Positions 1-64,000 of a stretch of DNA of 64,000 nt are shown one piece after another. This DNA comes from Pyrococcus sp. NA2 (GTDB lineage: Archaea; Methanobacteriota_B; Thermococci; Thermococcales; Thermococcaceae): positions 806,001 to 870,000 of the forward strand of contig NC_015474.1 in NCBI RefSeq assembly GCF_000211475.1, given 5' to 3'. The stretch's first letter is position 1. Every line of letters begins with the position of its first letter. A program made the position numbers and the translations under genes. The notes beneath the pieces are model-generated. The model did no database searches and was not told the origin of the DNA. It saw nothing but the letters and a program-made list of their open reading frames with translations.

Positions 1-244
1 GCAATGTAGTTATGACTTCTTTCACACTTTTCTTCATGTCCCTCCAAATTGTCTCCTCGAATTCCTTTATCTTCTCAAGGCTATCACTTCTCATACTTAG
101 GTGAAAGGCCAGGGCCTTTGCCTCCCTTCTATCTAGCACAGTGAAGAGGATTACCTTGGCATTCTTCCTTTTTGCGACTGAGAATCCATACAATGCGGCC
201 TTTTGGCTCCATTTGCTACCATCAATCAGCACGAGTATCCTCAT
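1..244 (-). CDS. Universal stress protein (UspA-like), 3' part outside window
   Basis: About 81 N-terminal residues are visible; the rest lies before base 1. The opening beta strand followed by a glycine-serine turn (MRILVLIDGSKWSQKAALYG) is the usual start of a Usp domain, an alpha/beta fold that often binds ATP. An ATG at 250 overlaps the stop of the upstream transporter gene, but the GGGGG just before it is too close; the ATG at 244 lies six bases after that purine tract and is preferred. It is the last visible gene of a minus-strand run in which two Usp genes flank a transporter, which suggests a role tied to that transporter. The exact ligand cannot be told. Confidence 0.75.
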   Translation of the reverse strand, partial: MRILVLIDGSKWSQKAALYGFSVAKRKNAKVILFTVLDRREAKALAFHLSMRSDSLEKIKEFEETIWRDMKKSVKEVITTL

Positions 245-246
245 TT

Positions 247-1509
247 TCATCCCCCATATCTTGCCATGAGTATCAACGTGCCGAGTCCAACCGTTAGGAT
301 CATAACTATCATTCCTATCTTTAAGAAATCCTTGAATGAAATTTTAATGTTCTCCCTGTATGCAATTCCGAGAACGACAACGTTTGCACTTGCTCCAATT
401 GCTGTTCCGTTTCCTCCCAAGCAGGCTCCAAGGCTGAGAGCCCACCAGAGTGGGTAAATATTAAGATGGGCGCTCATGCTCTTTATTAGAGGTATCATTG
501 TAGCTGTAAATGGTATGTTATCAATTATTGCGCTCAGCAAAGCTGAGATCCAGGAAATCATTAGTATGGCCTCATTCTCATTACTTATATGACCTACAAG
601 CCATCTTCCAACTGCATCTATTAGACCAGTTTCTTCCAGTCCACCCACGATTATGAATAGACCTCCAAAGAAAAAGAGAGTGGCCCATTCTACCTTTTCT
701 AATGCGACCTCCGGTGGTATCTTACTCCATAACAATAATATGGAAGCTCCAACAAGGGCAACCACTGCAGGTTCTATCCCCAAAGTATCGTGAAGGAAGA
801 AGGTAAGAATTACAAATCCTATCACGATTATTGATTTTCTAAATAACTCTTTATCCCTTATTGCTTCCCTCTCATCTAAGTACATGACACTTTTCACCTC
901 TATACGGCTTCTGAAGGTTTTCCTGTATAGGACGTATACCAAGAGGATCATGACAAGGAGATCGGAAAATGCTATGGGAGTCATATTAGCTATGAATTCA
1001 TTAAAGCTAAGATTCGCGGCTGACGCTATCATTATATTCGGAGGATCCCCAATTAGAGTTGCCGTGCCTCCTATGTTAGATGCAAATATCTCGGCCAAAA
1101 GGTATGGAACTGGATTCACCATCATTTGCCTTGTAATATAGAGGAGCATGGGTGTTAATAATAACACGGTTGTTACATTGTCCAAGAAGGCACTTACAAC
1201 TGCAGTAGTTATCGAGAAAAGGATGAGAACCTTTAATGGGTCTCCCTTGGAGATTTTTGCAACTTTTATTGCAACATATTCAAAAAGGCCACTCTCCTTA
1301 CTTATGTTAACTATCACCATCATCCCCGTGAGAAGAAGAATTGTGTCGAGGTCAAGATACTCTGGAACTTTTTCCCAGGGAACGATTCCTAGCATGAGAA
1401 CTATAGATGCCCCAACCATGGCAGCCACGGTTCTGTGAATCCTCTCACTAATTATTGCCATGTACACAGCTATGAATATCCCAAGTGCTATTCCTTCAAG
1501 CAGGTCCAT
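247..1509 (-). CDS. ArsB/NhaD-type ion transporter (SLC13/ion transporter superfamily)
   Basis: The 420-residue protein is almost entirely hydrophobic with roughly 11-12 membrane segments. It has two internally related signature loops, GGTATLIGDPPN near residue 148 and GGNGTAIGASANV near residue 365, which mark the inverted-repeat transport core of the ArsB/NhaD/P-protein/DASS group. These families move arsenite, sodium/protons or dicarboxylates, and substrate cannot be assigned from sequence. A strong ribosome site (GAGGAGG) stands just before the ATG. It lies 12 bases after one Usp gene and overlaps the start region of another, so a Usp-transporter-Usp operon is likely. Confidence 0.85.
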   Translation of the reverse strand: MDLLEGIALGIFIAVYMAIISERIHRTVAAMVGASIVLMLGIVPWEKVPEYLDLDTILLLTGMMVIVNISKESGLFEYVAIKVAKISKGDPLKVLILFSITTAVVSAFLDNVTTVLLLTPMLLYITRQMMVNPVPYLLAEIFASNIGGTATLIGDPPNIMIASAANLSFNEFIANMTPIAFSDLLVMILLVYVLYRKTFRSRIEVKSVMYLDEREAIRDKELFRKSIIVIGFVILTFFLHDTLGIEPAVVALVGASILLLWSKIPPEVALEKVEWATLFFFGGLFIIVGGLEETGLIDAVGRWLVGHISNENEAILMISWISALLSAIIDNIPFTATMIPLIKSMSAHLNIYPLWWALSLGACLGGNGTAIGASANVVVLGIAYRENIKISFKDFLKIGMIVMILTVGLGTLILMARYGG

Positions 1510-1521
1510 TTTTAAGCCTCC

Positions 1522-2070
1522 TCAGTAGATTATAACTGGTTTAGCAACATTTTGGAGTATTCTGAAGACTGTTGGGCTAATTTGGTGAGTTTTAGTTGTT
1601 CCAGCTCCGTAGTGTCTCGAGATTATTATTATATCGAAATTTCTTGATTCCTCCTCTACAACATCAGCCTTATTCCCCAATTTTATCTTGCTTGATATTG
1701 AATGTTCAAGGTTAAGGGTGATTATACTCTCTCTTGTCGTGTTCAAAACTTCCTCTCCTCTCTCCAATTCATTCTTTCTGAATAATTCAGAATCCTTCTC
1801 TCCAATGGTCTCCCTTATCAGTCTGCATATCTCCTCATCAATTACATACACCAGCTGTATTTTTATTCCAGGATAAGAGGATATATATTCAAGTACGCTT
1901 TGAGGGAGGGGCTCTGAGTATCTATCAAGCGGGAGGAGAATGCTCTTTATCTTAGGTAATGTTAACTCTTCTTCAGTTAGAAGAAACTCTCTATAGGCCT
2001 TAACTATTTCTTCATATCTGGCTTCAACATTCTTAAACTTCCTCAAAATTAAATTGGAAAAGAAACTCAC
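1522..2070 (-). CDS. Universal stress protein (UspA-like)
   Basis: A longer frame reaches up to 2163 but runs through the S27ae gene; the likely start is the GTG at 2070, preceded by AGGTGATATC and placed 10 bases after the S27ae stop, giving 182 residues. Residues about 40-182 read as a Usp alpha/beta domain: a first strand KIKSILLPLDR, a strand ending in VYVID, the core strand FDIIIISRHYGAG, and a final strand AKPVIIY. The usual GxxGS nucleotide loop is replaced by SRHYGAGTTK, so ATP binding is doubtful. The N-terminal 35 residues are an unassigned helical extension. It is co-oriented with ribosomal protein genes upstream and the transporter downstream. Confidence 0.75.
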   Translation of the reverse strand: MSFFSNLILRKFKNVEARYEEIVKAYREFLLTEEELTLPKIKSILLPLDRYSEPLPQSVLEYISSYPGIKIQLVYVIDEEICRLIRETIGEKDSELFRKNELERGEEVLNTTRESIITLNLEHSISSKIKLGNKADVVEEESRNFDIIIISRHYGAGTTKTHQISPTVFRILQNVAKPVIIY

Positions 2071-2080
2071 GATATCACCT

Positions 2081-2236
2081 TCACTTCTTCTTCCATTCCG
2101 TGTATCCACACCTCCCGCATGCCCACCTATCGCCATGATCCGCCATGAAGACTCCCGGGCCACATCTTGGGCAGAATTTATTTTTCCTGATGACCTTTCC
2201 GTCCTTCACTATATAAAGCTTCCACTTCTGGCCCAT
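2081..2236 (-). CDS. rps27ae: 30S ribosomal protein S27ae
   Basis: This short gene encodes 51 residues beginning [20 protein letters not shown] and ending in EWKKK. It carries a C4 zinc ribbon: CPRC near residue 22 and CGRC near residue 40, the defining feature of archaeal/eukaryotic S27ae. The protein is a structural component of the small ribosomal subunit. The ATG directly follows the S24e stop (TGAATG), the common archaeal pairing of these two genes. Length and zinc-ligand spacing match the family. The gene is too short for ordinary length cutoffs and is masked by an overlapping longer frame. Confidence 0.95.
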
Positions 2237-2536
2237 TCACTCTCCCCCCTCTTCCTTTATTATCCCATCTCTAATCAGGATGTACTTTGGCTCTATGTAG
2301 AACATCCTATCCTTGTCATAGTAATACTTTGCATAGCCCTTCGATTTGTAGCTACCGAAATAGCTCCTGATGTACTGTATAACGGTAGTCTCTGGATTTA
2401 AATCAAGCATCGCAACTAGTTTGCCCTTGACTTCCTTTCTACTTGGCGTTGGTTCCCCTGGGTGGTATATTTCAAAGTATATCTCCTTTCTTCCAATGAG
2501 CTTATTTTCCCTAATCTCGGTAATTTTGATCTCCAT
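2237..2536 (-). CDS. rps24e: 30S ribosomal protein S24e
   Basis: The 99-residue product opens [19 protein letters not shown] and contains the S24e core [19 protein letters not shown] followed by a basic [17 protein letters not shown] stretch (here [16 protein letters not shown]). It is a small-subunit ribosomal protein of archaea and eukaryotes. Its start lies inside the end of the dephospho-CoA kinase gene (26-base overlap) and its stop abuts the S27ae start, indicating translational coupling in one transcript. Confidence 0.95.
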
Positions 2537-3062
2537 TCTTAACCACCTCCATTTCTCTTAATATTTTCGCACACCTGCGTTTGCATTCCTCTGTCACCTT
2601 TATAAGCACTATGCCTTCCCTAGGTTGACCATAAATAACTATCGCTCCATAAGGTGCATAGAGGACTGCGGGTATCGTGGCGAGATCCTCCTCTCCATTA
2701 ATTATTATATGAACTCGCTTTCCGGAAGATATCAGTGAGTATGCCTTCTTAATGACCTTCAACAAAGGGAGTGTAATAACACCTGGGGGATTTTTAACCG
2801 TCATTATAACTCCATTAACGTTTATTTTAGGCTTATATTCTCTTCTCTCAGTTTTATGGTCATATATTGCGAGGACTGGATTTAAGCCAACTTTCAACAC
2901 GTTCTCCGTTACTACATCTCCTACCGTAATAAGAAGTGACTCTCTTTCAACGATTTCCCTAACTTTTAAGTACGGTTCTGGCATTTTCCCTGGGATAAGC
3001 TGACCTATTGGCTTTTTTAACTCTCTTCTCAACTTCTCAGGCAATTTGAACAGTACTCTCAT
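2511..3062 (-). CDS. GTP-dependent dephospho-CoA kinase (DUF359 family)
   Basis: The 183-residue protein matches the archaeal DUF359 family, shown in Thermococcus kodakarensis to be the last enzyme of coenzyme A synthesis, phosphorylating dephospho-CoA with GTP. Visible signatures are the N-terminal [17 protein letters not shown], the central [12 protein letters not shown] and YDHKTER, the VKNPPGVIT segment, and [16 protein letters not shown] near residue 125. It has no P-loop and is unrelated to bacterial CoaE, consistent with the family. It overlaps the end of spt4 by one base and the start of S24e by 26, so it is made with transcription and ribosome components. Confidence 0.88.
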
Positions 3063-3247
3063 CAGCGCACCCTTACTGCATATTTTCCTGGAACTTTTGC
3101 CCCGATCTTCTTTGCTATCTCACTATTTTCAACGTCTACCACTATGACCAAATCGAACCATTCTTCGCTAAGATCTCTGCTCCCACATACTGGACATTGA
3201 TCCTCTGTAGTTATGTAGTGACAGTTTCTACAGGCCTTTTCACTCAC
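3062..3247 (-). CDS. spt4: Transcription elongation factor Spt4 (RpoE'')
   Basis: The 61-residue protein begins with a zinc ribbon (CRNC near residue 6 and CPVCG near residue 18) followed by the conserved Spt4 core SEEWFDLVIVVDVENSEIAKKIG. Spt4 binds Spt5 and forms the processivity clamp factor of archaeal RNA polymerase. Its ATG overlaps the end of rpoE by four bases, the standard archaeal rpoE-spt4 arrangement. Length is normal for the family. Confidence 0.95.
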   Translation of the reverse strand: MSEKACRNCHYITTEDQCPVCGSRDLSEEWFDLVIVVDVENSEIAKKIGAKVPGKYAVRVR

Positions 3248-3810
3248 TTCTTACCCTCCTTCTCCTTCTTTTTCTCCTTTTCAATCCATTCGAATTTTCC
3301 AAGTCCTGGCTGTCTCATTGTCAGACCGATCCTATTTTCTCTTATGACTCTACTTTTTGGACTTACAGTTATTATCCTAGCTCTAACGGCGTCTCCAATT
3401 TTGAGTAGATATTTTTTCTCCTTTCCAACGAATTGCTTATTCCTCTCATCGTAAACCACGTAATCGTCCATTAGCTGGCTTATGTGAACTAGGCCATCCA
3501 TGGGTCCTATCCTCACGAAGGCTCCAAAAGGTACAACATCAACTACCGTCCCCTCAACGACTTCATGTTGCTTTGGTTCCCATACTAAAACATCAAAGGT
3601 AACCTCATGATAAGTGGCTCCATCCCCCGGGACTATTATCCCATCACCAACTTCCTTAACCTCAACAATGGAGAGAATAACACCTTCATCCCTATCATAT
3701 TTTCCCTCATATATCTCCCTTAGAACTGTCATTGCGGCCTCTTTTGGATCCATTGTAAACATTCTTGGGGGTATCCTAACGACATCCTTCACTGTTACTA
3801 TCTTGTACAT
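3244..3810 (-). CDS. rpoE: DNA-directed RNA polymerase subunit Rpo7 (E')
   Basis: The 188-residue protein has the N-terminal tip domain of Rpo7 (MYKIVTVKDVVRIPPRMF) and, from about residue 80, an S1/OB RNA-binding domain (GTVVDVVPFGAFVRIGPMDG, then LVHISQLMDDY). Rpo7 pairs with Rpo4 to form the polymerase stalk, which helps promoter opening and binds emerging RNA. The last 20 residues are lysine/glutamate-rich. It is the first gene of the tight rpoE-spt4-dephospho-CoA kinase-S24e-S27ae run and starts 40 bases after the pyrophosphatase stop. Confidence 0.95.
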   Translation of the reverse strand: MYKIVTVKDVVRIPPRMFTMDPKEAAMTVLREIYEGKYDRDEGVILSIVEVKEVGDGIIVPGDGATYHEVTFDVLVWEPKQHEVVEGTVVDVVPFGAFVRIGPMDGLVHISQLMDDYVVYDERNKQFVGKEKKYLLKIGDAVRARIITVSPKSRVIRENRIGLTMRQPGLGKFEWIEKEKKKEKEGKK

Positions 3811-3849
3811 CTTATTCCCTCCAGAGTTTTGAAAAAAGAAAGGAAGATA

Positions 3850-4386
3850 TCACTCCTTCTTTCCAAACTTCTCCTTGTACATCTCTATTGCCCTTAGTAT
3901 TTCTCTCTTAGCAGCTTCTGCTCCTTCCCATCCCTCAACTATGATCTCCTTTCCTTCCAACTCCTTGTACCTCTTGAAGAAGTGGGCTATCTCATCAAGG
4001 AATGCCTTTGGAACGTCACTTATGTCCTTCCAGTCCTTGAAGTATGGATCCTCAACTGGAACTGCCAGTATCTTGTAATCCTTGTCTCCACTGTCTATCA
4101 TCTTGAAGAGCCCTATTGGTCTAGCCTCAATTATCGTCAATGGGTAAGTTGGCTCCCTCATGATGACCATTATGTCAAAAGGATCATCATCTTCATACCA
4201 TGTTCTTGGTATTATTCCGTAATCGACTGGATAATGGAAGGGCGTGTAGAGAACCCTGTCCAATTTTAGGAGCCCAGTCTTCTTATCCAGCTCATACTTG
4301 TTTCTGCTTCCCTTTGGTATCTCTATTATTGCATAAACAACCTCAGGGACGTTTGGCCCAGGCTCAAGGTCGTGGAAGGGGTTCAT
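3850..4386 (-). CDS. ppa: Inorganic pyrophosphatase
   Basis: This is a family I soluble pyrophosphatase of 178 residues, hydrolysing pyrophosphate to phosphate to drive biosynthesis. It has the substrate-binding [17 protein letters not shown] near residue 22, the [12 protein letters not shown] segment, and the metal-binding signature DDDPFDIMV near residue 65, with further acidic ligands in [17 protein letters not shown]. The open frame extends to GTG codons at 4395, but GAGGTGGTG sits correctly for the ATG at 4386 ([12 protein letters not shown]), which matches the family start. A TATA-like AGTATTATAAAGCC about 50 bases upstream is a plausible promoter. Confidence 0.95.
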
Positions 4387-4450
4387 TTTCACCACCTCTC
4401 TTGCGGATTTCTTAAAGAATTGTCCTGGACTACATGGCTTTATAATACTT

Positions 4451-5296
4451 TTAAATTTTTAGCTCTTCCCACTTTTTCTTCATCAAAATTGCATCCCCCT
4501 CTATGTTTGGGCTTTCGCTGATGACAACGCCCCTTACCTTGAACTCCTTTAGAACCCTCAGGAGATCTTCCCACTTAAGATCGCTATCTTGAAGGTTCAG
4601 ATGCCTTTTCTCTCCCTTTTCTCCATATTCTATTCCGCTTATGTGAATATGCATGTTATTGAGAGCTTCTCTGCCAAGTTCACTCTCGATTAATGTCAGC
4701 ATTTCCCTCCATTCTTCCTCCGAGTTGCATTTTCCCTTGTTCCTAGCGTGAGCGTGAGCGAAGTCTATGGCCGGTAATACCATTTCCAATTCTTGGCTGA
4801 GGTTTACTAGCTCTTTCAACTCTCCAAACTGGGTCTGCTTGCCGGTTAGTTCTGGCCTTAACCAAACTTTTATACCTTTATCAAGGAGTTCTCTTTCAAT
4901 GTCCTTAAGTGCAAGCTTTATATTCTCATAAACTTTCTCCTTAGGCTGATTCAAATAATAACCAGCGTGAAACACCAAACTCCATCCTCCAGCCTCGTAA
5001 AGTCTTTCAGCACTTTGTACAATTCTCCTCTTACTGGCTTCAACTTTCTCTTTTTCCTTTGCATTTAAGTTTATGTAATAGGGTGCATGGGCCGTTAAAA
5101 TCACATCATTTTTCTGGGCAACATACTTAATCTTCTTGGCAAGCTCCGGCTTTATGTTGATTCCCCTAACGAACTCCAGTTCCATCGCATCAAGGCCAAG
5201 TTCCCTAACCCTTTCAATTCCGGCTATCGTTGAAGGTTTTGGTGTTGATAGTGGGATTCCGGCAGTTCCAAATCTGAGCTTATCGATCTTAAACAT
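4451..5296 (-). CDS. Endonuclease IV-like TIM-barrel protein (AP endonuclease family 2)
   Basis: The 281-residue protein follows the endonuclease IV/xylose isomerase-like TIM-barrel pattern. Candidate metal ligands are the histidines of [13 protein letters not shown] near residue 68 and [12 protein letters not shown] near residue 107, a glutamate in RPELTGK near 147, [11 protein letters not shown] near 177, [11 protein letters not shown] near 215 and the glutamate of VISESPN near 257. Endonuclease IV cuts DNA 5' of abasic sites using three zinc ions; related barrels are sugar isomerases, so DNA repair is the favoured but unproven role. It stands alone between pyrophosphatase and a divergent promoter region at 5297-5387. 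Confidence 0.75.
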
Positions 5297-5387
5297 AATT
5301 GCCCCCAGGATTAATTAGGCACATCTAAATTTTAAAACTTAGGAAATCCTTAAATAATTTCTGGCTAGAAAAGGAGTTGGTGGTAAA

Positions 5388-5693
5388 ATGAGCGTGATAA
5401 TCGAGTTCTCTATAGTTCCCCTCGGCAAGGAGGTCAGCATAAGCAAATACGTTGCCAAGGTCATTGAACTCCTTGAGAAAAAAGGTGTGAAATATGAGTT
5501 GACCCCTATGGGGACTATAATTGAAGTGGGATCCCTCAAAGAAGGCCTCGATCTGATAAGAGAGGCTCATGAAATGATGTTTGAGTTCAATTTTGAGAGA
5601 GTTTTAACTACAATAAGGATCGACGATAGGAGGGATAAGGAGAGGAGCATGGAGGATAAGGTGAAATCAGTGATGGAGAAGGTGAGAGTGTGA
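5388..5693 (+). CDS. MTH1187/YkoF-type thiamine-binding-like protein (DUF77)
   Basis: The 101-residue protein is a small alpha/beta ferredoxin-like domain. The opening VIIEFSIVPLGKEVSISKYV, the central VKYELTPMGTIIEV and the terminal RIDDRRDK are hallmarks of the DUF77/MTH1187 family, members of which bind thiamine or hydroxymethylpyrimidine and form oligomers. The function in archaea is unsettled. A GGAGTTGGTGG ribosome site precedes the ATG. It ends four bases before the DUF373 gene and the two are probably co-transcribed from a TATA box in the AT-rich spacer shared with the divergent endonuclease IV-like gene. Confidence 0.8.
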   Translation: MSVIIEFSIVPLGKEVSISKYVAKVIELLEKKGVKYELTPMGTIIEVGSLKEGLDLIREAHEMMFEFNFERVLTTIRIDDRRDKERSMEDKVKSVMEKVRV

Positions 5694-5697
5694 GAGG

Positions 5698-6822
5698 ATG
5701 AAGATCCTGATTTTGGCAATAGATAGGGATAATGACTTTGGTGTAAAGGCGAACGTGAAAGGCCCAGTTGTCGGAAGGGATAGATGTCTTGAAGCCGCTG
5801 TGAAGCTTAGCTTGGCCGATCCTGAGGATAGTGATGCAAACACATTATTTGCAGCCATAAAACTCTACGATGAGCTTAAGGAGAGTGGGAAATTCGAAGG
5901 TATTGAAGTTGCCTTAATAACTGGTCATCATAATGTTGGCGTTGAAAGTGATCTGGAACTTAGTAGGCAACTGGATGAAGTCCTTGCAAAGTTTCCAGCT
6001 GATGGTGTAATACCAGTGACCGATGGAGCTGAGGATGAGCAAATATTTCCAATAATCTCATCAAAGGTTCCGATTGTTAGTACGAGGAGGGTTGTAGTTA
6101 AGCAGAGTCCAGGGATAGAGACAACCTGGTATATAATAGTTAGATACATAAAGGAACTCATGAGTGATCCGGAAATTTCCAAGGTGATTCTCGGAATTCC
6201 TGGGCTAATAGTTCTTTTGTATGGTATTGCAAAGATAGTGTCCCTAAAATATCCCGCAAGTACGCAAATAGTGTCGTCAACTGTTACGGGAGTCATAATG
6301 CTGATCGTTGGTGGTTATTTCTTCTCGAAGGGGTTCAAGATACAGCCAATAGCTTCACTCGTGAGGATTGTCAGTAGGGGTCTGATAACCTTCATAGGTG
6401 TTGTAACGGGTTTCATAGTTATACTGGGCGGAGCAATAAACGTCTACATAACTCTCGAAAGCATTGCTGAGAAAATGATTGGTGGGATTCCAACGAGCGA
6501 GTTAATAGCAATTCTCATATATCTGAACGCCGTTAATAAGTACTTCATTCTTGGGCTTGGAATAATGATCGCTGGAAAGATAATTCAGGAGTACCTAAGG
6601 CGTAACCCTCATCTTTGGTATTACATTGCCGCTTTCCTTCTATTGCCGGCATTTTGGAAGGTTATCGATTTAATAACCTTATATTCAAATCCGTTGGTAA
6701 GGAGAGGCGCCGAAGCATACATAGGAGGGATCCTTTTAGTCCTCTTAGATTTAGGGATAAGCATCATGGTAAGCATCAAATTAAGAGAGAAAATGAGGAG
6801 GTGGGCTACTTCCTCCTCTTAA
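5698..6822 (+). CDS. DUF373 family membrane protein
   Basis: The 374-residue protein has a soluble N-terminal domain (about residues 1-145) beginning KILILAIDRDNDFGVKANVK and containing DPEDSDANTLFAAIKLYDEL and an acidic VTDGAEDEQIFP loop. About six to seven membrane segments follow and the C-terminus is basic. This is the archaeal DUF373 architecture, of unknown function; the aspartate-rich N-terminal strand-loop resembles a nucleotide- or metal-binding alpha/beta fold, which is inference only. It is coupled to the DUF77 gene and converges with the surface-protein gene on the other strand, overlapping it by 17 bases. Confidence 0.8.
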   Translation: MKILILAIDRDNDFGVKANVKGPVVGRDRCLEAAVKLSLADPEDSDANTLFAAIKLYDELKESGKFEGIEVALITGHHNVGVESDLELSRQLDEVLAKFPADGVIPVTDGAEDEQIFPIISSKVPIVSTRRVVVKQSPGIETTWYIIVRYIKELMSDPEISKVILGIPGLIVLLYGIAKIVSLKYPASTQIVSSTVTGVIMLIVGGYFFSKGFKIQPIASLVRIVSRGLITFIGVVTGFIVILGGAINVYITLESIAEKMIGGIPTSELIAILIYLNAVNKYFILGLGIMIAGKIIQEYLRRNPHLWYYIAAFLLLPAFWKVIDLITLYSNPLVRRGAEAYIGGILLVLLDLGISIMVSIKLREKMRRWATSSS

Positions 6823-9511
6823 TGTAGGTTATTACTATGATTATTGCGGCAAGAATTCCTGCAATAATTGCCAGTAGTTTAAGCCTCTCCCTGGTTTTGA
6901 TGTTCTCCTTAACGGGAACCTTTATTGTCCCCTCAAAGATGTAAACATTGTCATCTCCTTTTTCTTTGTCTCCAACAGCCCTAATCCTAATTAAAACATT
7001 ATAAGTTTTTGGAACGGCATCCTTGTCTATGGATAGCGTTATGACGCCTTCTCCACTTTGTCCTGGATCAAGCGTTCCTATGTAATCGGTTCTCTTTATG
7101 AGGGTGAATGGTTGTGAAGATCTAACGACACCCTCAATTACAACACTTTCCGCCTGCTCTCCGCCGATGTTCTTAACGGTTATGTAAACGTTTACATCCT
7201 TTCCCTGGAGAGGCTCACTTCCAAACCTGACGTTCGTTATAATCAACTTTGGCTTCTCTGCAATTATTATAGGAATGTTAATTGTTATGTTCCTAAAGTT
7301 GCCAGTTGGATCTCTATACTGGATTATAAGGGGAATTGCATATTTGCCTGCCTTGGCATTCTCGTCTACATCTACCTTGAACGAAGCTCTAGCTGAGTCA
7401 CCCTTGCCCAGGCTCCCAATGTTAATTATTTGGGTGCTCGTTTCGCTTAGCTTAAACGGTGGCCTTGGATTCGGTGTTACTATTATATAATCCGCCTTAC
7501 CATCACCAACGTTTTCTATTGTGAAAGAGATCTCAACATTTGAGGTTCCAGGGAGCACTCTTGAGGGTGAAGTGGAGATTGACGTTACAACGAGCCTTTC
7601 CATTCCCGTAACATCTATTCCGACAACCCTTTCATCAGTTATCTGTTCATCGTTGGGAGAGGATAAGTACCTAAGTTCTATCTTAAGTGGGTAAACGTTG
7701 TTTTCAAGTCTGTCATTGGCCTTAAGTATGAATTTCACCTTTATAGTCTGGTTAGGGAGAATCATACCATCATACTTGACGTTGTCCTCCCCAATAGGTA
7801 GGAACGCTGGAACCTGTTCTTCAGCAATCTGTCCTATCATCTGATTAAGAGCAGTCTGTAAGTTTTTAGCCAATTCTTCTCCGCCAGGAATTGGTAGGTT
7901 TGAAAGTTGTGAGAGATCAACTTTCTTTATCTCCCTCCTTACTAAGGTCATCGTTGGTATGATCCTAACTTCTAGTCCCTTAGCATAGCTTTCTCCCACG
8001 TTCCTTAGTGTAAGTGTTAGTTGGAATGTTGTACCAGGCTCAATTCTCTCTGGGCTCATCGTCACATTCTCTATCTCTATGAACGCTGTTCTCCTCCTCA
8101 AGACGGTTGTGGAAAACGTGAACTCCTGTGTTATCTCCTTATTGCTATCCCCAGAATGATACCTTATTCTAACCTTAAATACGTAAGTTCCAGTTTTAGC
8201 CGATTCCTCCACATGAAGCTTGAACGTCTCATTGAATTCCATTCCAGGATCGACGAACTTTACATAAAAGTTGCTTGGCGACCTTGGAGTAAACACCTTT
8301 CCAGTTAATTCTTCAAGGACTAACTCTCCCTTAATGTCTTTTGCAGTATCGGCACCAACGTTCTTGAATCTCACTTTTATATTAAAGTCATCTCCTGGAT
8401 GAACTACCTTTGGAACTTCCTGAATTATTATGAAGTTTGCTTCATAGTCCTTTGATACGGTAACCACGGCAGTGTCATACAAGACTCTCTGCTCTAGATT
8501 TCCCCCTCCTCCTAGTTTGTATGTGAAATATATCACTGTAAGATAGAGGGGATAATCTCCTGGCTTGGCGTTCTCGTTAACCTTGTAGAGAAACTTCACG
8601 ACTTTATCCTCACCAGGCTCTATGAACTCGATGAACTTCATTGAGCTCTCAGCTGGATACAATGTTCCTTGAATTGTTCCAGTCTGAGTTAGAATCTGAG
8701 GAACGATTGAAGCAACGTTCTCCTCTGTAGTTTCGGATTTACCAACATTTGGAACCACGGGTGTGGGAGATAATACCACGGTCACGAATCTGACTTTCCT
8801 CGATCCTATATTCCTTAAATGAACATTAACTGAGAAGTATTGTCCTGGCTTAACGGGGCCTTTAATATCTATTTTCGATAATAACAATCCTTGAACCATT
8901 GACACTCTCCATTGAATTGGTCCACTTATGCTAACCCTCACTCCGTTTGGATACGCCTGGAGAACCGTTATATACAAAGTTTTGCCTCTATATTCCACTT
9001 TGGCAGTCTCGTTGACACCAATTGGTCTGGCGTTTGGAACATAGTAGGCCTTTTCAAGGTCATCCAGTTTAATTCCTAATTCTGGGTGCTCTTCAATTGT
9101 CTTGACGATAGCGTCCCAGATCTCCATTTGGGAGGCAGTTGAAAGCCATCTAAGGAATTCTGCATATTCAATTGGGTTATCGGGATTATAGCCAAGTGTC
9201 TCTGCCATGGCCCTAAGGAACGTCTGATTTTGTAGAAGTTCTTGTACCTTTTCTGGATCCGGAACGTATATCAAAGTTAGATTCGGCCCTATAGGTTCCA
9301 TGTCTTCGTTAAACGCTATGAATACAGCTTTCCATTTCCCATCGTTTATGTCGTATACAACATCCTTTAAGAGTATCGTTACTGGGCCCACAAGCAGGTA
9401 ATCACCCTTATTCATGTATCCTTCATAGAGTAACTCCGGTCCTTGGGCAAGTGAGAGAGGGAGCATTCCCAATATTATTATAGCGATAAGTAAGGGTACA
9501 ATATTCTTCAC
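6806..9511 (-). CDS. Secreted membrane-anchored protein with CARDB/S-layer-like repeats
   Basis: The 901-residue protein has a signal peptide (hydrophobic residues 4-22 ending SLAQG) and a single C-terminal membrane helix with a KRRK stop signal. Between them are four or more repeated Ig-like modules of the CARDB/COG1361 type, recognisable by motifs such as VNVHLRNIGSRK, IKVRFKNVGADTA, LTLTLRNVGESYAKG, ISFTIENVGDGKAD and VYITVKNIGGEQAE. The bulk of the chain should lie outside the cell. Its ATG overlaps the stop of the MMPL exporter gene by four bases, so the two are an operon and the protein is likely an extracellular partner of the exporter. Confidence 0.85.
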   Translation of the reverse strand: MKNIVPLLIAIIILGMLPLSLAQGPELLYEGYMNKGDYLLVGPVTILLKDVVYDINDGKWKAVFIAFNEDMEPIGPNLTLIYVPDPEKVQELLQNQTFLRAMAETLGYNPDNPIEYAEFLRWLSTASQMEIWDAIVKTIEEHPELGIKLDDLEKAYYVPNARPIGVNETAKVEYRGKTLYITVLQAYPNGVRVSISGPIQWRVSMVQGLLLSKIDIKGPVKPGQYFSVNVHLRNIGSRKVRFVTVVLSPTPVVPNVGKSETTEENVASIVPQILTQTGTIQGTLYPAESSMKFIEFIEPGEDKVVKFLYKVNENAKPGDYPLYLTVIYFTYKLGGGGNLEQRVLYDTAVVTVSKDYEANFIIIQEVPKVVHPGDDFNIKVRFKNVGADTAKDIKGELVLEELTGKVFTPRSPSNFYVKFVDPGMEFNETFKLHVEESAKTGTYVFKVRIRYHSGDSNKEITQEFTFSTTVLRRRTAFIEIENVTMSPERIEPGTTFQLTLTLRNVGESYAKGLEVRIIPTMTLVRREIKKVDLSQLSNLPIPGGEELAKNLQTALNQMIGQIAEEQVPAFLPIGEDNVKYDGMILPNQTIKVKFILKANDRLENNVYPLKIELRYLSSPNDEQITDERVVGIDVTGMERLVVTSISTSPSRVLPGTSNVEISFTIENVGDGKADYIIVTPNPRPPFKLSETSTQIINIGSLGKGDSARASFKVDVDENAKAGKYAIPLIIQYRDPTGNFRNITINIPIIIAEKPKLIITNVRFGSEPLQGKDVNVYITVKNIGGEQAESVVIEGVVRSSQPFTLIKRTDYIGTLDPGQSGEGVITLSIDKDAVPKTYNVLIRIRAVGDKEKGDDNVYIFEGTIKVPVKENIKTRERLKLLAIIAGILAAIIIVITYIKRRK

Positions 9512-11751
9512 TCTCCCACCTCCTTTCTCAATTTCCTTCCGAATTCGAGCTGGAGTATAGCCGGAGTTACGATGTAGGCGGCAAACATCGAGGAAAATAT
9601 CCCCACAGCTAGAACCCTTCCAAAGTCGTGAATTGCCGTTAACTGGGCTGTCAATAGTGCCAGAAATCCACCCGCAGTAGTTAAAGCTCCAACAAGTATC
9701 CCTGGACCAACGCTTTCCATTGCAGTAATGATAGGTGTCCTATTTCCCTCTCTAAACTCCTCAAGGAACCTGTGGGTTATGTGCATTCCATAGTCAACAC
9801 CAAGTCCAACGATCATGGAAACAACTCCAGCGAGTGTTTGAGAGAAGGGAATGCCGGCTAGACCCATGTAACCTATCGTCCAAAAGGCTCCAAGGAACAT
9901 TGGCATTACCATTGCCAATGCTATGGTGGGCCTTCTGAATATTAGGAATACAACTAGCACAACTATGAGCGTTCCTATTGTGGATATCTTTCCAAGTTCT
10001 TCGTTGACTAAATTGTTTAAAACGTAATTTAGGTATGCTTCCCCTGCGAGTTCGGTTTTCACTCCGGGCGGGAAGTTGGCCCTTTTAAGTTCCCTTTCAA
10101 AGTACTCCATTATCCTATTGAAATCTTCTTGGGTTACTCCCATGAAGTTCCCTTTGAGCTTTATAATCGTCATTGAATAGTCAGATGATATCAATGAAGA
10201 GCCTTCAACAGCCTTCGCTATCTTATCCTTATCCTCTGGTATGTATCCGTATTTTTCAATGACTATATCAGCAATGCTTTCCGTCTCAAAAACGTTGTTT
10301 ATGTAGGAATCGGCCTTTATCTGCCTCTCAAACCTTAATATCGCCCTAACAAGGGATGGGTCTCTTACATCATCGGCCTTTATTAAGACAGTTATTTCGT
10401 CTTGACCTCCAAACTCTGAACGTATATCGCTTAAGGCCTGTATTTCTGGCAGACTTGTTGGTATCATCTTCTCCAATCTTACCTCAGTTGTTATCTTTGA
10501 AGTGCCGTATAGGGAAATCCCGGAGATAATTAATGCTATTAGAATAGCCGTCCAGGGAGTTCTCTTTATAAAGGCCCCCAATTTCCTAAATATGAATCCA
10601 ACTCTGCTTTTTCCACCTCCGATAGCTATTATATCATTTCTCTTCTTTAGTATCTTCTCCCTGAACTCTTCTTCTAAAATTGCCAGGGCAGGAGTTACGA
10701 CTACGGCATTTAAAGCTGTAAGTCCAAGACCCATCACTAGGCTAACACTAAGTCTTTTCAGGGACGGCAAAATTGAGAGTGATAGGGCAAGGAATCCCGC
10801 TATAGTCGTTAGTGCAGCTCCTAAAAGTGCCTTTCCTGTTTCTGCTATTGCTTCTTCTGCGGCTTCTTCCAGGGATTTTCCTTTGCCTCTCTCTTCATAA
10901 TATCTATTTGTCACATGTACACCATAATCTATTCCCATTCCTATTATCATTGCCCCTACGGTGCTCGTTGCTATGTCCATTGGTATTCCCAGCAATCCCA
11001 TGAATCCGAGTGTCATCGTGACTCCAAAGATGAGTGGAATTAGCGGGACAAGCATTCTTATTGGGGACTTGTAAAAGTATAGCAAGATCAAAACCACTAT
11101 CACTCCAGCTACGGCCATTGTTCTGTTCATATCATTCTGAAGCATCTCAAGTATCTTGTAAGTAATTCCAAGATCTCCAGTGAGAACGACTTTGACACCT
11201 TCAGGAAAGTTCGTCCTTTTGATTTCGCTGAGTATGTCATTGTAGACCCTGACTAGGGCCCTCTGATTCTTTTCCCTATTTAAGTTGACTATTACCAAAG
11301 TTGATGAGTAGTCACTGCTTATCAGGCCGTTCCTAGCTTCTGGTGGGAGCATGCTTAGAACGAAGTTGACCTCTTCAGTATTCTTTGGTAATCTTCCAAG
11401 AATTTGAACCATTAAATCTGCTATGCTGAAGGTTCCAGTTACATACTCCTTCTCCTTTAGTCTCTGTTCCAGGGAATAAATGGCATCTATAATCTTTGGA
11501 TCCCTTATATCCGTGACTTTCTCTGTGCTCTCTATCTTAACATATATCAATGCAGATCCGCTACCTCCGAATTCATTTTGAAGAGTGAAATAGCTTTTAA
11601 CAGCTTCCAAGTCAGGAGGTAGCTGTTTGGATAAATCTGTCTCGAATTTTAGCTTTGTAATTCCATATCCGGATAGTATTAGGAGGAAGAGGGTTATTAC
11701 AGCGAGTCCATGTCTGTACACGACTATTATTCTTGCCAACTTCCTCAACAT
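9508..11751 (-). CDS. RND superfamily (MMPL-type) exporter
   Basis: The frame opens at 11874 but the upstream part covers the promoter; the ATG at 11751 (MLRKLARIIVVYRHG) follows GGGTGAG and gives 747 residues. Two homologous halves each have one membrane helix, a large external loop and about five more helices. Each half carries the MMPL/SSD motif in the fourth helix: GMGIDYGVHVTNRYYEE near residue 272 and GLGVDYGMHITHRFLEE near 652. RND transporters use the proton or sodium gradient to move hydrophobic compounds; the substrate is unknown. It is transcribed divergently from a MarR-like regulator and coupled to the CARDB protein. Confidence 0.88.
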   Translation of the reverse strand: MLRKLARIIVVYRHGLAVITLFLLILSGYGITKLKFETDLSKQLPPDLEAVKSYFTLQNEFGGSGSALIYVKIESTEKVTDIRDPKIIDAIYSLEQRLKEKEYVTGTFSIADLMVQILGRLPKNTEEVNFVLSMLPPEARNGLISSDYSSTLVIVNLNREKNQRALVRVYNDILSEIKRTNFPEGVKVVLTGDLGITYKILEMLQNDMNRTMAVAGVIVVLILLYFYKSPIRMLVPLIPLIFGVTMTLGFMGLLGIPMDIATSTVGAMIIGMGIDYGVHVTNRYYEERGKGKSLEEAAEEAIAETGKALLGAALTTIAGFLALSLSILPSLKRLSVSLVMGLGLTALNAVVVTPALAILEEEFREKILKKRNDIIAIGGGKSRVGFIFRKLGAFIKRTPWTAILIALIISGISLYGTSKITTEVRLEKMIPTSLPEIQALSDIRSEFGGQDEITVLIKADDVRDPSLVRAILRFERQIKADSYINNVFETESIADIVIEKYGYIPEDKDKIAKAVEGSSLISSDYSMTIIKLKGNFMGVTQEDFNRIMEYFERELKRANFPPGVKTELAGEAYLNYVLNNLVNEELGKISTIGTLIVVLVVFLIFRRPTIALAMVMPMFLGAFWTIGYMGLAGIPFSQTLAGVVSMIVGLGVDYGMHITHRFLEEFREGNRTPIITAMESVGPGILVGALTTAGGFLALLTAQLTAIHDFGRVLAVGIFSSMFAAYIVTPAILQLEFGRKLRKEVGE

Positions 11752-11764
11752 GTTCTCACCCAAT

Positions 11765-11782
11765 TTTCGGAAATTTCCGAAA
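11765..11782. promoter_or_regulatory. 18-bp perfect palindrome, probable operator
   Basis: The sequence TTTCGGAAATTTCCGAAA is identical on both strands. It lies between the divergent exporter and regulator genes. For the exporter it falls just downstream of a TATA box and about 15 bases before the start codon, overlapping the expected transcription start. For the regulator it lies immediately upstream of the same TATA region. Such a position fits a dimeric winged-helix repressor controlling the exporter and itself. The binding protein is inferred from proximity. Confidence 0.7.
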
Positions 11783-11796
11783 GTTTTATAATTTTG
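11783..11796. promoter_or_regulatory. Shared divergent TATA box region
   Basis: GTTTTATAATTTTG reads as a TATA box on the plus strand (TTTATAATTT) and as ATTATAAAAC on the minus strand. Spacing places transcription starts near 11810 for the regulator and near 11760 for the exporter, assuming the usual 25-27 base archaeal distance. Both starts fall just ahead of the chosen start codons, leaving short leaders with ribosome sites. Confidence 0.55.
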
Positions 11797-11824
11797 AAAT
11801 TTAAAAATGTTATGGGGGTTAGGG

Positions 11825-12349
11825 GTGGGGGTCGAGGAGGCTAAGAGAATAGTCATGGAGACATTTGCAAACACCGCTAGGAGACTTGGACAAAGTGAGC
11901 TCGTTGGTTACATTTATGGAGCACTGTTCTTGTCGAACGAGCCCTTGAGCTTGAGTGAGATAGCAGAAATAACGGGTTACTCAGTATCTCATGTGAGCTC
12001 GGCAATGAGGGTTTTAGAGGGTGTTGGTTTAGTTCAGAGGATAAAGAAGCCTGGTGATAGAAGAGCGTACTTTGTGGCTACGAAGAACTTCTCTGAGTGG
12101 AGGAGTTCTGCCTTCTATGAGAAGATATTGAGGGACATAGATGAAACGAGGAAGAATTTGAAAACGGCATTAGAGAAGCTTGAAGGAGAGCATAGTGAGG
12201 AAGCAGAGAAGATTAGAAAAAAGTTGGAGATCGCTTTAAAGAGAAATGATGTTGCAAGAAGGCTATTAACACTGATCATGAACTTCAAGTCAGAGGAGGA
12301 GCTCTTGGAACTCCTGGAGGAATGCCTTAGCAAAGGGAAGAAAAAGTGA
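11825..12349 (+). CDS. MarR/GbsR-like winged-helix transcription regulator
   Basis: The product is about 174 residues. Residues 25-85 form a winged helix: LSLSEIAEITGYSVSHVSSA is the helix-turn-helix and RIKKPGDRRAYFV the wing, as in the GbsR/MarR group. The remainder is a long amphipathic helical region (ETRKNLKTALEKLEGEHSEE, then LEIALKRNDVARR) suited to dimerisation. An in-frame ATG at 11807 lies at or before the expected RNA start; the GTG at 11825, preceded by GGGGGTTAGGGG, is preferred. It is divergent from the exporter operon and next to a palindrome, so it likely controls export in response to a small molecule. Confidence 0.8.
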   Translation: MGVEEAKRIVMETFANTARRLGQSELVGYIYGALFLSNEPLSLSEIAEITGYSVSHVSSAMRVLEGVGLVQRIKKPGDRRAYFVATKNFSEWRSSAFYEKILRDIDETRKNLKTALEKLEGEHSEEAEKIRKKLEIALKRNDVARRLLTLIMNFKSEEELLELLEECLSKGKKK

Positions 12350-12403
12350 TCAGCCAGGAATCCGGTCATCACACATCAGCATCGATGGCGCTCATCATCA
12401 AGG
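12347..12403 (-). ncRNA. Box C/D guide RNA (downstream of hisS)
   Basis: On the minus strand all four boxes are canonical and correctly spaced: C (ATGATGA, 12398-12392), a 12-base guide GCGCCATCGATG, D' (CTGA, 12379-12376), a three-base spacer, C' (GTGATGA, 12372-12366), a 12-base guide CCGGATTCCTGG, and D (CTGA, 12353-12350). Archaeal RNAs of this form direct fibrillarin to 2'-O-methylate the base paired five positions from the D or D' box, predicted here to be a G in each target. It lies 12 bases after the hisS stop on the same strand, so it may be processed from the hisS transcript, and touches the end of the regulator gene on the other strand. Targets were not searched. Confidence 0.85.
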
Positions 12404-12414
12404 GTTAAAGTGTA

Positions 12415-13716
12415 TCAATCCTTAAAAATGATTTCCCTGACTTTCTCCTCGACATCCTGAATGTTGACTTCAGACTGTTCACCAGTTTCCATGTCTCTAA
12501 CCGTTACAACTCCCCTTTCAACATCCTTTTTTCCAACTATTATGGTAACTTTGACTCCAATTCTGTTCGCATAGTCAAGAGCTTTTCTAAGCTTTCTTCC
12601 TGTGAGTTCAAGTTCAGTTTTTATTCTCGCTCTCCTGAGCCTTGTAGTTATATCTATTGCTATCCTTCTCACCTCTTCAGTTATTGGAACAACAAATACA
12701 TCCGGCTCAACTCTAAGCTTAGGGATAAGTTTCTTCCATTCTAAAATTGGGATCAGTCTCTCTATTCCAATTGCAAATCCAGTTGCTGGAGTTGGTCTTC
12801 CACCGAAGACCTCTATAAGATTGTCATATCTTCCTCCACCGCCAATGGATCCTATTCCCAACTCATTTGGTGCAATTGCTTCAAAGACTATTCCAGTATA
12901 GTAATCAAAACCCCTCGCAATCCCTAAGTCAATTCTAATCCACTCACTAACTCCATACCATTCAAGGAGCTCTGTGAGTTTGTACAGCCTTGAGATTTCT
13001 TCCATAGATTTCCCACTATTGAATAACTCCTCAGCTAGGGGCAAGACATCATCAGGTTTTCCCTTGATGTTTATGAGCTCTAAGACCTTATTGATCTTAT
13101 TATCTTTCAATCCAAAATCCTTTAACGCTTTTATAAACTCTTCCTGGGTGAGTTTATCTCTTTTATCTATAATCCTCATGAGCCCTATGTTATCTCTAAC
13201 TCCAAGCATCTTTGCGAATTCGTCAAGGAGAATCCTATTCCCAATGTTGACGGTAAAATCTCTAAGTCCGGTAGCCAAGTAGCTCTCAACGAAGAGTGCA
13301 ATCACCTCAGCATCTGCCTCAACCTTGTCACTTCCAATGAGCTCAACGCCAGCTTGCCAAAATTCCCTATATCTACCGCTCTGTGGTTCCTCGTACCTAA
13401 ACATGTTTGCTATATAGTACCATTTTATTGGCTTTGGAGCGTTTTGAAATGAATTCACGTAAAGCCTTGCAACACTAGATGTCATGTCGGGTCTCAGAGA
13501 AACATCTCTTCCTCCCTTATCTTTGAAGGCGTAGAGCTGTTTTACTATCTCTTCACCACTTCTAAGCTGAAAAAGTTTTGTATACTCCATTACTGGAGTC
13601 AGAACCTCTTTAAAGCCATAAGCTTCAAATACCTCCCTTATTCTTTCAAATACCCATCTCCTCTTTATCATCTCCTCTGGGAGAAAATCCCTTGTTCCCT
13701 TAACTCTCTCGATCAT
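12415..13716 (-). CDS. hisS: Histidyl-tRNA synthetase
   Basis: The 433-residue class II synthetase charges tRNA-His with histidine. Motif 2 is FRYEEPQSGRYREFWQAGVE near residue 108. The histidine-specific region is IRIDLGIARGFDYYTGIVFE near 265, the motif 3 region is GGGGRYDNLIEVFGG then ATGFAIGIERL near 295-325, and the C-terminal anticodon-binding domain starts near FVVPITEEV. The start MIERVKGTRDFLPEEM matches the family. A guide RNA follows directly downstream, and a hairpin-forming sequence lies upstream at 13758-13787 near its promoter. Confidence 0.96.
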   Translation of the reverse strand: MIERVKGTRDFLPEEMIKRRWVFERIREVFEAYGFKEVLTPVMEYTKLFQLRSGEEIVKQLYAFKDKGGRDVSLRPDMTSSVARLYVNSFQNAPKPIKWYYIANMFRYEEPQSGRYREFWQAGVELIGSDKVEADAEVIALFVESYLATGLRDFTVNIGNRILLDEFAKMLGVRDNIGLMRIIDKRDKLTQEEFIKALKDFGLKDNKINKVLELINIKGKPDDVLPLAEELFNSGKSMEEISRLYKLTELLEWYGVSEWIRIDLGIARGFDYYTGIVFEAIAPNELGIGSIGGGGRYDNLIEVFGGRPTPATGFAIGIERLIPILEWKKLIPKLRVEPDVFVVPITEEVRRIAIDITTRLRRARIKTELELTGRKLRKALDYANRIGVKVTIIVGKKDVERGVVTVRDMETGEQSEVNIQDVEEKVREIIFKD

Positions 13717-13757
13717 CTTTTATCCCACTCCTCTATCCTTCCCTCGAATAAAAAAAT

Positions 13758-13787
13758 TTCGACGAATTTCCTTATGAAAGGGTCGAA
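13758..13787. repeat. Inverted repeat upstream of hisS
   Basis: TTCGAC and GTCGAA flank an 18-base spacer that itself contains TTTC and GAAA arms. On the minus strand it is followed by a run of T (ATTTTTTTATT) that may be the hisS TATA region. It could be an operator or mere structure; no function can be assigned. Confidence 0.35.
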
Positions 13788-13845
13788 CATACTTTCATAC
13801 TTCTATTGAAGGTAATCTGATATGTCAATCTGACAATTCTCAAAG

Positions 13846-13855
13846 CTTTTATACC
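13846..13855 (+). promoter_or_regulatory. TATA box for the alpha-oxoamine synthase gene
   Basis: CTTTTATACC lies about 25 bases before the expected RNA start near 13875, leaving a very short leader with GGTGAT before the ATG at 13885. Ten bases upstream is a small inverted repeat, TGTCA-atc-TGACA at 13823-13835, which could be a regulator site. Confidence 0.55.
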
Positions 13856-13884
13856 CTAATGTCCAAATGTAAATGGTGATTCTT

Positions 13885-15072
13885 ATGGGCAAGCTTGATT
13901 GGATTAAGGAGGAGCTTGAGGAACTTAAAAAGAAGGGCCTCTATGTGACAATTAGAGTTTTACAAAGTGCCCAGGGTCCTTGGGTGATTGTAAACGGTAA
14001 GAGAGTTCTTAACATGTGTTCAAACAACTATCTTGGCTTAGCTGCACATCCAAAGATAAAAGAAGCTGCCATTAGAGCGATTCTTGACTATGGTGTTGGT
14101 GCTGGAGCAGTTAGAACCATAGCCGGAACAATGGATCTTCATGTCGAACTTGAGGAGAAACTTGCAAAGTTCAAGAAGAGAGAAGCTGCGATACTCTTCC
14201 AGAGCGGTTACAATGCAAACTTGGGTGCAATAAGCGCTTTGCTGAGGAAGGGAGAAGATGGTGTATTCCTAAGTGAGGAACTTAATCATGCAAGTATTAT
14301 AGATGGAATGAGGCTTAGTGGTGCTCCAAAGGTCATTTACAAGCACATAGACATGGATGATCTCAAGAAGAAGCTTGAGGAGAACAAGGACAAGAAGAAG
14401 AAAATTATCGTCACCGATGGAGTCTTCTCAATGGACGGTGACCTAGCTCCACTCCCAGAGATAGTTGAGCTTGCTGAGCAATATGATGCGATAGTTTACG
14501 TTGATGATGCCCACGGAGAAGGAGTCTTGGGAAGCCATGGAAGGGGAATAGTTGATCACTTCAACCTTCACGACAAAGTTGACTTCGAGATGGGAACCCT
14601 CAGCAAGGCGTTTGGAGTCATAGGTGGTTACGTTGCTGGTCCAGAGGAAGCTATAGAGTACCTTAAGCAGAGGGCTAGACCATTCCTGTTCTCAAGCGCA
14701 ATGAATCCACCAGACGTTGCTGCGGCAATAGCTGCGGTCGAGATACTCCAGAAGAGCGATGAGTTAGTTAAGAAGCTTTGGGACAACACTCACTTCCTCC
14801 AGAAAGGACTCCGCGACTTGGGTTATGACCTAGGAAACACCAAGCATCCGATAACACCTGTAATGCTTTACGACGAAAAGCTAGCCCAGGAATTCTCAAG
14901 ACGCTTGTTTGAGGAGTATAACATCTTTGCTCAGGCAATAGTCTATCCAACTGTTCCACTTGGAACCGCAAGGATAAGGCTTGAGCCCTCAGCAGCCCAC
15001 ACTAAGGAAGATCTTAAGCTCGTCATAGATGCCTTTGAGGACTTAGGAAAGAAGACTGGATTCTTGAAGTGA
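13885..15072 (+). CDS. kbl: Alpha-oxoamine synthase, 2-amino-3-ketobutyrate CoA ligase-like
   Basis: The 395-residue PLP enzyme matches the glycine C-acetyltransferase/AONS family. [20 protein letters not shown] is the N-terminal signature, [12 protein letters not shown] the PLP ring-contacting segment near residue 208, and [12 protein letters not shown] near 240 holds the PLP-forming lysine. [15 protein letters not shown] is the C-terminal domain signature. The family condenses an acyl-CoA with an amino acid; Kbl cleaves 2-amino-3-ketobutyrate to glycine and acetyl-CoA in threonine breakdown. No threonine dehydrogenase is nearby, so the exact substrate is not certain. GGTGAT favours the ATG at 13885 over 13873. 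Confidence 0.85.
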
Positions 15073-15125
15073 GGTTTTTGTCGTTCTTTTCTTCTGTTCT
15101 TCTGGCCCGTGTACAAACGGCCATG
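15073..15125 (+). terminator. Pyrimidine-rich terminator and small hairpin
   Basis: After the stop codon comes a T-rich tract (GGTTTTTGTCGTTCTTTTC, then CTTCTGTTCTTC), typical of archaeal termination. It is followed by a stem TGGCC(C)GT / ACGGCCA at 15103-15123 with a six-base loop. Either could end the upstream transcript; the T-rich tract is the more likely signal. Confidence 0.45.
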
Positions 15126-15317
15126 ACCCGAGACTTACCAGTTGTATTACCATGCAACTCCTTTACTCAGGCTTCTTTTGGACTGTTCTAAGTGAAAAAC
15201 CCATGTTAGAATGAATTTATACTTAAAAAAGAAAGAATTTTACTAATAATAAATGGAAAAAGTTATAAGGGAAGATTGCACAGTAGATATTGCAGACAAC
15301 TTTATGGAGGTAACTCT

Positions 15318-15502
15318 ATGCGGTGGAAACCAATGTTTGCAGTCCTGTTGGGACTACTGATGGTTGGGGTGACTGCAGGAAGTGCAACGGCAACATCACT
15401 TTCCGCCCAAAAACCCTCACTCAGTTCATGAAGGATTTCCAGGCCAAGCCCCTTGTTTACACACCAACCCTTAAAAATGATTATAGTCTACCAAACCCAT
15501 GA
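15318..15502 (+). pseudogene. Fossil of a secreted-protein gene (signal peptide remnant)
   Basis: An ATG at 15318 after TATGGAGGTAACTCT opens a 37-codon frame: MRWKPMFAVLLGLLMVGVTA then a further 17 residues to a stop at 15431. The first 27 residues are a textbook signal peptide of a type common in Thermococcales. The frame stops shortly after the cleavage region; a different frame then runs 24 codons from 15428 (MKDFQAKPLVYTPTLKNDYS to a stop at 15502). This is best explained as a secreted-protein gene that lost its middle and suffered a frameshift. The rest of 15126-15317 holds only AT-rich sequence with possible promoter elements. Confidence 0.55.
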
Positions 15503-15511
15503 GGTGAGATC

Positions 15512-15814
15512 ATGAAGCGTTGGGCGCTGATACTACCACTCCTTTACTTTTTCCTCCTTTTCTTAATGGCGTTTGTTTTTAATTTCCCAAGGGAAGCTAC
15601 TAGACAATGGATGTGGATTCAAGTTGGGGGGATAGTCTTTATGGCAACATTAGGGTTATACTTTGATGGGTATGTTCTTCTGAGGGAAGTAATAGGAATT
15701 GGAACCTTTCTAATCCTGTGGCTAGGCCTATTTGTAGTGGATATTCAAAAAGAGTACTTCACCCTGTTGGGCCTTATCATAGAGCTGTTTTTGGTTTTAT
15801 TCTGGAGGAAATGA
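15512..15814 (+). CDS. Small membrane protein, unknown function
   Basis: The 100-residue product is mostly hydrophobic with about four membrane segments (residues 5-24, 35-50, 56-72 and 80-96) and ends in FWRK. GAGGTGAGATC precedes the ATG. I recognise no family. It sits between decayed coding sequence on both sides, so it may be a surviving member of a degraded locus. Confidence 0.6.
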   Translation: MKRWALILPLLYFFLLFLMAFVFNFPREATRQWMWIQVGGIVFMATLGLYFDGYVLLREVIGIGTFLILWLGLFVVDIQKEYFTLLGLIIELFLVLFWRK

Positions 15815-15819
15815 AATAA

Positions 15820-16200
15820 AAAAGACCAGAGCTGTGGGGCTTGTTTTTCCCTCTGTGGGGGCTTATATTTACCATAACACTTCAAAATCCCTATTTCAGG
15901 TGCATATTTCTCGGGAACTCAATATACCAGGTTAACACGAGCAACAGAACGTGCTACTATCGGTGATTAGAGTAGAAAACAGCTAGATAATAAAGATCAA
16001 GGAGATTTCTTACAACGACTATCTCGTCTACACAGGAAAAGCACTCGAGATGGCCCAGTCGCTGGTTGAAGAGAAGACCAGCATTCTAGCTGAATAGTAG
16101 AGCCGAACCGTGAGGTTGGTCACGTTGTAGGTTATGAGAGTTGCTCCAGCTGGAAGCGATGAAAAATCTCCCAAATGTTTATAATATACTAAGGAGCTGA
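15820..16200. other. Gene-free stretch with probable coding fossils
   Basis: No intact gene is visible. A stop-to-stop frame on the plus strand, 15820-15966, reads ELWGLFFPLWGLIFTITLQN then a soluble tail, resembling a membrane-protein fragment. Further on, 16000-16100 reads SYNDYLVYTGKALEMAQSLV and stops; the opposite strand of 16050-16160 reads LPAGATLITYNVTNLTVRLY, equally protein-like with NVT and NLT sequons. Neither has a start or ribosome site. I read this as decayed coding sequence continuous with the remnant at 15318-15502, direction uncertain. Confidence 0.4.
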
Positions 16201-16210
16201 AAGGATAAAT

Positions 16211-16723
16211 TTAGAACTTTACCCACTCCACTTTATAGTATACAACATCATTGTCCTCATCGACGATTGCCATTATCATGTTCTTTCTAACCCCATGTGC
16301 TACCCTGACCCTTGCCGTTATATCATTCGGCCTCAACTTTTCGCTCTCTCTAAGAACCCATATCAGCCAATCAGAATGCTCTGCTCCTTTCCTATAAACC
16401 CTAAAGTGGGAACCAAACTTTAAGGCGGACTTAACTATGTATCCCCTATCCCTGAGATCCTTGTAAACGATGTACTTTATGTCAAAATCCTCATCCTTTT
16501 TCCTTCCAATGTTTACGATGTCTTCAAAGGATAGCTCTCTATTCCCGTCAAGAACTTGAATCCATCCTCTCTCAGTTAAGTAGGCGGCCTCTATGAGAGA
16601 GAGAAACAGTTTATTCCCCTTCAGCTCTCCATATCCCCTATTGTTATAGAGCTGGTTTATTGCCTTCTCTCTGGTACTGTAAACTCTGTCTCCACTAAGG
16701 TAAAATTCTATGACCTTTTTCAT
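16211..16723 (-). CDS. endA: tRNA-splicing endonuclease
   Basis: The 170-residue protein matches the homodimer-forming short archaeal EndA. The C-terminal catalytic domain shows RGYIVKSALKFGSHFRVY, then GAEHSDWLIWVL and VRVAHGVRKNMIMAIVD; the tyrosine of FRVY, the histidine of EHS and the lysine of GVRK match the usual Tyr-His-Lys triad. It cuts bulge-helix-bulge structures to remove introns from tRNA precursors. Its ATG overlaps the stop of the acetyltransferase gene by four bases, so the two are co-translated. Confidence 0.93.
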   Translation of the reverse strand: MKKVIEFYLSGDRVYSTREKAINQLYNNRGYGELKGNKLFLSLIEAAYLTERGWIQVLDGNRELSFEDIVNIGRKKDEDFDIKYIVYKDLRDRGYIVKSALKFGSHFRVYRKGAEHSDWLIWVLRESEKLRPNDITARVRVAHGVRKNMIMAIVDEDNDVVYYKVEWVKF

Positions 16724-17271
16724 ACAATGTTCACCTTTTCCCAGTCTTCTGGAGTCAGAACCATGTAAAATGCGTCCTCTCCGTCGGAATAGTAGCTGTA
16801 TATCCTTTTAACTATCTTAAATCCGAGCTTTTTGTAGAGATTTATTGCAATCTTGTTGCTGACTCTCACCTCAAGTCCAATCCATCTTGCTCCCTTTTTA
16901 AATAATTTCTCTATCACGGCAATCATGAGGGCCTTCCCTATTCCGTTTCCTCGATAGTCTGGATCAACTGCAATGCTCATTATGTGACCTTCCATGTCGG
17001 GTCTTAGGTATCCCATCACGTATCCTATGACCTTTCCGTTATATTCCGCAACGAGAAATGTATCGGGATTGGCCTCCAGAAATGTTAAAAACAATCCCCG
17101 AGGATATTTCTCTTTAAAGGACAACTGTTCTATTCTCATTATATAGGCTATGTCAAACAACTTCGCTGGCCTAATTGTTACCAAAGATATCGGGATCTTC
17201 TTTGGGGGATTTTCCTCCATTGCAAAGTCTTCCATGTTTGGAAATATTGCAATTCGGTCTTTTAAACTCAT
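16720..17271 (-). CDS. GNAT N-acetyltransferase, RimI/Ard1-like
   Basis: The 183-residue protein has a GNAT domain from about residue 30 (VTIRPAKLFDIAYIMRIEQL) with acetyl-CoA loop YRGNGIGKALM near 115 and the final NKIAINLYKKLGFKIVKRIY typical of N-terminal acetyltransferases. Likely role: acetylation of protein N-termini, as for the archaeal Ard1 enzyme. The start is uncertain: a TATA-like ATATAAAAAT at 17281-17290 would place the RNA start near 17262, inside the frame, so ATG codons at 17235 or 17220 are possible. It is translationally coupled to endA and divergent from a guide RNA. Confidence 0.82.
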   Translation of the reverse strand: MSLKDRIAIFPNMEDFAMEENPPKKIPISLVTIRPAKLFDIAYIMRIEQLSFKEKYPRGLFLTFLEANPDTFLVAEYNGKVIGYVMGYLRPDMEGHIMSIAVDPDYRGNGIGKALMIAVIEKLFKKGARWIGLEVRVSNKIAINLYKKLGFKIVKRIYSYYSDGEDAFYMVLTPEDWEKVNIV

Positions 17272-17280
17272 TGCAAAGGA

Positions 17281-17292
17281 TTTTTATATCGG
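17281..17292. promoter_or_regulatory. TATA box upstream of guide RNA
   Basis: TTTTTATATCGG places the plus-strand transcription start near 17308, just before the box C of the guide RNA. The same AT-rich block may serve the divergent acetyltransferase gene. Confidence 0.5.
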
Positions 17293-17308
17293 GAGGTTAA
17301 AAAATTAG

Positions 17309-17365
17309 GAGATGATGAATCTGGAGCCACCTGACATGATGATGAGCTGTCCGCGGAGCTGAGAT
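17309..17365 (+). ncRNA. Box C/D guide RNA
   Basis: All boxes are canonical: C (ATGATGA, 17312-17318), guide ATCTGGAGCCAC, D' (CTGA, 17331-17334), a short spacer, C' (ATGATGA, 17339-17345), guide GCTGTCCGCGGAG, D (CTGA, 17359-17362). By the five-base rule the methylated bases would be a C in target GTGGCTCCAGAT and a G in target CTCCGCGGACAGC. Its own TATA box lies 25 bases upstream. The RNA ends two bases before the ATG of the coiled-coil gene, whose ribosome site GGAG lies inside the second guide. Confidence 0.88.
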
Positions 17366-17366
17366 C

Positions 17367-17645
17367 ATGCTCAAAGAGAAGCTTTGTAAGGAGTTCATTG
17401 AGGAAATTGAGAGGCTCGAGAGGTCAATAATTGAGCTTGAGGATCAGATTATAGAACTCAAAGCTCAACTTAGGATGAAAAATGAGGAGATAATAAACCT
17501 TGCAACTGAAAATGCTAACCTTAAGTATAAGCTGGAAAAGCTTGAGAAAAGGTACAACCAACTGATAGAGTTCTTAAAAAGGATGAAGATACCCTTTGTG
17601 ATTATCGATGAAGAAAATTTCGAGGATGACAAAGAAAACATTTAA
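17367..17645 (+). CDS. Small coiled-coil protein, unknown function
   Basis: The 92-residue product is a continuous charged coiled coil over residues 5-75 (heptad-like EEIERLERSIIELEDQIIEL, then LKYKLEKLEKRYNQLIEFLK) with an acidic tail (EENFEDDKENI). No enzyme motif is present; it may be a dimerisation or scaffold protein. The only ribosome site is GGAG at 17355-17358, eight bases before the ATG and inside the preceding guide RNA. It is followed 36 bases later by alaS on the same strand. Confidence 0.65.
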   Translation: MLKEKLCKEFIEEIERLERSIIELEDQIIELKAQLRMKNEEIINLATENANLKYKLEKLEKRYNQLIEFLKRMKIPFVIIDEENFEDDKENI

Positions 17646-17681
17646 TTATTCTCTACTCGGTTGAGGTTTAGGGATGGAAAG

Positions 17682-20432
17682 ATGGAATTCATAATGAAAA
17701 CTAGGATGTTCGAAGAAGAAGGATGGGTCAGAAAGAAGTGCAAAGTTTGCGGTAAACCCTTCTGGACTCTAGATCCTGACAGAGAGACATGTGGCGATCC
17801 TCCATGTGATGAATATCAATTCATCGGCAAGCCAGGAATTCCAAAGAAGTACACACTTGATGAGATGAGAGAGAAGTTCCTGAAGTTCTTTGAGAAGCAT
17901 GAGATCTATCCTCATGGAAGGGTTAAGAGATATCCAGTCCTTCCGAGGTGGAGAGACGATGTATTGTTGGTTGGAGCAAGCATAATGGACTTTCAGCCAT
18001 GGGTGATAAGCGGTGAAGCCGACCCCCCAGCTAACCCTCTGGTAATTTCCCAACCCTCGATTCGCTTTACTGACATAGACAACGTTGGAATAACAGGGAG
18101 ACACTTCACGATATTTGAGATGATGGCACACCATGCGTTCAACTACCCAGGAAAGCCAATTTACTGGATGGATGAGACGGTTGAACTTGCATTTGAATTC
18201 TTCACGAAGGAACTTAAGATGAAGCCGGAGGACATAACGTTCAAGGAGAATCCGTGGGCCGGCGGTGGTAACGCGGGACCGGCCTTTGAGGTTCTCTATA
18301 GGGGCCTTGAGGTTGCAACCTTGGTGTTCATGCAGTACAAGAAAGCCCCTGAAAACGCTCCCCAGGATCAGGTTGTAATAATTAAGGGCGAAAAATACGT
18401 TCCGATGGAAACAAAAGTCGTTGACACTGGTTATGGACTTGAACGTTTAGTCTGGATGAGCCAGGGGACGCCCACAGCTTATGATGCAGTTCTAGGCTAT
18501 GTCGTCGAGCCCCTCAAGAAGATGGCTGGGGTGGAGAAGATAGACGAGAGAATTCTAATGGAGAACTCAAGATTAGCGGGAATGTTCGACATAGAGGATT
18601 TGGGAGACCTGCGCTATCTTAGGGAGCAGGTAGCTAAGAGAGTTGGGATAAGCGTTGAGGAGCTTGAAAAAGCGGTCAGGCCTTATGAGCTGATATATGC
18701 GATAGCAGACCACACCAAGGCCTTAACATTTATGTTGGCCGATGGCGTCGTTCCATCAAACGTGAAGGCCGGATACCTTGCGAGGCTCTTGATAAGGAAG
18801 AGCCTAAGGCACCTACGTGAGCTTGGGCTTGAGGTTCCCCTTGCTGAGATAGTTGCAATGCACATAAAGGAGTTACACAAGACGTTCCCAGAGTTCAAGG
18901 AGATGGAGGATATAATTCTCGAGATGATAGAGCTTGAGGAGAAAAAGTACGCTGAAACGCTGAGGAGAGGAAGCGACCTCGTTAAAAGAGAAGTTGCGAA
19001 GCTGAAGAAGAAGGGAGTAAAGGAGATTCCTCTTGAAAAACTGGTCATGTTCTATGAGAGCCACGGATTAACACCTGAAATCGTGAAGGAGATCGCCGAG
19101 AAGGAAGGGATAGAGGTAAACATCCCAGATAACTTCTACAGCATCGTTGCAAAGGAGGCAGAGAAAGGTAGAGAGGAAGAGGAGGAGAAGGAGATAGTTG
19201 ACTTCGAACTCGTAAAGGATCTACAGGAGACGAGAACCTTGTACTATGAAGATCCTTTCATGAAGGAGTTCACGGCAAGGGTCATCAAGGTAATCGGGGA
19301 TTGGGTTGTTCTCGATAGAACGGCCTTCTATCCGGAGGGAGGAGGTCAGCCATATGACACCGGAGTGCTGTTGGTAGATGGAACAGAGGTCAAGGTGACC
19401 AACGTCCAAAAGGTAGGCAGGGTGATCCTACACAAGGTTGAGAAGCCTGAGCTCTTCAGGGAGGGTATCGAGGTTCACGGAAAAATAGATTGGGATAGAA
19501 GAATTCAACACATGAGGCACCATACCGGAACCCACGTCCTGATGGGGGCGCTCGTTAGAGTTCTTGGAAGGCACGTGTGGCAGGCTGGTTCTCAATTAAC
19601 AACCGATTGGGCAAGGCTTGACATTAGCCATTACAAGAGGATAAGCGAGGAGGAGCTTAGAGAGATTGAAATGCTTGCAAATAAGATAGTTATGGAAAAC
19701 AGAAAGGTTACCTGGGAGTGGCTTCCAAGAACGGAAGCTGAACAGAAGTACGGGTTCAGACTTTATCAGGGTGGAGTAGTCCCTGGGAGGACGATAAGGG
19801 TAATAAACATAGAGGGCTGGGACGTTCAGGCATGTGGTGGAACTCACCTCCCAAGTACGGGATTGGTGGGGCCAATAAAGATACTAAGAACTGAGAGGAT
19901 TCAGGATGGTGTTGAGAGGATAATATTTGCCTGTGGTGAAGCTGCAATTAAAGAATGGCAGAAGGATAGAGAGTTGCTAAAGAGGGCCAGTCAAGTCTTG
20001 AGGGTCCCACCGGAGAAATTGCCTGAGACTGCTGAAAGGTTCTTCAACGAATGGAAGGAAGCTAGAAAAGAAGTTGAGAAGCTTAAGAAAGAATTGGCGA
20101 AGTTGCTTGTGTATGAGCTTGAATCCAAGGTTGAGAGGATAAACGATATTGAGTTCATTGGAGAGGTTGTTGAGGGTTCAATGGATGACCTTAGGGAGGC
20201 TGTTGAGAAACTTAGAAGGCCAAAGAGGGTTACGGTGCTGATAAGTAAAGAGGGATACTTTGCAGTGTCCGTTGGTGAAGGAATTGAGGTTGACGCTAGA
20301 ACGATAGCCAAGGAGATAACATCAATCGCAGGTGGTGGTGGAGGCGGTAGAAGGGAGATCGCCCAAGGTAAGATAAAGGAGGTAGGGAAGGCCAGGGAAG
20401 TTATTAAACATGTTAGAGAGCTTCTCAGCTAA
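17682..20432 (+). CDS. alaS: Alanyl-tRNA synthetase
   Basis: The 916-residue archaeal-type enzyme charges tRNA-Ala. An N-terminal extension has cysteines [12 protein letters not shown] and CGDPPC; the class II core has [20 protein letters not shown] near residue 130 and the motif 3 region GYGLERLVW near 250. The editing domain that clears Ser- and Gly-tRNA-Ala has [12 protein letters not shown] near 610 and the QACGGTHL ligands near 715. The C-terminal C-Ala domain ends in [21 protein letters not shown] before the ATG at 17682 makes that the best start; 17661 and 17694 are alternatives. Confidence 0.95.
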
Positions 20433-20434
20433 TT

Positions 20435-20887
20435 CTACTTTTTCTCCCTGGGCACAAGATATATCAGGTATTCGGCATTCCAGAATGGCATCTTGGTGGT
20501 CTTTATTTTTATGTAATATTCTCCTTCTCCACTGTATAGCTTCCTAACTTTTTCCTGGGAGAGCTGGAAGTTCACTATTATCTCTGTTTCCTTCTCAATT
20601 TTAGTCTCGAACACATCTTCTCCTTTAACTTCCTTGTCTCCCTCCCTTATCAGGTACCTTGTTCCCTCTGGAAATTCAATTCTTAAGGTAAATCCTGAGA
20701 CCTTTGGCTTTACCGTTAGTGTAAAGAGGCCCCATCCATCTTTTTCAACTATTGTGACAGTCTTGTTGTTCACTACAAATATCTCTGCCGAACCCTCGAC
20801 GTACGCAGGTGCCATGTTAGCTGTCCTTATTGCAAAGATAAGTACGGCTATCAGTATCACAGCAAGAGCGAGGATCTTCTTGTCCAT
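20435..20887 (-). CDS. Membrane-anchored extracellular protein, unknown
   Basis: The 150-residue protein has one N-terminal hydrophobic helix (residues 4-21, KILALAVILIAVLIFAIRTA) that may be an uncleaved anchor. A beta-rich domain of about 120 residues follows (VEGSAEIFVVNNKTVTIVEK, later VSGFTLRIEFPEGTRYLI). No family is recognised; the fold suggests an Ig-like or small beta sandwich outside the membrane. It converges with alaS, ending two bases from it. Confidence 0.6.
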   Translation of the reverse strand: MDKKILALAVILIAVLIFAIRTANMAPAYVEGSAEIFVVNNKTVTIVEKDGWGLFTLTVKPKVSGFTLRIEFPEGTRYLIREGDKEVKGEDVFETKIEKETEIIVNFQLSQEKVRKLYSGEGEYYIKIKTTKMPFWNAEYLIYLVPREKK

Positions 20888-20933
20888 CTGTTCACCTCAA
20901 ATTATTGAGGTCATGGGAGTAAATAAAGTTGCT

Positions 20934-20990
20934 CCTCGGATAGGAGGGCCTTCATCATAGATCAGTGCCCAAAAGACTCCTCATCGGATG
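20934..20990 (-). ncRNA. Candidate box C/D guide RNA with variant boxes
   Basis: Minus-strand order: variant C (CCGATGA, 20987-20981), a 15-base guide GGAGTCTTTTGGGCA, D' (CTGA, 20965-20962), spacer TCTA, C' (TGATGA, 20957-20952), guide AGGCCCTCCTAT, and variant D (CCGA, 20940-20937). Lengths are exactly those of archaeal guide RNAs; the outer boxes each have a T-to-C change. A TATA-like TTTAATACC at 21010-21018 puts the RNA start at about 20987. The D' guide should be the active one if the outer K-turn is weakened. Confidence 0.55.
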
Positions 20991-21051
20991 TTTTTGTGTA
21001 ATCTTAGGGGGTATTAAAGGGTAGTGGAAGTTTTAAGCTTGCATTTCTTAA

Positions 21052-23205
21052 TTAAAACCTCCGTAGGCCAAATTCCATTAAAATATAGCTCAAAAGAATG
21101 AGCCATGCGACCAGGGAGTAGAGCCTGAGTCTTTCGAACGGATCTTTGAACTCTAATTCCAACACTCCACTTTCATTTACTGGCACAATCATCACTCCAG
21201 TTCTATCATCTCTGATTATGTCAACGTCCTTTCCATTTAGCTTAGCCCTCCAGTATGGATAGTAGGCCTCAGCTATCCTAATCACCGAGGGTTCCTCTAC
21301 CTTTACCTTTATGTAACCTCTATCACGGGTGAGAAGAGGGAGTGGTTTCATAGATACATTAGCAATGCGCTTTATCAGTTCAATCTCATTCATTGAATTT
21401 GTGTAGAGAGCATGGAAGATTAAATTTCCGCCTATCAAATATACTTTGCCTTTTCCTACCTTTTTCTCCCCTATCAGTATCTTGTCATCAAACGTGAGTA
21501 TTGGGGTTACATTGCTAAATACCGGACCATACCAGGGCCCTCCTTCGTATTTGAACTCGGCAAATCCTGGAATGTTCGGTATAATTGTCATGTTCGCTTT
21601 AATTTCGAATAGGTTACCTCCCTTTTCTGGAACCCAGATTAGGGTTCCACCCTCCTTAACAAACTTCAATAACCTCTCTTCTTCCTTTTTGCCTGGTTCT
21701 CCTACGTAAATAACCGTTAAATTGGGAAACAGTGGTAGGTCTTCAGTTTTACTTAAATAAGCATAATCAAAGGGGAGATCGTAGAACTTACCAAGCATTA
21801 TCGTTTTAACTTCATAGGCGAAACTCACGTTCTTCTCATAAACCCTGAACTTCCCAATTTTAGTAACCTCATCATAACCGGGAGGATGATAGTTGGAAGG
21901 TGTTAGGAAGAACCTTATTGCATATGCATTAAGATATGGAGTCACGTTCTTACCCAGGAGTAGTGAACTCCACATTCTTGACTCTGCATCATCAGCGGGG
22001 TCACCTTCGTGATACCATCCATTTATAGTTGGTCTTTTGCATAGTGCGGGAAGATAACTGTGATGTGCCGTGGCGGGAGTGATTAAAAATCTCCAAGACT
22101 CATCTGGCTGTTTTTCCAAGAATTCCGCAATTTCAAGTAGATCATCTGGATATCTGGGAATCTCAAACAGAACTGCTCCTTTGACAATTAACCAAACAGA
22201 AATTCCTACTATCAGGGTTGTAGCGACTATCTTCTTTTTCCTTTCCTTCGGGATCATCAGGGGGAGGAGAACGGATAGCATATCAAGCCATCTGTAGGGA
22301 GGAATCAGGGAGAAAATCTTGTGAATCTCAGGAGTTGGAGAATAGTATCCGAGTGACAGATACAGATAGGTCAGGGAAAGCGTCCCTTCCTTCTTCTTAC
22401 GTCCGAGGAGGATTAAAATAATCACAGTAATCAATGTGGATATCCAGATCGGGTTCGTGGGTTCCACACTATAGGCCTTGAACGCCCACTCTTTCTCGTA
22501 GATATTCCAGAAATGTGCATACTTCCTCTCGAGAAAAAATGGAACGTACCAGAAAGACACGAGAATCACCACTACACTCCCAACCTTTATCGCATTCACG
22601 AGCTTATCTGCAAAGTTCTGTTCACCTAGGGATAGGATGATCCCTGTTATGATTAGTGGAATTAAGATCGAGTGGTGAGTTAGTGCCAAAATTGAAATTC
22701 CCAATGCTGAGATCAGTAAATATCTTTCTCTCCGATCTGAAAGTAGAAATATCGATAGGAGGAATAGAGGAGCTAAATTTATCGCATTAGCTCTCGGGTA
22801 GTTTGCCTCGATGTAGGCAACTCTAAGCCTCCAGGGATACAGCAGAAATATAATTGAGGGGATCAGAGGCTCTTTCCCCTGCATTCTCAAGAGCATGTAC
22901 AGGGATAGTGAACCAATAAAAGAGGTGAGCATTAGGGTTGTTGCATATCCTTTTATGTCGCTTCCAAAGATCATCCCAAAGAAAGCTCCAATTAGGTATG
23001 AAAGGGGAGGATAGAACCTCAAAAATGGAAATCCAACGTACCACTCTTCTATCCATGGTTCCCATCCAGATTCCATAAGTTTGTTGATCTTGAATAAATG
23101 ACCATTTCCATCGGTTGAAAGTGCCGGGGGTTCTGGAGCTAAAAATAAGGGTAGGAACTCAATTATTGATACTGTCAGCAGAATAATTACATGACTTTTC
23201 TTCAT
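21052..23205 (-). CDS. Large membrane protein, GT-C/YfhO-like, PTPS-related family
   Basis: The 717-residue protein has about 11-12 membrane segments in residues 5-375, one more at the end, and a large external beta-rich region between. The pattern of an early DGNGHLFKINKLMESGW loop, a VGFPFLRFYPPLSYLIG segment and a terminal YYPYWRAKLNGKDVDIIRDD module resembles membrane proteins annotated as 6-pyruvoyl-tetrahydropterin synthase-related, a GT-C glycosyltransferase-like group. A role in sugar transfer to lipids or surface proteins is inference. Its start overlaps the end of the 149-residue protein by four bases. Confidence 0.65.
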   Translation of the reverse strand: MKKSHVIILLTVSIIEFLPLFLAPEPPALSTDGNGHLFKINKLMESGWEPWIEEWYVGFPFLRFYPPLSYLIGAFFGMIFGSDIKGYATTLMLTSFIGSLSLYMLLRMQGKEPLIPSIIFLLYPWRLRVAYIEANYPRANAINLAPLFLLSIFLLSDRRERYLLISALGISILALTHHSILIPLIITGIILSLGEQNFADKLVNAIKVGSVVVILVSFWYVPFFLERKYAHFWNIYEKEWAFKAYSVEPTNPIWISTLITVIILILLGRKKKEGTLSLTYLYLSLGYYSPTPEIHKIFSLIPPYRWLDMLSVLLPLMIPKERKKKIVATTLIVGISVWLIVKGAVLFEIPRYPDDLLEIAEFLEKQPDESWRFLITPATAHHSYLPALCKRPTINGWYHEGDPADDAESRMWSSLLLGKNVTPYLNAYAIRFFLTPSNYHPPGYDEVTKIGKFRVYEKNVSFAYEVKTIMLGKFYDLPFDYAYLSKTEDLPLFPNLTVIYVGEPGKKEEERLLKFVKEGGTLIWVPEKGGNLFEIKANMTIIPNIPGFAEFKYEGGPWYGPVFSNVTPILTFDDKILIGEKKVGKGKVYLIGGNLIFHALYTNSMNEIELIKRIANVSMKPLPLLTRDRGYIKVKVEEPSVIRIAEAYYPYWRAKLNGKDVDIIRDDRTGVMIVPVNESGVLELEFKDPFERLRLYSLVAWLILLSYILMEFGLRRF

Positions 23206-23651
23206 TCATGCTCCCTCCATGATTTGAGAACATCTACAAGCTCAAAGAGGCCTTCCAAAGTTGCGGAGAATATCAAGTTTGAACTTTCAACTCCCACCCA
23301 TAGTGAATTGAACATTCGTGAGATTCTAACTTCGCCTCCAGGAGTTTTAATTTTGTAATGACCCTCTATTTTCCAATATTTATTCTTTAGAATACCAAAA
23401 ATTATTGCTTTCCTTAAATATGTAGATAATCTTGCGATTTCATTGAGGACGTGAATCGTTGCATCATCTTCAAACCAAATCTGAATTTCATCGTTAGAAT
23501 ACGAGTAGATAAGCTTAACCTTATATCCGTTAATTTCAATATCTGCCCCATATCTCGTTAGATCTTCAAACTCCACCTTCTTGTGATCTTTCATGAATTC
23601 CTTAGCAAACCTTATGGGATAACTTACGCCTCTAAGTTTTAATACTGGCAC
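23202..23651 (-). CDS. Conserved-looking protein of unknown function
   Basis: The 149-residue soluble protein is mixed alpha/beta (VLKLRGVSYPIRFAKEFMKD, then KLIYSYSNDEIQIWFEDDA) with no signal peptide, cysteines or catalytic motif I recognise. The composition suggests a cytoplasmic partner protein. It is translationally coupled (ATGA overlap) to the large GT-C-like membrane protein and diverges from a family 2 glycosyltransferase with only 36 bases between starts, hinting at a joint role in surface glycosylation. Confidence 0.65.
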   Translation of the reverse strand: MPVLKLRGVSYPIRFAKEFMKDHKKVEFEDLTRYGADIEINGYKVKLIYSYSNDEIQIWFEDDATIHVLNEIARLSTYLRKAIIFGILKNKYWKIEGHYKIKTPGGEVRISRMFNSLWVGVESSNLIFSATLEGLFELVDVLKSWREHE

Positions 23652-23687
23652 AAAGATTTTTAGGTTATCCCTTATAAAATTGTTGGG

Positions 23688-25022
23688 ATGGACTATTCAC
23701 TAAGATTTCAGTCTGCATTGTACCTATACATCCTCTTGATTGCAGGGATAGGATTAATAGTTCCCCTAGTTTACATCCTTGAAGGAATATTGTTATTCCT
23801 TTTTCTCATGGTCTCCAGCGGAACCATTTTCTACATTCTCTTGATCATTAGCTCGAGAAGAGGATATCCATACTCAAAAGATGGCTCAATTCTATTTGAG
23901 CCTGAAGTTTACGTCCTGATTCCGGCTCATAATGAGGAGAGTGTTATCTCAAAGACTGCGAGGAGCGTGTTAAATCAAAACTATAGGAACTTTAAGCTAT
24001 TCTTAATCAATGACAACTCCACTGACAGGACGAGGGAAGTCATGGAGGAGATAAAGAATTTGGATCCAAGGAGGGTCGTGATATTAGATGTTCCTCCAGA
24101 GAGAGGTGGGAGCAAACCAAAGGCTCTAAATTATGCCCTTGAAATTATTGAAAAGTTCCCTAAAAAGCCTGAATACATTCTTATCCTGGATGCAGATTAT
24201 ATATTGCCTCCGAATTCTATAAGGAAACTCGTTGAGATAATGGAGAATGCTCCAAACTACGTGATTGGGGTTCAAGGAAACGTTAGGCCCAGGAACTATA
24301 AGAAGAACTTTATAACGATGTTCGTTACTTTAGAGCGATTAGTTGGTTATAACGTTGCAATTGAAGGTGATATGAAGCTAAATGAAAATGGAAAATGTGG
24401 GGGGACGGTTCTCCTCCTTAGACTGCAACACCTGTTGAGATTGGGGAAGTTTCGCGAGGACTCCGTAACAGAGGATACGGATCTTTGGGCTAGGGCAATG
24501 ATATCTGGTTACAGGTTTTGGTACTATCATGGAGTAATAGGCTGGGAGGAGGCCGTGGAGACCCTTGGGGAATACATAAAACAGCGAACAAGATGGGCCC
24601 AGGGTCATTTTCAGGTAATGATTGAGTATTACTGGGAGGTTTTGAGATCATGTTCTGGCATTGCTGAAGGATTTATAGAACATTTCTATCTCTTAAGCTA
24701 CTTAGTTCCCGTATTTTGGTTTCTCTCGGTGATCCTCAACTTAACGTTGATAGTACTCGGAGGCGTTCCTATGAGCCTTGCGAGGCCAAGGATATTTCTA
24801 GGTGCCGCTATCTTTACATTTTTGGTGTTCTGGTTTTCAGTTTTCTACTCGAATTATGTTGAGAAAAAGAGATTCAACTTCTATGTTCCCTGGTGGTTTG
24901 TAGCATTGTACCCCTTGTACTTCCTCTTATTTGTGGCTGTTGGCGTTGTGTACACCCTTAGGGGACTCATTAACGTTGTGATGAAGAGGTTGGAGTGGAA
25001 GAAGACAAGGAGGTTCACATGA
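23688..25022 (+). CDS. Membrane-bound family 2 glycosyltransferase
   Basis: The 444-residue protein has two N-terminal membrane helices, a GT-A catalytic domain (residues 65-315) and three C-terminal helices. Catalytic motifs are complete: VYVLIPAHNEESVISKTARS, LINDNSTDRTREV, the ILILDADYILPP metal site (DAD) near residue 167, TEDTDLWARAM near 262 and the QRTRWAQGHF (QxxRW) motif near 300. The QxxRW motif is typical of processive or polyisoprenyl-linked GT2 enzymes such as cellulose-synthase-like proteins. It likely makes a surface or secreted glycan from a nucleotide sugar. It converges with the neighbouring membrane protein, overlapping by eight bases. Confidence 0.85.
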   Translation: MDYSLRFQSALYLYILLIAGIGLIVPLVYILEGILLFLFLMVSSGTIFYILLIISSRRGYPYSKDGSILFEPEVYVLIPAHNEESVISKTARSVLNQNYRNFKLFLINDNSTDRTREVMEEIKNLDPRRVVILDVPPERGGSKPKALNYALEIIEKFPKKPEYILILDADYILPPNSIRKLVEIMENAPNYVIGVQGNVRPRNYKKNFITMFVTLERLVGYNVAIEGDMKLNENGKCGGTVLLLRLQHLLRLGKFREDSVTEDTDLWARAMISGYRFWYYHGVIGWEEAVETLGEYIKQRTRWAQGHFQVMIEYYWEVLRSCSGIAEGFIEHFYLLSYLVPVFWFLSVILNLTLIVLGGVPMSLARPRIFLGAAIFTFLVFWFSVFYSNYVEKKRFNFYVPWWFVALYPLYFLLFVAVGVVYTLRGLINVVMKRLEWKKTRRFT

Positions 25023-25509
25023 ACGGATCCTTTATGAGAAGCATGTCACTCTCTCCAGAGATAACTGAAAAGTAAAGGTAAGAGCATGCCCTCAGATCAT
25101 TCATGAGTCTTCCAATTCTATGCTCAAAGATCCCCCTAAAGGTCAGAGTTAAGGCCAATACAAAGTATCCTCCGTGGACTAAATCAGCGATGTAGAATAG
25201 AACTGCCGTCAGGATGTAAAGAAGGGCATATGCTCCAAAAGGGGGTGAATATCTCGAAAACAATGTCCATAAGGTTGTGAACCTCGACCTCTTGAGTGTC
25301 ATGTATAAGTCTTTATACATTAAGGCTGAAGTTAAGAAGAGGGCAAATGCGACCAGATGAATTAATGCGCTAACGAGATTATATTGTAGGGCATTGAACA
25401 GAAGGAGCACGGCCATTGCACTCGACGCGACTAGCAAAAACATCACATAGACCCTTAGCGTAATGTGAAATAACCTTCTTTCCCTTGGAAAAACAACCTT
25501 AACCTTCAT
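25015..25509 (-). CDS. Small multi-span membrane protein, unknown
   Basis: A longer frame begins at 25602 inside the thiolase gene, but the ATG at 25509 (MKVKVVFPRERRLFHIT) overlaps the thiolase stop by ATGA and follows GGTGATTCC, giving 164 residues. Four membrane segments are visible (near residues 18-40, 45-65, 85-110 and 112-130). No family is recognised. It forms an operon with the TtuA/NcsA-like gene upstream. Confidence 0.6.
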   Translation of the reverse strand: MKVKVVFPRERRLFHITLRVYVMFLLVASSAMAVLLLFNALQYNLVSALIHLVAFALFLTSALMYKDLYMTLKRSRFTTLWTLFSRYSPPFGAYALLYILTAVLFYIADLVHGGYFVLALTLTFRGIFEHRIGRLMNDLRACSYLYFSVISGESDMLLIKDPFM

Positions 25510-26414
25510 GGAATCACCTTGAATTTTATCTCCTTCTTTAACCCCCAGAACCTGCAAAAGGCACAGATATCGCCACTTGAAGGCATTCCACAAATCTTGC
25601 ACTCTTTCAGTTCTCCCTCTCTTATCTCAGGCTCGAATAAATGTTTCTTTTTTACGTACCCTCTGACGAAGTTATATTTAGTCCCTGGCCTCTTCTCCTC
25701 GAGTTCGTTTAAGATTTCCTTCATATCCAATGTAGTCGCACCTCTCGCATATGGACATTCCTCGACTATGTATTCAAGGCCAATGGCCAATGCATAGGCC
25801 ACTACTTCCCTTTCAGTTACCTCATAAAGGGGTTTCACCTTCTTGACGAACTTCCCCTGTCTTGGAAGTATGGGGCCACCTCTAGCTATGTATTCCATGT
25901 TCCAGTGAAGCAAGTTGTTAAGCAGGAAGCTTGCCTCGTCATCCAAGTTATGACCAGTTGCTATGGCATCGAAGCCATTGTCATAGGCAAATTTGTTCAT
26001 TATATATCTCTTCGTGAGACCACAGTAAGAACAGGGAGGCCTTCTAGTCCTAACCTCGCCTATTCCATATCCAAGTATCTCCCTGATTCTGACTATGTGA
26101 AGTTTTGCCCCAATAAGTTCACACTGTTTCCTGGCATACATTTCGCTTTTCTCTGAATATTCGCCAATCCCGAGGTTTATGTGGAGGCATTCTATGTTGT
26201 AACCTAGTTTCTTAAGCACATAGGCTGTAACAGCTGAATCCTTTCCGCCACTCACAGCCACCAATACTTTTTCGTTCTTCTTCAGTAGCCTATACTTTTC
26301 TATTGTTCTCTGGACTTTATTTTCAAAGTATTCTTTGAAGTGTTCCTCGCAAAGGTACATCTTTGGATGGTGCAATTTTATGTAGGCCTCTCTAGAGCAA
26401 AATTTGCATCTCAT
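25506..26414 (-). CDS. tRNA 2-thiouridine synthetase, TtuA/NcsA type
   Basis: The 302-residue protein is a PP-loop adenylating enzyme that thiolates tRNA. It has an N-terminal zinc finger (CKFC at 3, CEEH near 22), the PP-loop VAVSGGKDSAVTAYVL near 54, the cluster-binding CSYCGLTKR near 131 with a third cysteine in EECPYARGATT near 222, and a C-terminal zinc ribbon (CKICG and CAFC). Three cysteines holding a 4Fe-4S cluster are established for TtuA, which makes the thermostabilising 5-methyl-2-thiouridine 54. NcsA, acting at wobble position 34, is the alternative and sequence by eye does not decide. Confidence 0.85.
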   Translation of the reverse strand: MRCKFCSREAYIKLHHPKMYLCEEHFKEYFENKVQRTIEKYRLLKKNEKVLVAVSGGKDSAVTAYVLKKLGYNIECLHINLGIGEYSEKSEMYARKQCELIGAKLHIVRIREILGYGIGEVRTRRPPCSYCGLTKRYIMNKFAYDNGFDAIATGHNLDDEASFLLNNLLHWNMEYIARGGPILPRQGKFVKKVKPLYEVTEREVVAYALAIGLEYIVEECPYARGATTLDMKEILNELEEKRPGTKYNFVRGYVKKKHLFEPEIREGELKECKICGMPSSGDICAFCRFWGLKKEIKFKVIP

Positions 26415-26487
26415 AGTCCTTCAGCCTCCCAATGGCAATATTTAAATCATGTGACTTTGAATACTACCTTTACGGTAGGTGAAATAA

Positions 26488-27630
26488 ATGGACATATTTT
26501 TAGAACTTGCCGTGATTTTGATGGTTGCTAAAATCTTTGGTTACCTATCTGTGAGGCTTGGTTTTCCAGCTGCATTAGGTCAGCTGTTTGGTGGAATATT
26601 AATAGGTCCTTCAATTCTTGGCATCGTTAAGTACAGTTCAAACATTCAGTTCTTGGCCGAGTTAGGAGTTGTAATGCTTCTCTTCCTTGCTGGACTTGAA
26701 ACTGATGTTGAGGAGTTTAAGCATGTGGGCTTTTCTGCATTTATAGTTGCAATCATGGGGGTCTTCGTTCCATTCTTGTTAGGCTACCTTGTCTCAATTC
26801 TGTATGGGTATGACAATCTGAAGGCTCTCTTCTTTGGGGGTATACTTACTGCAACAAGTGTTGGCTTGACGACGAGCATATTAATTGAGATGAAGAAGCT
26901 TAGGACCAAGGTTGGGACGACCATATTGGCGGCTGCAATAGTCGACGATGTCCTTGGCATAATAATTCTAACCCTGCTCGTTGCCATGAGTAGTAGGGGT
27001 GGAGTTGAAATTAGGGACATAGAGATAATACTCTTGGAAGTTGTCCTATACTTTGCACTTGGTCTTTTGATAGGACATCCCTTGGTAAGGGAGCTTTTGA
27101 GCATCTCAGAGAAGATAACGTTGCCAGAGACGGTAACAACATTTGCAATAGTGATAATGCTGTTCTTTGCTTACCTTGCTGAAAAGTTCCAGCTTGCTGG
27201 AATTACAGGGGCTTATCTGGCTGGGATTTTGGTTTCTACGGCAGGAGGGTCAAAGAAGGTGACCGATAAGATAATGACGATAGGATATTCCCTCTTCATC
27301 CCAATATTTCTAGTTAGCATAGGGATTGAAACTGATGTTAGGATGTTGACTCATGCAGGGTTGTTTGCTATCCTATACTCAGTGGTGGCAATAGTTGGGA
27401 AGATAATAGGATGTGGATTTGGGGCGATATTGACAAAGTTCAAGCCACTTGAAGCAATTCAAGTTGGGATTGGGATGATACCGAGGATGGAGGTCGCGCT
27501 CATAATAGCGAATGTTGGGCTGAGGGAGGGAATATTGACTAGGGGAACTCTAGCAATCCCCGTGACTATGGTTGTTGTGACGACAATAGTGACACCTTTC
27601 CTCTTGAAATTGGCATTTTCTAAAGGTTAA
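26488..27630 (+). CDS. Na+/H+ antiporter, CPA2 (KefB/NapA-like)
   Basis: The 380-residue protein has about 12-13 membrane segments. Family features include FPAALGQLFGGILIGPSILG near residue 27, ELGVVMLLFLAGLETDVEEF near 59, the ATSVGLTTSIL region near 122 and the ion-binding AAAIVDDVLGIIILT near 149 (tandem aspartates in the core helix of electrogenic CPA2 exchangers). It lacks a C-terminal TrkA-N regulatory domain. Expected job: sodium or potassium extrusion against protons. A TATA-like AATATTTAAATCATG lies 45 bases upstream, and a CTACC-tttac-GGTAG inverted repeat spans 26464-26478 just before the ribosome site. Confidence 0.88.
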   Translation: MDIFLELAVILMVAKIFGYLSVRLGFPAALGQLFGGILIGPSILGIVKYSSNIQFLAELGVVMLLFLAGLETDVEEFKHVGFSAFIVAIMGVFVPFLLGYLVSILYGYDNLKALFFGGILTATSVGLTTSILIEMKKLRTKVGTTILAAAIVDDVLGIIILTLLVAMSSRGGVEIRDIEIILLEVVLYFALGLLIGHPLVRELLSISEKITLPETVTTFAIVIMLFFAYLAEKFQLAGITGAYLAGILVSTAGGSKKVTDKIMTIGYSLFIPIFLVSIGIETDVRMLTHAGLFAILYSVVAIVGKIIGCGFGAILTKFKPLEAIQVGIGMIPRMEVALIIANVGLREGILTRGTLAIPVTMVVVTTIVTPFLLKLAFSKG

Positions 27631-29066
27631 TCGAGGCTCTCAACTTTTTCCTTCCAGTTTCCAGGCTTTTTAAACTCCTTTAAAGTGTAAAGTCCTTCTT
27701 TGACTAGGATCCCTCTAGCGGCCATTATTCCAGTTGCTGCGGCGTTTACTATATCCCTGCTAAGTCCTGCTCCGTCTCCTGCGGCGAATACATTTTCTAT
27801 GCTCGTCTCAAGAAGTTCATTTACCTCAACCCTCATTGCATAGTACTTTATCTCGGGGGCATAGAGTAATGTGTGATCGCTTGCTACCCCAGGGATAACC
27901 TTGTCAAGTCTTTCAAGGCCCTCTATAATGTTCGTAACAACCCTATGCGGAAGGGCCATTGCTATGTCTCCTGGGGTTACATGTTTAAGGGTTGGTTCAA
28001 CGTCGCTCTTCCTTATCCTTGACCATGTACTTCTTCTCCCCCTTCTGAGATCTCCAAGTCTCTGTATTATTGGTTTCCCTCCTCCAATTGTAGTTGCCAA
28101 TTGGGCTATACTCCTACCATAGGCGGTTGTATCCTCAACAGGTTCCGTCAGCTCTATCCTAGTCAGCAGGGCGAAGTTCGTGTTGTTACTCTTCCTTTCC
28201 CTCATAGAATGACCGTTTACACCAACGTAACCATCATACCTCTCTTCAACAACGAAACCGTAGGGATTCGTACAGAATGTCCTAACGAAATCATCGTAGG
28301 TGTCTGTGTAGATGTGGAACTTTGGGTCATGATTTATACTTGTTATCGGCTCCATTACTATTGCGGGAACCTCTACACGGACTCCAACGTCTATGGGTCC
28401 ATGTCTTGCCTTTAGTCCTATCTTCTGTGCAACCTCGTGGAACCAATCGGCTCCTCCCCTTCCTGGGGCGACTATTATGTACTTGGCCTTTATCGTCATG
28501 ACGTCCCTACCTTTCCTGACCTTTACCCAACCTTTGTTGAACTCTAAGGCCTTGGTCCATAGTAGGAATTTCACTCCTTTACTCTCCAGATGGCTCTTTA
28601 TGCTCTTTATAACCTTGGGGGTGTGGTCACTTCCTATGTGCCTCTGAATTATTGGGATGAACTTAACCCCAGCTTGTGCAGCCTTTCTTTCCCAGTATCT
28701 TATCTGTTCTGGGTCTCCTTTGTAGAGATTCCTGGGGGCCCCATGTTTTAGTAGGATTTGGTCAACTTCCCAAACGAGTTGCCAAGAATAGTTCTCATCG
28801 TTAGTTAACTCCGTTAAATTTCCGCCTATGTCAGGTCTTAGATTAACTGTACCATCGCTGAGTCCTCCCGCTCCACCGACTCCACTCATTATATGGCAGG
28901 GTTTGCAACCTATGCAGTAGCCAAGCTCGTACATTGGACATACTCTTTGATCCACATCTCCTCCTTCTTCAATTATAAGAACCTTCAGCTTGCTCCTCTC
29001 TGCGAGCTCATAAGCAGCAAAAAGACCTGCAGGGCCAGCTCCTATAATTACTACATCAAACTCCAT
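27627..29066 (-). CDS. FAD-dependent dehydrogenase (COG2509-like)
   Basis: The 479-residue flavoprotein opens with a dinucleotide fold VVIIGAGPAGLFAAYELAER, a second nucleotide site IIVAPGRGGADW near 205 and a terminal FAD contact VFAAGDGAGLSRDIVNAAA near 437. A cysteine-rich CPMYELGYCIGCKPCHIMSG near residue 43 could bind a metal or redox centre. The family (uncharacterised FAD dehydrogenases) has no known substrate. It converges with the antiporter, overlapping by four bases, and has its own TATA-like TTTATAAAGC near 29097-29106. Confidence 0.82.
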   Translation of the reverse strand: MEFDVVIIGAGPAGLFAAYELAERSKLKVLIIEEGGDVDQRVCPMYELGYCIGCKPCHIMSGVGGAGGLSDGTVNLRPDIGGNLTELTNDENYSWQLVWEVDQILLKHGAPRNLYKGDPEQIRYWERKAAQAGVKFIPIIQRHIGSDHTPKVIKSIKSHLESKGVKFLLWTKALEFNKGWVKVRKGRDVMTIKAKYIIVAPGRGGADWFHEVAQKIGLKARHGPIDVGVRVEVPAIVMEPITSINHDPKFHIYTDTYDDFVRTFCTNPYGFVVEERYDGYVGVNGHSMRERKSNNTNFALLTRIELTEPVEDTTAYGRSIAQLATTIGGGKPIIQRLGDLRRGRRSTWSRIRKSDVEPTLKHVTPGDIAMALPHRVVTNIIEGLERLDKVIPGVASDHTLLYAPEIKYYAMRVEVNELLETSIENVFAAGDGAGLSRDIVNAAATGIMAARGILVKEGLYTLKEFKKPGNWKEKVESLD

Positions 29067-29145
29067 ATTTCCCTAACCCAGCTCGAGGGCTCTTCGTTTA
29101 TAAAGCTTTTGGCAAAATTGGAGAACAAATAGACGCATTTATACA

Positions 29146-29469
29146 TTATCTTGTCAAAGCTTTCCTCAGTCTCTCAAGTACTGAAGGTGGAGCAGGACCA
29201 TCGAGACCCACAAGGGGCACCTCATCTCCCTGGATTATCCTTTCAAGTATTGAACAGGCCCACTCAAATGCCTCAGTATAGTTGTTTACCTCAACTCTCT
29301 CATCAACCCTATACCATTCATCCCCCCGCTTGTCATATATAGCCAACATGGGGGGCAGAGGCTCACATGGACAATCCACGTAGATTAGCTCAATTATGAA
29401 GTCTCCCAAATCAAGAAACCCCTCGCTCTTCAACTTGTCCTTCCACCCCATCAACAATTTGTGAAACAT
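29146..29469 (-). CDS. Small protein of unknown function
   Basis: The 107-residue soluble protein is acidic and has no recognised motif; notable is a CPCEPLPPMLAIYDKRGDEW segment with two close cysteines. An internal ATG at 29448 is an alternative start. It diverges from the phosphoesterase gene with about 70 bases between starts. The proline-rich PLVGLDGPAPPSVLERLRK tail suggests a compact protein-binding domain, which is speculation. Confidence 0.6.
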   Translation of the reverse strand: MFHKLLMGWKDKLKSEGFLDLGDFIIELIYVDCPCEPLPPMLAIYDKRGDEWYRVDERVEVNNYTEAFEWACSILERIIQGDEVPLVGLDGPAPPSVLERLRKALTR

Positions 29470-29540
29470 TTTTCATATTTAAGCTTATTTCCAAGGCTAA
29501 CCTTTTATTCTCAAGACCATGTAATGATATGGGGGCTGAG

Positions 29541-30176
29541 ATGAGAATAGTGGCTGTAACGGATATACATGGGAAGAAATCTTCAGTAGCTTCCCTTGTA
29601 GAGAAACTAGAGGCAAGTGTTGTTCTTATAGCCGGCGACATAACGCACTTCGGTAACGGTCATGAGGCTGAGGAAATCCTTGAACCCCTATTGAATTCTG
29701 GAGTTAAAGTTCTTGCAGTTATGGGGAACTGTGATGGTAGGGACGTTCTCCAAAAAATTGAGGAACTGGGGATAAGCGTCCATGACAAAAGGGTTGAGAT
29801 TGGGGGAATAGGTGTGGTAGGCTTTGGAGGGTCTAATATAACGCCATTCTCAACGATATGGGAGTTTTCCGACGATGAAATTTACAACTCACTTAAAAGA
29901 AACTACAGAGATGGAGACGTGCTCTTGACTCATGCTCCTCCATATGGAACGAAGCTTGACAAAACCTATTCTGGAGTTCATGCGGGGAGTAGGGGACTCA
30001 GGAGATTCATAGAAGAGGAGCAGCCCCCACTCTGCGCCTGTGGACATATCCATGAAGGTAGGGGAATTGAGAGGATTGGAAGTTCGATAGCCGTTAATCC
30101 TGGCCCACTTTCGAGAGGATATTACGCTTTAATAGATACGGATGAATGGAGGGTTGACCTTAAGAGGTTATGGTGA
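29541..30176 (+). CDS. Metallophosphoesterase
   Basis: The 211-residue calcineurin-like phosphoesterase has all metal-binding motifs in order: VTDIHG near residue 6, AGDITH near 34, MGNCDG near 66, LTHAPPYG near 133 and CGHIHEGRG near 167. Such enzymes hydrolyse phosphodiesters or phosphomonoesters with two metal ions; substrate unknown. An upstream in-frame ATG at 29529 exists, but GGGGGCTGAG directly precedes the ATG at 29541. The acylphosphatase gene follows six bases downstream, so the two phosphate-ester hydrolases are co-transcribed. Confidence 0.87.
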   Translation: MRIVAVTDIHGKKSSVASLVEKLEASVVLIAGDITHFGNGHEAEEILEPLLNSGVKVLAVMGNCDGRDVLQKIEELGISVHDKRVEIGGIGVVGFGGSNITPFSTIWEFSDDEIYNSLKRNYRDGDVLLTHAPPYGTKLDKTYSGVHAGSRGLRRFIEEEQPPLCACGHIHEGRGIERIGSSIAVNPGPLSRGYYALIDTDEWRVDLKRLW

Positions 30177-30182
30177 TGCGGT

Positions 30183-30441
30183 ATGGGTATAGTTAGGGCT
30201 CATCTTAGGATATATGGCAGGGTTCAGGGCGTTGGCTTTAGATGGAGCATGCAGAGAGAGGCTAGGAAACTCGGGGTAAATGGGTGGGTTAGAAACTTGC
30301 CAGACGGTAGCGTTGAGGCAGTGCTCGAGGGGGAGGAGGAGAGGGTCGAAGCATTAATTGGCTGGGCCCATCAAGGGCCTCCCCTCGCCAGGGTCACCAG
30401 GGTTGAAGTTAAATGGGAGGAGCCAAAAGGAGAAAAAGGCT

Positions 30442-30458
<17 letters not shown>
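30183..30458 (+). CDS. acyP: Acylphosphatase
   Basis: The 91-residue protein has the complete acylphosphatase signature [20 protein letters not shown] with the catalytic arginine, then [20 protein letters not shown] with the catalytic asparagine. It hydrolyses acyl phosphates such as carbamoyl phosphate or 1,3-bisphosphoglycerate. Length is standard. Its 3' end overlaps the convergent ACT-regulator gene by 17 bases. Confidence 0.94.
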
Positions 30459-32593
<2,135 letters not shown>

Positions 32594-32637
32594 TTCTTTG
32601 GTTTCTTTCTCCTTTTGAGGCTTATCCTTCTTCACTC

Positions 32638-32655
32638 CACTAAGAACTTTTAGTG
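32638..32655 (+). terminator. Hairpin downstream of guaB
   Basis: CACTAA and TTAGTG flank a six-base loop, 45 bases after the guaB stop. The preceding stretch (CTTTGGTTTCTTTCTCC) is pyrimidine-rich, as in archaeal termination regions. Confidence 0.35.
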
Positions 32656-32714
32656 AAAGTACAATCATTTTAAAAATTTAAATACGCTTAAATTTTGTTT
32701 TCATTTACCAAAAG

Positions 32715-32740
32715 CTATTTAAATAGTTGAACTATTTATA
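32715..32740 (+). promoter_or_regulatory. Promoter of the LAGLIDADG gene with 12-bp palindrome
   Basis: CTATTTAAATAG (32715-32726) is a perfect palindrome that doubles as a TATA box; a near copy, CTATTTATAAG, begins at 32732. With usual spacing the RNA would start at about 32743-32746, at the ATG, so the message looks leaderless. No ribosome site is present. Confidence 0.5.
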
Positions 32741-32745
32741 AGTTC

Positions 32746-33564
32746 ATGAGGAAGATCTCGGAGTTGAGTCTAGATGAGGCTGAGCATATAAAGAAGAGAA
32801 TCCCGGAGCTTAGAGACGAAGGACTTAGCTACTCAAAGATAGTGGAGATAATTAAGGAGGAGTTCCACGTTAGCATTTCCAAGGCAACGGTAATTAGATG
32901 GTGCAAAGGGACGAGTGATCTTGGGAATAGGATAAAAAGGGTAAATCTTGAGCCTTCCCCTCAACTGGCGTATATAATAGGGGTCTACTTTGGAGACGGT
33001 AGCATAGATTCCGATGAGAGGTATAGGTATAGGGTTAGGCTCAAGGTCGTTGATAAGGAGTTCGCTGAAGCTTTTGCAAATGCACTTAAGGATATAGGGG
33101 CAAATCCTAGAATTTATTTTGAAGGCTCTACAGGTAGATGGTGCGCTGAAGCCACAAGCAAAGAGCTTTACATGTTCTTGAGTAAGCCAAAAGAAGAACT
33201 CCTGAGGATTGCTGAAATGTTTCCCAGGGAGTTTATAAGGGGGTTCTTTGATAGTGAAGGCTATGTTTTTGTAGATCCAAAAGACCCCAGAATGGCATAC
33301 ATTAGTGTCTGGAATTATGATAGAGAGCTATTGGAGATATGTAGACGTCTCCTACTGAACAATTTTAACATACACTCGACAATTTTCCTTAAACGCGAGA
33401 AGAACTCCGAGGTTATTATCAGAGGAAAAGTATGCAAATATAACGGAGATCTCTATGAGCTTAGGATATATAGACGAGAGAGCGTTAAGGCATTTGGTGA
33501 GAGAATTGGCCTAACTATTGATAGAAAGTGGCGAGCTCTTAAATCATTTTTACTTTCATACTGA
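32746..33564 (+). CDS. Free-standing LAGLIDADG homing endonuclease-like protein
   Basis: The 272-residue protein has an N-terminal helix-turn-helix-like domain (residues 1-65: YSKIVEIIKEEFHVSISKAT). Two LAGLIDADG repeats follow: LAYIIGVYFGDGSID near residue 74 and FIRGFFDSEGYV near 162, each with the acidic catalytic residue (D of GDG, E of SEG). Family enzymes cut long specific DNA sites and drive spread of introns or inteins. Here no intron or intein context is seen: the gene is independent, with its own leaderless promoter, between guaB and initiator tRNA. It may be a stranded mobile gene or one recruited as a DNA-binding regulator. Confidence 0.82.
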   Translation: MRKISELSLDEAEHIKKRIPELRDEGLSYSKIVEIIKEEFHVSISKATVIRWCKGTSDLGNRIKRVNLEPSPQLAYIIGVYFGDGSIDSDERYRYRVRLKVVDKEFAEAFANALKDIGANPRIYFEGSTGRWCAEATSKELYMFLSKPKEELLRIAEMFPREFIRGFFDSEGYVFVDPKDPRMAYISVWNYDRELLEICRRLLLNNFNIHSTIFLKREKNSEVIIRGKVCKYNGDLYELRIYRRESVKAFGERIGLTIDRKWRALKSFLLSY

Positions 33565-33591
33565 GTAAAAATATTACAACCAAAAGTAGAA

Positions 33592-33669
33592 TGGTAGCGG
33601 GGCGAGGATTTGAACCTCGGACCTCCGGGTTATGAGCCCGGCGGGCACTCCTAGCTGCCCCACCCCGCT
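33592..33669 (-). tRNA. Initiator tRNA-Met (CAT)
   Basis: The full cloverleaf is readable: acceptor AGCGGGG/CCCCGCT, D stem GGGC/GCCC, anticodon stem CCGGG/CCCGG with loop CTCATAA, T stem CGAGG/CCTCG with TTCAAAT loop, discriminator A and an encoded CCA. The A1-T72 closing pair and the three consecutive G-C pairs next to the anticodon loop are the marks of archaeal initiator tRNA rather than elongator Met. No intron is present. Confidence 0.95.
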
Positions 33670-33698
33670 GCTACGCCCATATATAATCCAAAGATTCT

Positions 33699-33710
33699 GA
33701 TTTATAAACT
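33699..33710 (-). promoter_or_regulatory. TATA box for initiator tRNA
   Basis: On the minus strand AGTTTATAAATC lies about 35 bases before the mature tRNA 5' end, giving an expected leader of about ten bases for RNase P removal. Confidence 0.5.
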
Positions 33711-33830
33711 TTGTGCCCCTTTTAATGCTCACTTACGATCATCAAAGAGAAACACTTATAATTAAATGCCTTCATTAAATGATTAGTGAACTCATGGTAT
33801 CATACTCCAGATGAAAGGAGGTGAAACTTA

Positions 33831-36800
33831 ATGGATAGGAAAGCATTAAGTGGAATTATAATCCTCATTTTGATATTTTCAATGGCACAAGTGTTTAGGC
33901 CAGTTTCAGCGACGCCATCAAGTGTGCCAGTGTCTTCCTCGGATTTGCTAATACCAAGAAAAACTGGTCTGAACTGGGTTCCTCTTGAAGAATACTCTAA
34001 GCTCACCGGACGCACATTTCCAGTAATGAATGAAGAGGCGTATAAGGAAGCAATAAAGTATGCCCCATTCTACCTCGGAAGAACACCACCTCTAGATCAG
34101 GGGAATGATAATCAGCTTCCCTCTAGAGTTGAAAACACTGAATATCTACCCCCAGTTGGTGACCAAGGGTACGTGAATTCCTGTACTGCATGGAGTTCTA
34201 CATACTATGTGTGGACTTACATGATAAACTGGTGGAGAAACAATCCACATCCAGATAGTCCCGATGAGATTATGAATCCAACCTTTACGTACAACTTGAT
34301 CAATGGTGGGAGCGATAGCGGATCTGGCATGTGGGATGCAATGAACGTAATATCAACAATAGGAGCTGTACCATTGGATGCATTCCCAGTTTACGTCCTC
34401 GGTGAGTATGGAGATCCTGAGAACTATGCATGGGTCTGGCCAAACTTGACCCAGTGGATGATAGCTCCTCATAACAGTGGAACTTATGACATGTATATTT
34501 GGCAGTGGTATGACTCTCCGAATAATCCCTTATATAATTATCCAGGGATGTGGTATATTCTCTATTTGGACAATGACACCCAGTGGAACTATCTGAAGGG
34601 ATTACTCTATAATGGATATGTAATCCAGACCGCAATTCTAGTGTTGCCGAGCTTTGATTACCTTAACCATCCAGAGTACATAATTGACAGACTAGATCGT
34701 TACATAAGGTTAAGCAAGTATTATTCAGACATGTACTGGACCAGTGGAGATTACGCAACTTGGACAGTGGAAATTCTATTAAGCTGGGTCCAGGCTACAT
34801 ATTCTAATATTAATCCAGGAAGTAATATAACTCCTTCAATAGAATTGATAAAGGACGTACTCACAAAGGACTTTGGGGTTTCTCTGGATGATACTATACC
34901 TGAAGCAGTTCAAAAGATAAATGCCACGTTCTACACTAGATTCGTGAACAACGAAACTTGGTGGGAGGAAGCAAGCTTCTACCTATCTGCGTATTCACTC
35001 AAGGGTGAAGAATGGTTCGTAAACAACGCCTTCGTCGATATGTACGCTATTATAAACCTAATGCTAATGCTCCATTACATTCCGGAGGGGACATATGTTG
35101 CATCTGGGTTGATAAGCTACGTTGACTTCCCAACATTCTATCAGGCACGGGTTGGTGGGCACGCCGTAACAATAATAGGATACGATGATAATGCTACAAC
35201 TCCTGATGGAAAGGGAGCTTTACTAATGGTTAACTCTTGGGGTGAAGAGTGGGGTGACAAGGGATTCTGGAAGTACTCTTATGAGGCAGCGAGAACTTAC
35301 ACTTATTATGACTATCGCTATAAAAACAAGCCATATGTTATATCAGTGAGGAACCTTATTTCATTGCCAGTGTTCATATCTTATGACGAGGCCTTTGTCT
35401 ATGTTCCAAAGGCAGCTGAGTACGCTCCAAGACTAATGACAATTGTTGGAATTGAACACCCCTTCAGAGGAGAAGTAATAGACGGTGTATATAATGCAAC
35501 AACTCGTGGCCTTATTACTTTAGCCGGAATTCCAATTGGCATAGCTGTAAATGACACACCAGTGGGAGAGCACAGTTTCCTCGACTTTTGGAAAGACTAC
35601 ATCTCAGATATAGAGTTAGCGGAAGCATCCCCAGAAGACATACCTCAAGCTCATCCCTTCCCAGAGAGCCCAATGGCATTTGATGTTAGCAATCTTGCCC
35701 AAAACTTAGTCTACTATCTCCAGGAAACGGGTGCAACGCCGCTTTACGTTGACTTCTATGTAGGATTAAAGGACATCTTGGCAGATAACTACACGGGAAC
35801 CCTCTACAACTTCACAATCCTTCTAAACGTCAATGGAGAGTACAAAGTTCTAGGAAGCCTAGAGGAGAACATCACGATTCCCGATGGTGGAAGTATAGTG
35901 GTTCCCGTGGAAGTTCCAGTTGTATCATATGACAAGGCTCCCAACAATGAGACACTCATGTACGGAAACTTCAACGTTAGCATATACAGCATAATTCCAC
36001 TCTCAGGAGCAAGAATTGTTATCGGTAACGAATCCTATGAGCTGACAGCTGAGGAAGGAGGGCACTACTTCTATGCAACAGCAATAGCCGAGAAGTTAAG
36101 ATTGCCAGCGGGTACATACAACTATACGATAATTGTTACATATCCCAACGGGGAAGAAGTTGAATTGCCAAAAAGAACCGTGACGATAAGCGGTCCAGTA
36201 GTCCACATAATATCTCCGAAAGATACCATATACAATACAACGGTCATCCCTGTGAAGGTTTCAGTGATGCACAGTCTTGAGCTTGTGAACATAACGGCAA
36301 GGGTCAATGGCAAGCTCATCGAGCTAGCCTACAACGAGACCTCAGGTTACTACACTGGAACAGTCGAACTTGGGGATGGAGCTTACACTCTAGTTGTGTC
36401 AGCTACTGATGTATTCAACAACACTGGAGTTGCAAAGGTGTACTTCGTGGTGAACTCAGGAGCCAATGTTAATACTGTAACTGTTGAGAACAGACAGATA
36501 ACCGTTGGTACAACAGGAAACGTTAAAGTAGCCGTGAAGGGAGAGAAAGTTGTCGCTAGTGTGACAACATCAGCAGGAGTCTACGAGGTTGAGGTTCCTG
36601 TGGTCAACAATGCTCCATCGATATTTGTTGACTCCTCAGCATTGGAAGAGGTAGTTTCCGGAAATGCAAATGTAACATTGGTTGCGGGGTGGAATGCCAG
36701 TGTTAAGGCAACCACTGAGGTTGGTGAGCCTGAAAATGTTAATGGCAAGCTATTGTATCCGGTAACGATAAAGGCTGATGTAAAGGTTGGGGAGAATGGT

Positions 36801-37310
36801 GTTGCTGTAATAGCCTTGAGGGATATAAACATAAGCAAGATCTACATGATCAAGAATGGCCAGAAGGTTCAACTAACTACCAACGAGAACGATCCAATAG
36901 CCTATTACTACATCAAGAACGGTGTTGTCTTTGTCGTGGTCAAGCAGGATCCAACGATAGTAGCTTATGGTTCGTACGTGAAGTCAGCACCTCGTAGGAG
37001 AATAGTGTCAATATTAACGTATAATTTCTTGAGTTATTCCTGGTACAAGTTGTACTCTGGGAAGTTCGAGGAGTTGTATAATGAGTCTCTTGAGCTTGGG
37101 GTTGATAATGAGACGTTGGCGTTGGCGTTAGAGTACCATGAGAAGGCTGCTGAGTATTATGCGAAGGTTTTAGAGTTGACTGGAGGTAACGTGCTCTACC
37201 ACTTAAGTGACGTTAGGATATTCGCACCACTAAGAAAAGCCTACATCTACGAAATGAAAGCAGTAAAAACCCTAGAAAAAGCAATAGAAGAGGCAAAAGG
37301 TAAAGAATAA
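33831..37310 (+). CDS. Giant secreted papain-like (C1A) cysteine protease
   Basis: The 1159-residue protein has a signal peptide (residues 5-27, ending PVSATPS). The papain triad is intact: Cys118 in GDQGYVNSCTAWSS, His444 in GGHAVTIIGYDD and Asn468 in MVNSWGEEWGDKGFW. The Cys-to-His distance of 326 is far larger than in papain (about 134), so a large insertion sits in the catalytic domain. Beta-sandwich modules with many NxT/S sequons follow (VHIISPKDTIYNTTVIPVKV near 790) and the end is a helical domain. It should act outside the cell in protein breakdown. GGAGGTGA precedes the ATG; a TATA box lies at 33754-33763. Confidence 0.88.
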   Translation: MDRKALSGIIILILIFSMAQVFRPVSATPSSVPVSSSDLLIPRKTGLNWVPLEEYSKLTGRTFPVMNEEAYKEAIKYAPFYLGRTPPLDQGNDNQLPSRVENTEYLPPVGDQGYVNSCTAWSSTYYVWTYMINWWRNNPHPDSPDEIMNPTFTYNLINGGSDSGSGMWDAMNVISTIGAVPLDAFPVYVLGEYGDPENYAWVWPNLTQWMIAPHNSGTYDMYIWQWYDSPNNPLYNYPGMWYILYLDNDTQWNYLKGLLYNGYVIQTAILVLPSFDYLNHPEYIIDRLDRYIRLSKYYSDMYWTSGDYATWTVEILLSWVQATYSNINPGSNITPSIELIKDVLTKDFGVSLDDTIPEAVQKINATFYTRFVNNETWWEEASFYLSAYSLKGEEWFVNNAFVDMYAIINLMLMLHYIPEGTYVASGLISYVDFPTFYQARVGGHAVTIIGYDDNATTPDGKGALLMVNSWGEEWGDKGFWKYSYEAARTYTYYDYRYKNKPYVISVRNLISLPVFISYDEAFVYVPKAAEYAPRLMTIVGIEHPFRGEVIDGVYNATTRGLITLAGIPIGIAVNDTPVGEHSFLDFWKDYISDIELAEASPEDIPQAHPFPESPMAFDVSNLAQNLVYYLQETGATPLYVDFYVGLKDILADNYTGTLYNFTILLNVNGEYKVLGSLEENITIPDGGSIVVPVEVPVVSYDKAPNNETLMYGNFNVSIYSIIPLSGARIVIGNESYELTAEEGGHYFYATAIAEKLRLPAGTYNYTIIVTYPNGEEVELPKRTVTISGPVVHIISPKDTIYNTTVIPVKVSVMHSLELVNITARVNGKLIELAYNETSGYYTGTVELGDGAYTLVVSATDVFNNTGVAKVYFVVNSGANVNTVTVENRQITVGTTGNVKVAVKGEKVVASVTTSAGVYEVEVPVVNNAPSIFVDSSALEEVVSGNANVTLVAGWNASVKATTEVGEPENVNGKLLYPVTIKADVKVGENGVAVIALRDINISKIYMIKNGQKVQLTTNENDPIAYYYIKNGVVFVVVKQDPTIVAYGSYVKSAPRRRIVSILTYNFLSYSWYKLYSGKFEELYNESLELGVDNETLALALEYHEKAAEYYAKVLELTGGNVLYHLSDVRIFAPLRKAYIYEMKAVKTLEKAIEEAKGKE

Positions 37311-37319
37311 CACATGTTT

Positions 37320-37844
37320 TCATATAATTCCAAGTCTTCTTTTTGCTTCTTCACTCATTCTATCCGGAGTCCAAGGAGGGTCAAATGTGAGTTCAACTTC
37401 AACATCCCTAACTCCGGGAACCTCTAGAACTTTTTCTTCAACGGCCCTCAGGATCCATAATGTCAAAGGGCAACCAGGGGTTGTCATTGTCATCTTTATG
37501 TAAACAGTGTTGTCGGGATTTATCTTAAGCTCGTATATCAAGCCAAGGTTGACTACATCTATTCCTATCTCAGGGTCTATAACCTCCTTGAGCTTCTCTA
37601 ATATCATATCCTCTGTGACCTTTACGCTTGTTTCCTTAATTTCCCTTTTAAACCCAATTTCAATTTGCTTTACTCCTTCTATTTCCCTAACCTTGTTGTA
37701 TATTTTTAGAAGGGTGGAATCGTCTATTCTCTCCTTAAACGTAATTTTCACAGTCCCATCGTTAATCGACAATGTCTCAACGATCTCCTGGAAATTTTTT
37801 CCTGTTACATCCTCAATCGCCTTCTTAACTTGATCTTCTACCAT
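37320..37844 (-). CDS. DUF59/MIP18-family iron-sulfur assembly-like protein
   Basis: The frame extends to 38003, but the ATG at 37844 is preceded by GGGGTAGGAGAA, with a TATA-like GTTTAAATC about 40 bases upstream, so 174 residues are likely. The C-terminal half (residues 75-174) is a DUF59 domain: LKEVIDPEIGIDVVNLGLIY, then MTMTTPGCPLTLWI with the conserved cysteine and LTFDPPWTPDRMSEEAKRRL. Such proteins (SufT, Cia2/MIP18, PaaD) assist Fe-S cluster delivery. The N-terminal 65 residues are an extra alpha/beta domain I do not recognise. It converges with the protease gene. Confidence 0.8.
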   Translation of the reverse strand: MVEDQVKKAIEDVTGKNFQEIVETLSINDGTVKITFKERIDDSTLLKIYNKVREIEGVKQIEIGFKREIKETSVKVTEDMILEKLKEVIDPEIGIDVVNLGLIYELKINPDNTVYIKMTMTTPGCPLTLWILRAVEEKVLEVPGVRDVEVELTFDPPWTPDRMSEEAKRRLGII

Positions 37845-38135
37845 TTCTCCTACCCCAAGGGAACTTCCAATAACCAGATTTAAACCTTTTGGGACATTTT
37901 TGACCAATAACTTAGAAGTAAACCCTTGAATGAAGTATTCTAAATGCTTTGGCAATATGGCAATAAGCATGAGTAGTCTCGAAATTTTGGTCTTAATTTT
38001 CAACCTTGTAATTGAACGTATTTTATAAAATCCGAGGTTTTATTAAACATGTGACATAATCTAGCGCACATGTAGGGTCATTTTTCGTAAAAAAGTTAAT
38101 AGACACAATGACAAACTTCCTTATGGGTGAAATTG

Positions 38136-39992
38136 ATGGAAAAGCTGGCCAAGCTACTTCCTAGGGAGCAATATGAAAAGCTTGCTGCAATAAACAATCC
38201 TTACCTTCATGAGTTCCTTGCTGAATGGATAGAATGGCTAAAGCCAAGTAAGGTCTTCGTTTGCACTGATTCTCAAGAGGATGAAGAATACGTCAAGTGG
38301 AAGGCCCTCTACTATGGAGAGGAAAAGATGCTTGAAACTCCGAGGCACACCGTTCACTACGACAACTATTATGATCAGGCAAGGGATAAGGCAAACACGA
38401 AGCTTTTGGTTCCAAAAGGGGTTAGGCTTCCCTTCTTAAACACAATGGATAGGGAGGAGGGGTTGAGGGAGATAAGGGAAATCATGAAGGGAATAATGAA
38501 AGGCAAAGAACTGTTCATATGCTTCTTCGTTTTAGGTCCCAAGAATTCAGTGTTTACAATTCCAGCAGTTCAGCTTACTGATTCAGCTTACGTTGCTCAC
38601 TCGGAGTTCCTTCTATACAGGAAGGGTTATGAGGAATTCAAGAGGTTAGGCCCAACTAAGAACTTCTTGAAGTTCATCCACTCAGCTGGAGAGCTAGACG
38701 AGAGAAAGACTAGTAAAAACCTGGACAAGAGGAGGATATACATAGACCTTGTCGATGAGACAGTTTACTCAGCGAACACCCAGTACGGTGGGAATACAAT
38801 AGGTTTGAAGAAGCTTGCCTTTAGGTTAACAATTCAGAGGGCCGTGAGGGAGGGATGGCTCAGCGAGCACATGTTCCTAATGCGTGTAAATGGTCCAAAT
38901 GGCAGGAAAACATACTTCACAGGGGCTTACCCAAGCATGTGTGGTAAAACTTCCACAGCAATGATTCCCTGGGAGAACATAGTTGGTGATGATCTAGTTT
39001 TCATAAAGGAAATTGATGGAATCGCAAGGGCCGTAAACGTTGAGATAGGAGTGTTTGGAATAATAGAGGGAATTAACGAGAAGGATGATCCGATAATATG
39101 GCAGGTTCTTCACTCCCCTGTTGAGATAATATTCTCGAACGTTCTCGTTAAAGACGGGAAGCCCTACTGGAACGGAATGGGAATAGAGATTCCAGACGAA
39201 GGCGAGAACCACAGTGGAAAGTGGTGGAGGGGCAAGAGAGATGCCGAAGGAAAGGAGATACCGCCGAGCCATAAGAATGCACGCTTTACAGTTAGACTCG
39301 AAGCATTTCCAAACTTGGACAAGGAAGCCCTTGAGAACCCATGTGGAGTTGAAGTGGGGGGAATGATATTCGGGGGCAGAGACCCCGATACCTGGCCTCC
39401 AGTTAGGGAGTCCTTCAACTGGAACCATGGGGTTATAACAATGGGAGCATCGCTTGAAAGCGAAACAACGGCCGCAACTTTGGGCAAAGAGGGAGTAAGG
39501 GCATTTAATCCAATGTCAATACTCGATTTCCTGAGCGTTCACATAGGGGATTACCTTAGGAACTACCTTGAATTTGGAAAGAAGCTTAAGAAGAAGCCGA
39601 AGATATTTGCGGTTAACTACTTCCTCAGGGAAAATGGCCAGTGGCTCAATGAAAAGCTCGACAAGGCAGTTTGGCTTAAGTGGATGGAGCTTAGGGTTCA
39701 CGGAGATGTGGAGGCAATAGAGACTCCGATAGGTTACATTCCGAAGTATGAAGATTTGAGGAAGCTCTTCAAGCAGGTTCTAAACAAGGAATACTCCAGG
39801 GAAGACTATGAGAAGCAGTTCAAGATAAGGGTTCCTGAACTGCTTGCAAAGATAGACAGGATATGGAAGATCTATGAACCCTTGGACAACATTCCTGAAG
39901 AGTTGTTCAAGGAGCTTGAAGCGGAAAGGGAAAGGTTGTTGAAAGCCAGAGAGAAATACGGAGATTACATAAGTCCTTTCTCCCTTCTTTAA
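38136..39992 (+). CDS. pckG: Phosphoenolpyruvate carboxykinase (GTP)
   Basis: The 618-residue enzyme interconverts oxaloacetate + GTP and PEP + CO2 + GDP, a gluconeogenic and anaplerotic step. Visible sites are QYGGNTIGLKKLAFRL near residue 227, the kinase-1a loop GAYPSMCGKTSTAM near 265 with the reactive cysteine, GDDLVFIKE near 287, and the guanine-site region FAVNYFLRENG near 490. An upstream GTG at 38127 is in frame, but GGGTGAAATTG fits the ATG at 38136 better. It converges with the SDR gene with a four-base overlap. Confidence 0.95.
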   Translation: MEKLAKLLPREQYEKLAAINNPYLHEFLAEWIEWLKPSKVFVCTDSQEDEEYVKWKALYYGEEKMLETPRHTVHYDNYYDQARDKANTKLLVPKGVRLPFLNTMDREEGLREIREIMKGIMKGKELFICFFVLGPKNSVFTIPAVQLTDSAYVAHSEFLLYRKGYEEFKRLGPTKNFLKFIHSAGELDERKTSKNLDKRRIYIDLVDETVYSANTQYGGNTIGLKKLAFRLTIQRAVREGWLSEHMFLMRVNGPNGRKTYFTGAYPSMCGKTSTAMIPWENIVGDDLVFIKEIDGIARAVNVEIGVFGIIEGINEKDDPIIWQVLHSPVEIIFSNVLVKDGKPYWNGMGIEIPDEGENHSGKWWRGKRDAEGKEIPPSHKNARFTVRLEAFPNLDKEALENPCGVEVGGMIFGGRDPDTWPPVRESFNWNHGVITMGASLESETTAATLGKEGVRAFNPMSILDFLSVHIGDYLRNYLEFGKKLKKKPKIFAVNYFLRENGQWLNEKLDKAVWLKWMELRVHGDVEAIETPIGYIPKYEDLRKLFKQVLNKEYSREDYEKQFKIRVPELLAKIDRIWKIYEPLDNIPEELFKELEAERERLLKAREKYGDYISPFSLL

Positions 39993-40711
39993 TCCATTAA
40001 TCTTCCCCCATTTACATCTATCACCTCTCCCGTTATGTGATCGTTTTCAAGGAGGAATATAACTGCGTGGGCAACTTCACTCGGCTTCGCAATGTCTCCC
40101 GTGAGTGAGAGCTTTTTCAACTTATCCTTCATCTCTGGAGACAGCATGTCAGTATCAACTGGCCCGGGAGCCACTGCATTAACCAGTATATCCGGGGCCA
40201 AATGTCTGGCAAGGTTGAATGTCAGGGCTATCAAGCCACCCTTGGACGCGGCATAGTGAGGCCCTACGGTTCCTCCATCTTTTCCTGCTATCGAAGCGAT
40301 GTTCACTATCTTTCCCTTCTTCATATACCTCAGGACTTCCTGGGTTACTATGAATGGTCCTTTTAAGTTAACTGAAATTACCCTGTCCCACTCCTCGTCC
40401 GTCACCTCGAGAGGATCCTTGGCTTTTCCAAGTATTCCGGCATTATTTACGAGGATATCAATTCTTCCGAATTTGTCGATGATTTTCTTGACCATCTCCC
40501 TAACTTCCTCTCTGTTGCTCACATCAGCTTTCACGACAAGGGTTTCAACTCCATATTGCCTGCATAGCTCTTCAGTTTTCTTGGCCTCCTCTTCATTGCT
40601 TTTGTAATTTATAACAACGTTGACTCCTCTCTTGGCAAGCTCAACAGCAATTGCTCTCCCGATTCCTCTGGATGCACCCGTTACAAGGGCAACTTTTCCC
40701 TTGAGCTCCAT
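39989..40711 (-). CDS. Short-chain dehydrogenase/reductase (FabG-like)
   Basis: The 240-residue SDR has the NAD(P) loop TGASRGIGRAIAVELAKRG at residue 11, the structural VNNAGILG near 87, catalytic serine in IASIAGKDG near 139 and YAASKGG near 154 (YxxxK), ending with DVNGGRLMD. The arrangement is that of 3-oxoacyl-ACP reductase or glucose dehydrogenase-type SDRs; archaea lack bacterial fatty acid synthesis, so substrate is open. Arginine after the loop glycine hints at NADPH, as inference. It is divergent from valS. Confidence 0.88.
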   Translation of the reverse strand: MELKGKVALVTGASRGIGRAIAVELAKRGVNVVINYKSNEEEAKKTEELCRQYGVETLVVKADVSNREEVREMVKKIIDKFGRIDILVNNAGILGKAKDPLEVTDEEWDRVISVNLKGPFIVTQEVLRYMKKGKIVNIASIAGKDGGTVGPHYAASKGGLIALTFNLARHLAPDILVNAVAPGPVDTDMLSPEMKDKLKKLSLTGDIAKPSEVAHAVIFLLENDHITGEVIDVNGGRLMD

Positions 40712-40881
40712 GTCTCATCACCAAATAGTCAATTCAAGGATAAGCCTTTTAAGTTTCCATTGAGCCCTTAATAATTGGTGGTGCATATCGTCCACCGAAA
40801 CTCTTAACATAACTCTCTTCTCAGCCCCTTTTGGGTTAGTTGTTAGTCCATTTTTGAGCAGAAGCGGAGGAGGGATACCCT

Positions 40882-43557
40882 ATGCTACCTAAGAAGTACG
40901 ATCCAAATGAGATAGAGCCAAAGTGGCAGAAGTACTGGCTGGAGGAGAAGATATACAAGTACAGGTTAGATGAGAACAAGCCAAGCTATGCGATTGACAC
41001 TCCACCACCGTTTACGAGCGGAACCCTTCACCTTGGCCACGTTCTGAGTCACACTTGGATAGACATAATAGCAAGGTATAAGAGGATGAGGGGATACAAC
41101 GTCCTCTTCCCTCAGGGATTCGACAACCACGGTCTTCCAACGGAGCTGAAAGTTGAAAAGGAGTTCGGAATAACCAAGGATCAACCCGAAGAGTTCCTAA
41201 AGAAGTGTATAGAGTGGACGTGGCAGGCAATAAAAGCCATGAGGGAACAGTTCATAAGAATCGGTTATTCAGCTGACTGGGATTTGGAGTATCACACAAT
41301 GGATGACTGGTACAAAGCTGCCGTCCAGAGATCCCTTCTGGAGTTCTACAAGAAGGGTTTGATTTACAGGGAGGAGCACCCAGTTTACTGGTGTCCTCGC
41401 TGTAGGACTAGTCTAGCTAAGGCAGAGGTTGGATACGTTGAGGAGGAGGGAACACTCTACTACATAAAGCTCCCCTTGGCTGATGGGAGCGGTTACATAC
41501 CGATAGCCACAACTAGGCCAGAGCTTATGCCGGCATGCGTTGCAGTATTCGTTCATCCCGACGATGAGAGGTACAAGCACCTAGTTGGTAAGAAAGTTAA
41601 GTTGCCAATCTACGAGAGGGAAGTTCCAATATTGGCCGATAAGGACGTTGATCCAAACTTTGGTACGGGAGCCGTTTACAACTGTACCTACGGTGATGAG
41701 CAGGATATAGTCTGGCAGAAGCGCTACAATCTTCCAGTTATAATAGTTATAAACGAGGATGGAACGCTAAACGAGAAGGCAGGGCCTTACGCTGGGTTAA
41801 AGATAGAGGAGGCCAGAAAGAAGATAGCTGAAGACCTGGAGAAGATGGGCCTACTTTACAAGAAGGAGAAGATTAAGCATAGGGTTCTAAGGCACACTGA
41901 AAGGAGCTCCTGTATGGCTCCAATTGAGTTACTGCCGAAGAAGCAGTGGTTCATAAAGGTGAAGGATCTTAGGGAGGAAATAGTCAAGGTTGCCAAGGAG
42001 ATCAACTGGTATCCTGAGGATATGTTCCTGAGGCTCAAGGACTGGGCAGAGAGCATGGATTGGGACTGGGTGATAAGCAGGCAGAGGGTCTTTGGAACGC
42101 CGTTCCCGTTCTGGGTCTGTAAGAATGGGCACATTATTCCAGCTAAGGAGGAAGATCTTCCAGTAGATCCAAGGTTTGACAAGCCACCGGTTGATAAGTG
42201 CCCAATTTGTGGAGCTGAGGTAGAGCCAGTCACCGATGTACTTGACTGTTGGGTGGATTCGAGCATAACCCCATTGATAATCACGAAGTGGCATGAGGCG
42301 ATAAAGGGTGATGAGGAGGCTAAGAAGTGGTTTGAGCACAACTTCCCAACAGCACTAAGACCCCAGGGAACCGATATAATCAGGACGTGGGCGTTCTACA
42401 CAATACTCAGAACCTACGTGTTGACGGGGAAGAAGCCATGGAAGGACATAGTGATAAACGGAATGGTGGCTGGACCAGATGGAAGGAAGATGAGCAAGAG
42501 CTATGGAAACGTTGTTGCGCCAGATGAGGTAATTCCAAAGTATGGAGCAGATGCTTTAAGGCTTTGGACGGCTCTAGCTCCTCCTGGAGAGGATCATCCA
42601 TTCAAGTGGGAGATCGTCGATTACAACTTCCGCTTCCTCCAGAAGGTCTGGAACATCTACCGCTTTGCAGAGAGGCACATAAAGGACTTCGAATATGAGA
42701 AGTACAAGGACATCGAGCTTGAGCCCCTTGACAGGTGGATACTCTCAAGGTTGCACAGGATAATAAAGTTCGCAACGGAGGAGCTTGAGAGGTACAGGTT
42801 CAACCTGATAACCAGGGAGCTCATGACGTTCATCTGGCACGAGGTCGCGGATGACTATATTGAGATGGTAAAGTACAGGATTTATGGTGATGATGAGGAA
42901 AGCAAATTGAAGGCGAGGGTCACGCTCTACGAGTTGCTGTATAACATAATGCTCCTATTAGCTCCCTTCGTCCCGCACATAACGGAAGAGCTTTATCAGA
43001 ACATATTCAGGGAAAAGATCGGGGAGAAAAGCGTTCACCTCTTGAGTTGGCCTGAGTTCAGGGAGGACAGAATAGATGAGGAGGCTGAGAGAATTGGAGA
43101 GCTTGCGAGGAAGATCATAGGTGAAATGAGGAAGTACAAGAACTCACATGGTCTACCTCTAAACGCAAAGCTTGAGCACGTTGCAATATATGCTGTTGAC
43201 AGCTATGAGATGCTCAAGCTAATAGAGAGGGATATAGCTGGAACGATGAACATAGAGAGGCTCGAGATAGTTAAGGGGGAGCCTCAGCTTGAAGAGAGGA
43301 TCGTTGAGATAAAGCCGAACTATAAAAGGATCGGACCCCGCTATGGAAAGCTCGTTCCAAAGATAGTAGCTTATCTCAAGGAGAACGCAGAGAAAATTGT
43401 AAAGGAACTCAAGGAGAAGGGCAGAGCAGAGTTCGAGGTAGAGGGGGAGAAAGTTGAGCTGGAAAGGGAGGATGTAATAATAAGAAAGGAGGTCTTCAGC
43501 GAAGGTGAAAGGGTGGAGACGGCTGTAGTTGAGGATGCCGTTATTCTCTTCTTCTAG
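40882..43557 (+). CDS. valS: Valyl-tRNA synthetase
   Basis: The 891-residue class Ia synthetase charges tRNA-Val. The HIGH motif appears as GTLHLGHVL near residue 48 in the ValS-type context DTPPPFTSG, and KMSKS as [15 protein letters not shown] near 533. Zinc-binding pairs YWCPRC near 170 and CPICGAEV near 440 are visible, and the editing domain [20 protein letters not shown] near 213. The PPPFTSG segment and length separate it from IleS. It converges with purM (four-base overlap). The 170-base spacer before it has TATA-like CCTTTTAAG and a GGAGGAGGG ribosome site. Confidence 0.94.
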
Positions 43558-44561
43558 AGTTCCACTTTGTAATTCTTCACAATTATTTTCTTTTCATCTT
43601 TGATGACTTTTCCGAGCTCAAAGCTCTCGTAATACTTGTTTAGAACGTTCAGTGCCTCCTCCTTTTCCTCTTTGGGCACTATTACCACGAAGCCAATCCC
43701 CATGTTGAATACCCTGAACATCTCTTCCAATGGCACACCGTTCTCGTGAATTAGCTTGAATATCCCCTTAATGGGCGGCATCTCAAGCTCGAATCCGTAC
43801 TTAGTTAGCCTCTTCAGGTTTAGCAAACCTCCTCCAGTTATGTGGGCCAATCCATGAACCTCAACCTCATTTATGAGCTCAAGTATTGGCCTAACGTAAA
43901 TCCTCGTCGGCTCAAGGAGCCATTCCCACAGCTTCTTTCCCTCATACTCATAGTTTAGTCCATATTTAGGAATGAGTAGCTTTCTTGCGAGGGTTAGCCC
44001 GTTTGAGTGTATTCCAGAACTGGAGATCCCTATAACTACGTCTCCCGGTCTTATTGTATTGCCAGTGATAACCTTATCCTTTTCAACGATACCTATCCCC
44101 GTTCCAGCCAGGTCAAAGCCATTAACTAGATCAGGCATTACAGCCGTTTCTCCTCCAACTATAGCAATTCCTGCCTGCTTTGCCCCCTCATAGAGCCCTT
44201 TGGCAATTTCGGCGAAAACTCTCTCATCTGGCTCCCTAACTGCAAGGTAATCTACAAGTGCCACGGGCTCGGCACCTACACAGAGCAAATCGTTCACGTT
44301 CATAGCTATCATATCTATCCCTATGGTGTCAAACTTGCCCACAGCTTCCGCAACTAGAACCTTAGTTCCGACGCCATCTGTTGTCATCGCGAGATAGAAG
44401 TCCCCAAAATCAAGTAAGGCTGAGTAATGACCAAGATCTTCTGCTGGCTCACCAAATTTTCCTTTCCTAAACTTGAACGTCTCCCTTGCTAGGCTTATTA
44501 TTCCTCTCAAGGCTTTTGCCGTCTTCTCCTCGTCAACCCCCGCTTGTGCATAGGTTAGCAT
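43554..44561 (-). CDS. purM: Phosphoribosylformylglycinamidine cyclo-ligase (AIR synthetase)
   Basis: The 335-residue enzyme closes the imidazole ring in purine synthesis (FGAM to AIR, using ATP). Signatures include [20 protein letters not shown], the ATP-site [11 protein letters not shown] near residue 62, [20 protein letters not shown] near 78, [12 protein letters not shown] near 130 and ITGGGLLNL near 240. The frame reaches 44609, but the ATG at 44561 follows TTGGTGGTATCA and fits the family start; the longer form would cross a TATA-like TCTTTTAAG. It is minus-strand, next to the decayed surface-protein gene. Confidence 0.94.
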
Positions 44562-44663
44562 TGATACCACCAAGGGAGAGTAGCTTTGGGGACTTAAAAG
44601 ATTTGCCATATTTATGACTAAAAACTGATTTAAAGATAGAAAAATTGACAGTTTAATGTTAAT

Positions 44664-45284
44664 TTAGTAGGTTTTCCTCTTAGCGGCAAGGAATACGACA
44701 AGTAAAATAATTAGTCCTGGGTCGTGTTCGTTCTTGTGGCTATAGTTGTGGAGTTACTTAGTGCTAATGTTTCAGTTGACGTATTTGCTAATTCCTGGGA
44801 CGTTTGGGTGGGAGTATTTGTTGAATGCTGATTGCATAGGGCCACACTAATGATTTTGACGTTTTCTGGAAGATAATAATTGAACTTCCCACCGGTAGGG
44901 TTTGCATAAAGTAACGTTCCATTCTTTATTTCTTTACCTTTTTGAAGAGCTCACAATCAAAATCTCGGAAGGTGAGGGCATGCGGGCCTCATAATTTAAA
45001 GTCATGCTGAGAGTAGCAATTAGGAGGCTTGCCCAAACAGGAATGCTAGTTTTATTAGTTTTAAAGGTTTCTGGTATCTTAATCACATATAGTAAACTCC
45101 TGGCCAGCAATCTACCATACCATAGTCAATGTAGTGGTCTATTTCAAATCCTAATTAATACATGCGTGCCATTGGAAAATATTGTGTGGAATGTACCTTA
45201 TCATACAACTCACCAAATGCATAAACGTAGTGGAGTTGGCCGAAAGGGTAGAATAAAGACTAGGACAACAATCCTTTTGAACAT
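44664..45284 (-). pseudogene. Decayed paralogue of the adjacent CGP-CTERM protein gene
   Basis: Read on the minus strand this tracks the intact gene at 45330-46424 from end to end but is broken. It starts MFKRIVVLVFI (intact copy MPKRVAISLFI), then a frameshift before LHYVYA. Further blocks such as YGMVDCWPGVYY, IPETFKTNKTSIPVWASLL and SEILIVSS match, with stop codons and a deletion of about 300 bases in the middle. It ends DPGLIILLVVFLAAKRKTY. The anchor's Cys-Gly-Pro is lost (HDPG), so even a restored frame would lack the sorting cysteine. Origin by tandem duplication is clear. Confidence 0.85.
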
Positions 45285-45329
45285 TTTTTGTCGCCTAATT
45301 AACCCAATAAAGCCGATTTCTTAGTTGTT

Positions 45330-46424
45330 TTAGATCTTTCTTTTAATAACCAGAAAGATTGCAAGTAAGATAATTAATCCTGGTCCACAAATACTTCCTT
45401 TGGTTGTAGTTGGGGATGTAGTTGTGTTCGTTCTTCTTGTGGTTATATTCTTCACTGGTGGTGAGGTTGTTATGTCCTTGGGAGTTAATGTTTCAGTTGA
45501 TGTATTTGTTATCTTTATATTTTTCATTGTTGTGTTTTCCTTGGGGGGTGTTTCAGTTGGAGTTGGAGTAGAAGTATTAGTTGAAACTTGTTGGTTGCAT
45601 AAGGTCACATTAATGATCCTAATATTCTCTGGAAGTTGGAAAATAATTCTTTTACGAGGAGGATTTTTATTATTAATGTTTATGTAGAGTAACGTTACGT
45701 TCTTCGTTTCTTCACCTTTTTTGAGAATGAAGTAGATCGGAAATATCGAAGAGTTCACCACCAAAATCTCGGAAGGAGGAGGCATATAGATCAACTTCTC
45801 GTCCTCATAATATGCACTTATGTTCGAATAAGCAACTAGAAGGTTTGCCCAAATGGGAATGCTAGTTTTATTTGTCTTGAATATTTTCGGTATCTCAATA
45901 CTCCAACCATTAATAGTCCTCTTCATGTTTTCAGAAGGAAAAGAATGAATGTCTAGATTAACCAACCGAACACAGAAATTCTTGGTGTCAAGGAGGTAAG
46001 TGTATTCATAGTTTCGACCTTCATTGAGCTCGGGGAAGTATGCGTGTACACTTACATTAACATACCAGGAATTGTTCAAGTAAGCTACCCAATGAGCCCA
46101 AACATCTATATAAGTCGTGGTATTTCTTGGGAAGTAATGGGGTAGGGATGAGTTGATGAGAATTCTAGCTGCAGGGATTAAGTTAAGGAGATAAATGTGA
46201 GGGGGATCATAGTAAAAGAGGTATGAATCTACGGAGTAAACTTCTGGCCAACAATCCACCATGCCACAGGTAATTGAATAATGAGCTATCTCAGTTTTGA
46301 TCAACGCGTGCGTACCGTTGGAAAATATTGTGTAACGTATTTCATCATCAAGTGCATAGACGTAGTGGAGTAGGTGGGCTAAGAGGAGTAAAATAAAGAG
46401 CGAGATAGCAACCCTCTTGGGCAT
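45330..46424 (-). CDS. Surface protein with CGP-CTERM anchor
   Basis: The 364-residue protein has a signal peptide (residues 4-24, ending YVYALDDE), an extracellular domain of about 240 residues rich in tyrosine, tryptophan and NxT/S sequons, and a threonine/proline-rich stalk (TSTPTPTETPPKENTT onward). It ends in CGPGLIILLAIFLVIKRK, the CGP-CTERM signal known from Thermococcales, thought to mark proteins for processing and lipid attachment. No catalytic motif is seen; YSITCGMVDCWPEVYS may form a disulfide. It starts 31 bases after the TIM-barrel-like gene ends, in the same direction. A broken copy follows. Confidence 0.82.
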   Translation of the reverse strand: MPKRVAISLFILLLLAHLLHYVYALDDEIRYTIFSNGTHALIKTEIAHYSITCGMVDCWPEVYSVDSYLFYYDPPHIYLLNLIPAARILINSSLPHYFPRNTTTYIDVWAHWVAYLNNSWYVNVSVHAYFPELNEGRNYEYTYLLDTKNFCVRLVNLDIHSFPSENMKRTINGWSIEIPKIFKTNKTSIPIWANLLVAYSNISAYYEDEKLIYMPPPSEILVVNSSIFPIYFILKKGEETKNVTLLYININNKNPPRKRIIFQLPENIRIINVTLCNQQVSTNTSTPTPTETPPKENTTMKNIKITNTSTETLTPKDITTSPPVKNITTRRTNTTTSPTTTKGSICGPGLIILLAIFLVIKRKI

Positions 46425-46455
46425 TCTCCATCACCCTTTTCACTTGATAGAGTAA

Positions 46456-47511
46456 TCACCAGAAAGAGCACTTTGACCTCACCCTATCTATAACTTTAAG
46501 ATCTGTGCCGAAATAGTAAGCACGATAAGGGAAAAGTCTATTAATGCCTTTCTCTGGGGGTACTGGTAGATAGCCAAATAACTCAAAATATAACTCCACT
46601 ATGGCACTTGCATAGTCACATGCACGTTCAATGCATTTATCTTCGATTTCTGGGGTGGGTTCCATATCACAACCAGTTTTTTCTTTGAAATAATTATTTT
46701 TCCACCACCCTTGAACGCTTTTACAGTATGCACAGTTGCTTTTTTCTCCAATTATACTATTGTCAGCCTCCATTTCAATAGACAACCCATTATTTTTCAT
46801 CCATTCGAGGCGTTTAACGAGTTCTTGGAATGTATACTCGCTCCCATCATCCAACTTGGTAGTTTGGTAATAGTGGGGTTGGACAAAGACGTAATCAAAG
46901 TATTTTGCTAGAATGGGAATAGAAACGTATTCTTTTTTTGTTATGAAATTCATGTTTCTATTCCCAATTGTGGGAATCCAAATTACCTCAAGACCATGAT
47001 CGCGAATGTAGCTGGACATGTTATCGAGAAATTTAATATATAATTTTATATATTCTTCTTTTTTCTCCTCATCATCTGTTATCCCTAACTTTTTGAAAAC
47101 TGGATCATTAGGAGTTCCCTGGAGGCAGCTTTCATAACTCCAGTAAAAGCCGACTCTATTGTCGTCGTCAACACTAAGAACACCATCAATCCACTCCCTC
47201 CAATAAGAGCTCTCAAACCCATTGGCGGGATTATCCCTAAGATCACCACTACCATAAGAAAATGGTATCGTAATGTAGTACTCTATTGAGTTAATGTTGG
47301 AACGTATCCACAAAGCTAATTGACGGCCATCTTCATACCCATTACCAGTATAATTAATTCCTCTCCCTTCACCGCCCAGGAAAACAACCCTATCAAAACC
47401 TCTGTCTAGGAAGTCCATAGCCGTGGCTTTTCTACTTCCTACCCTCATTCTCGAGTTGTATGTTCTGGAATTATTATCCCATTTAATCCACCATAAACCA
47501 ATCTTTGGCAT
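46456..47511 (-). CDS. TIM-barrel-like protein, possibly DUF4855-like, unknown function
   Basis: The 351-residue protein has the alternating strand/helix pattern of a glycosidase-type barrel: IGLWWIKWDNN, FDRVVFLGGEG, IEYYITIPFSYG, VGFYWSYES, LEVIWIPTIGNRN, FDYVFVQPHYY and NGLSIEMEADN. Clustered Tyr/Trp and acidic residues at strand ends suggest a carbohydrate site; resemblance to DUF4855 is tentative. It has no signal peptide: GGTGATTC before the ATG and a TATA box near 47550 fix the start. At least seven cysteines lie in the second half (CAYC, GCDMEP, CIERACDY, KCSFW). It pairs with a surface protein, so a cytoplasmic location would be odd. Confidence 0.6.
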   Translation of the reverse strand: MPKIGLWWIKWDNNSRTYNSRMRVGSRKATAMDFLDRGFDRVVFLGGEGRGINYTGNGYEDGRQLALWIRSNINSIEYYITIPFSYGSGDLRDNPANGFESSYWREWIDGVLSVDDDNRVGFYWSYESCLQGTPNDPVFKKLGITDDEEKKEEYIKLYIKFLDNMSSYIRDHGLEVIWIPTIGNRNMNFITKKEYVSIPILAKYFDYVFVQPHYYQTTKLDDGSEYTFQELVKRLEWMKNNGLSIEMEADNSIIGEKSNCAYCKSVQGWWKNNYFKEKTGCDMEPTPEIEDKCIERACDYASAIVELYFELFGYLPVPPEKGINRLFPYRAYYFGTDLKVIDRVRSKCSFW

Positions 47512-47697
47512 AATGAATCACCAACTGTTTTTAGTTTACTATTGTATAAAAACTTTGCTGTTAAACATAATTATTATAATCATTTTTAATTTAAAATAGT
47601 CTATAGTAATCATCAGGAGTTTGCCACTTTTTTGTCAAAAAATTCTTAAATAGACAAAATTTTTAACATTTTAACGTCAAAGCTCGAGGTGGTTCAT
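47512..47697. promoter_or_regulatory. Divergent promoter region with inverted repeat over purT TATA
   Basis: At 47630-47659 TTTTGTC and GACAAAA face each other across a 16-base spacer that contains the TATA-like TTCTTAAATAG of purT. A dimeric regulator bound there would block TBP. The GAGGTGG ribosome site follows at 47684-47690. The left part is AT-rich and holds the TATA box of the TIM-barrel-like gene near 47550. Confidence 0.5.
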
Positions 47698-48987
47698 ATG
47701 ATAAAGCTTCGTGATGAACTTGGAACTGCGACAACCGATTCGGCTCAGAAGATTCTCTTGCTGGGAAGTGGTGAGCTCGGGAAGGAGATAGCAATAGAGG
47801 CCCAACGCCTTGGGGTTGAGGTCGTTGCAGTGGATAGGTATGCGAACGCTCCTGCGATGCAGGTGGCTCACAGGTCTTACGTTGGCAACATGATGGACAA
47901 GGACTTCCTCTGGAGCGTCGTTGAGAGGGAGAAGCCCGATGCAATAATTCCAGAGATCGAGGCAATAAATCTTGATGCACTCTTTGAATTCGAGAAAGAC
48001 GGATACTTCGTAGTCCCAAACGCTAAGGCAACCTGGATAGCCATGCACAGGGAAAGGTTGAGGGAAACTCTTGTCAAGGAAGCTAAGGTTCCAACCTCTC
48101 GCTACATGTATGCTACAACACTTGACGAGCTATATGAGGCGTGTGAAAAGATAGGCTATCCATGTCATACAAAGGCAATAATGAGCTCATCTGGAAAGGG
48201 TTCATACTTCGTTAGAGGTCCCGAGGACATTCCCAAGGCCTGGGAAGAGGCCAAGACTAAAGCGAGGGGAAGTGCGGAGAAGATTATCGTTGAGGAGCAC
48301 ATAGACTTTGATATAGAGGTTACAGAGTTAGCAGTAAGGCACTTCGATGAGAATGGAGAGATAGTCACTACATTTCCAAAGCCCGTCGGCCACTATCAGA
48401 TCGATGGTGATTATCACGCAAGCTGGCAACCAGCTGAAATTAGTGAAAAAGCTGAGAGAGAAGTTTACAGGATTGCAAAGAGGATAACTGACGTTCTAGG
48501 TGGACTAGGCCTCTTCGGAGTTGAGATGTTCGTCAAGGGAGACAAAGTCTGGGCCAATGAGGTCTCTCCAAGGCCTCACGATACCGGGATGGTAACTTTA
48601 GCTTCTCACCCAACGGGATTCTCCGAGTTTGGGCTTCACTTAAGGGCAGTTCTTGGCCTTCCAATCCCAGGAGAGTGGGTTGATGGTTATAGGCTGTTCC
48701 CGATGCTAATTCCAGCCGCTACTCACGTTATAAAGGCAAAGGTCAAGGGGTATTCCCCAAGGTTTAGAGGCTTGGCCAAGGCTTTAAGCGTTCCAAATAC
48801 TACTGTCAGATTCTTTGGAAAGCCTGAAGCTTACGTGGGAAGGAGGCTTGGTGTAGTCTTAGCCTGGGATAAAGATGTTCAGGTTGCAAAGAGGAAGGCA
48901 GAAATGGTTGCCCATATGATAGAGCTGAGAACCAGGAGTAGCGATTGGCACGATCAAAATTATGAAAAGAGGAAGCACCTCCTTTAG
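47698..48987 (+). CDS. purT: Formate-dependent GAR transformylase
   Basis: The 429-residue ATP-grasp enzyme formylates glycinamide ribonucleotide using formate and ATP, the folate-free route to FGAR. It has the N-terminal [20 protein letters not shown], the ATP-binding [19 protein letters not shown] near residue 155, [16 protein letters not shown] near 198 and the metal site [13 protein letters not shown] near 284. The ATG at 47698 ([15 protein letters not shown]) fits the ribosome site better than GTG 47689. It converges with purE, overlapping by four bases. Confidence 0.96.
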
Positions 48988-49505
48988 CCCTCTAGATACT
49001 TTTTCCATCCAAGCTCTTCCAACCTTTTTGCTTTCTCCTCTACGCTCTTTTTCATGGTTTTCCTGTACTCTTCGAGTTTCTTTGCTATCTCTGGATATTT
49101 TATCCCCAATATGGCTATCGCCAAGAGTGCTGCATTCTTGGCATTGTCGATTCCCACGGTGGCCACAGGAATTCCTGGAGGCATCTGAACTATTGAGAGC
49201 AGGGAATCTAGACCATTGAGCTTGCTTTTTATTGGCACACCTATCACTGGAATTGTTGTTAGGGAGGCAATGACTCCTGGCAAGTGTGCGGCTCCTCCAG
49301 CCCCAGCTATTATAACTTCAATTCCCTTGTCCTTTATTGACTTGACATATTCATGAAGTCTCTCGGGGGTTCTATGTGCCGATATTATGGTCATCTCGTA
49401 CTCTATTCCGAACTCTTCAAGTATCTTAGCTGCGTCCTTCATAATGGGCAAATCCGAGTCACTACCCATGATTATCGCTACCCTTCCAGCCATCGGCGAT
49501 CCCAT
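48984..49505 (-). CDS. purE: Phosphoribosylaminoimidazole carboxylase catalytic subunit / NCAIR mutase
   Basis: The 173-residue PurE has the signature [20 protein letters not shown], the catalytic-loop [34 protein letters not shown] and [17 protein letters not shown]. It carboxylates or rearranges the imidazole intermediate after PurM; no purK is in the window, so the class (carbonate-using or N5-CAIR mutase) is open. ATG 49505 or 49493 may be the start; a TATA box CTATTTATAT near 49525-49535 would make the first nearly leaderless, while GGGATC favours the second. Confidence 0.94.
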
Positions 49506-49566
49506 TTAACATAAAAATGACAAATATAAATAGTTTTTGCAATAATTTTTGACTTATTTCTGTAAA

Positions 49567-50334
49567 TCACAGCTTCCTTGATAGTTTTATCCCGTCCTTC
49601 TTGAACTCATATTCGAACTTTATAATCTCCTCTTCAAGTTCGGGGGTCTTTAAAACAACTAGTTCCCTCTCTATGCCATCTTCCGTAAAGTAACTCCTTG
49701 TTCTAAGTACATAGTCTACTCTCCTATAAACGGAGGCGAATATCACCTCGGGCCCCTTCCCAATCCATAGCCAGAAGTTTGCAACTCCTACTGGGTACTT
49801 CTTATATGCCGGATGTGACCTCATGATTTCTGAGGAAAGCTCAAAGTATCTTAGGGTTTCGTCGATACCGCTAAATAATTTTGCATAGGATGAAACGGCA
49901 ACTGCGAATCCATAGATATCCCTGCCCTCGAGGAGTCCAAGTCTCTTCCACGTTTCTTTATGCTCTTGGACTATTTTTGCGTACTTCATCGATAGGCTTT
50001 CAGCTGATAGCATTCCCTCTAAATAGCTGACCATTGGGAAGTTAACCCTAACCCCATAAAAGCTACCAAAAGTATCTATCACCGCCAATCTTCTATCTTC
50101 TATAGCCTTTTTGGGATCTATTCCAAACCTCTCTAGAGCTTTCATAACTAGGGGGAATGGATAGGATATGTTAAAATAACCGATTAAGTTCCCCTGCTTG
50201 AGTTTTGAGCTCAGTATCTGGTATAGTAGCTCTACTCCCCTTGAAGTGGCATCTTCTTGTTGGATTAGAACTAGCGAATGTTCCTTGATTTCTCCAATTT
50301 CCCTATCAAGAGTCTTAAATCCCCAGGACACCAT
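49567..50334 (-). CDS. KaiC/RecA-like protein lacking a P-loop
   Basis: The 255-residue protein follows the RecA/KaiC-type layout in its first 120 residues (WGFKTLDREIGEIKEHSLVL, then a helix GVELLYQILSSKLKQGN and GYFNISYPFPLVMKALERFG, later RRLAVIDTFGSF in the Walker B position). The Walker A GxxGxGKS/T is absent: the loop reads IQQEDATSRGVE. It therefore probably does not hydrolyse ATP. The C-terminal half is unassigned. It lies three bases after a second such protein on the same strand. Confidence 0.6.
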   Translation of the reverse strand: MVSWGFKTLDREIGEIKEHSLVLIQQEDATSRGVELLYQILSSKLKQGNLIGYFNISYPFPLVMKALERFGIDPKKAIEDRRLAVIDTFGSFYGVRVNFPMVSYLEGMLSAESLSMKYAKIVQEHKETWKRLGLLEGRDIYGFAVAVSSYAKLFSGIDETLRYFELSSEIMRSHPAYKKYPVGVANFWLWIGKGPEVIFASVYRRVDYVLRTRSYFTEDGIERELVVLKTPELEEEIIKFEYEFKKDGIKLSRKL

Positions 50335-50337
50335 ACT

Positions 50338-51006
50338 TCATTCCTCCCTGAATAGTTCAAAAATCTCACCTTCCTTCTCTCCTTTACTCACTATTCCCAC
50401 TTTCTTCCCATTAATCGTCAAAGTTTCTATGACAACATCGGATACGTAGTATATTGCATCTTCCAATATCTTGCATTCTCCTGGATAATAGAGTATCACG
50501 ACTCTTGGGAAGTTTTCTCCAAGAATCTCCAGTGCAACAAACCATATTACCTTATAAGTGACTTCTGGATCGTTGAACAACTTACACGTTCCTGAACTTA
50601 GGTACGTGAAAACCCAGAGCTCTTCTGGTTTGAAGTTCTTCATGTATCCCTCCAGGAAATCCTTCAACTTGTGGACAAATATCATATCATCCATGTAACC
50701 GCTTAGAGTGTATATCCCTTTCCTATTTCTCTCTATCCTGTTCATCGTTGCGAATACATCAAATATCCAAAGTTTATCTCCGAGATACCTTTCAACGTCT
50801 ATTCCCACACTACTTAAATTCCTTAAGAAGTTATTAAGCGGTTCGTAAAGGAATATCAGGGCAGTACCCCCGGACTCTAGGACGTGCTTCAACATTAAGA
50901 GACCAAACCTATCTCCATTGGCCTCAAGTTCTCTCTGTATTATTGAAACTATTCTTCCCTTGGATATGGACCTCAGTATATCCCTCACTGAGGCCATTGA
51001 GTTCAC
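50338..51006 (-). CDS. Second KaiC/RecA-like protein lacking a P-loop
   Basis: The 222-residue protein shares the plan of its downstream neighbour: GRIVSIIQRELEANGDRFGL, then LKHVLESGGTALIFLYEPLN and LRNLSSVGIDVERYLGDKLW leading to a Walker-B-like IFDVFATMNR strand, and a later PRVVILYYPGE strand. There is no Walker A. Similarity to the neighbour is in layout rather than close identity, so a heterodimer is plausible. It is divergent from purD with 163 AT-rich bases between, and sits within purine genes without obvious link. Confidence 0.58.
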   Translation of the reverse strand: MNSMASVRDILRSISKGRIVSIIQRELEANGDRFGLLMLKHVLESGGTALIFLYEPLNNFLRNLSSVGIDVERYLGDKLWIFDVFATMNRIERNRKGIYTLSGYMDDMIFVHKLKDFLEGYMKNFKPEELWVFTYLSSGTCKLFNDPEVTYKVIWFVALEILGENFPRVVILYYPGECKILEDAIYYVSDVVIETLTINGKKVGIVSKGEKEGEIFELFREE

Positions 51007-51169
51007 CTGCGTTATACTTACATTTCCACATTAAAATCGTTTACCCTATATTTGCTTACTACTTAAAATACTATAATTGTTATTAAAAATAGTTGGACAT
51101 AGTGTGGCAAAAATATGTATACGAAAACCATTAATATCCAAAAATTTTGACGTAAAAATGGTGAAATTT

Positions 51170-52486
51170 ATGAGGGTTCTACTCGTTGGAGGAGGGGGAA
51201 GGGAGCACGCAATTGGAGAAGCTCTAGTAAAAGGAGGCGCTGAACTTTACGTTGTCTCAAAGCACAAGAATCCTGGATTGGCAAGACTTGCAAAGGGTTA
51301 CGGAATTGCCAAGGAAACTGATGTTGAGAGGGTCTTAAAATTTGCAAAGGAGTGGAACGTTGAGTTGGCATTCATTGGGCCAGAGGCACCTTTGGAAGCT
51401 GGAATAGTCAATGCTCTTGAGTCTGAAGGCATTCCAACTGTTGGACCAACAAAGGAGGCAGCTAGATTGGAAACAAATAAAGCTTGGGCCAGGGAATTCA
51501 TGGAGAGGAATGATATCCCTGGAAGAAAGATGTTCAAGGTTTTCGATGATGTTCAGGAAATGAGGGGATGGATAGATGAGTATGGAAAGCCAGTGGTTGT
51601 TAAACCTCTCGGGTTAACTGGAGGTAAGGGGGTCAAAGTTGTTGGATATCAGCTGAAGGACAATGAGGAAGCTAAGGAGTACGCTGAGCATTTAATAAAG
51701 AAGGATGGGAAGGTCTTGATAGAGGAAAGAACGGATGGAGTGGAATTCACGCTCCAAGTTTTTACGGATGGAAAGAAGGTAGTTCCAATGCCCCTAGTTC
51801 AGGATTATCCTCATGCCTATGAGGACGATGTAGGCCCAATAACGGGTGGAATGGGCTCTTATTCTTGTCCAAATCACCTATTACCATTCATAACAAGAGA
51901 TGATTGGAAAAAAGCCTTAGAGACCTTAGAGGAAACGATAAAGGCAATGAAGAAGGAAGGGTACCCATATAAAGGAATACTCTATGGTCAGTTCATGCTC
52001 AGCGGTAAGGGCCCAGTTCTCATAGAGTACAATGCTAGATTTGGAGATCCAGAAGCTATAAACGTGCTATCAATTCTTGATGATAACCTATTGGAGATCT
52101 CCCTGGGAATAGTGGAGGGTAAGTTGAGGAACGCCAAGTTTCTGAATAAGGCTACTGTTGTCAAGTACATAGCTCCCCAAGGATATCCAGAGAATCCTGT
52201 TAGAGGAGTTAGAATAGAGATTCACGAGGATGGAATTCTGAAGGAAGGAGCTAGGGTAATATATGCTTCAATAGACGAGAACTTAACTCTTCTAGGCTCT
52301 AGGGCCTTGGCCATTGTTGGAATTGGAGATTCCCTGGAGGAGGCTGAGAAAATAGCTGAAAGGGGAGTTAAGCACGTGAAGGGTCCAATCTTTTATAGGA
52401 AAGACGTCGGAACGAGGAGGAGCATTGAGAAAAGGATCAGTATTATGAGGGAACTTAGGGGAGATTTTGAACCTAACTCATGCTGA
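51170..52486 (+). CDS. purD: Phosphoribosylamine-glycine ligase
   Basis: The 438-residue ATP-grasp ligase joins glycine to phosphoribosylamine. Signatures are LLVGGGGREHAIGEALVKGG at the start, FIGPEAPLEAGIVNALE near residue 65, KPVVVKPLGLTGGKGVKVVG near 140, the DDVGPITGGMGSYS signature near 218 and the metal-site EYNARFGDPEA near 285. The frame runs back to 51077, but GGTGAAATTT before the ATG at 51170 decides. The last ten residues reach within ten bases of purP, so both are on one transcript. Confidence 0.95.
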   Translation: MRVLLVGGGGREHAIGEALVKGGAELYVVSKHKNPGLARLAKGYGIAKETDVERVLKFAKEWNVELAFIGPEAPLEAGIVNALESEGIPTVGPTKEAARLETNKAWAREFMERNDIPGRKMFKVFDDVQEMRGWIDEYGKPVVVKPLGLTGGKGVKVVGYQLKDNEEAKEYAEHLIKKDGKVLIEERTDGVEFTLQVFTDGKKVVPMPLVQDYPHAYEDDVGPITGGMGSYSCPNHLLPFITRDDWKKALETLEETIKAMKKEGYPYKGILYGQFMLSGKGPVLIEYNARFGDPEAINVLSILDDNLLEISLGIVEGKLRNAKFLNKATVVKYIAPQGYPENPVRGVRIEIHEDGILKEGARVIYASIDENLTLLGSRALAIVGIGDSLEEAEKIAERGVKHVKGPIFYRKDVGTRRSIEKRISIMRELRGDFEPNSC

Positions 52487-52496
52487 GGTGATCTAG

Positions 52497-53639
52497 ATGA
52501 TAAGTAGGGAGGAGATATTGTCTGTATTGGAGAGGTATGATAAGGAGAAAATTACAGTTGGCGTTATAGGGAGCCACTCGGCCCTTGACATAGCCGATGG
52601 TGCAAAAGAGGAAGGACTTCCAACCCTGGTTGTTGCCCAGAGAGGGAGACACAGGACTTATGAGAAGTACTTTAAGCTGAGGAAGACCAAGGATGGCCTC
52701 ACGAAGGGATTCATTGATGAAGTTATAGTGCTTGACAAGTTCGCCCAGATCATAGAGATTCAAGAGGAGCTCAGGAAGAGGAACGTTATATTTGTCCCCA
52801 ACAGATCCTTCGTTGTCTACACCGGAATAGACAGGGTGGAGAATGAATTCCTGGTTCCAATGTTTGGGACTAGATCTCTGTTAAGGACTGAAGAGAGGAG
52901 CGAGAAGAAGAGCTACTATTGGTTGCTAGAGAAGGCCGGCCTTCCGTATCCAGAGGAAGTTAAGCCGGAGGAGATAGATGAAGTTGGCCTCGTAATGGTG
53001 AAGTTGCCCCATGCAAAGAAGAGGCTTGAGAGAGGATTCTTTACGGCGGCGAGTTATAAGGAATTCAAGGAGAAGGCGGAAAAGCTGATAAAGCTTGGTG
53101 TTATAACTAAGGAAGACTTGGAGAAAGCCAGGATAGAGAGGTACATCATAGGACCAGTATTTAACTTTGACTTCTTCTATTCTCCAATAGATGAGGAGAT
53201 AGAGCTCCTCGGTGTTGACTGGAGGTTTGAAACTAGCTTGGATGGCCACGTTCGCCTTCCGGCAAGTCAACAGTTAACACTTCCAGAGTGGCAGTTTGAG
53301 CCGGAGTACACAGTTTGTGGTCACGCATCGGCAACCTTGAGGGAGAGTCTGCTTGAAAAGGTCTTTGACATGGCCGAAAAGTACGTTGAAGCAACCAAGA
53401 AGTATTATCCACCAGGAATAATTGGACCATTCACACTTCAGACCGTTGTGGATAAGGATCTTAACTTCTACATCTTCGACGTTGCCCCAAGGACGGGAGG
53501 TGGAACTAACATTCACATGTCGATGGGCCACCCATATGGTAATTCACTCTGGAGGAAGCCGATGAGTACAGGTAGGAGAATAGCTCTGGAGATCAAGAGG
53601 GCGATAGAGCTTGACGAGCTTGAAAGGGTAGTCACATAA
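52497..53639 (+). CDS. purP: PurP, formate-dependent AICAR formylase (FAICAR synthetase)
   Basis: The 380-residue protein belongs to the archaeal PurP family, ATP-grasp enzymes that make FAICAR from AICAR, formate and ATP in place of folate-dependent PurH. Signatures are VGVIGSHSALDIADGAKEEG near residue 22, VVAQRGRHRTYEKYF near 44, VKLPHAKKRLERGFFTA near 168 and the C-terminal VAPRTGGGTNIHMSMGHPYG near 335. Archaea often carry paralogues of this family, so this could be a second copy with a different job; the purD linkage supports a purine role. GAGGTGATCTAG precedes the ATG. Confidence 0.88.
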   Translation: MISREEILSVLERYDKEKITVGVIGSHSALDIADGAKEEGLPTLVVAQRGRHRTYEKYFKLRKTKDGLTKGFIDEVIVLDKFAQIIEIQEELRKRNVIFVPNRSFVVYTGIDRVENEFLVPMFGTRSLLRTEERSEKKSYYWLLEKAGLPYPEEVKPEEIDEVGLVMVKLPHAKKRLERGFFTAASYKEFKEKAEKLIKLGVITKEDLEKARIERYIIGPVFNFDFFYSPIDEEIELLGVDWRFETSLDGHVRLPASQQLTLPEWQFEPEYTVCGHASATLRESLLEKVFDMAEKYVEATKKYYPPGIIGPFTLQTVVDKDLNFYIFDVAPRTGGGTNIHMSMGHPYGNSLWRKPMSTGRRIALEIKRAIELDELERVVT

Positions 53640-53680
53640 ACCTTTTTCTATTCTTTACTTAATCTATTTTAGGTGGTCAA

Positions 53681-54775
53681 ATGGAGACTCTCATTGATCT
53701 TGCAAGTGAATTCTATGAGGATGAATATGCTGACTCAGTTCTCTATGCTGAATTGGCAAAAGCCGAGAGAGATGAGAGGATCAAGGGGGAATTTTTGAGA
53801 CTATCCAGGGTTGAGGCTGGTCACGCTAAATTCTGGCATGACTTCTTACTCAAGAGGAACGTCAAGCCAAAAAGGCCAAGGGTTAAGAGGGTTACAATTT
53901 TAATGACTAAACTTCTGAGGAAAATACTTGGCCCTTCCATGGTTGCCTCTCTTCTGGAGATGGGAGAGAGCAATGCCGTTCAAAAATATTCCGAGTTTCT
54001 AACAACGTATTACAACGAGTTCTCTCAGGATGAGATTGAAAATCTTAAGAGGATAATCCTAGATGAGCTGGAACATGAGAAGTTCTTCTCTGAAACCAAA
54101 AGCAGGTTCCACGTTGAAAACTTGAGGGATTTCGTTCTGGGCATGAATGATGGTCTGGTCGAGATACTTGGAGCAGTCACTGGACTTTCGGCGGTTTATC
54201 CCTACTCTCCAAAGCTCGTTGGGATAAGTGGCTTAATCGTTGGCGTTGCGGGTGCACTTTCAATGGCAATTGGAGCGTTAATCTCAGTTAGGTCTCAGAG
54301 GCAGGTTAGCGAGGCAATAAGGAGGAGAACGAAGGTTATATTTCAGGTATCTCCAGAGAGGGCTGTGATGGAGATATATGAGAAGCTGAGAGAAGGAGGT
54401 CTCCCGGAGGATTTGGCTAAGGAAGTTAGTCAGAAGCTTAGTGAGAGGAGGGAGGCAATAATAAAGCTTCTTGTCCCTGAAGAAGAGGAGAACGAATTCA
54501 GGGCAGCCCTCTATACGGGAATTGCTTATCTCTTTGGGGTTGCTTTTCCAGTGACTCCCTATTTCTTTGCATCCTCATCTTTAAGGGCACTTCCACTCTC
54601 AGTCTTCCTTGCGGCGTTAGCCCTTAGCATAGTTGCCACCTCAATAGCAATAATCTCGGGCATATCACTTAAAAAGAAGGTTATGGAGATGGTAACAACT
54701 GGCCTTGGGGCGGCCTTCTTGAGCTACCTCTTTGGCCACTTAATGGAGACAATGTTCAACGTGTCGGGGTTATGA
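53681..54775 (+). CDS. Ferritin-like domain fused to VIT1/CCC1-type iron transporter
   Basis: The 364-residue protein has a ferritin/rubrerythrin-like four-helix domain (residues 1-145). Its iron ligands are in EFYEDEYADSVLYAELAK, EAGHAKFWHDF (ExxH) and LDELEHEKFF (ExxH). A VIT1/CCC1 domain follows: NLRDFVLGMNDGLVEILGAV near 147, five membrane helices, and the cytoplasmic EAIRRRTKVIFQ section. It resembles the membrane-bound ferritins (MbfA type) that export or store Fe2+. It is the first gene of a tight operon and overlaps the transglutaminase-domain gene by ATGA. Confidence 0.86.
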   Translation: METLIDLASEFYEDEYADSVLYAELAKAERDERIKGEFLRLSRVEAGHAKFWHDFLLKRNVKPKRPRVKRVTILMTKLLRKILGPSMVASLLEMGESNAVQKYSEFLTTYYNEFSQDEIENLKRIILDELEHEKFFSETKSRFHVENLRDFVLGMNDGLVEILGAVTGLSAVYPYSPKLVGISGLIVGVAGALSMAIGALISVRSQRQVSEAIRRRTKVIFQVSPERAVMEIYEKLREGGLPEDLAKEVSQKLSERREAIIKLLVPEEEENEFRAALYTGIAYLFGVAFPVTPYFFASSSLRALPLSVFLAALALSIVATSIAIISGISLKKKVMEMVTTGLGAAFLSYLFGHLMETMFNVSGL

Positions 54776-57747
54776 TGAGGAAGATAACTTCAACGTTGAT
54801 CCTAGCACTCGTTGGTTTCCTCTTGATCTCCTCATCTTATCAGCAGACGATTTCCTTTCGACCTCTTCCAAAGGTAGTTGAGAGTGGCAATGAGCTTGAT
54901 GTAAGTAGGAACATCTACTACACGTACCTAAAGAGCAACGTCCCCATAATGAGGGTGACTCAAAAGGTTGGCATCGTCGAGTATCTAAGACAGAATGTTT
55001 ACGTTACCTATGAAAATGGAGTGTGGAGAGCGAAAAGGGTTAATGTTGGTAACATCTCAGTTGAGGAACCTTCCTTACCTCACAAGGTTCTAAGGGATCT
55101 GGTCAAGGTAGAGCTAAATCCACCGTTGATCAAGGGAAATCTTTTCACTGCCCTTCATACGGTTTCCCTCTCAATACCTTCAGATTATTACCCAGAGTAT
55201 GAGCTGTTTAAGCCAAAGGAATACCCAGTTGCATCCTATAGCTTTGAAGTGGTGAAATACGTAATTCCCGAGGACATTCTCAGAAAGCTTCCAACTGATG
55301 ATTCGCTTAAGGATTATCTCCAGGTTCCCAAGCTCAGCAGGAGAGTCTATGAGTTAGCCTTTAACATAACGAGGAACGCCAAGACTCCATACGAGAAGGC
55401 CCTTGCAATAAAGGAATTTTTGGTCAATAACTACATATACGATGAAAATCCTATACCACCAGTTCCCGGGATAGATCCCGTGGAGTGGTTCCTATTCTAC
55501 ACTAAGAGGGGAGTTTGCTTGGACTTTAACACGGCCTTTGTTATCTTGGCGAGGATAGTCGGCATACCCGCAAGACTTGTAACTGGATATAGGATCGAGA
55601 AAATGCCAGGAACCCAGGTGGTTAGGACAAGGCAGGCACATGCATGGGCAGAGATATATCTCAAGGGGGCAGGTTGGATAACTGTTGATGCGACTGGTTA
55701 TAGAAGGGAAGAGAGGCCAAGAGAAGTTGCAAACTTGAGGGCGAACATAACCGTCCTTCCGAATGGATCCGTGATCGTCACATTCTCCAGGAACGTAAAT
55801 GGAAGCGTAGAGGTGTCCACATACTCAACTAAGTTGTCCCTGAACGTGAGTGGGAAGTCCTTGATTCTCCCGCTGAATATAACTGGTCCTGACAAAATAA
55901 CGGTCAGAGTTGGAAATCTGATATTTGAAAAGATAATCACTGGCCCTCCAAAGGCGATAGTAACTCCGAGTGAAATTACAATAGCTAAGGGAGAAAATGG
56001 AAGCGTTAAGATAATTACATTCCAAAATAAAATATCCATTGACTCTCCCCTTCCCTATGAACTTGTAAGGGACTCAAATGGATTCAAATTAATTTTGAAA
56101 GGGGAGAAAGTTGGGAGGTATAAAATTGGAGTTGAAGTTGGTGGTGAACCTCACGTTGTACTCCTCAACGTTGGTTTGAAGACAAGGGTAAAGATTGTGA
56201 GATGGCCAAATCTAGTCTGGGAGGATAAGGAATTTTACGTCGAAGGCACTTTGATGACTGAGGATGGAAGACCAGTTCCCAGGGGTGTAATAATCATAGA
56301 AGCAAGGAAGAATAAGGATGGGAATGGAGTTGTAATAGGAAAAGGAGAGGTTAGGGAAGGGAGATTTAGGATCAAATGCAAGATAGGGGAGGTAGGAGAT
56401 TACCACATAGTGGCAATTTATCAAGGCCACTTTCCGTTCCTCCCCTCGACGAGTGATCCAAAGATTAGGGTCATCTCCTCCTCTAAGATAATAGCCGAAA
56501 CTTTCAACGTCACATCTGTGGGAGTGATAAGTATTAGGGGAGCCTTATTGAAGGAAAACGATGAGCCAATTCCTGGAGAAAGCGTTAAAATACAACTTGA
56601 TGGTAGGGATATGGGTTTCTTAAGGACTGGAAGTGGAGGAACATTTCTAGGAGTTATAAAAATATCCACACCGGGTTGGCATACCATCAAAATTACGTAT
56701 CCTGGCAATGAGTTTTTGGAGCCCTCTTCGCTTGAATGGCACTTTCTTGCCCTTAAATTGCTCCTCAAGTATGATGACATCGTGGAGGGAGGAGAGCCGA
56801 TTAAGATTACGGGTGAGGTTCAGGGGATCAGGAATGGCATTATCATGATCAAGAGTGAGCTTGGGAGTTTAAGTGTTAAGGTGAGAGACGGAAAGTTCCA
56901 AGCTAAGATTCCAACTAGAAGTGATACCGAGGGCGTCTATAAGATAACATTCCTATATGAGGATACAGTTATTAGGGAAATTTCCGTGATTGTCAGGCCA
57001 AAGATAGACGTAATGGTTCAGGGTAAGCTTCTCCTTGCAAATAAAAGTGATCTAGTTAAAATTAAGGTGTTATATGGGGATAAACCCCTGCAGAACGCCA
57101 CCGTTTATCTTAGAATAGGCAATGTGAGTATGCTGAACATAACCGACGAGAGGGGGATTGCAAAATTTAATGTTCTTCTCGAAAGACCGGGAAGATACCA
57201 TGCAGAGGCCCTAATAATAATGGGAAATGGGTTTGTGTCGTATCCCTTCTCTGTTAGGGTAATTAGGTTTCCCCTTTACATATATGCGGTCATATCCATT
57301 CTGCTCTTATCCCTCTTGTACATTGCATCAAGGTTCATTCTTCCGAGGCTTAATATAAGAGTTGAGCTGAATAGGTTCCCCCCGGTCTACGTGGAGGGAG
57401 AGGAAATTTTGATTAGGCTTAGCATGAAGGGAACGCTCCTAATTAATAATAGGCCAGTTGGATACGGGAAGGTCTTCAAACTTAAACTAACCCCAGGAAT
57501 CTACAGGGTCTCAGCTAGGAAGTGGTTTATAAAAGGAGAGGAGAAAATAATTACGGTTGTTGAAACGCTCGAAGAGGCAATCATAAGAGCATTTAACGAG
57601 AGATTTGGGGATGAGCCTGCTAAAACTCCGAGAGAGATCGCTGGAAAAAGCATAGTTACGGAGATCTTTGAGAGGGTCAGATATGGCCTAAGTAGGATAT
57701 CGAAAGATGAATTCGTCACATTTTGGAGGGGGTTGAATGAGAGATAA
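54772..57747 (+). CDS. Transglutaminase-like domain membrane protein
   Basis: The 991-residue protein has an N-terminal signal/anchor helix and a transglutaminase/papain-fold domain with a complete triad: Cys in KRGVCLDFNTAFVILARIVG (about 249), His in RQAHAWAEIYLKGAGW (about 289) and Asp in TVDATGYR (about 305). Several Ig-like modules come next (residues 390-820), then a membrane helix (FPLYIYAVISILLLSLLYIA near 833) and a cytoplasmic tail ending in a DUF4129-like segment (TPREIAGKSIVTEIFERVRY). Such proteins usually sit beside MoxR and DUF58 genes, as here. A role in modifying or assembling surface proteins is likely, unproven. Confidence 0.85.
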   Translation: MMRKITSTLILALVGFLLISSSYQQTISFRPLPKVVESGNELDVSRNIYYTYLKSNVPIMRVTQKVGIVEYLRQNVYVTYENGVWRAKRVNVGNISVEEPSLPHKVLRDLVKVELNPPLIKGNLFTALHTVSLSIPSDYYPEYELFKPKEYPVASYSFEVVKYVIPEDILRKLPTDDSLKDYLQVPKLSRRVYELAFNITRNAKTPYEKALAIKEFLVNNYIYDENPIPPVPGIDPVEWFLFYTKRGVCLDFNTAFVILARIVGIPARLVTGYRIEKMPGTQVVRTRQAHAWAEIYLKGAGWITVDATGYRREERPREVANLRANITVLPNGSVIVTFSRNVNGSVEVSTYSTKLSLNVSGKSLILPLNITGPDKITVRVGNLIFEKIITGPPKAIVTPSEITIAKGENGSVKIITFQNKISIDSPLPYELVRDSNGFKLILKGEKVGRYKIGVEVGGEPHVVLLNVGLKTRVKIVRWPNLVWEDKEFYVEGTLMTEDGRPVPRGVIIIEARKNKDGNGVVIGKGEVREGRFRIKCKIGEVGDYHIVAIYQGHFPFLPSTSDPKIRVISSSKIIAETFNVTSVGVISIRGALLKENDEPIPGESVKIQLDGRDMGFLRTGSGGTFLGVIKISTPGWHTIKITYPGNEFLEPSSLEWHFLALKLLLKYDDIVEGGEPIKITGEVQGIRNGIIMIKSELGSLSVKVRDGKFQAKIPTRSDTEGVYKITFLYEDTVIREISVIVRPKIDVMVQGKLLLANKSDLVKIKVLYGDKPLQNATVYLRIGNVSMLNITDERGIAKFNVLLERPGRYHAEALIIMGNGFVSYPFSVRVIRFPLYIYAVISILLLSLLYIASRFILPRLNIRVELNRFPPVYVEGEEILIRLSMKGTLLINNRPVGYGKVFKLKLTPGIYRVSARKWFIKGEEKIITVVETLEEAIIRAFNERFGDEPAKTPREIAGKSIVTEIFERVRYGLSRISKDEFVTFWRGLNER

Positions 57748-58666
57748 CGTTTGGATAATATTGCTGTACGTTATCCTAATTGTGGTATTTAGGTTTATAC
57801 TGGCCCTTGAGTTCCTGGTACCCTTCTTTGTATTCCTCCTTTTAGGCGAAATTCTCTCAAGATTTAGCGATAAGTTTAGATACATATCTTACGTCCTTGC
57901 ATCCTTCTTCCTATTCTATTACCTCCCGTTCCCAGGTAATAGCTTTGGTCTCGGACTTACTGGAGCGGGGGTAGTCCTCATTGTTCTCTCTAGGAAGTTC
58001 TCTGAGAAGTACATTGTCTTGATTGAAGGTTTTGGTTTCGTAACACTTCTATACGGATTATCTACTCTATACGATCCTCTCTCTCCAATATTTAAATTCT
58101 CAGCTTTTTTCTCTGCACTTGGATACCTCTTCGCAGTATTTGAGTCCTTTGGCATAATTCCTGGAACGCATTTTACTGAAAACTTGAGAGGGATATCGGT
58201 AATCGGAGCATTAGTTGGGGTGATGAAGCTTGCAGACTTACTCTCAGGGATTTTGGCATTCGTAGTCAAGTCGGTGGCTCTTTTACTTTCCCTTGGGATA
58301 GTGGGTTACATGGTGAACTCCCTACCATCAAGGAAGTCTAGGGAAGAGGTGATAGTGGGAAGGCTAGGTCATGAGATCGGGAAATCATTCCATCTGGATG
58401 ACGTGTATGAAGAGGCAAGGGTTGCAATTGAGGATTTCGTGCTTAGGGGAAACAAAGAAAAGCTTGTCTCATATATAACTTACTATGCCCTCAAGGCTGG
58501 TATGAAAGTTAAAGATGTTGAGGAGATGATATCCCCAATAGTTAACTATGAAAAAAGGAAGTACTCTGAGTTTGCTCCGAGATGGTTTGTTGAATTGATG
58601 GAGAGAAGGGAAATGAAGAAGAGGCAGGAAATCGTGATGAAAGCCCTTAGGAGGATCAAGGCATGA
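57737..58666 (+). CDS. Polytopic membrane protein of the MoxR/DUF58 operon
   Basis: The 309-residue protein has about seven membrane segments in residues 1-190 and a helical, charged cytoplasmic tail (residues 200-309; EEARVAIEDFVLRGNKEKLV). I recognise no named family. It overlaps the transglutaminase gene by 11 bases and the MoxR gene by four, so its synthesis is coupled to both; the tail could be a docking site for the ATPase. Confidence 0.7.
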   Translation: MRDNVWIILLYVILIVVFRFILALEFLVPFFVFLLLGEILSRFSDKFRYISYVLASFFLFYYLPFPGNSFGLGLTGAGVVLIVLSRKFSEKYIVLIEGFGFVTLLYGLSTLYDPLSPIFKFSAFFSALGYLFAVFESFGIIPGTHFTENLRGISVIGALVGVMKLADLLSGILAFVVKSVALLLSLGIVGYMVNSLPSRKSREEVIVGRLGHEIGKSFHLDDVYEEARVAIEDFVLRGNKEKLVSYITYYALKAGMKVKDVEEMISPIVNYEKRKYSEFAPRWFVELMERREMKKRQEIVMKALRRIKA

Positions 58667-59616
58667 GACCTGAGATTGAAAGAATAGTGAGGGCTGTGAG
58701 TAGCGTATTTGTAGGTAATGATGAGATTATAAAGAAGGTCTTGGCGGCAGCTTTAGTAAATGGAAATGTTCTCTTTGAAGACTACCCAGGATTAGGAAAA
58801 ACCCTGCTTGCAAAGACGTTTGCAAGGGTTCTTGGCCTAGGCTATAGGAGAATTCAATTTACTCCAGATTTGTTACCTTCTGATATAATAGGTACCAAGG
58901 TTTGGAGGCAGGAAAAAGGAACCTTCGAGGTGGTTAAGGGCCCTATCTTCACAAATATCTTGCTCGCCGATGAAATCAACAGGGCTCCTCCTAAGACACA
59001 ATCCGCTCTACTTGAAGCTATGGAGGAAAGGCAGGTGACTATAGAGGGGGAGACGTTTAAACTCGAGGAGCCATTCTTCGTGATAGCAACTCAAAATCCC
59101 CTCGAGCTGGAGGGAACTTATCCCCTACCTGAGGCCCAACTGGACAGGTTCCTTGTGAGGTTGAAGATAGGTTATCCCAGGAGCGAGGAGACTGAGGTTG
59201 AGATACTTAAGGCCAGGTTGAGGTGGGAAAAAGACGATCCAACTGTCGATCTAATGCCCGTAATTTCCAGGGAAGAATTCCTTAAGATGCAATACAAGGT
59301 CGAGCATGAAGTTAAGGTTCATGATGACATCCTTAAGTACATAGTTAGATTGGTGAGGAAGATCAGAGAGGATGAAAGGATCGAGGCTGGACCAAGTCCT
59401 AGGGGTGGATTGGCACTCATGAAATTGGCTAAGGCAAACGCTTTCATCGAAGGTAGAGATTACGTAATTCCAGACGATGTAAAGTACTTTGCTGTGGAGG
59501 CATTGGCCCATAGAATAGTATTGAAGCCAGAATATTCGCTTGAAAGGGGAATTGAAGTTGAAATAGTAAAGGAAGCCCTATCCGAAGTTCCAGTTCCAAA
59601 GGATATATCATATTGA
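58663..59616 (+). CDS. MoxR family AAA+ ATPase
   Basis: The 317-residue ATPase has Walker A DYPGLGKTLLAKTFARVLG near residue 38, Walker B and the MoxR signature LLADEINRAPPKTQSALLEA near 104, sensor ATQNPLELEGTYPLPEAQLD near 143 with the following arginine finger region DRFLVRL, and a C-terminal lid with GPSPRGGLALMKLAKANAF near 245. MoxR proteins act as chaperones with von Willebrand-type partners, fitting the DUF58 gene ten bases downstream. Confidence 0.94.
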   Translation: MRPEIERIVRAVSSVFVGNDEIIKKVLAAALVNGNVLFEDYPGLGKTLLAKTFARVLGLGYRRIQFTPDLLPSDIIGTKVWRQEKGTFEVVKGPIFTNILLADEINRAPPKTQSALLEAMEERQVTIEGETFKLEEPFFVIATQNPLELEGTYPLPEAQLDRFLVRLKIGYPRSEETEVEILKARLRWEKDDPTVDLMPVISREEFLKMQYKVEHEVKVHDDILKYIVRLVRKIREDERIEAGPSPRGGLALMKLAKANAFIEGRDYVIPDDVKYFAVEALAHRIVLKPEYSLERGIEVEIVKEALSEVPVPKDISY

Positions 59617-59626
59617 GGTCCCAAAT

Positions 59627-60835
59627 ATGAAGGGGGCGAATCTCCTCGTAACTATATTCCTCTGGTTCATCCTGATGGCACTCGTGTTTGGAACCCCAGC
59701 TAAGTTGGCACTATTTCCACTCCTGGTTCTAATTTTTGGAATTGCAATTGATACTCCCCATGGTTTCTCTGTGGAAAGGTTCGTTGAAAAGGAGAGGGTT
59801 GTGATTGGAGAAAAGATAAAGGTTACCGTTAGGGTTAAGGTAAGGGGTGGGATGGGAGTAGTTGTGGTGAGGGAAAATGTACCCAGTTCCTTGGCTTTGG
59901 TCTCGGGAAAGAACTTTCTTGCGTTCTTCACTTATCCAGGAAGGAGGGCAATTGAGTTTTCCTATGTAGTACTGCCCTTGAAGAGGGGGGAGTTTGAAAT
60001 TCCTAGAACGGAAATATTCTCCTTCCACTTTTTGAGGATTCATCCAATGAGGTGGGGCGTTTATGGAGATCCCGTTAAAATAACCGTGTATCCAAAGCTT
60101 CATGCCATGGGTAAGGTCAGACAATTGAGAGCATTTAGAAGGGGATACAGGGCAACATCCCCATCCCTTGTAGGAGTTAGGAGCGTTGAATTTAAGGAGA
60201 TTAGAGATTACGTCCCTGGAGATCCTTTCAAGACGATAAACTGGAAGGCCACAGCGAGGACTGGAAGGTTACTCGTTAATGAGTACGAAAGGGAGGGTAG
60301 GAGTTCAACGATGATATTCATAGATGCGAGAATGGAAAGCGTTGGCTCTCAAACTAAGAATCCGCTTGAGTACGCGATAGCTCTCGCTTACTCCCTTTCA
60401 AATTATCTGCTTGAAAAAGGAGAGAACGTTGGTCTATACGTGGTGGGTCAAGGGAAGATCGTTACCCCTTCCTCTTCCCTAGCCCATAGGGAAACAATAC
60501 TTAAGGCATTGGTTGGAGCAACTTGCCTGTATGAAGAGAGCCTTGAAGAGGCGTTCAACAAGGCTCGTAGGATCCTGAGGACTTACAAACCGAGGATACT
60601 CGTAATAACAAATGTCACCCCACGTATAGTTGATGAGGTCAGAGAAGTTAAGAGAGCCTGGAATGTAATGTTGATTGACGTTTCAATTTACTGTGAACTT
60701 TCAGAAGACGCATGCTCTTTAATTAAGTTGAGAAAGCTTTCGCTGTATAGGGAGCTTGGAGTTAAGATCATTCCCTGGGACACAAATAAGGAGAGCGTTG
60801 AGAGGGTCATGATAAAGGTTCTGGGGGCGATGTAA
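59627..60835 (+). CDS. DUF58 domain protein
   Basis: The 402-residue protein has two N-terminal membrane helices (residues 4-45), a beta domain and then the DUF58 signature RDYVPGDPFKTINWKATART near residue 195. A von Willebrand A-like fold follows, with MIFIDARMES near 228 as the metal-site strand (a partial MIDAS, lacking the canonical DxSxS: here DARMES). DUF58 proteins pair with MoxR ATPases. The last base of its stop is the first base of the next ATG. Confidence 0.9.
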   Translation: MKGANLLVTIFLWFILMALVFGTPAKLALFPLLVLIFGIAIDTPHGFSVERFVEKERVVIGEKIKVTVRVKVRGGMGVVVVRENVPSSLALVSGKNFLAFFTYPGRRAIEFSYVVLPLKRGEFEIPRTEIFSFHFLRIHPMRWGVYGDPVKITVYPKLHAMGKVRQLRAFRRGYRATSPSLVGVRSVEFKEIRDYVPGDPFKTINWKATARTGRLLVNEYEREGRSSTMIFIDARMESVGSQTKNPLEYAIALAYSLSNYLLEKGENVGLYVVGQGKIVTPSSSLAHRETILKALVGATCLYEESLEEAFNKARRILRTYKPRILVITNVTPRIVDEVREVKRAWNVMLIDVSIYCELSEDACSLIKLRKLSLYRELGVKIIPWDTNKESVERVMIKVLGAM

Positions 60836-61638
60836 TGCTAAGGGAGATTACTATTTTGGCTGTAATTTACATGATCATTGATCTTCTAACCTCGATAAGG
60901 CCCATACTCGATTTCGTGGATTTGGGTCTTAGGATTCTAGGCATAGCAATGTCTTCAAAAACGTTCATACTCCTAATCTTCGGAATGATCGGAATAGGGC
61001 TCATACTCTCTGAAGTTTCTCTAGTTGCGATCTCCTCAGTTCCATTCATCTTATACTCATTCATTTGGGTTGCCCAGAGTTCTCCACTTCTTCAGGAAAT
61101 AAACCCAGTTTTCACTGCATTCTTTGGGGGAATCTCTGAATTGAAAGTCTTATTATCCTCCTTATTGTTGGTAATATCATTTGTTGTCGAGACGCATGAG
61201 AGGTACAAGAACCTAGGGCTTAGGGAAAGGGAAAGTTTTGTCATTCCAGCATTCCTAGTATTCCTGGCATTCCTGCTCTCTCTCTTCATTAGGGACTTAA
61301 CTCTGCCCTTTGTTCTCTCCCTGTCTTGGGTTCTCGCATTATTGTTGATAATCTCCCTGGCCTTTTCTTTGATAAGTCATGAAAAGATTTCAAGAGTTCA
61401 TACGGTGATCAGGGTAGTATGCGGAGAAAAAAGTCAGATTGAAGTGAAGGGGAAGGTAGCTAAGATCATTTCCAGAGGTGAAAGGGAAGATGTTAAGGTG
61501 TTCGAGGTTGAAGGGGAAATAGAGGAGGTATACATAGTTGAGGGAAATATGGTTAGGAGGATTCCTAAGGTCATTGAAAGCTTTGATTCCGAGAAAAAGT
61601 TTATCCTATATTCCAATGATAACATAATAAAACTGTAG
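60835..61638 (+). CDS. Membrane protein of unknown function in MoxR operon
   Basis: The 267-residue protein has about six membrane helices in residues 1-190 (SKTFILLIFGMIGIGLILSE, then LLLVISFVVETHERYKNLGL and PFVLSLSWVLALLLIISLAF). The small basic beta-rich tail (residues 195-267; SQIEVKGKVAKIISRGERED) is predicted cytoplasmic. No family is recognised. Its start overlaps the DUF58 stop by one base. Confidence 0.68.
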   Translation: MLREITILAVIYMIIDLLTSIRPILDFVDLGLRILGIAMSSKTFILLIFGMIGIGLILSEVSLVAISSVPFILYSFIWVAQSSPLLQEINPVFTAFFGGISELKVLLSSLLLVISFVVETHERYKNLGLRERESFVIPAFLVFLAFLLSLFIRDLTLPFVLSLSWVLALLLIISLAFSLISHEKISRVHTVIRVVCGEKSQIEVKGKVAKIISRGEREDVKVFEVEGEIEEVYIVEGNMVRRIPKVIESFDSEKKFILYSNDNIIKL

Positions 61639-61649
61639 GAGGGGGTAAA

Positions 61650-62843
61650 ATGAAGAGAATCTTGCCAATTTTAATCTTAACGTTAATTTTACCCTGGAAT
61701 CTCGCTTGGAACGGTCAGCTTTGTAGTAACGTTAAATATCAGAAGAGCATAGAGGCAGTAGCGATGGATAGCTCTGCCATCTATGCTTCCTGCTCTTATA
61801 GAATAATTGTTAACTCCTCAACGGGACTTATAAGCGTTTATTATTTAGGTACCACAGGTGCATTTGCAAGGAACGGCACCAAGCTCTGGGAAATTGACTC
61901 GGGATTCGTTACAAAGTTGGCACTTTGGAACGATAAGTTGCTCATTGGTAGCCTGAGTGGGTTAATTAAGGTTGAAAAGAACGGTAGCTATGTTGGAAGG
62001 TACGTCTCAAATTACAAAATGTACGATTTTGACATTAAGGGTGACTATGCCTACATAGCTTCTGGCGACATCTTCACCATGGGAATGCGTGGGAATGTCG
62101 CTAAGGTTTACCTTCCAAACATGACGAGCGTCTGGAACGTTAGTATAGACCAAATGCCTGGTAGGATAAGGGTTGGCGTTGGAATAATCTACGTTGGTAC
62201 GGGTTATCCCTCGGGTTATGCCGGTTCAAAGAGATTCGGTGAGGTCATTGGAATTTCTGAGGACGGTAAAGTACTCTGGAAGGTGAATGTCGGTGAATGG
62301 GTCAGGGATTTAGAGGTATGGAAAGGTTACGCCGTCGTTGGGACGGGATACAATAATACTGGTCACTTATTGATTATAGATAAGAACGGAAAGGTTATAA
62401 TGAACATGACGCTATTTTACGTTGAAGACGTGCTTATAGACGGGGACATAGCTTACGTTTCTGGATATAAGAGGGTCGCTGCGATAGATCTAGAAAATGG
62501 AAAGAAGATCTGGGAAGCAAGTTTCCCTTATAGAATTAGGGTCCTAAAGCTCTACAGGGGGAAGTTATTGGCGGGTGGTGGGGACTTCTTAACGAGGAAT
62601 AACACAGTGTACAGTGTTGGTGACCTCTACGTCTTAAACCCTAAGAATGGGAAGGTTCTAAGGGAGATAACTACTGGATACGTTAGGAGCATTGCTGTTG
62701 GAAACGGACTAATAGCTATTGGTACGGGAAGCAATATTATTGAAGTTTTGAAAGATGAGGAAGTTCTTCCAAGGGAAATCTGTGGTCCAGGAATTCTACT
62801 CCTCCTGCTCCTCCTCGCCAAGAAACTCCAGGAGCTCAAGTAA
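61650..62843 (+). CDS. CGP-CTERM-anchored PQQ-type beta-propeller protein
   Basis: The 397-residue protein has a signal peptide (residues 3-19, ending LAWNGQ) and repeated blades such as NGTKLWEIDSGFVTKLALWN, DGKVLWKVNVGEWVRDLEVW and NGKKIWEASFPYRIRVLKLY, typical of PQQ/quinoprotein-like propellers. It ends ICGPGILLLLLLLAKKLQEL, a CGP-CTERM signal. No bound cofactor can be inferred; propellers often hold surface complexes together. It begins 11 bases after the preceding gene with GGAGGGGG, so it closes the operon. The last 48 bases overlap a gene on the other strand. Confidence 0.84.
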   Translation: MKRILPILILTLILPWNLAWNGQLCSNVKYQKSIEAVAMDSSAIYASCSYRIIVNSSTGLISVYYLGTTGAFARNGTKLWEIDSGFVTKLALWNDKLLIGSLSGLIKVEKNGSYVGRYVSNYKMYDFDIKGDYAYIASGDIFTMGMRGNVAKVYLPNMTSVWNVSIDQMPGRIRVGVGIIYVGTGYPSGYAGSKRFGEVIGISEDGKVLWKVNVGEWVRDLEVWKGYAVVGTGYNNTGHLLIIDKNGKVIMNMTLFYVEDVLIDGDIAYVSGYKRVAAIDLENGKKIWEASFPYRIRVLKLYRGKLLAGGGDFLTRNNTVYSVGDLYVLNPKNGKVLREITTGYVRSIAVGNGLIAIGTGSNIIEVLKDEEVLPREICGPGILLLLLLLAKKLQELK

Positions 62844-63314
62844 CTCCTTAACTCTCCTACTTACTTCATAATTCTCAATTTTTCTCCAGTCAGAAATGCT
62901 GATAACCTTTGACTCTGTGACGAGGGCGAGGTCGTACATTCCATTGCTCCTCCTAACTATCCTTAGTGTGCCGGGCTTCCCCTCATAGTTAACGATGACA
63001 CCTCCAAGTAGCGTTGAATATAGCATGGAAACGAACCTCAACAGGGAATCCCTTTCATAGGCCAGGGGGTTCTTGCCTATCGTTACGAGAACATTGAAGT
63101 TCGTTAACCTTATGAGGATCGCCTTTCTCGGGGGCTTAAAGAAGTTGAGAGTTAATGGGGTTACATCGATGATTGCCTTTAGGTTTATCTCGATACTTCC
63201 CGAGGGCTTAATGTGAAATATTAAGTTGTTTCCCTGGATTTCAACCTTTGCAACTTTAAAAATTGGGAATTTTGGCGGATTAATTGGGGAGTAAGTTGCT
63301 ATCTCCACCAGCAT
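62796..63314 (-). CDS. Small protein of unknown function overlapping the propeller gene
   Basis: The 172-residue soluble protein has two beta-rich halves (VAKVEIQGNNLIFHIKPSGS, then KAILIRLTNFNVLVTIGKNP) and an acidic helical tail (ELLELLEFLGEEEQEE). PH-like or CheF-like fold is a guess. It converges with the propeller gene and shares 48 bases, its glutamate-rich end being antisense to the leucine run of the CGP-CTERM. It is divergent from the DUF432 gene with 51 bases between starts. Confidence 0.6.
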   Translation of the reverse strand: MLVEIATYSPINPPKFPIFKVAKVEIQGNNLIFHIKPSGSIEINLKAIIDVTPLTLNFFKPPRKAILIRLTNFNVLVTIGKNPLAYERDSLLRFVSMLYSTLLGGVIVNYEGKPGTLRIVRRSNGMYDLALVTESKVISISDWRKIENYEVSRRVKELLELLEFLGEEEQEE

Positions 63315-63365
63315 CTAATTAACTTTCGGGCTAGGATATATAAGGTTACTCACGTAGTTGAAACC

Positions 63366-63986
63366 ATGTTTGGGGATATTAAACTTGATAACGTTGAGGT
63401 CAAGGTTGGGGATCAAATAGTTAGGATAGAAAAAATGGGAGGTTATTTCCTTTACTCTAGGGGCGATGTTGAGAGAATTATCGTTGGTGATAAGCTTTCA
63501 ATTCTTCCCGCTCCGGCAAGAGGGTATGGAGTTAGGCTCATGATGATAAGGCTTGAAAAGCCGATAGCAATAGCCCCAGGGAAAGTGATAAAGGGCTTCT
63601 TTGATGTGCCCATCGAAGTCAGCGTTAAAGTTGGGGAATCCGAAATAGACAGGTTCTCGATTGGAAGGGAGAAGTACGCACTCTATGGAACTCTGGAAAG
63701 CGGAGTTATAGTTAGGTACTCTCGAGGAGTTCTTAAAGATGAACCAGTGTCAATAGGAAATGTACGGGTGGTAGTAATTAATAAGGGAGAGGACTGGGGT
63801 TTCATCGAGAGGATAGTCTTTCCAATGCTTGATTTGATGTATTATTCTCAGGAGAGGGCGTTTTATCCCCTAGTGAGGGTTGAGATAGAGGAGGATGTGA
63901 ACGTTGTCAACACCGGTGAGCCTCCTCTACCAAACTTGAAATCGACTGGAAAGGAGAACAGCGTGAGATTTAGGATGAGGTGGTGA
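63366..63986 (+). CDS. DUF432 family protein
   Basis: The 206-residue protein starts FGDIKLDNVEVKVGDQIVRI, has LPAPARGYGVRLMMIRLEKP near residue 47 and GFFDVPIEVSVKVGESEIDR near 78, matching DUF432, an archaeal family of unknown function. It is all-beta with no signal peptide or membrane helix. A TATA-like ATATATAAGG (63338-63347 region) lies just before it. A GAGGTGGTGAAC ribosome site at its end leads into the next gene. Confidence 0.72.
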   Translation: MFGDIKLDNVEVKVGDQIVRIEKMGGYFLYSRGDVERIIVGDKLSILPAPARGYGVRLMMIRLEKPIAIAPGKVIKGFFDVPIEVSVKVGESEIDRFSIGREKYALYGTLESGVIVRYSRGVLKDEPVSIGNVRVVVINKGEDWGFIERIVFPMLDLMYYSQERAFYPLVRVEIEEDVNVVNTGEPPLPNLKSTGKENSVRFRMRW

Positions 63987-63988
63987 AC

Positions 63989-64000
63989 ATGGAGGTTTCC
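63989..64000 (+). CDS. Start of a downstream gene, cut by window end
   Basis: Only ATG and three codons (MEVS) are visible, after GAGGTGGTGAAC and two bases past the DUF432 stop. The ribosome site and spacing make a real start likely, but nothing can be said of the product. Confidence 0.45.

Follow-up and report, generated by a model that had tools for sequence, protein, structure and literature searches.

A box C/D guide RNA abutting a conserved coiled-coil gene in Thermococcales, with the gene's putative ribosome site at the end of the D guide

The window, a stretch of 64,000 nucleotides from Pyrococcus sp. NA2 (NC_015474.1, positions 806,001 to 870,000; genome G000, 1.86 Mb in one contig), contains a small guide RNA placed directly in front of a protein-coding gene. 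The elements of this arrangement are as follows, the boxes having been read from the sequence.

17281-17289, + strand: TATA-like box TTTTTATAT, about 23 bp upstream of the expected RNA start near 17310
17310-17364, + strand: box C/D sRNA sR23 (Rfam RF01138, 60.4 bits against a cut-off of 45)
17312-17318, + strand: C box ATGATGA
17319-17330, + strand: D' guide, 9 bp with the anticodon arm of tRNA-Trp, C32 at +5
17331-17334, + strand: D' box CTGA
17339-17345, + strand: C' box ATGATGA, with an overlapping copy at 17336
17346-17358, + strand: D guide, with a weak, tentative 8-bp match to tRNA-Trp 40-48
17355-17358, + strand: GGAG, with which the D guide ends, the proposed Shine-Dalgarno site, 8 nt 5' of the ATG at 17367
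17359-17362, + strand: D box CTGA
17367-17645, + strand: conserved coiled-coil ORF of 92 codons (92 aa), beginning with the ATG at 17367
17682-20432, + strand: alaS, alanyl-tRNA synthetase (Pfam PF01411), the next gene; start at 17682 likely

The RNA shows the marks of a box C/D sRNA: a covariance score above the cut-off, four boxes with two guides, and, for the D' guide, complementarity to tRNA-Trp that puts C32 in the +5 register. As the first-pass annotation stated, it ends two bases before the ATG of the coiled-coil gene, the Rfam match stopping at 17364. That annotation also held that the only GGAG lies inside the D guide; the motif is indeed there, but it is not the sole copy, others occurring at 17292, 17308 and 17323, none of them at ribosome-site distance. 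A separate promoter between the RNA and the gene, which would have undone the earlier reading, is ruled out for want of room, just 4 nt being available in the window. The TATA-like box is likely to be a promoter common to the sRNA and the mRNA; in a crude AT-box scan of 88 genomes, 41 showed such a box 26-36 nt upstream of the sRNA and 20 showed none. Two more C/D sRNAs lie in the window, sR5 (12349-12401, - strand) and sR47 (20934-20988, - strand); no ORF of 60 aa or more begins within 10 nt of the D box of either.

The coiled-coil ORF was found in 85 of 94 Thermococcales genomes by a search with a profile built from 13 members, and in a genome-contig search all 17 loci with a named source came from Thermococci. 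Comparison with Pfam and NCBIfam gave nothing above the cut-offs, just coiled-coil noise below them, and the AlphaFold2 model is a single long helix (residues 2-72, mean pLDDT 88). Of 16 pairs, 14 had unsaturated dS, and in these dN/dS was 0.025-0.27, which indicates that the ORF is under purifying selection. The protein is conserved and, in view of this selection, very probably made, so that the leader is not simply a silencer.

As to the targets of sR23, the D' guide is nearly invariant and forms 10 bp with positions 29-38 of tRNA-Trp, C32 at +5, in 85 of the 88 genomes examined (G003 and G093 were not parsed, and the window's own guide forms 9 bp). For this comparison tRNA-Trp was located in 8 genomes, and the other genomes were set against one of those sequences. 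No shuffled guide in 3000 was as good as the consensus, and 2 in 3000 equalled the window's own. Other tRNAs were rejected as D' targets, none being as good among 44 distinct tRNAs in a set without tRNA-Trp, and rRNA was rejected too, neither guide having a convincing match in the expected register (16S-23S stretch, 16 genomes). C32 of tRNA-Trp is thereby the predicted address of the D' guide, and sR23 gains a concrete predicted target. Methylation of this base by the C/D machinery was predicted for P. furiosus and, according to passages of PMC7668247, was undetected in the tRNAs analysed there. The 8 bp between the window's D guide and tRNA-Trp 40-48 abut the D' target; 118 of 3000 shuffles did as well, and this second target is tentative. 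In the window's genome the intron of tRNA-Trp is itself a C/D sRNA (Rfam sR40; L268, 13249-13309, + strand, G000:C1:1183249-1183309), and tRNA-Trp would therefore be served both by its own intron and by sR23.

The arrangement noticed in a single genome proved to be conserved in relatives. A match to sR23 exists in 90 of 94 Thermococcales genomes, some of the matches being weak; from 91 loci three weak or secondary ones were removed (G009 and the second matches of G016 and G058), which left the 88 examined. An intact ORF lies 2-12 nt downstream of the D box in 75 of these 88 genomes with full-length sR23, and as the gene is real and on the same strand, sR23 belongs with the C/D sRNAs that abut gene 5' ends. 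Kept in so many genomes, and with low dN/dS in the ORF, the arrangement is more than chance. The distance from D box to start is 5 nt in 59 of the 75, 12 nt in eight, 4 nt in four, 6 nt in three and 2 nt in one. In that last genome, G045, the conserved Met comes 18 nt later and has a G-run of its own in front of it, and we scored this genome as not dependent on the D-guide site in the counts given below. In the eight genomes with 12-nt spacing (g2, g5 and g6) a GGTG lies between the D box and the ATG, 6 nt short of the latter, and therefore offers another possible ribosome site. In 64 of the 75, alaS lies downstream of the intact ORF in the same orientation.

The remaining 13 of the 88 genomes either have no ORF next to the sRNA or have one that is broken or displaced. 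The gene and the sRNA are parted in G007, G008 and G010, G009 has the gene without a full sR23 match, and other DNA lies between the two in G029, G041, G067, G069 and G076. Seven of nine separated genes have a purine-rich site of their own (-6.3 to -11.3 kcal/mol with the 16S tail); in G007 and G008 such a site is absent, an AT-rich box stands close upstream, and the gene looks leaderless. Conversely, the sRNA is intact in G087, where the gene has decayed, and in G078, where it is absent. The sRNA can therefore do without the gene, and the gene can persist without the sRNA given another start signal. The remnant of the coiled-coil gene in G087 (L081) still lies just behind the D box. In G076 (L024) sR23 stands beside an internal piece of an AlaRS-like gene, with the coiled-coil gene 3.5 kb further, possibly through a rearrangement or an assembly fault. 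Both sR23 and the coiled-coil gene are missing from G068, a genome listed as 99% complete.

The end of the D guide was then compared among genomes with respect to GGDGRD, the ribosome-site consensus reported for T. kodakarensis and T. onnurineus (PMC4247193, PMC5316973). Where the start codon lies 4-6 nt after the D box, as it does in 66 genomes, the D guide always ends in GGDG; of the 22 others, 12 have this ending (Fisher p 1.4e-7, to be read with the genomes being related and independent events few). The conserved element is GGDG and not GGAG, most genomes having GGGG and four of the window's genus GGAG. The best duplex of the GGAG region at 17355-17358 with the 16S tail reaches -8.7 kcal/mol; for scale, the median is -8.35 kcal/mol at the first ATGs of 38 long window ORFs, and the value for random 18-mers is -3.1 kcal/mol. 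The A at -2 from the D box in G000, G004, G005 and G006 loses the pair with C39 of tRNA-Trp, and genomes with this A pair better with the 16S tail (median -9.7 versus -7.6 kcal/mol).

The base at -1 is informative in another way. Where it is G, it opposes A38 of tRNA-Trp and is unpaired; T, which pairs with A38, takes its place in G008 and in all seven g5/g6 genomes examined, and A does so in G007 and G010. Ten genomes lack the G: six have GGTG behind the D box, in three the gene and the sRNA are apart, and in G087 the gene is decayed. The -1 G is thus lost only where the gene does not depend on it, and this happened in about three independent events, an rRNA tree of 16 genomes separating G008 from G007/G010 with moderate support. 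Further upstream, at positions -5 to -12, five to seven of the eight guide bases have changed in three lineages (G048; G059; G054/G064) while GGGG is unchanged.

Published data on T. kodakarensis bear directly on the fate of this site. The counterpart there is sR46 (alias Tko-sR50), listed as circular in Table 1 of PMC9014305, with a transcription start at 1371720 and a circle at 1371729-1371790 (+/- 5), which begins 9 nt after that start; the small-RNA set gave 176,232 aligned reads and 188 circular ones. The circle coordinates of that paper fall on C/D sRNAs in our genome G023, probably T. kodakarensis, where 23 of 25 stretches could be read and two were masked. The start codon of the coiled-coil gene in G023 is at 1371787-1371789, 67 nt downstream of the transcription start, and the primary T. 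kodakarensis transcript is therefore not leaderless, leaderless meaning a 5' UTR of 0-8 nt. The sR46 circle takes in GGGG and, as printed, even the AUG, with a junction uncertain by 5 nt on either side, and in this species the prediction that processing into guide RNA removes the ribosome site holds. Section 15, Table 1 and the searched passages of PMC9014305 contain no discussion of start-codon inclusion that we could find. Three more of the 23 circles (sR29, sR52 and sR61; L283 940146-940209, L290 1476851-1476917 and L292 2070055-2070116 in G023) end between -5 and +2 relative to the ATG of an ORF that has 60 codons or more. In these three a GGTG lies behind the D box, inside the circle and not in the guide; among the 16 G023 sRNAs with a CTGA D box, inspected by eye, sR46 only has GGDG directly before it.

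Comparison among genomes establishes, at the level of sequence, the arrangement, its conservation, the coding constraint, the match to tRNA-Trp, and the restriction of -1 G losses to genomes whose gene does not depend on that base. Building on these, we think it probable that guide RNA and messenger are alternative products of one transcript with a shared leader, in which GGDG would act as the Shine-Dalgarno site. One promoter would give a transcript with sR23 as its 5' leader and the coiled-coil mRNA as its body, usually with alaS behind, and GGDG, which closes the D guide 8-10 nt upstream of the start codon, would presumably be the site used by the ribosome. Assembly of L7Ae, Nop5 and fibrillarin on the leader, followed by trimming and often circularisation, would yield the guide RNA for C32 of tRNA-Trp. 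Such processing would carry off the ribosome site (in T. kodakarensis apparently the AUG as well) and put an end to the message; if the ribosome bound first, the same transcript would be read as messenger, so that each molecule would become either a guide or a messenger. From the geometry and the published circle we infer that the two fates are mutually exclusive and that the sRNP would exclude the ribosome from the leader; both uses of the transcript find support in the sequence record. A report, cited in the review PMC7994747, that 5' overlap with a C/D sRNA lowered reporter expression fits such competition. The end of the D guide would then answer to two partners, the tRNA target and the 16S tail.

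The pattern could also come from plain economy, the gene borrowing the promoter of an sRNA whose GGDG is kept for guide pairing and by a base preference next to the D box, with no specific use by the ribosome and no meaning in the coupling. C/D sRNAs at gene 5' ends are a known minority, with 5' overlap in 7% according to passages of PMC7994747 and 11 in 5' UTRs among the 69 verified T. kodakarensis small RNAs of PMC4247193, and GGG at -2 to -4 pairs with C39-C41 of tRNA-Trp. A G also precedes the D box in 7 of 13 Rfam C/D sRNAs, sR23 included, sampled from 464 kb of the window's genome, and it is retained at -1 in 9 of the 13 genomes without an adjacent intact ORF, which counts against conservation driven by the ribosome. 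The full GGDG directly before the D box occurs in that sample only in sR23 itself. Plain economy, however, has difficulty with a -1 base that does not pair with tRNA-Trp and is nonetheless G in 66 of 66 genomes, with guide bodies rewritten around a constant GGGG, and with an A at -2 that weakens the guide. We regard this explanation as unlikely.

Processing might instead create a leaderless messenger: an endonuclease cut immediately after the sRNA would produce an mRNA whose leader, 0-3 nt long, has no Shine-Dalgarno site, and both products would come from one molecule. Such a cut would suit the 66 of 88 genomes in which 4-6 nt separate the D box from the start codon, leaderless mRNAs make up 12-14% in Thermococcus (PMC4247193, PMC5316973), and the leaderless look of the separated gene in G007 and G008 points the same way. 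This would leave the conservation of GGDG unexplained, and the printed end of the T. kodakarensis circle lies past the AUG, albeit with a margin of +/- 5 nt; we consider a messenger of this kind very improbable. Competition for a shared leader, which we prefer, raises the question of whether the split is controlled. By analogy with the l7ae leader, a partition regulated by L7Ae is a fair hypothesis, though neither a constant split nor plain economy would give a different picture. A bolder version makes the leader a decision point, where sRNP assembly would sense the supply of L7Ae, Nop5 and fibrillarin or the need for tRNA-Trp modification and so set the level of the coiled-coil protein, possibly of AlaRS too, with the guide evolving under both tRNA and the 16S anti-Shine-Dalgarno tail; this is speculative, and we hold it to be rather doubtful.

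What is new here is the order-wide conservation, the conflict at a single base, the natural separations, and the start-codon reading of a published circle. If the shared-leader reading is right, sR23 would be a natural case in which one transcript chooses between modification guide and messenger, under an evolutionary conflict that shows in individual bases. T. kodakarensis, being genetically tractable, would allow a test, and the answer would help to settle whether C/D sRNAs at archaeal gene starts are regulators or passengers. Our literature search found no paper on a ribosome site within a guide, nothing on sR23 in Pyrococcus, and nothing relevant on sR23 in combination with archaea and methylation.

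C/D sRNAs in T. kodakarensis 5' UTRs are known, and cis-regulation has been suggested for some of them in general terms (PMC4247193). Like those described there and in PMC7994747, sR23 would head an mRNA from a shared promoter, with release by processing presumed; it differs from them in that the D guide's own end is the putative ribosome site, in an arrangement that extends across six genera with signs of conflict between guide and ribosome. The circular C/D sRNAs of T. kodakarensis (PMC9014305) include, at the position of sR23, the circular sR46. The l7ae mRNA leader (PMC5539422, PMC6298567) likewise places an L7Ae-binding k-turn next to, or overlapping, a Shine-Dalgarno site at the start of an archaeal mRNA, and by its sequence sR23 would be a candidate leader of this type, a predicted k-turn element lying by the putative ribosome site and the C/D boxes flanking GGDG. 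The l7ae leader, however, consists of one k-turn stem-loop, belongs to a protein feedback loop and was tested with reporters, whereas sR23 is a full two-guide C/D sRNA with a predicted tRNA target of its own, placed in front of an unrelated gene.
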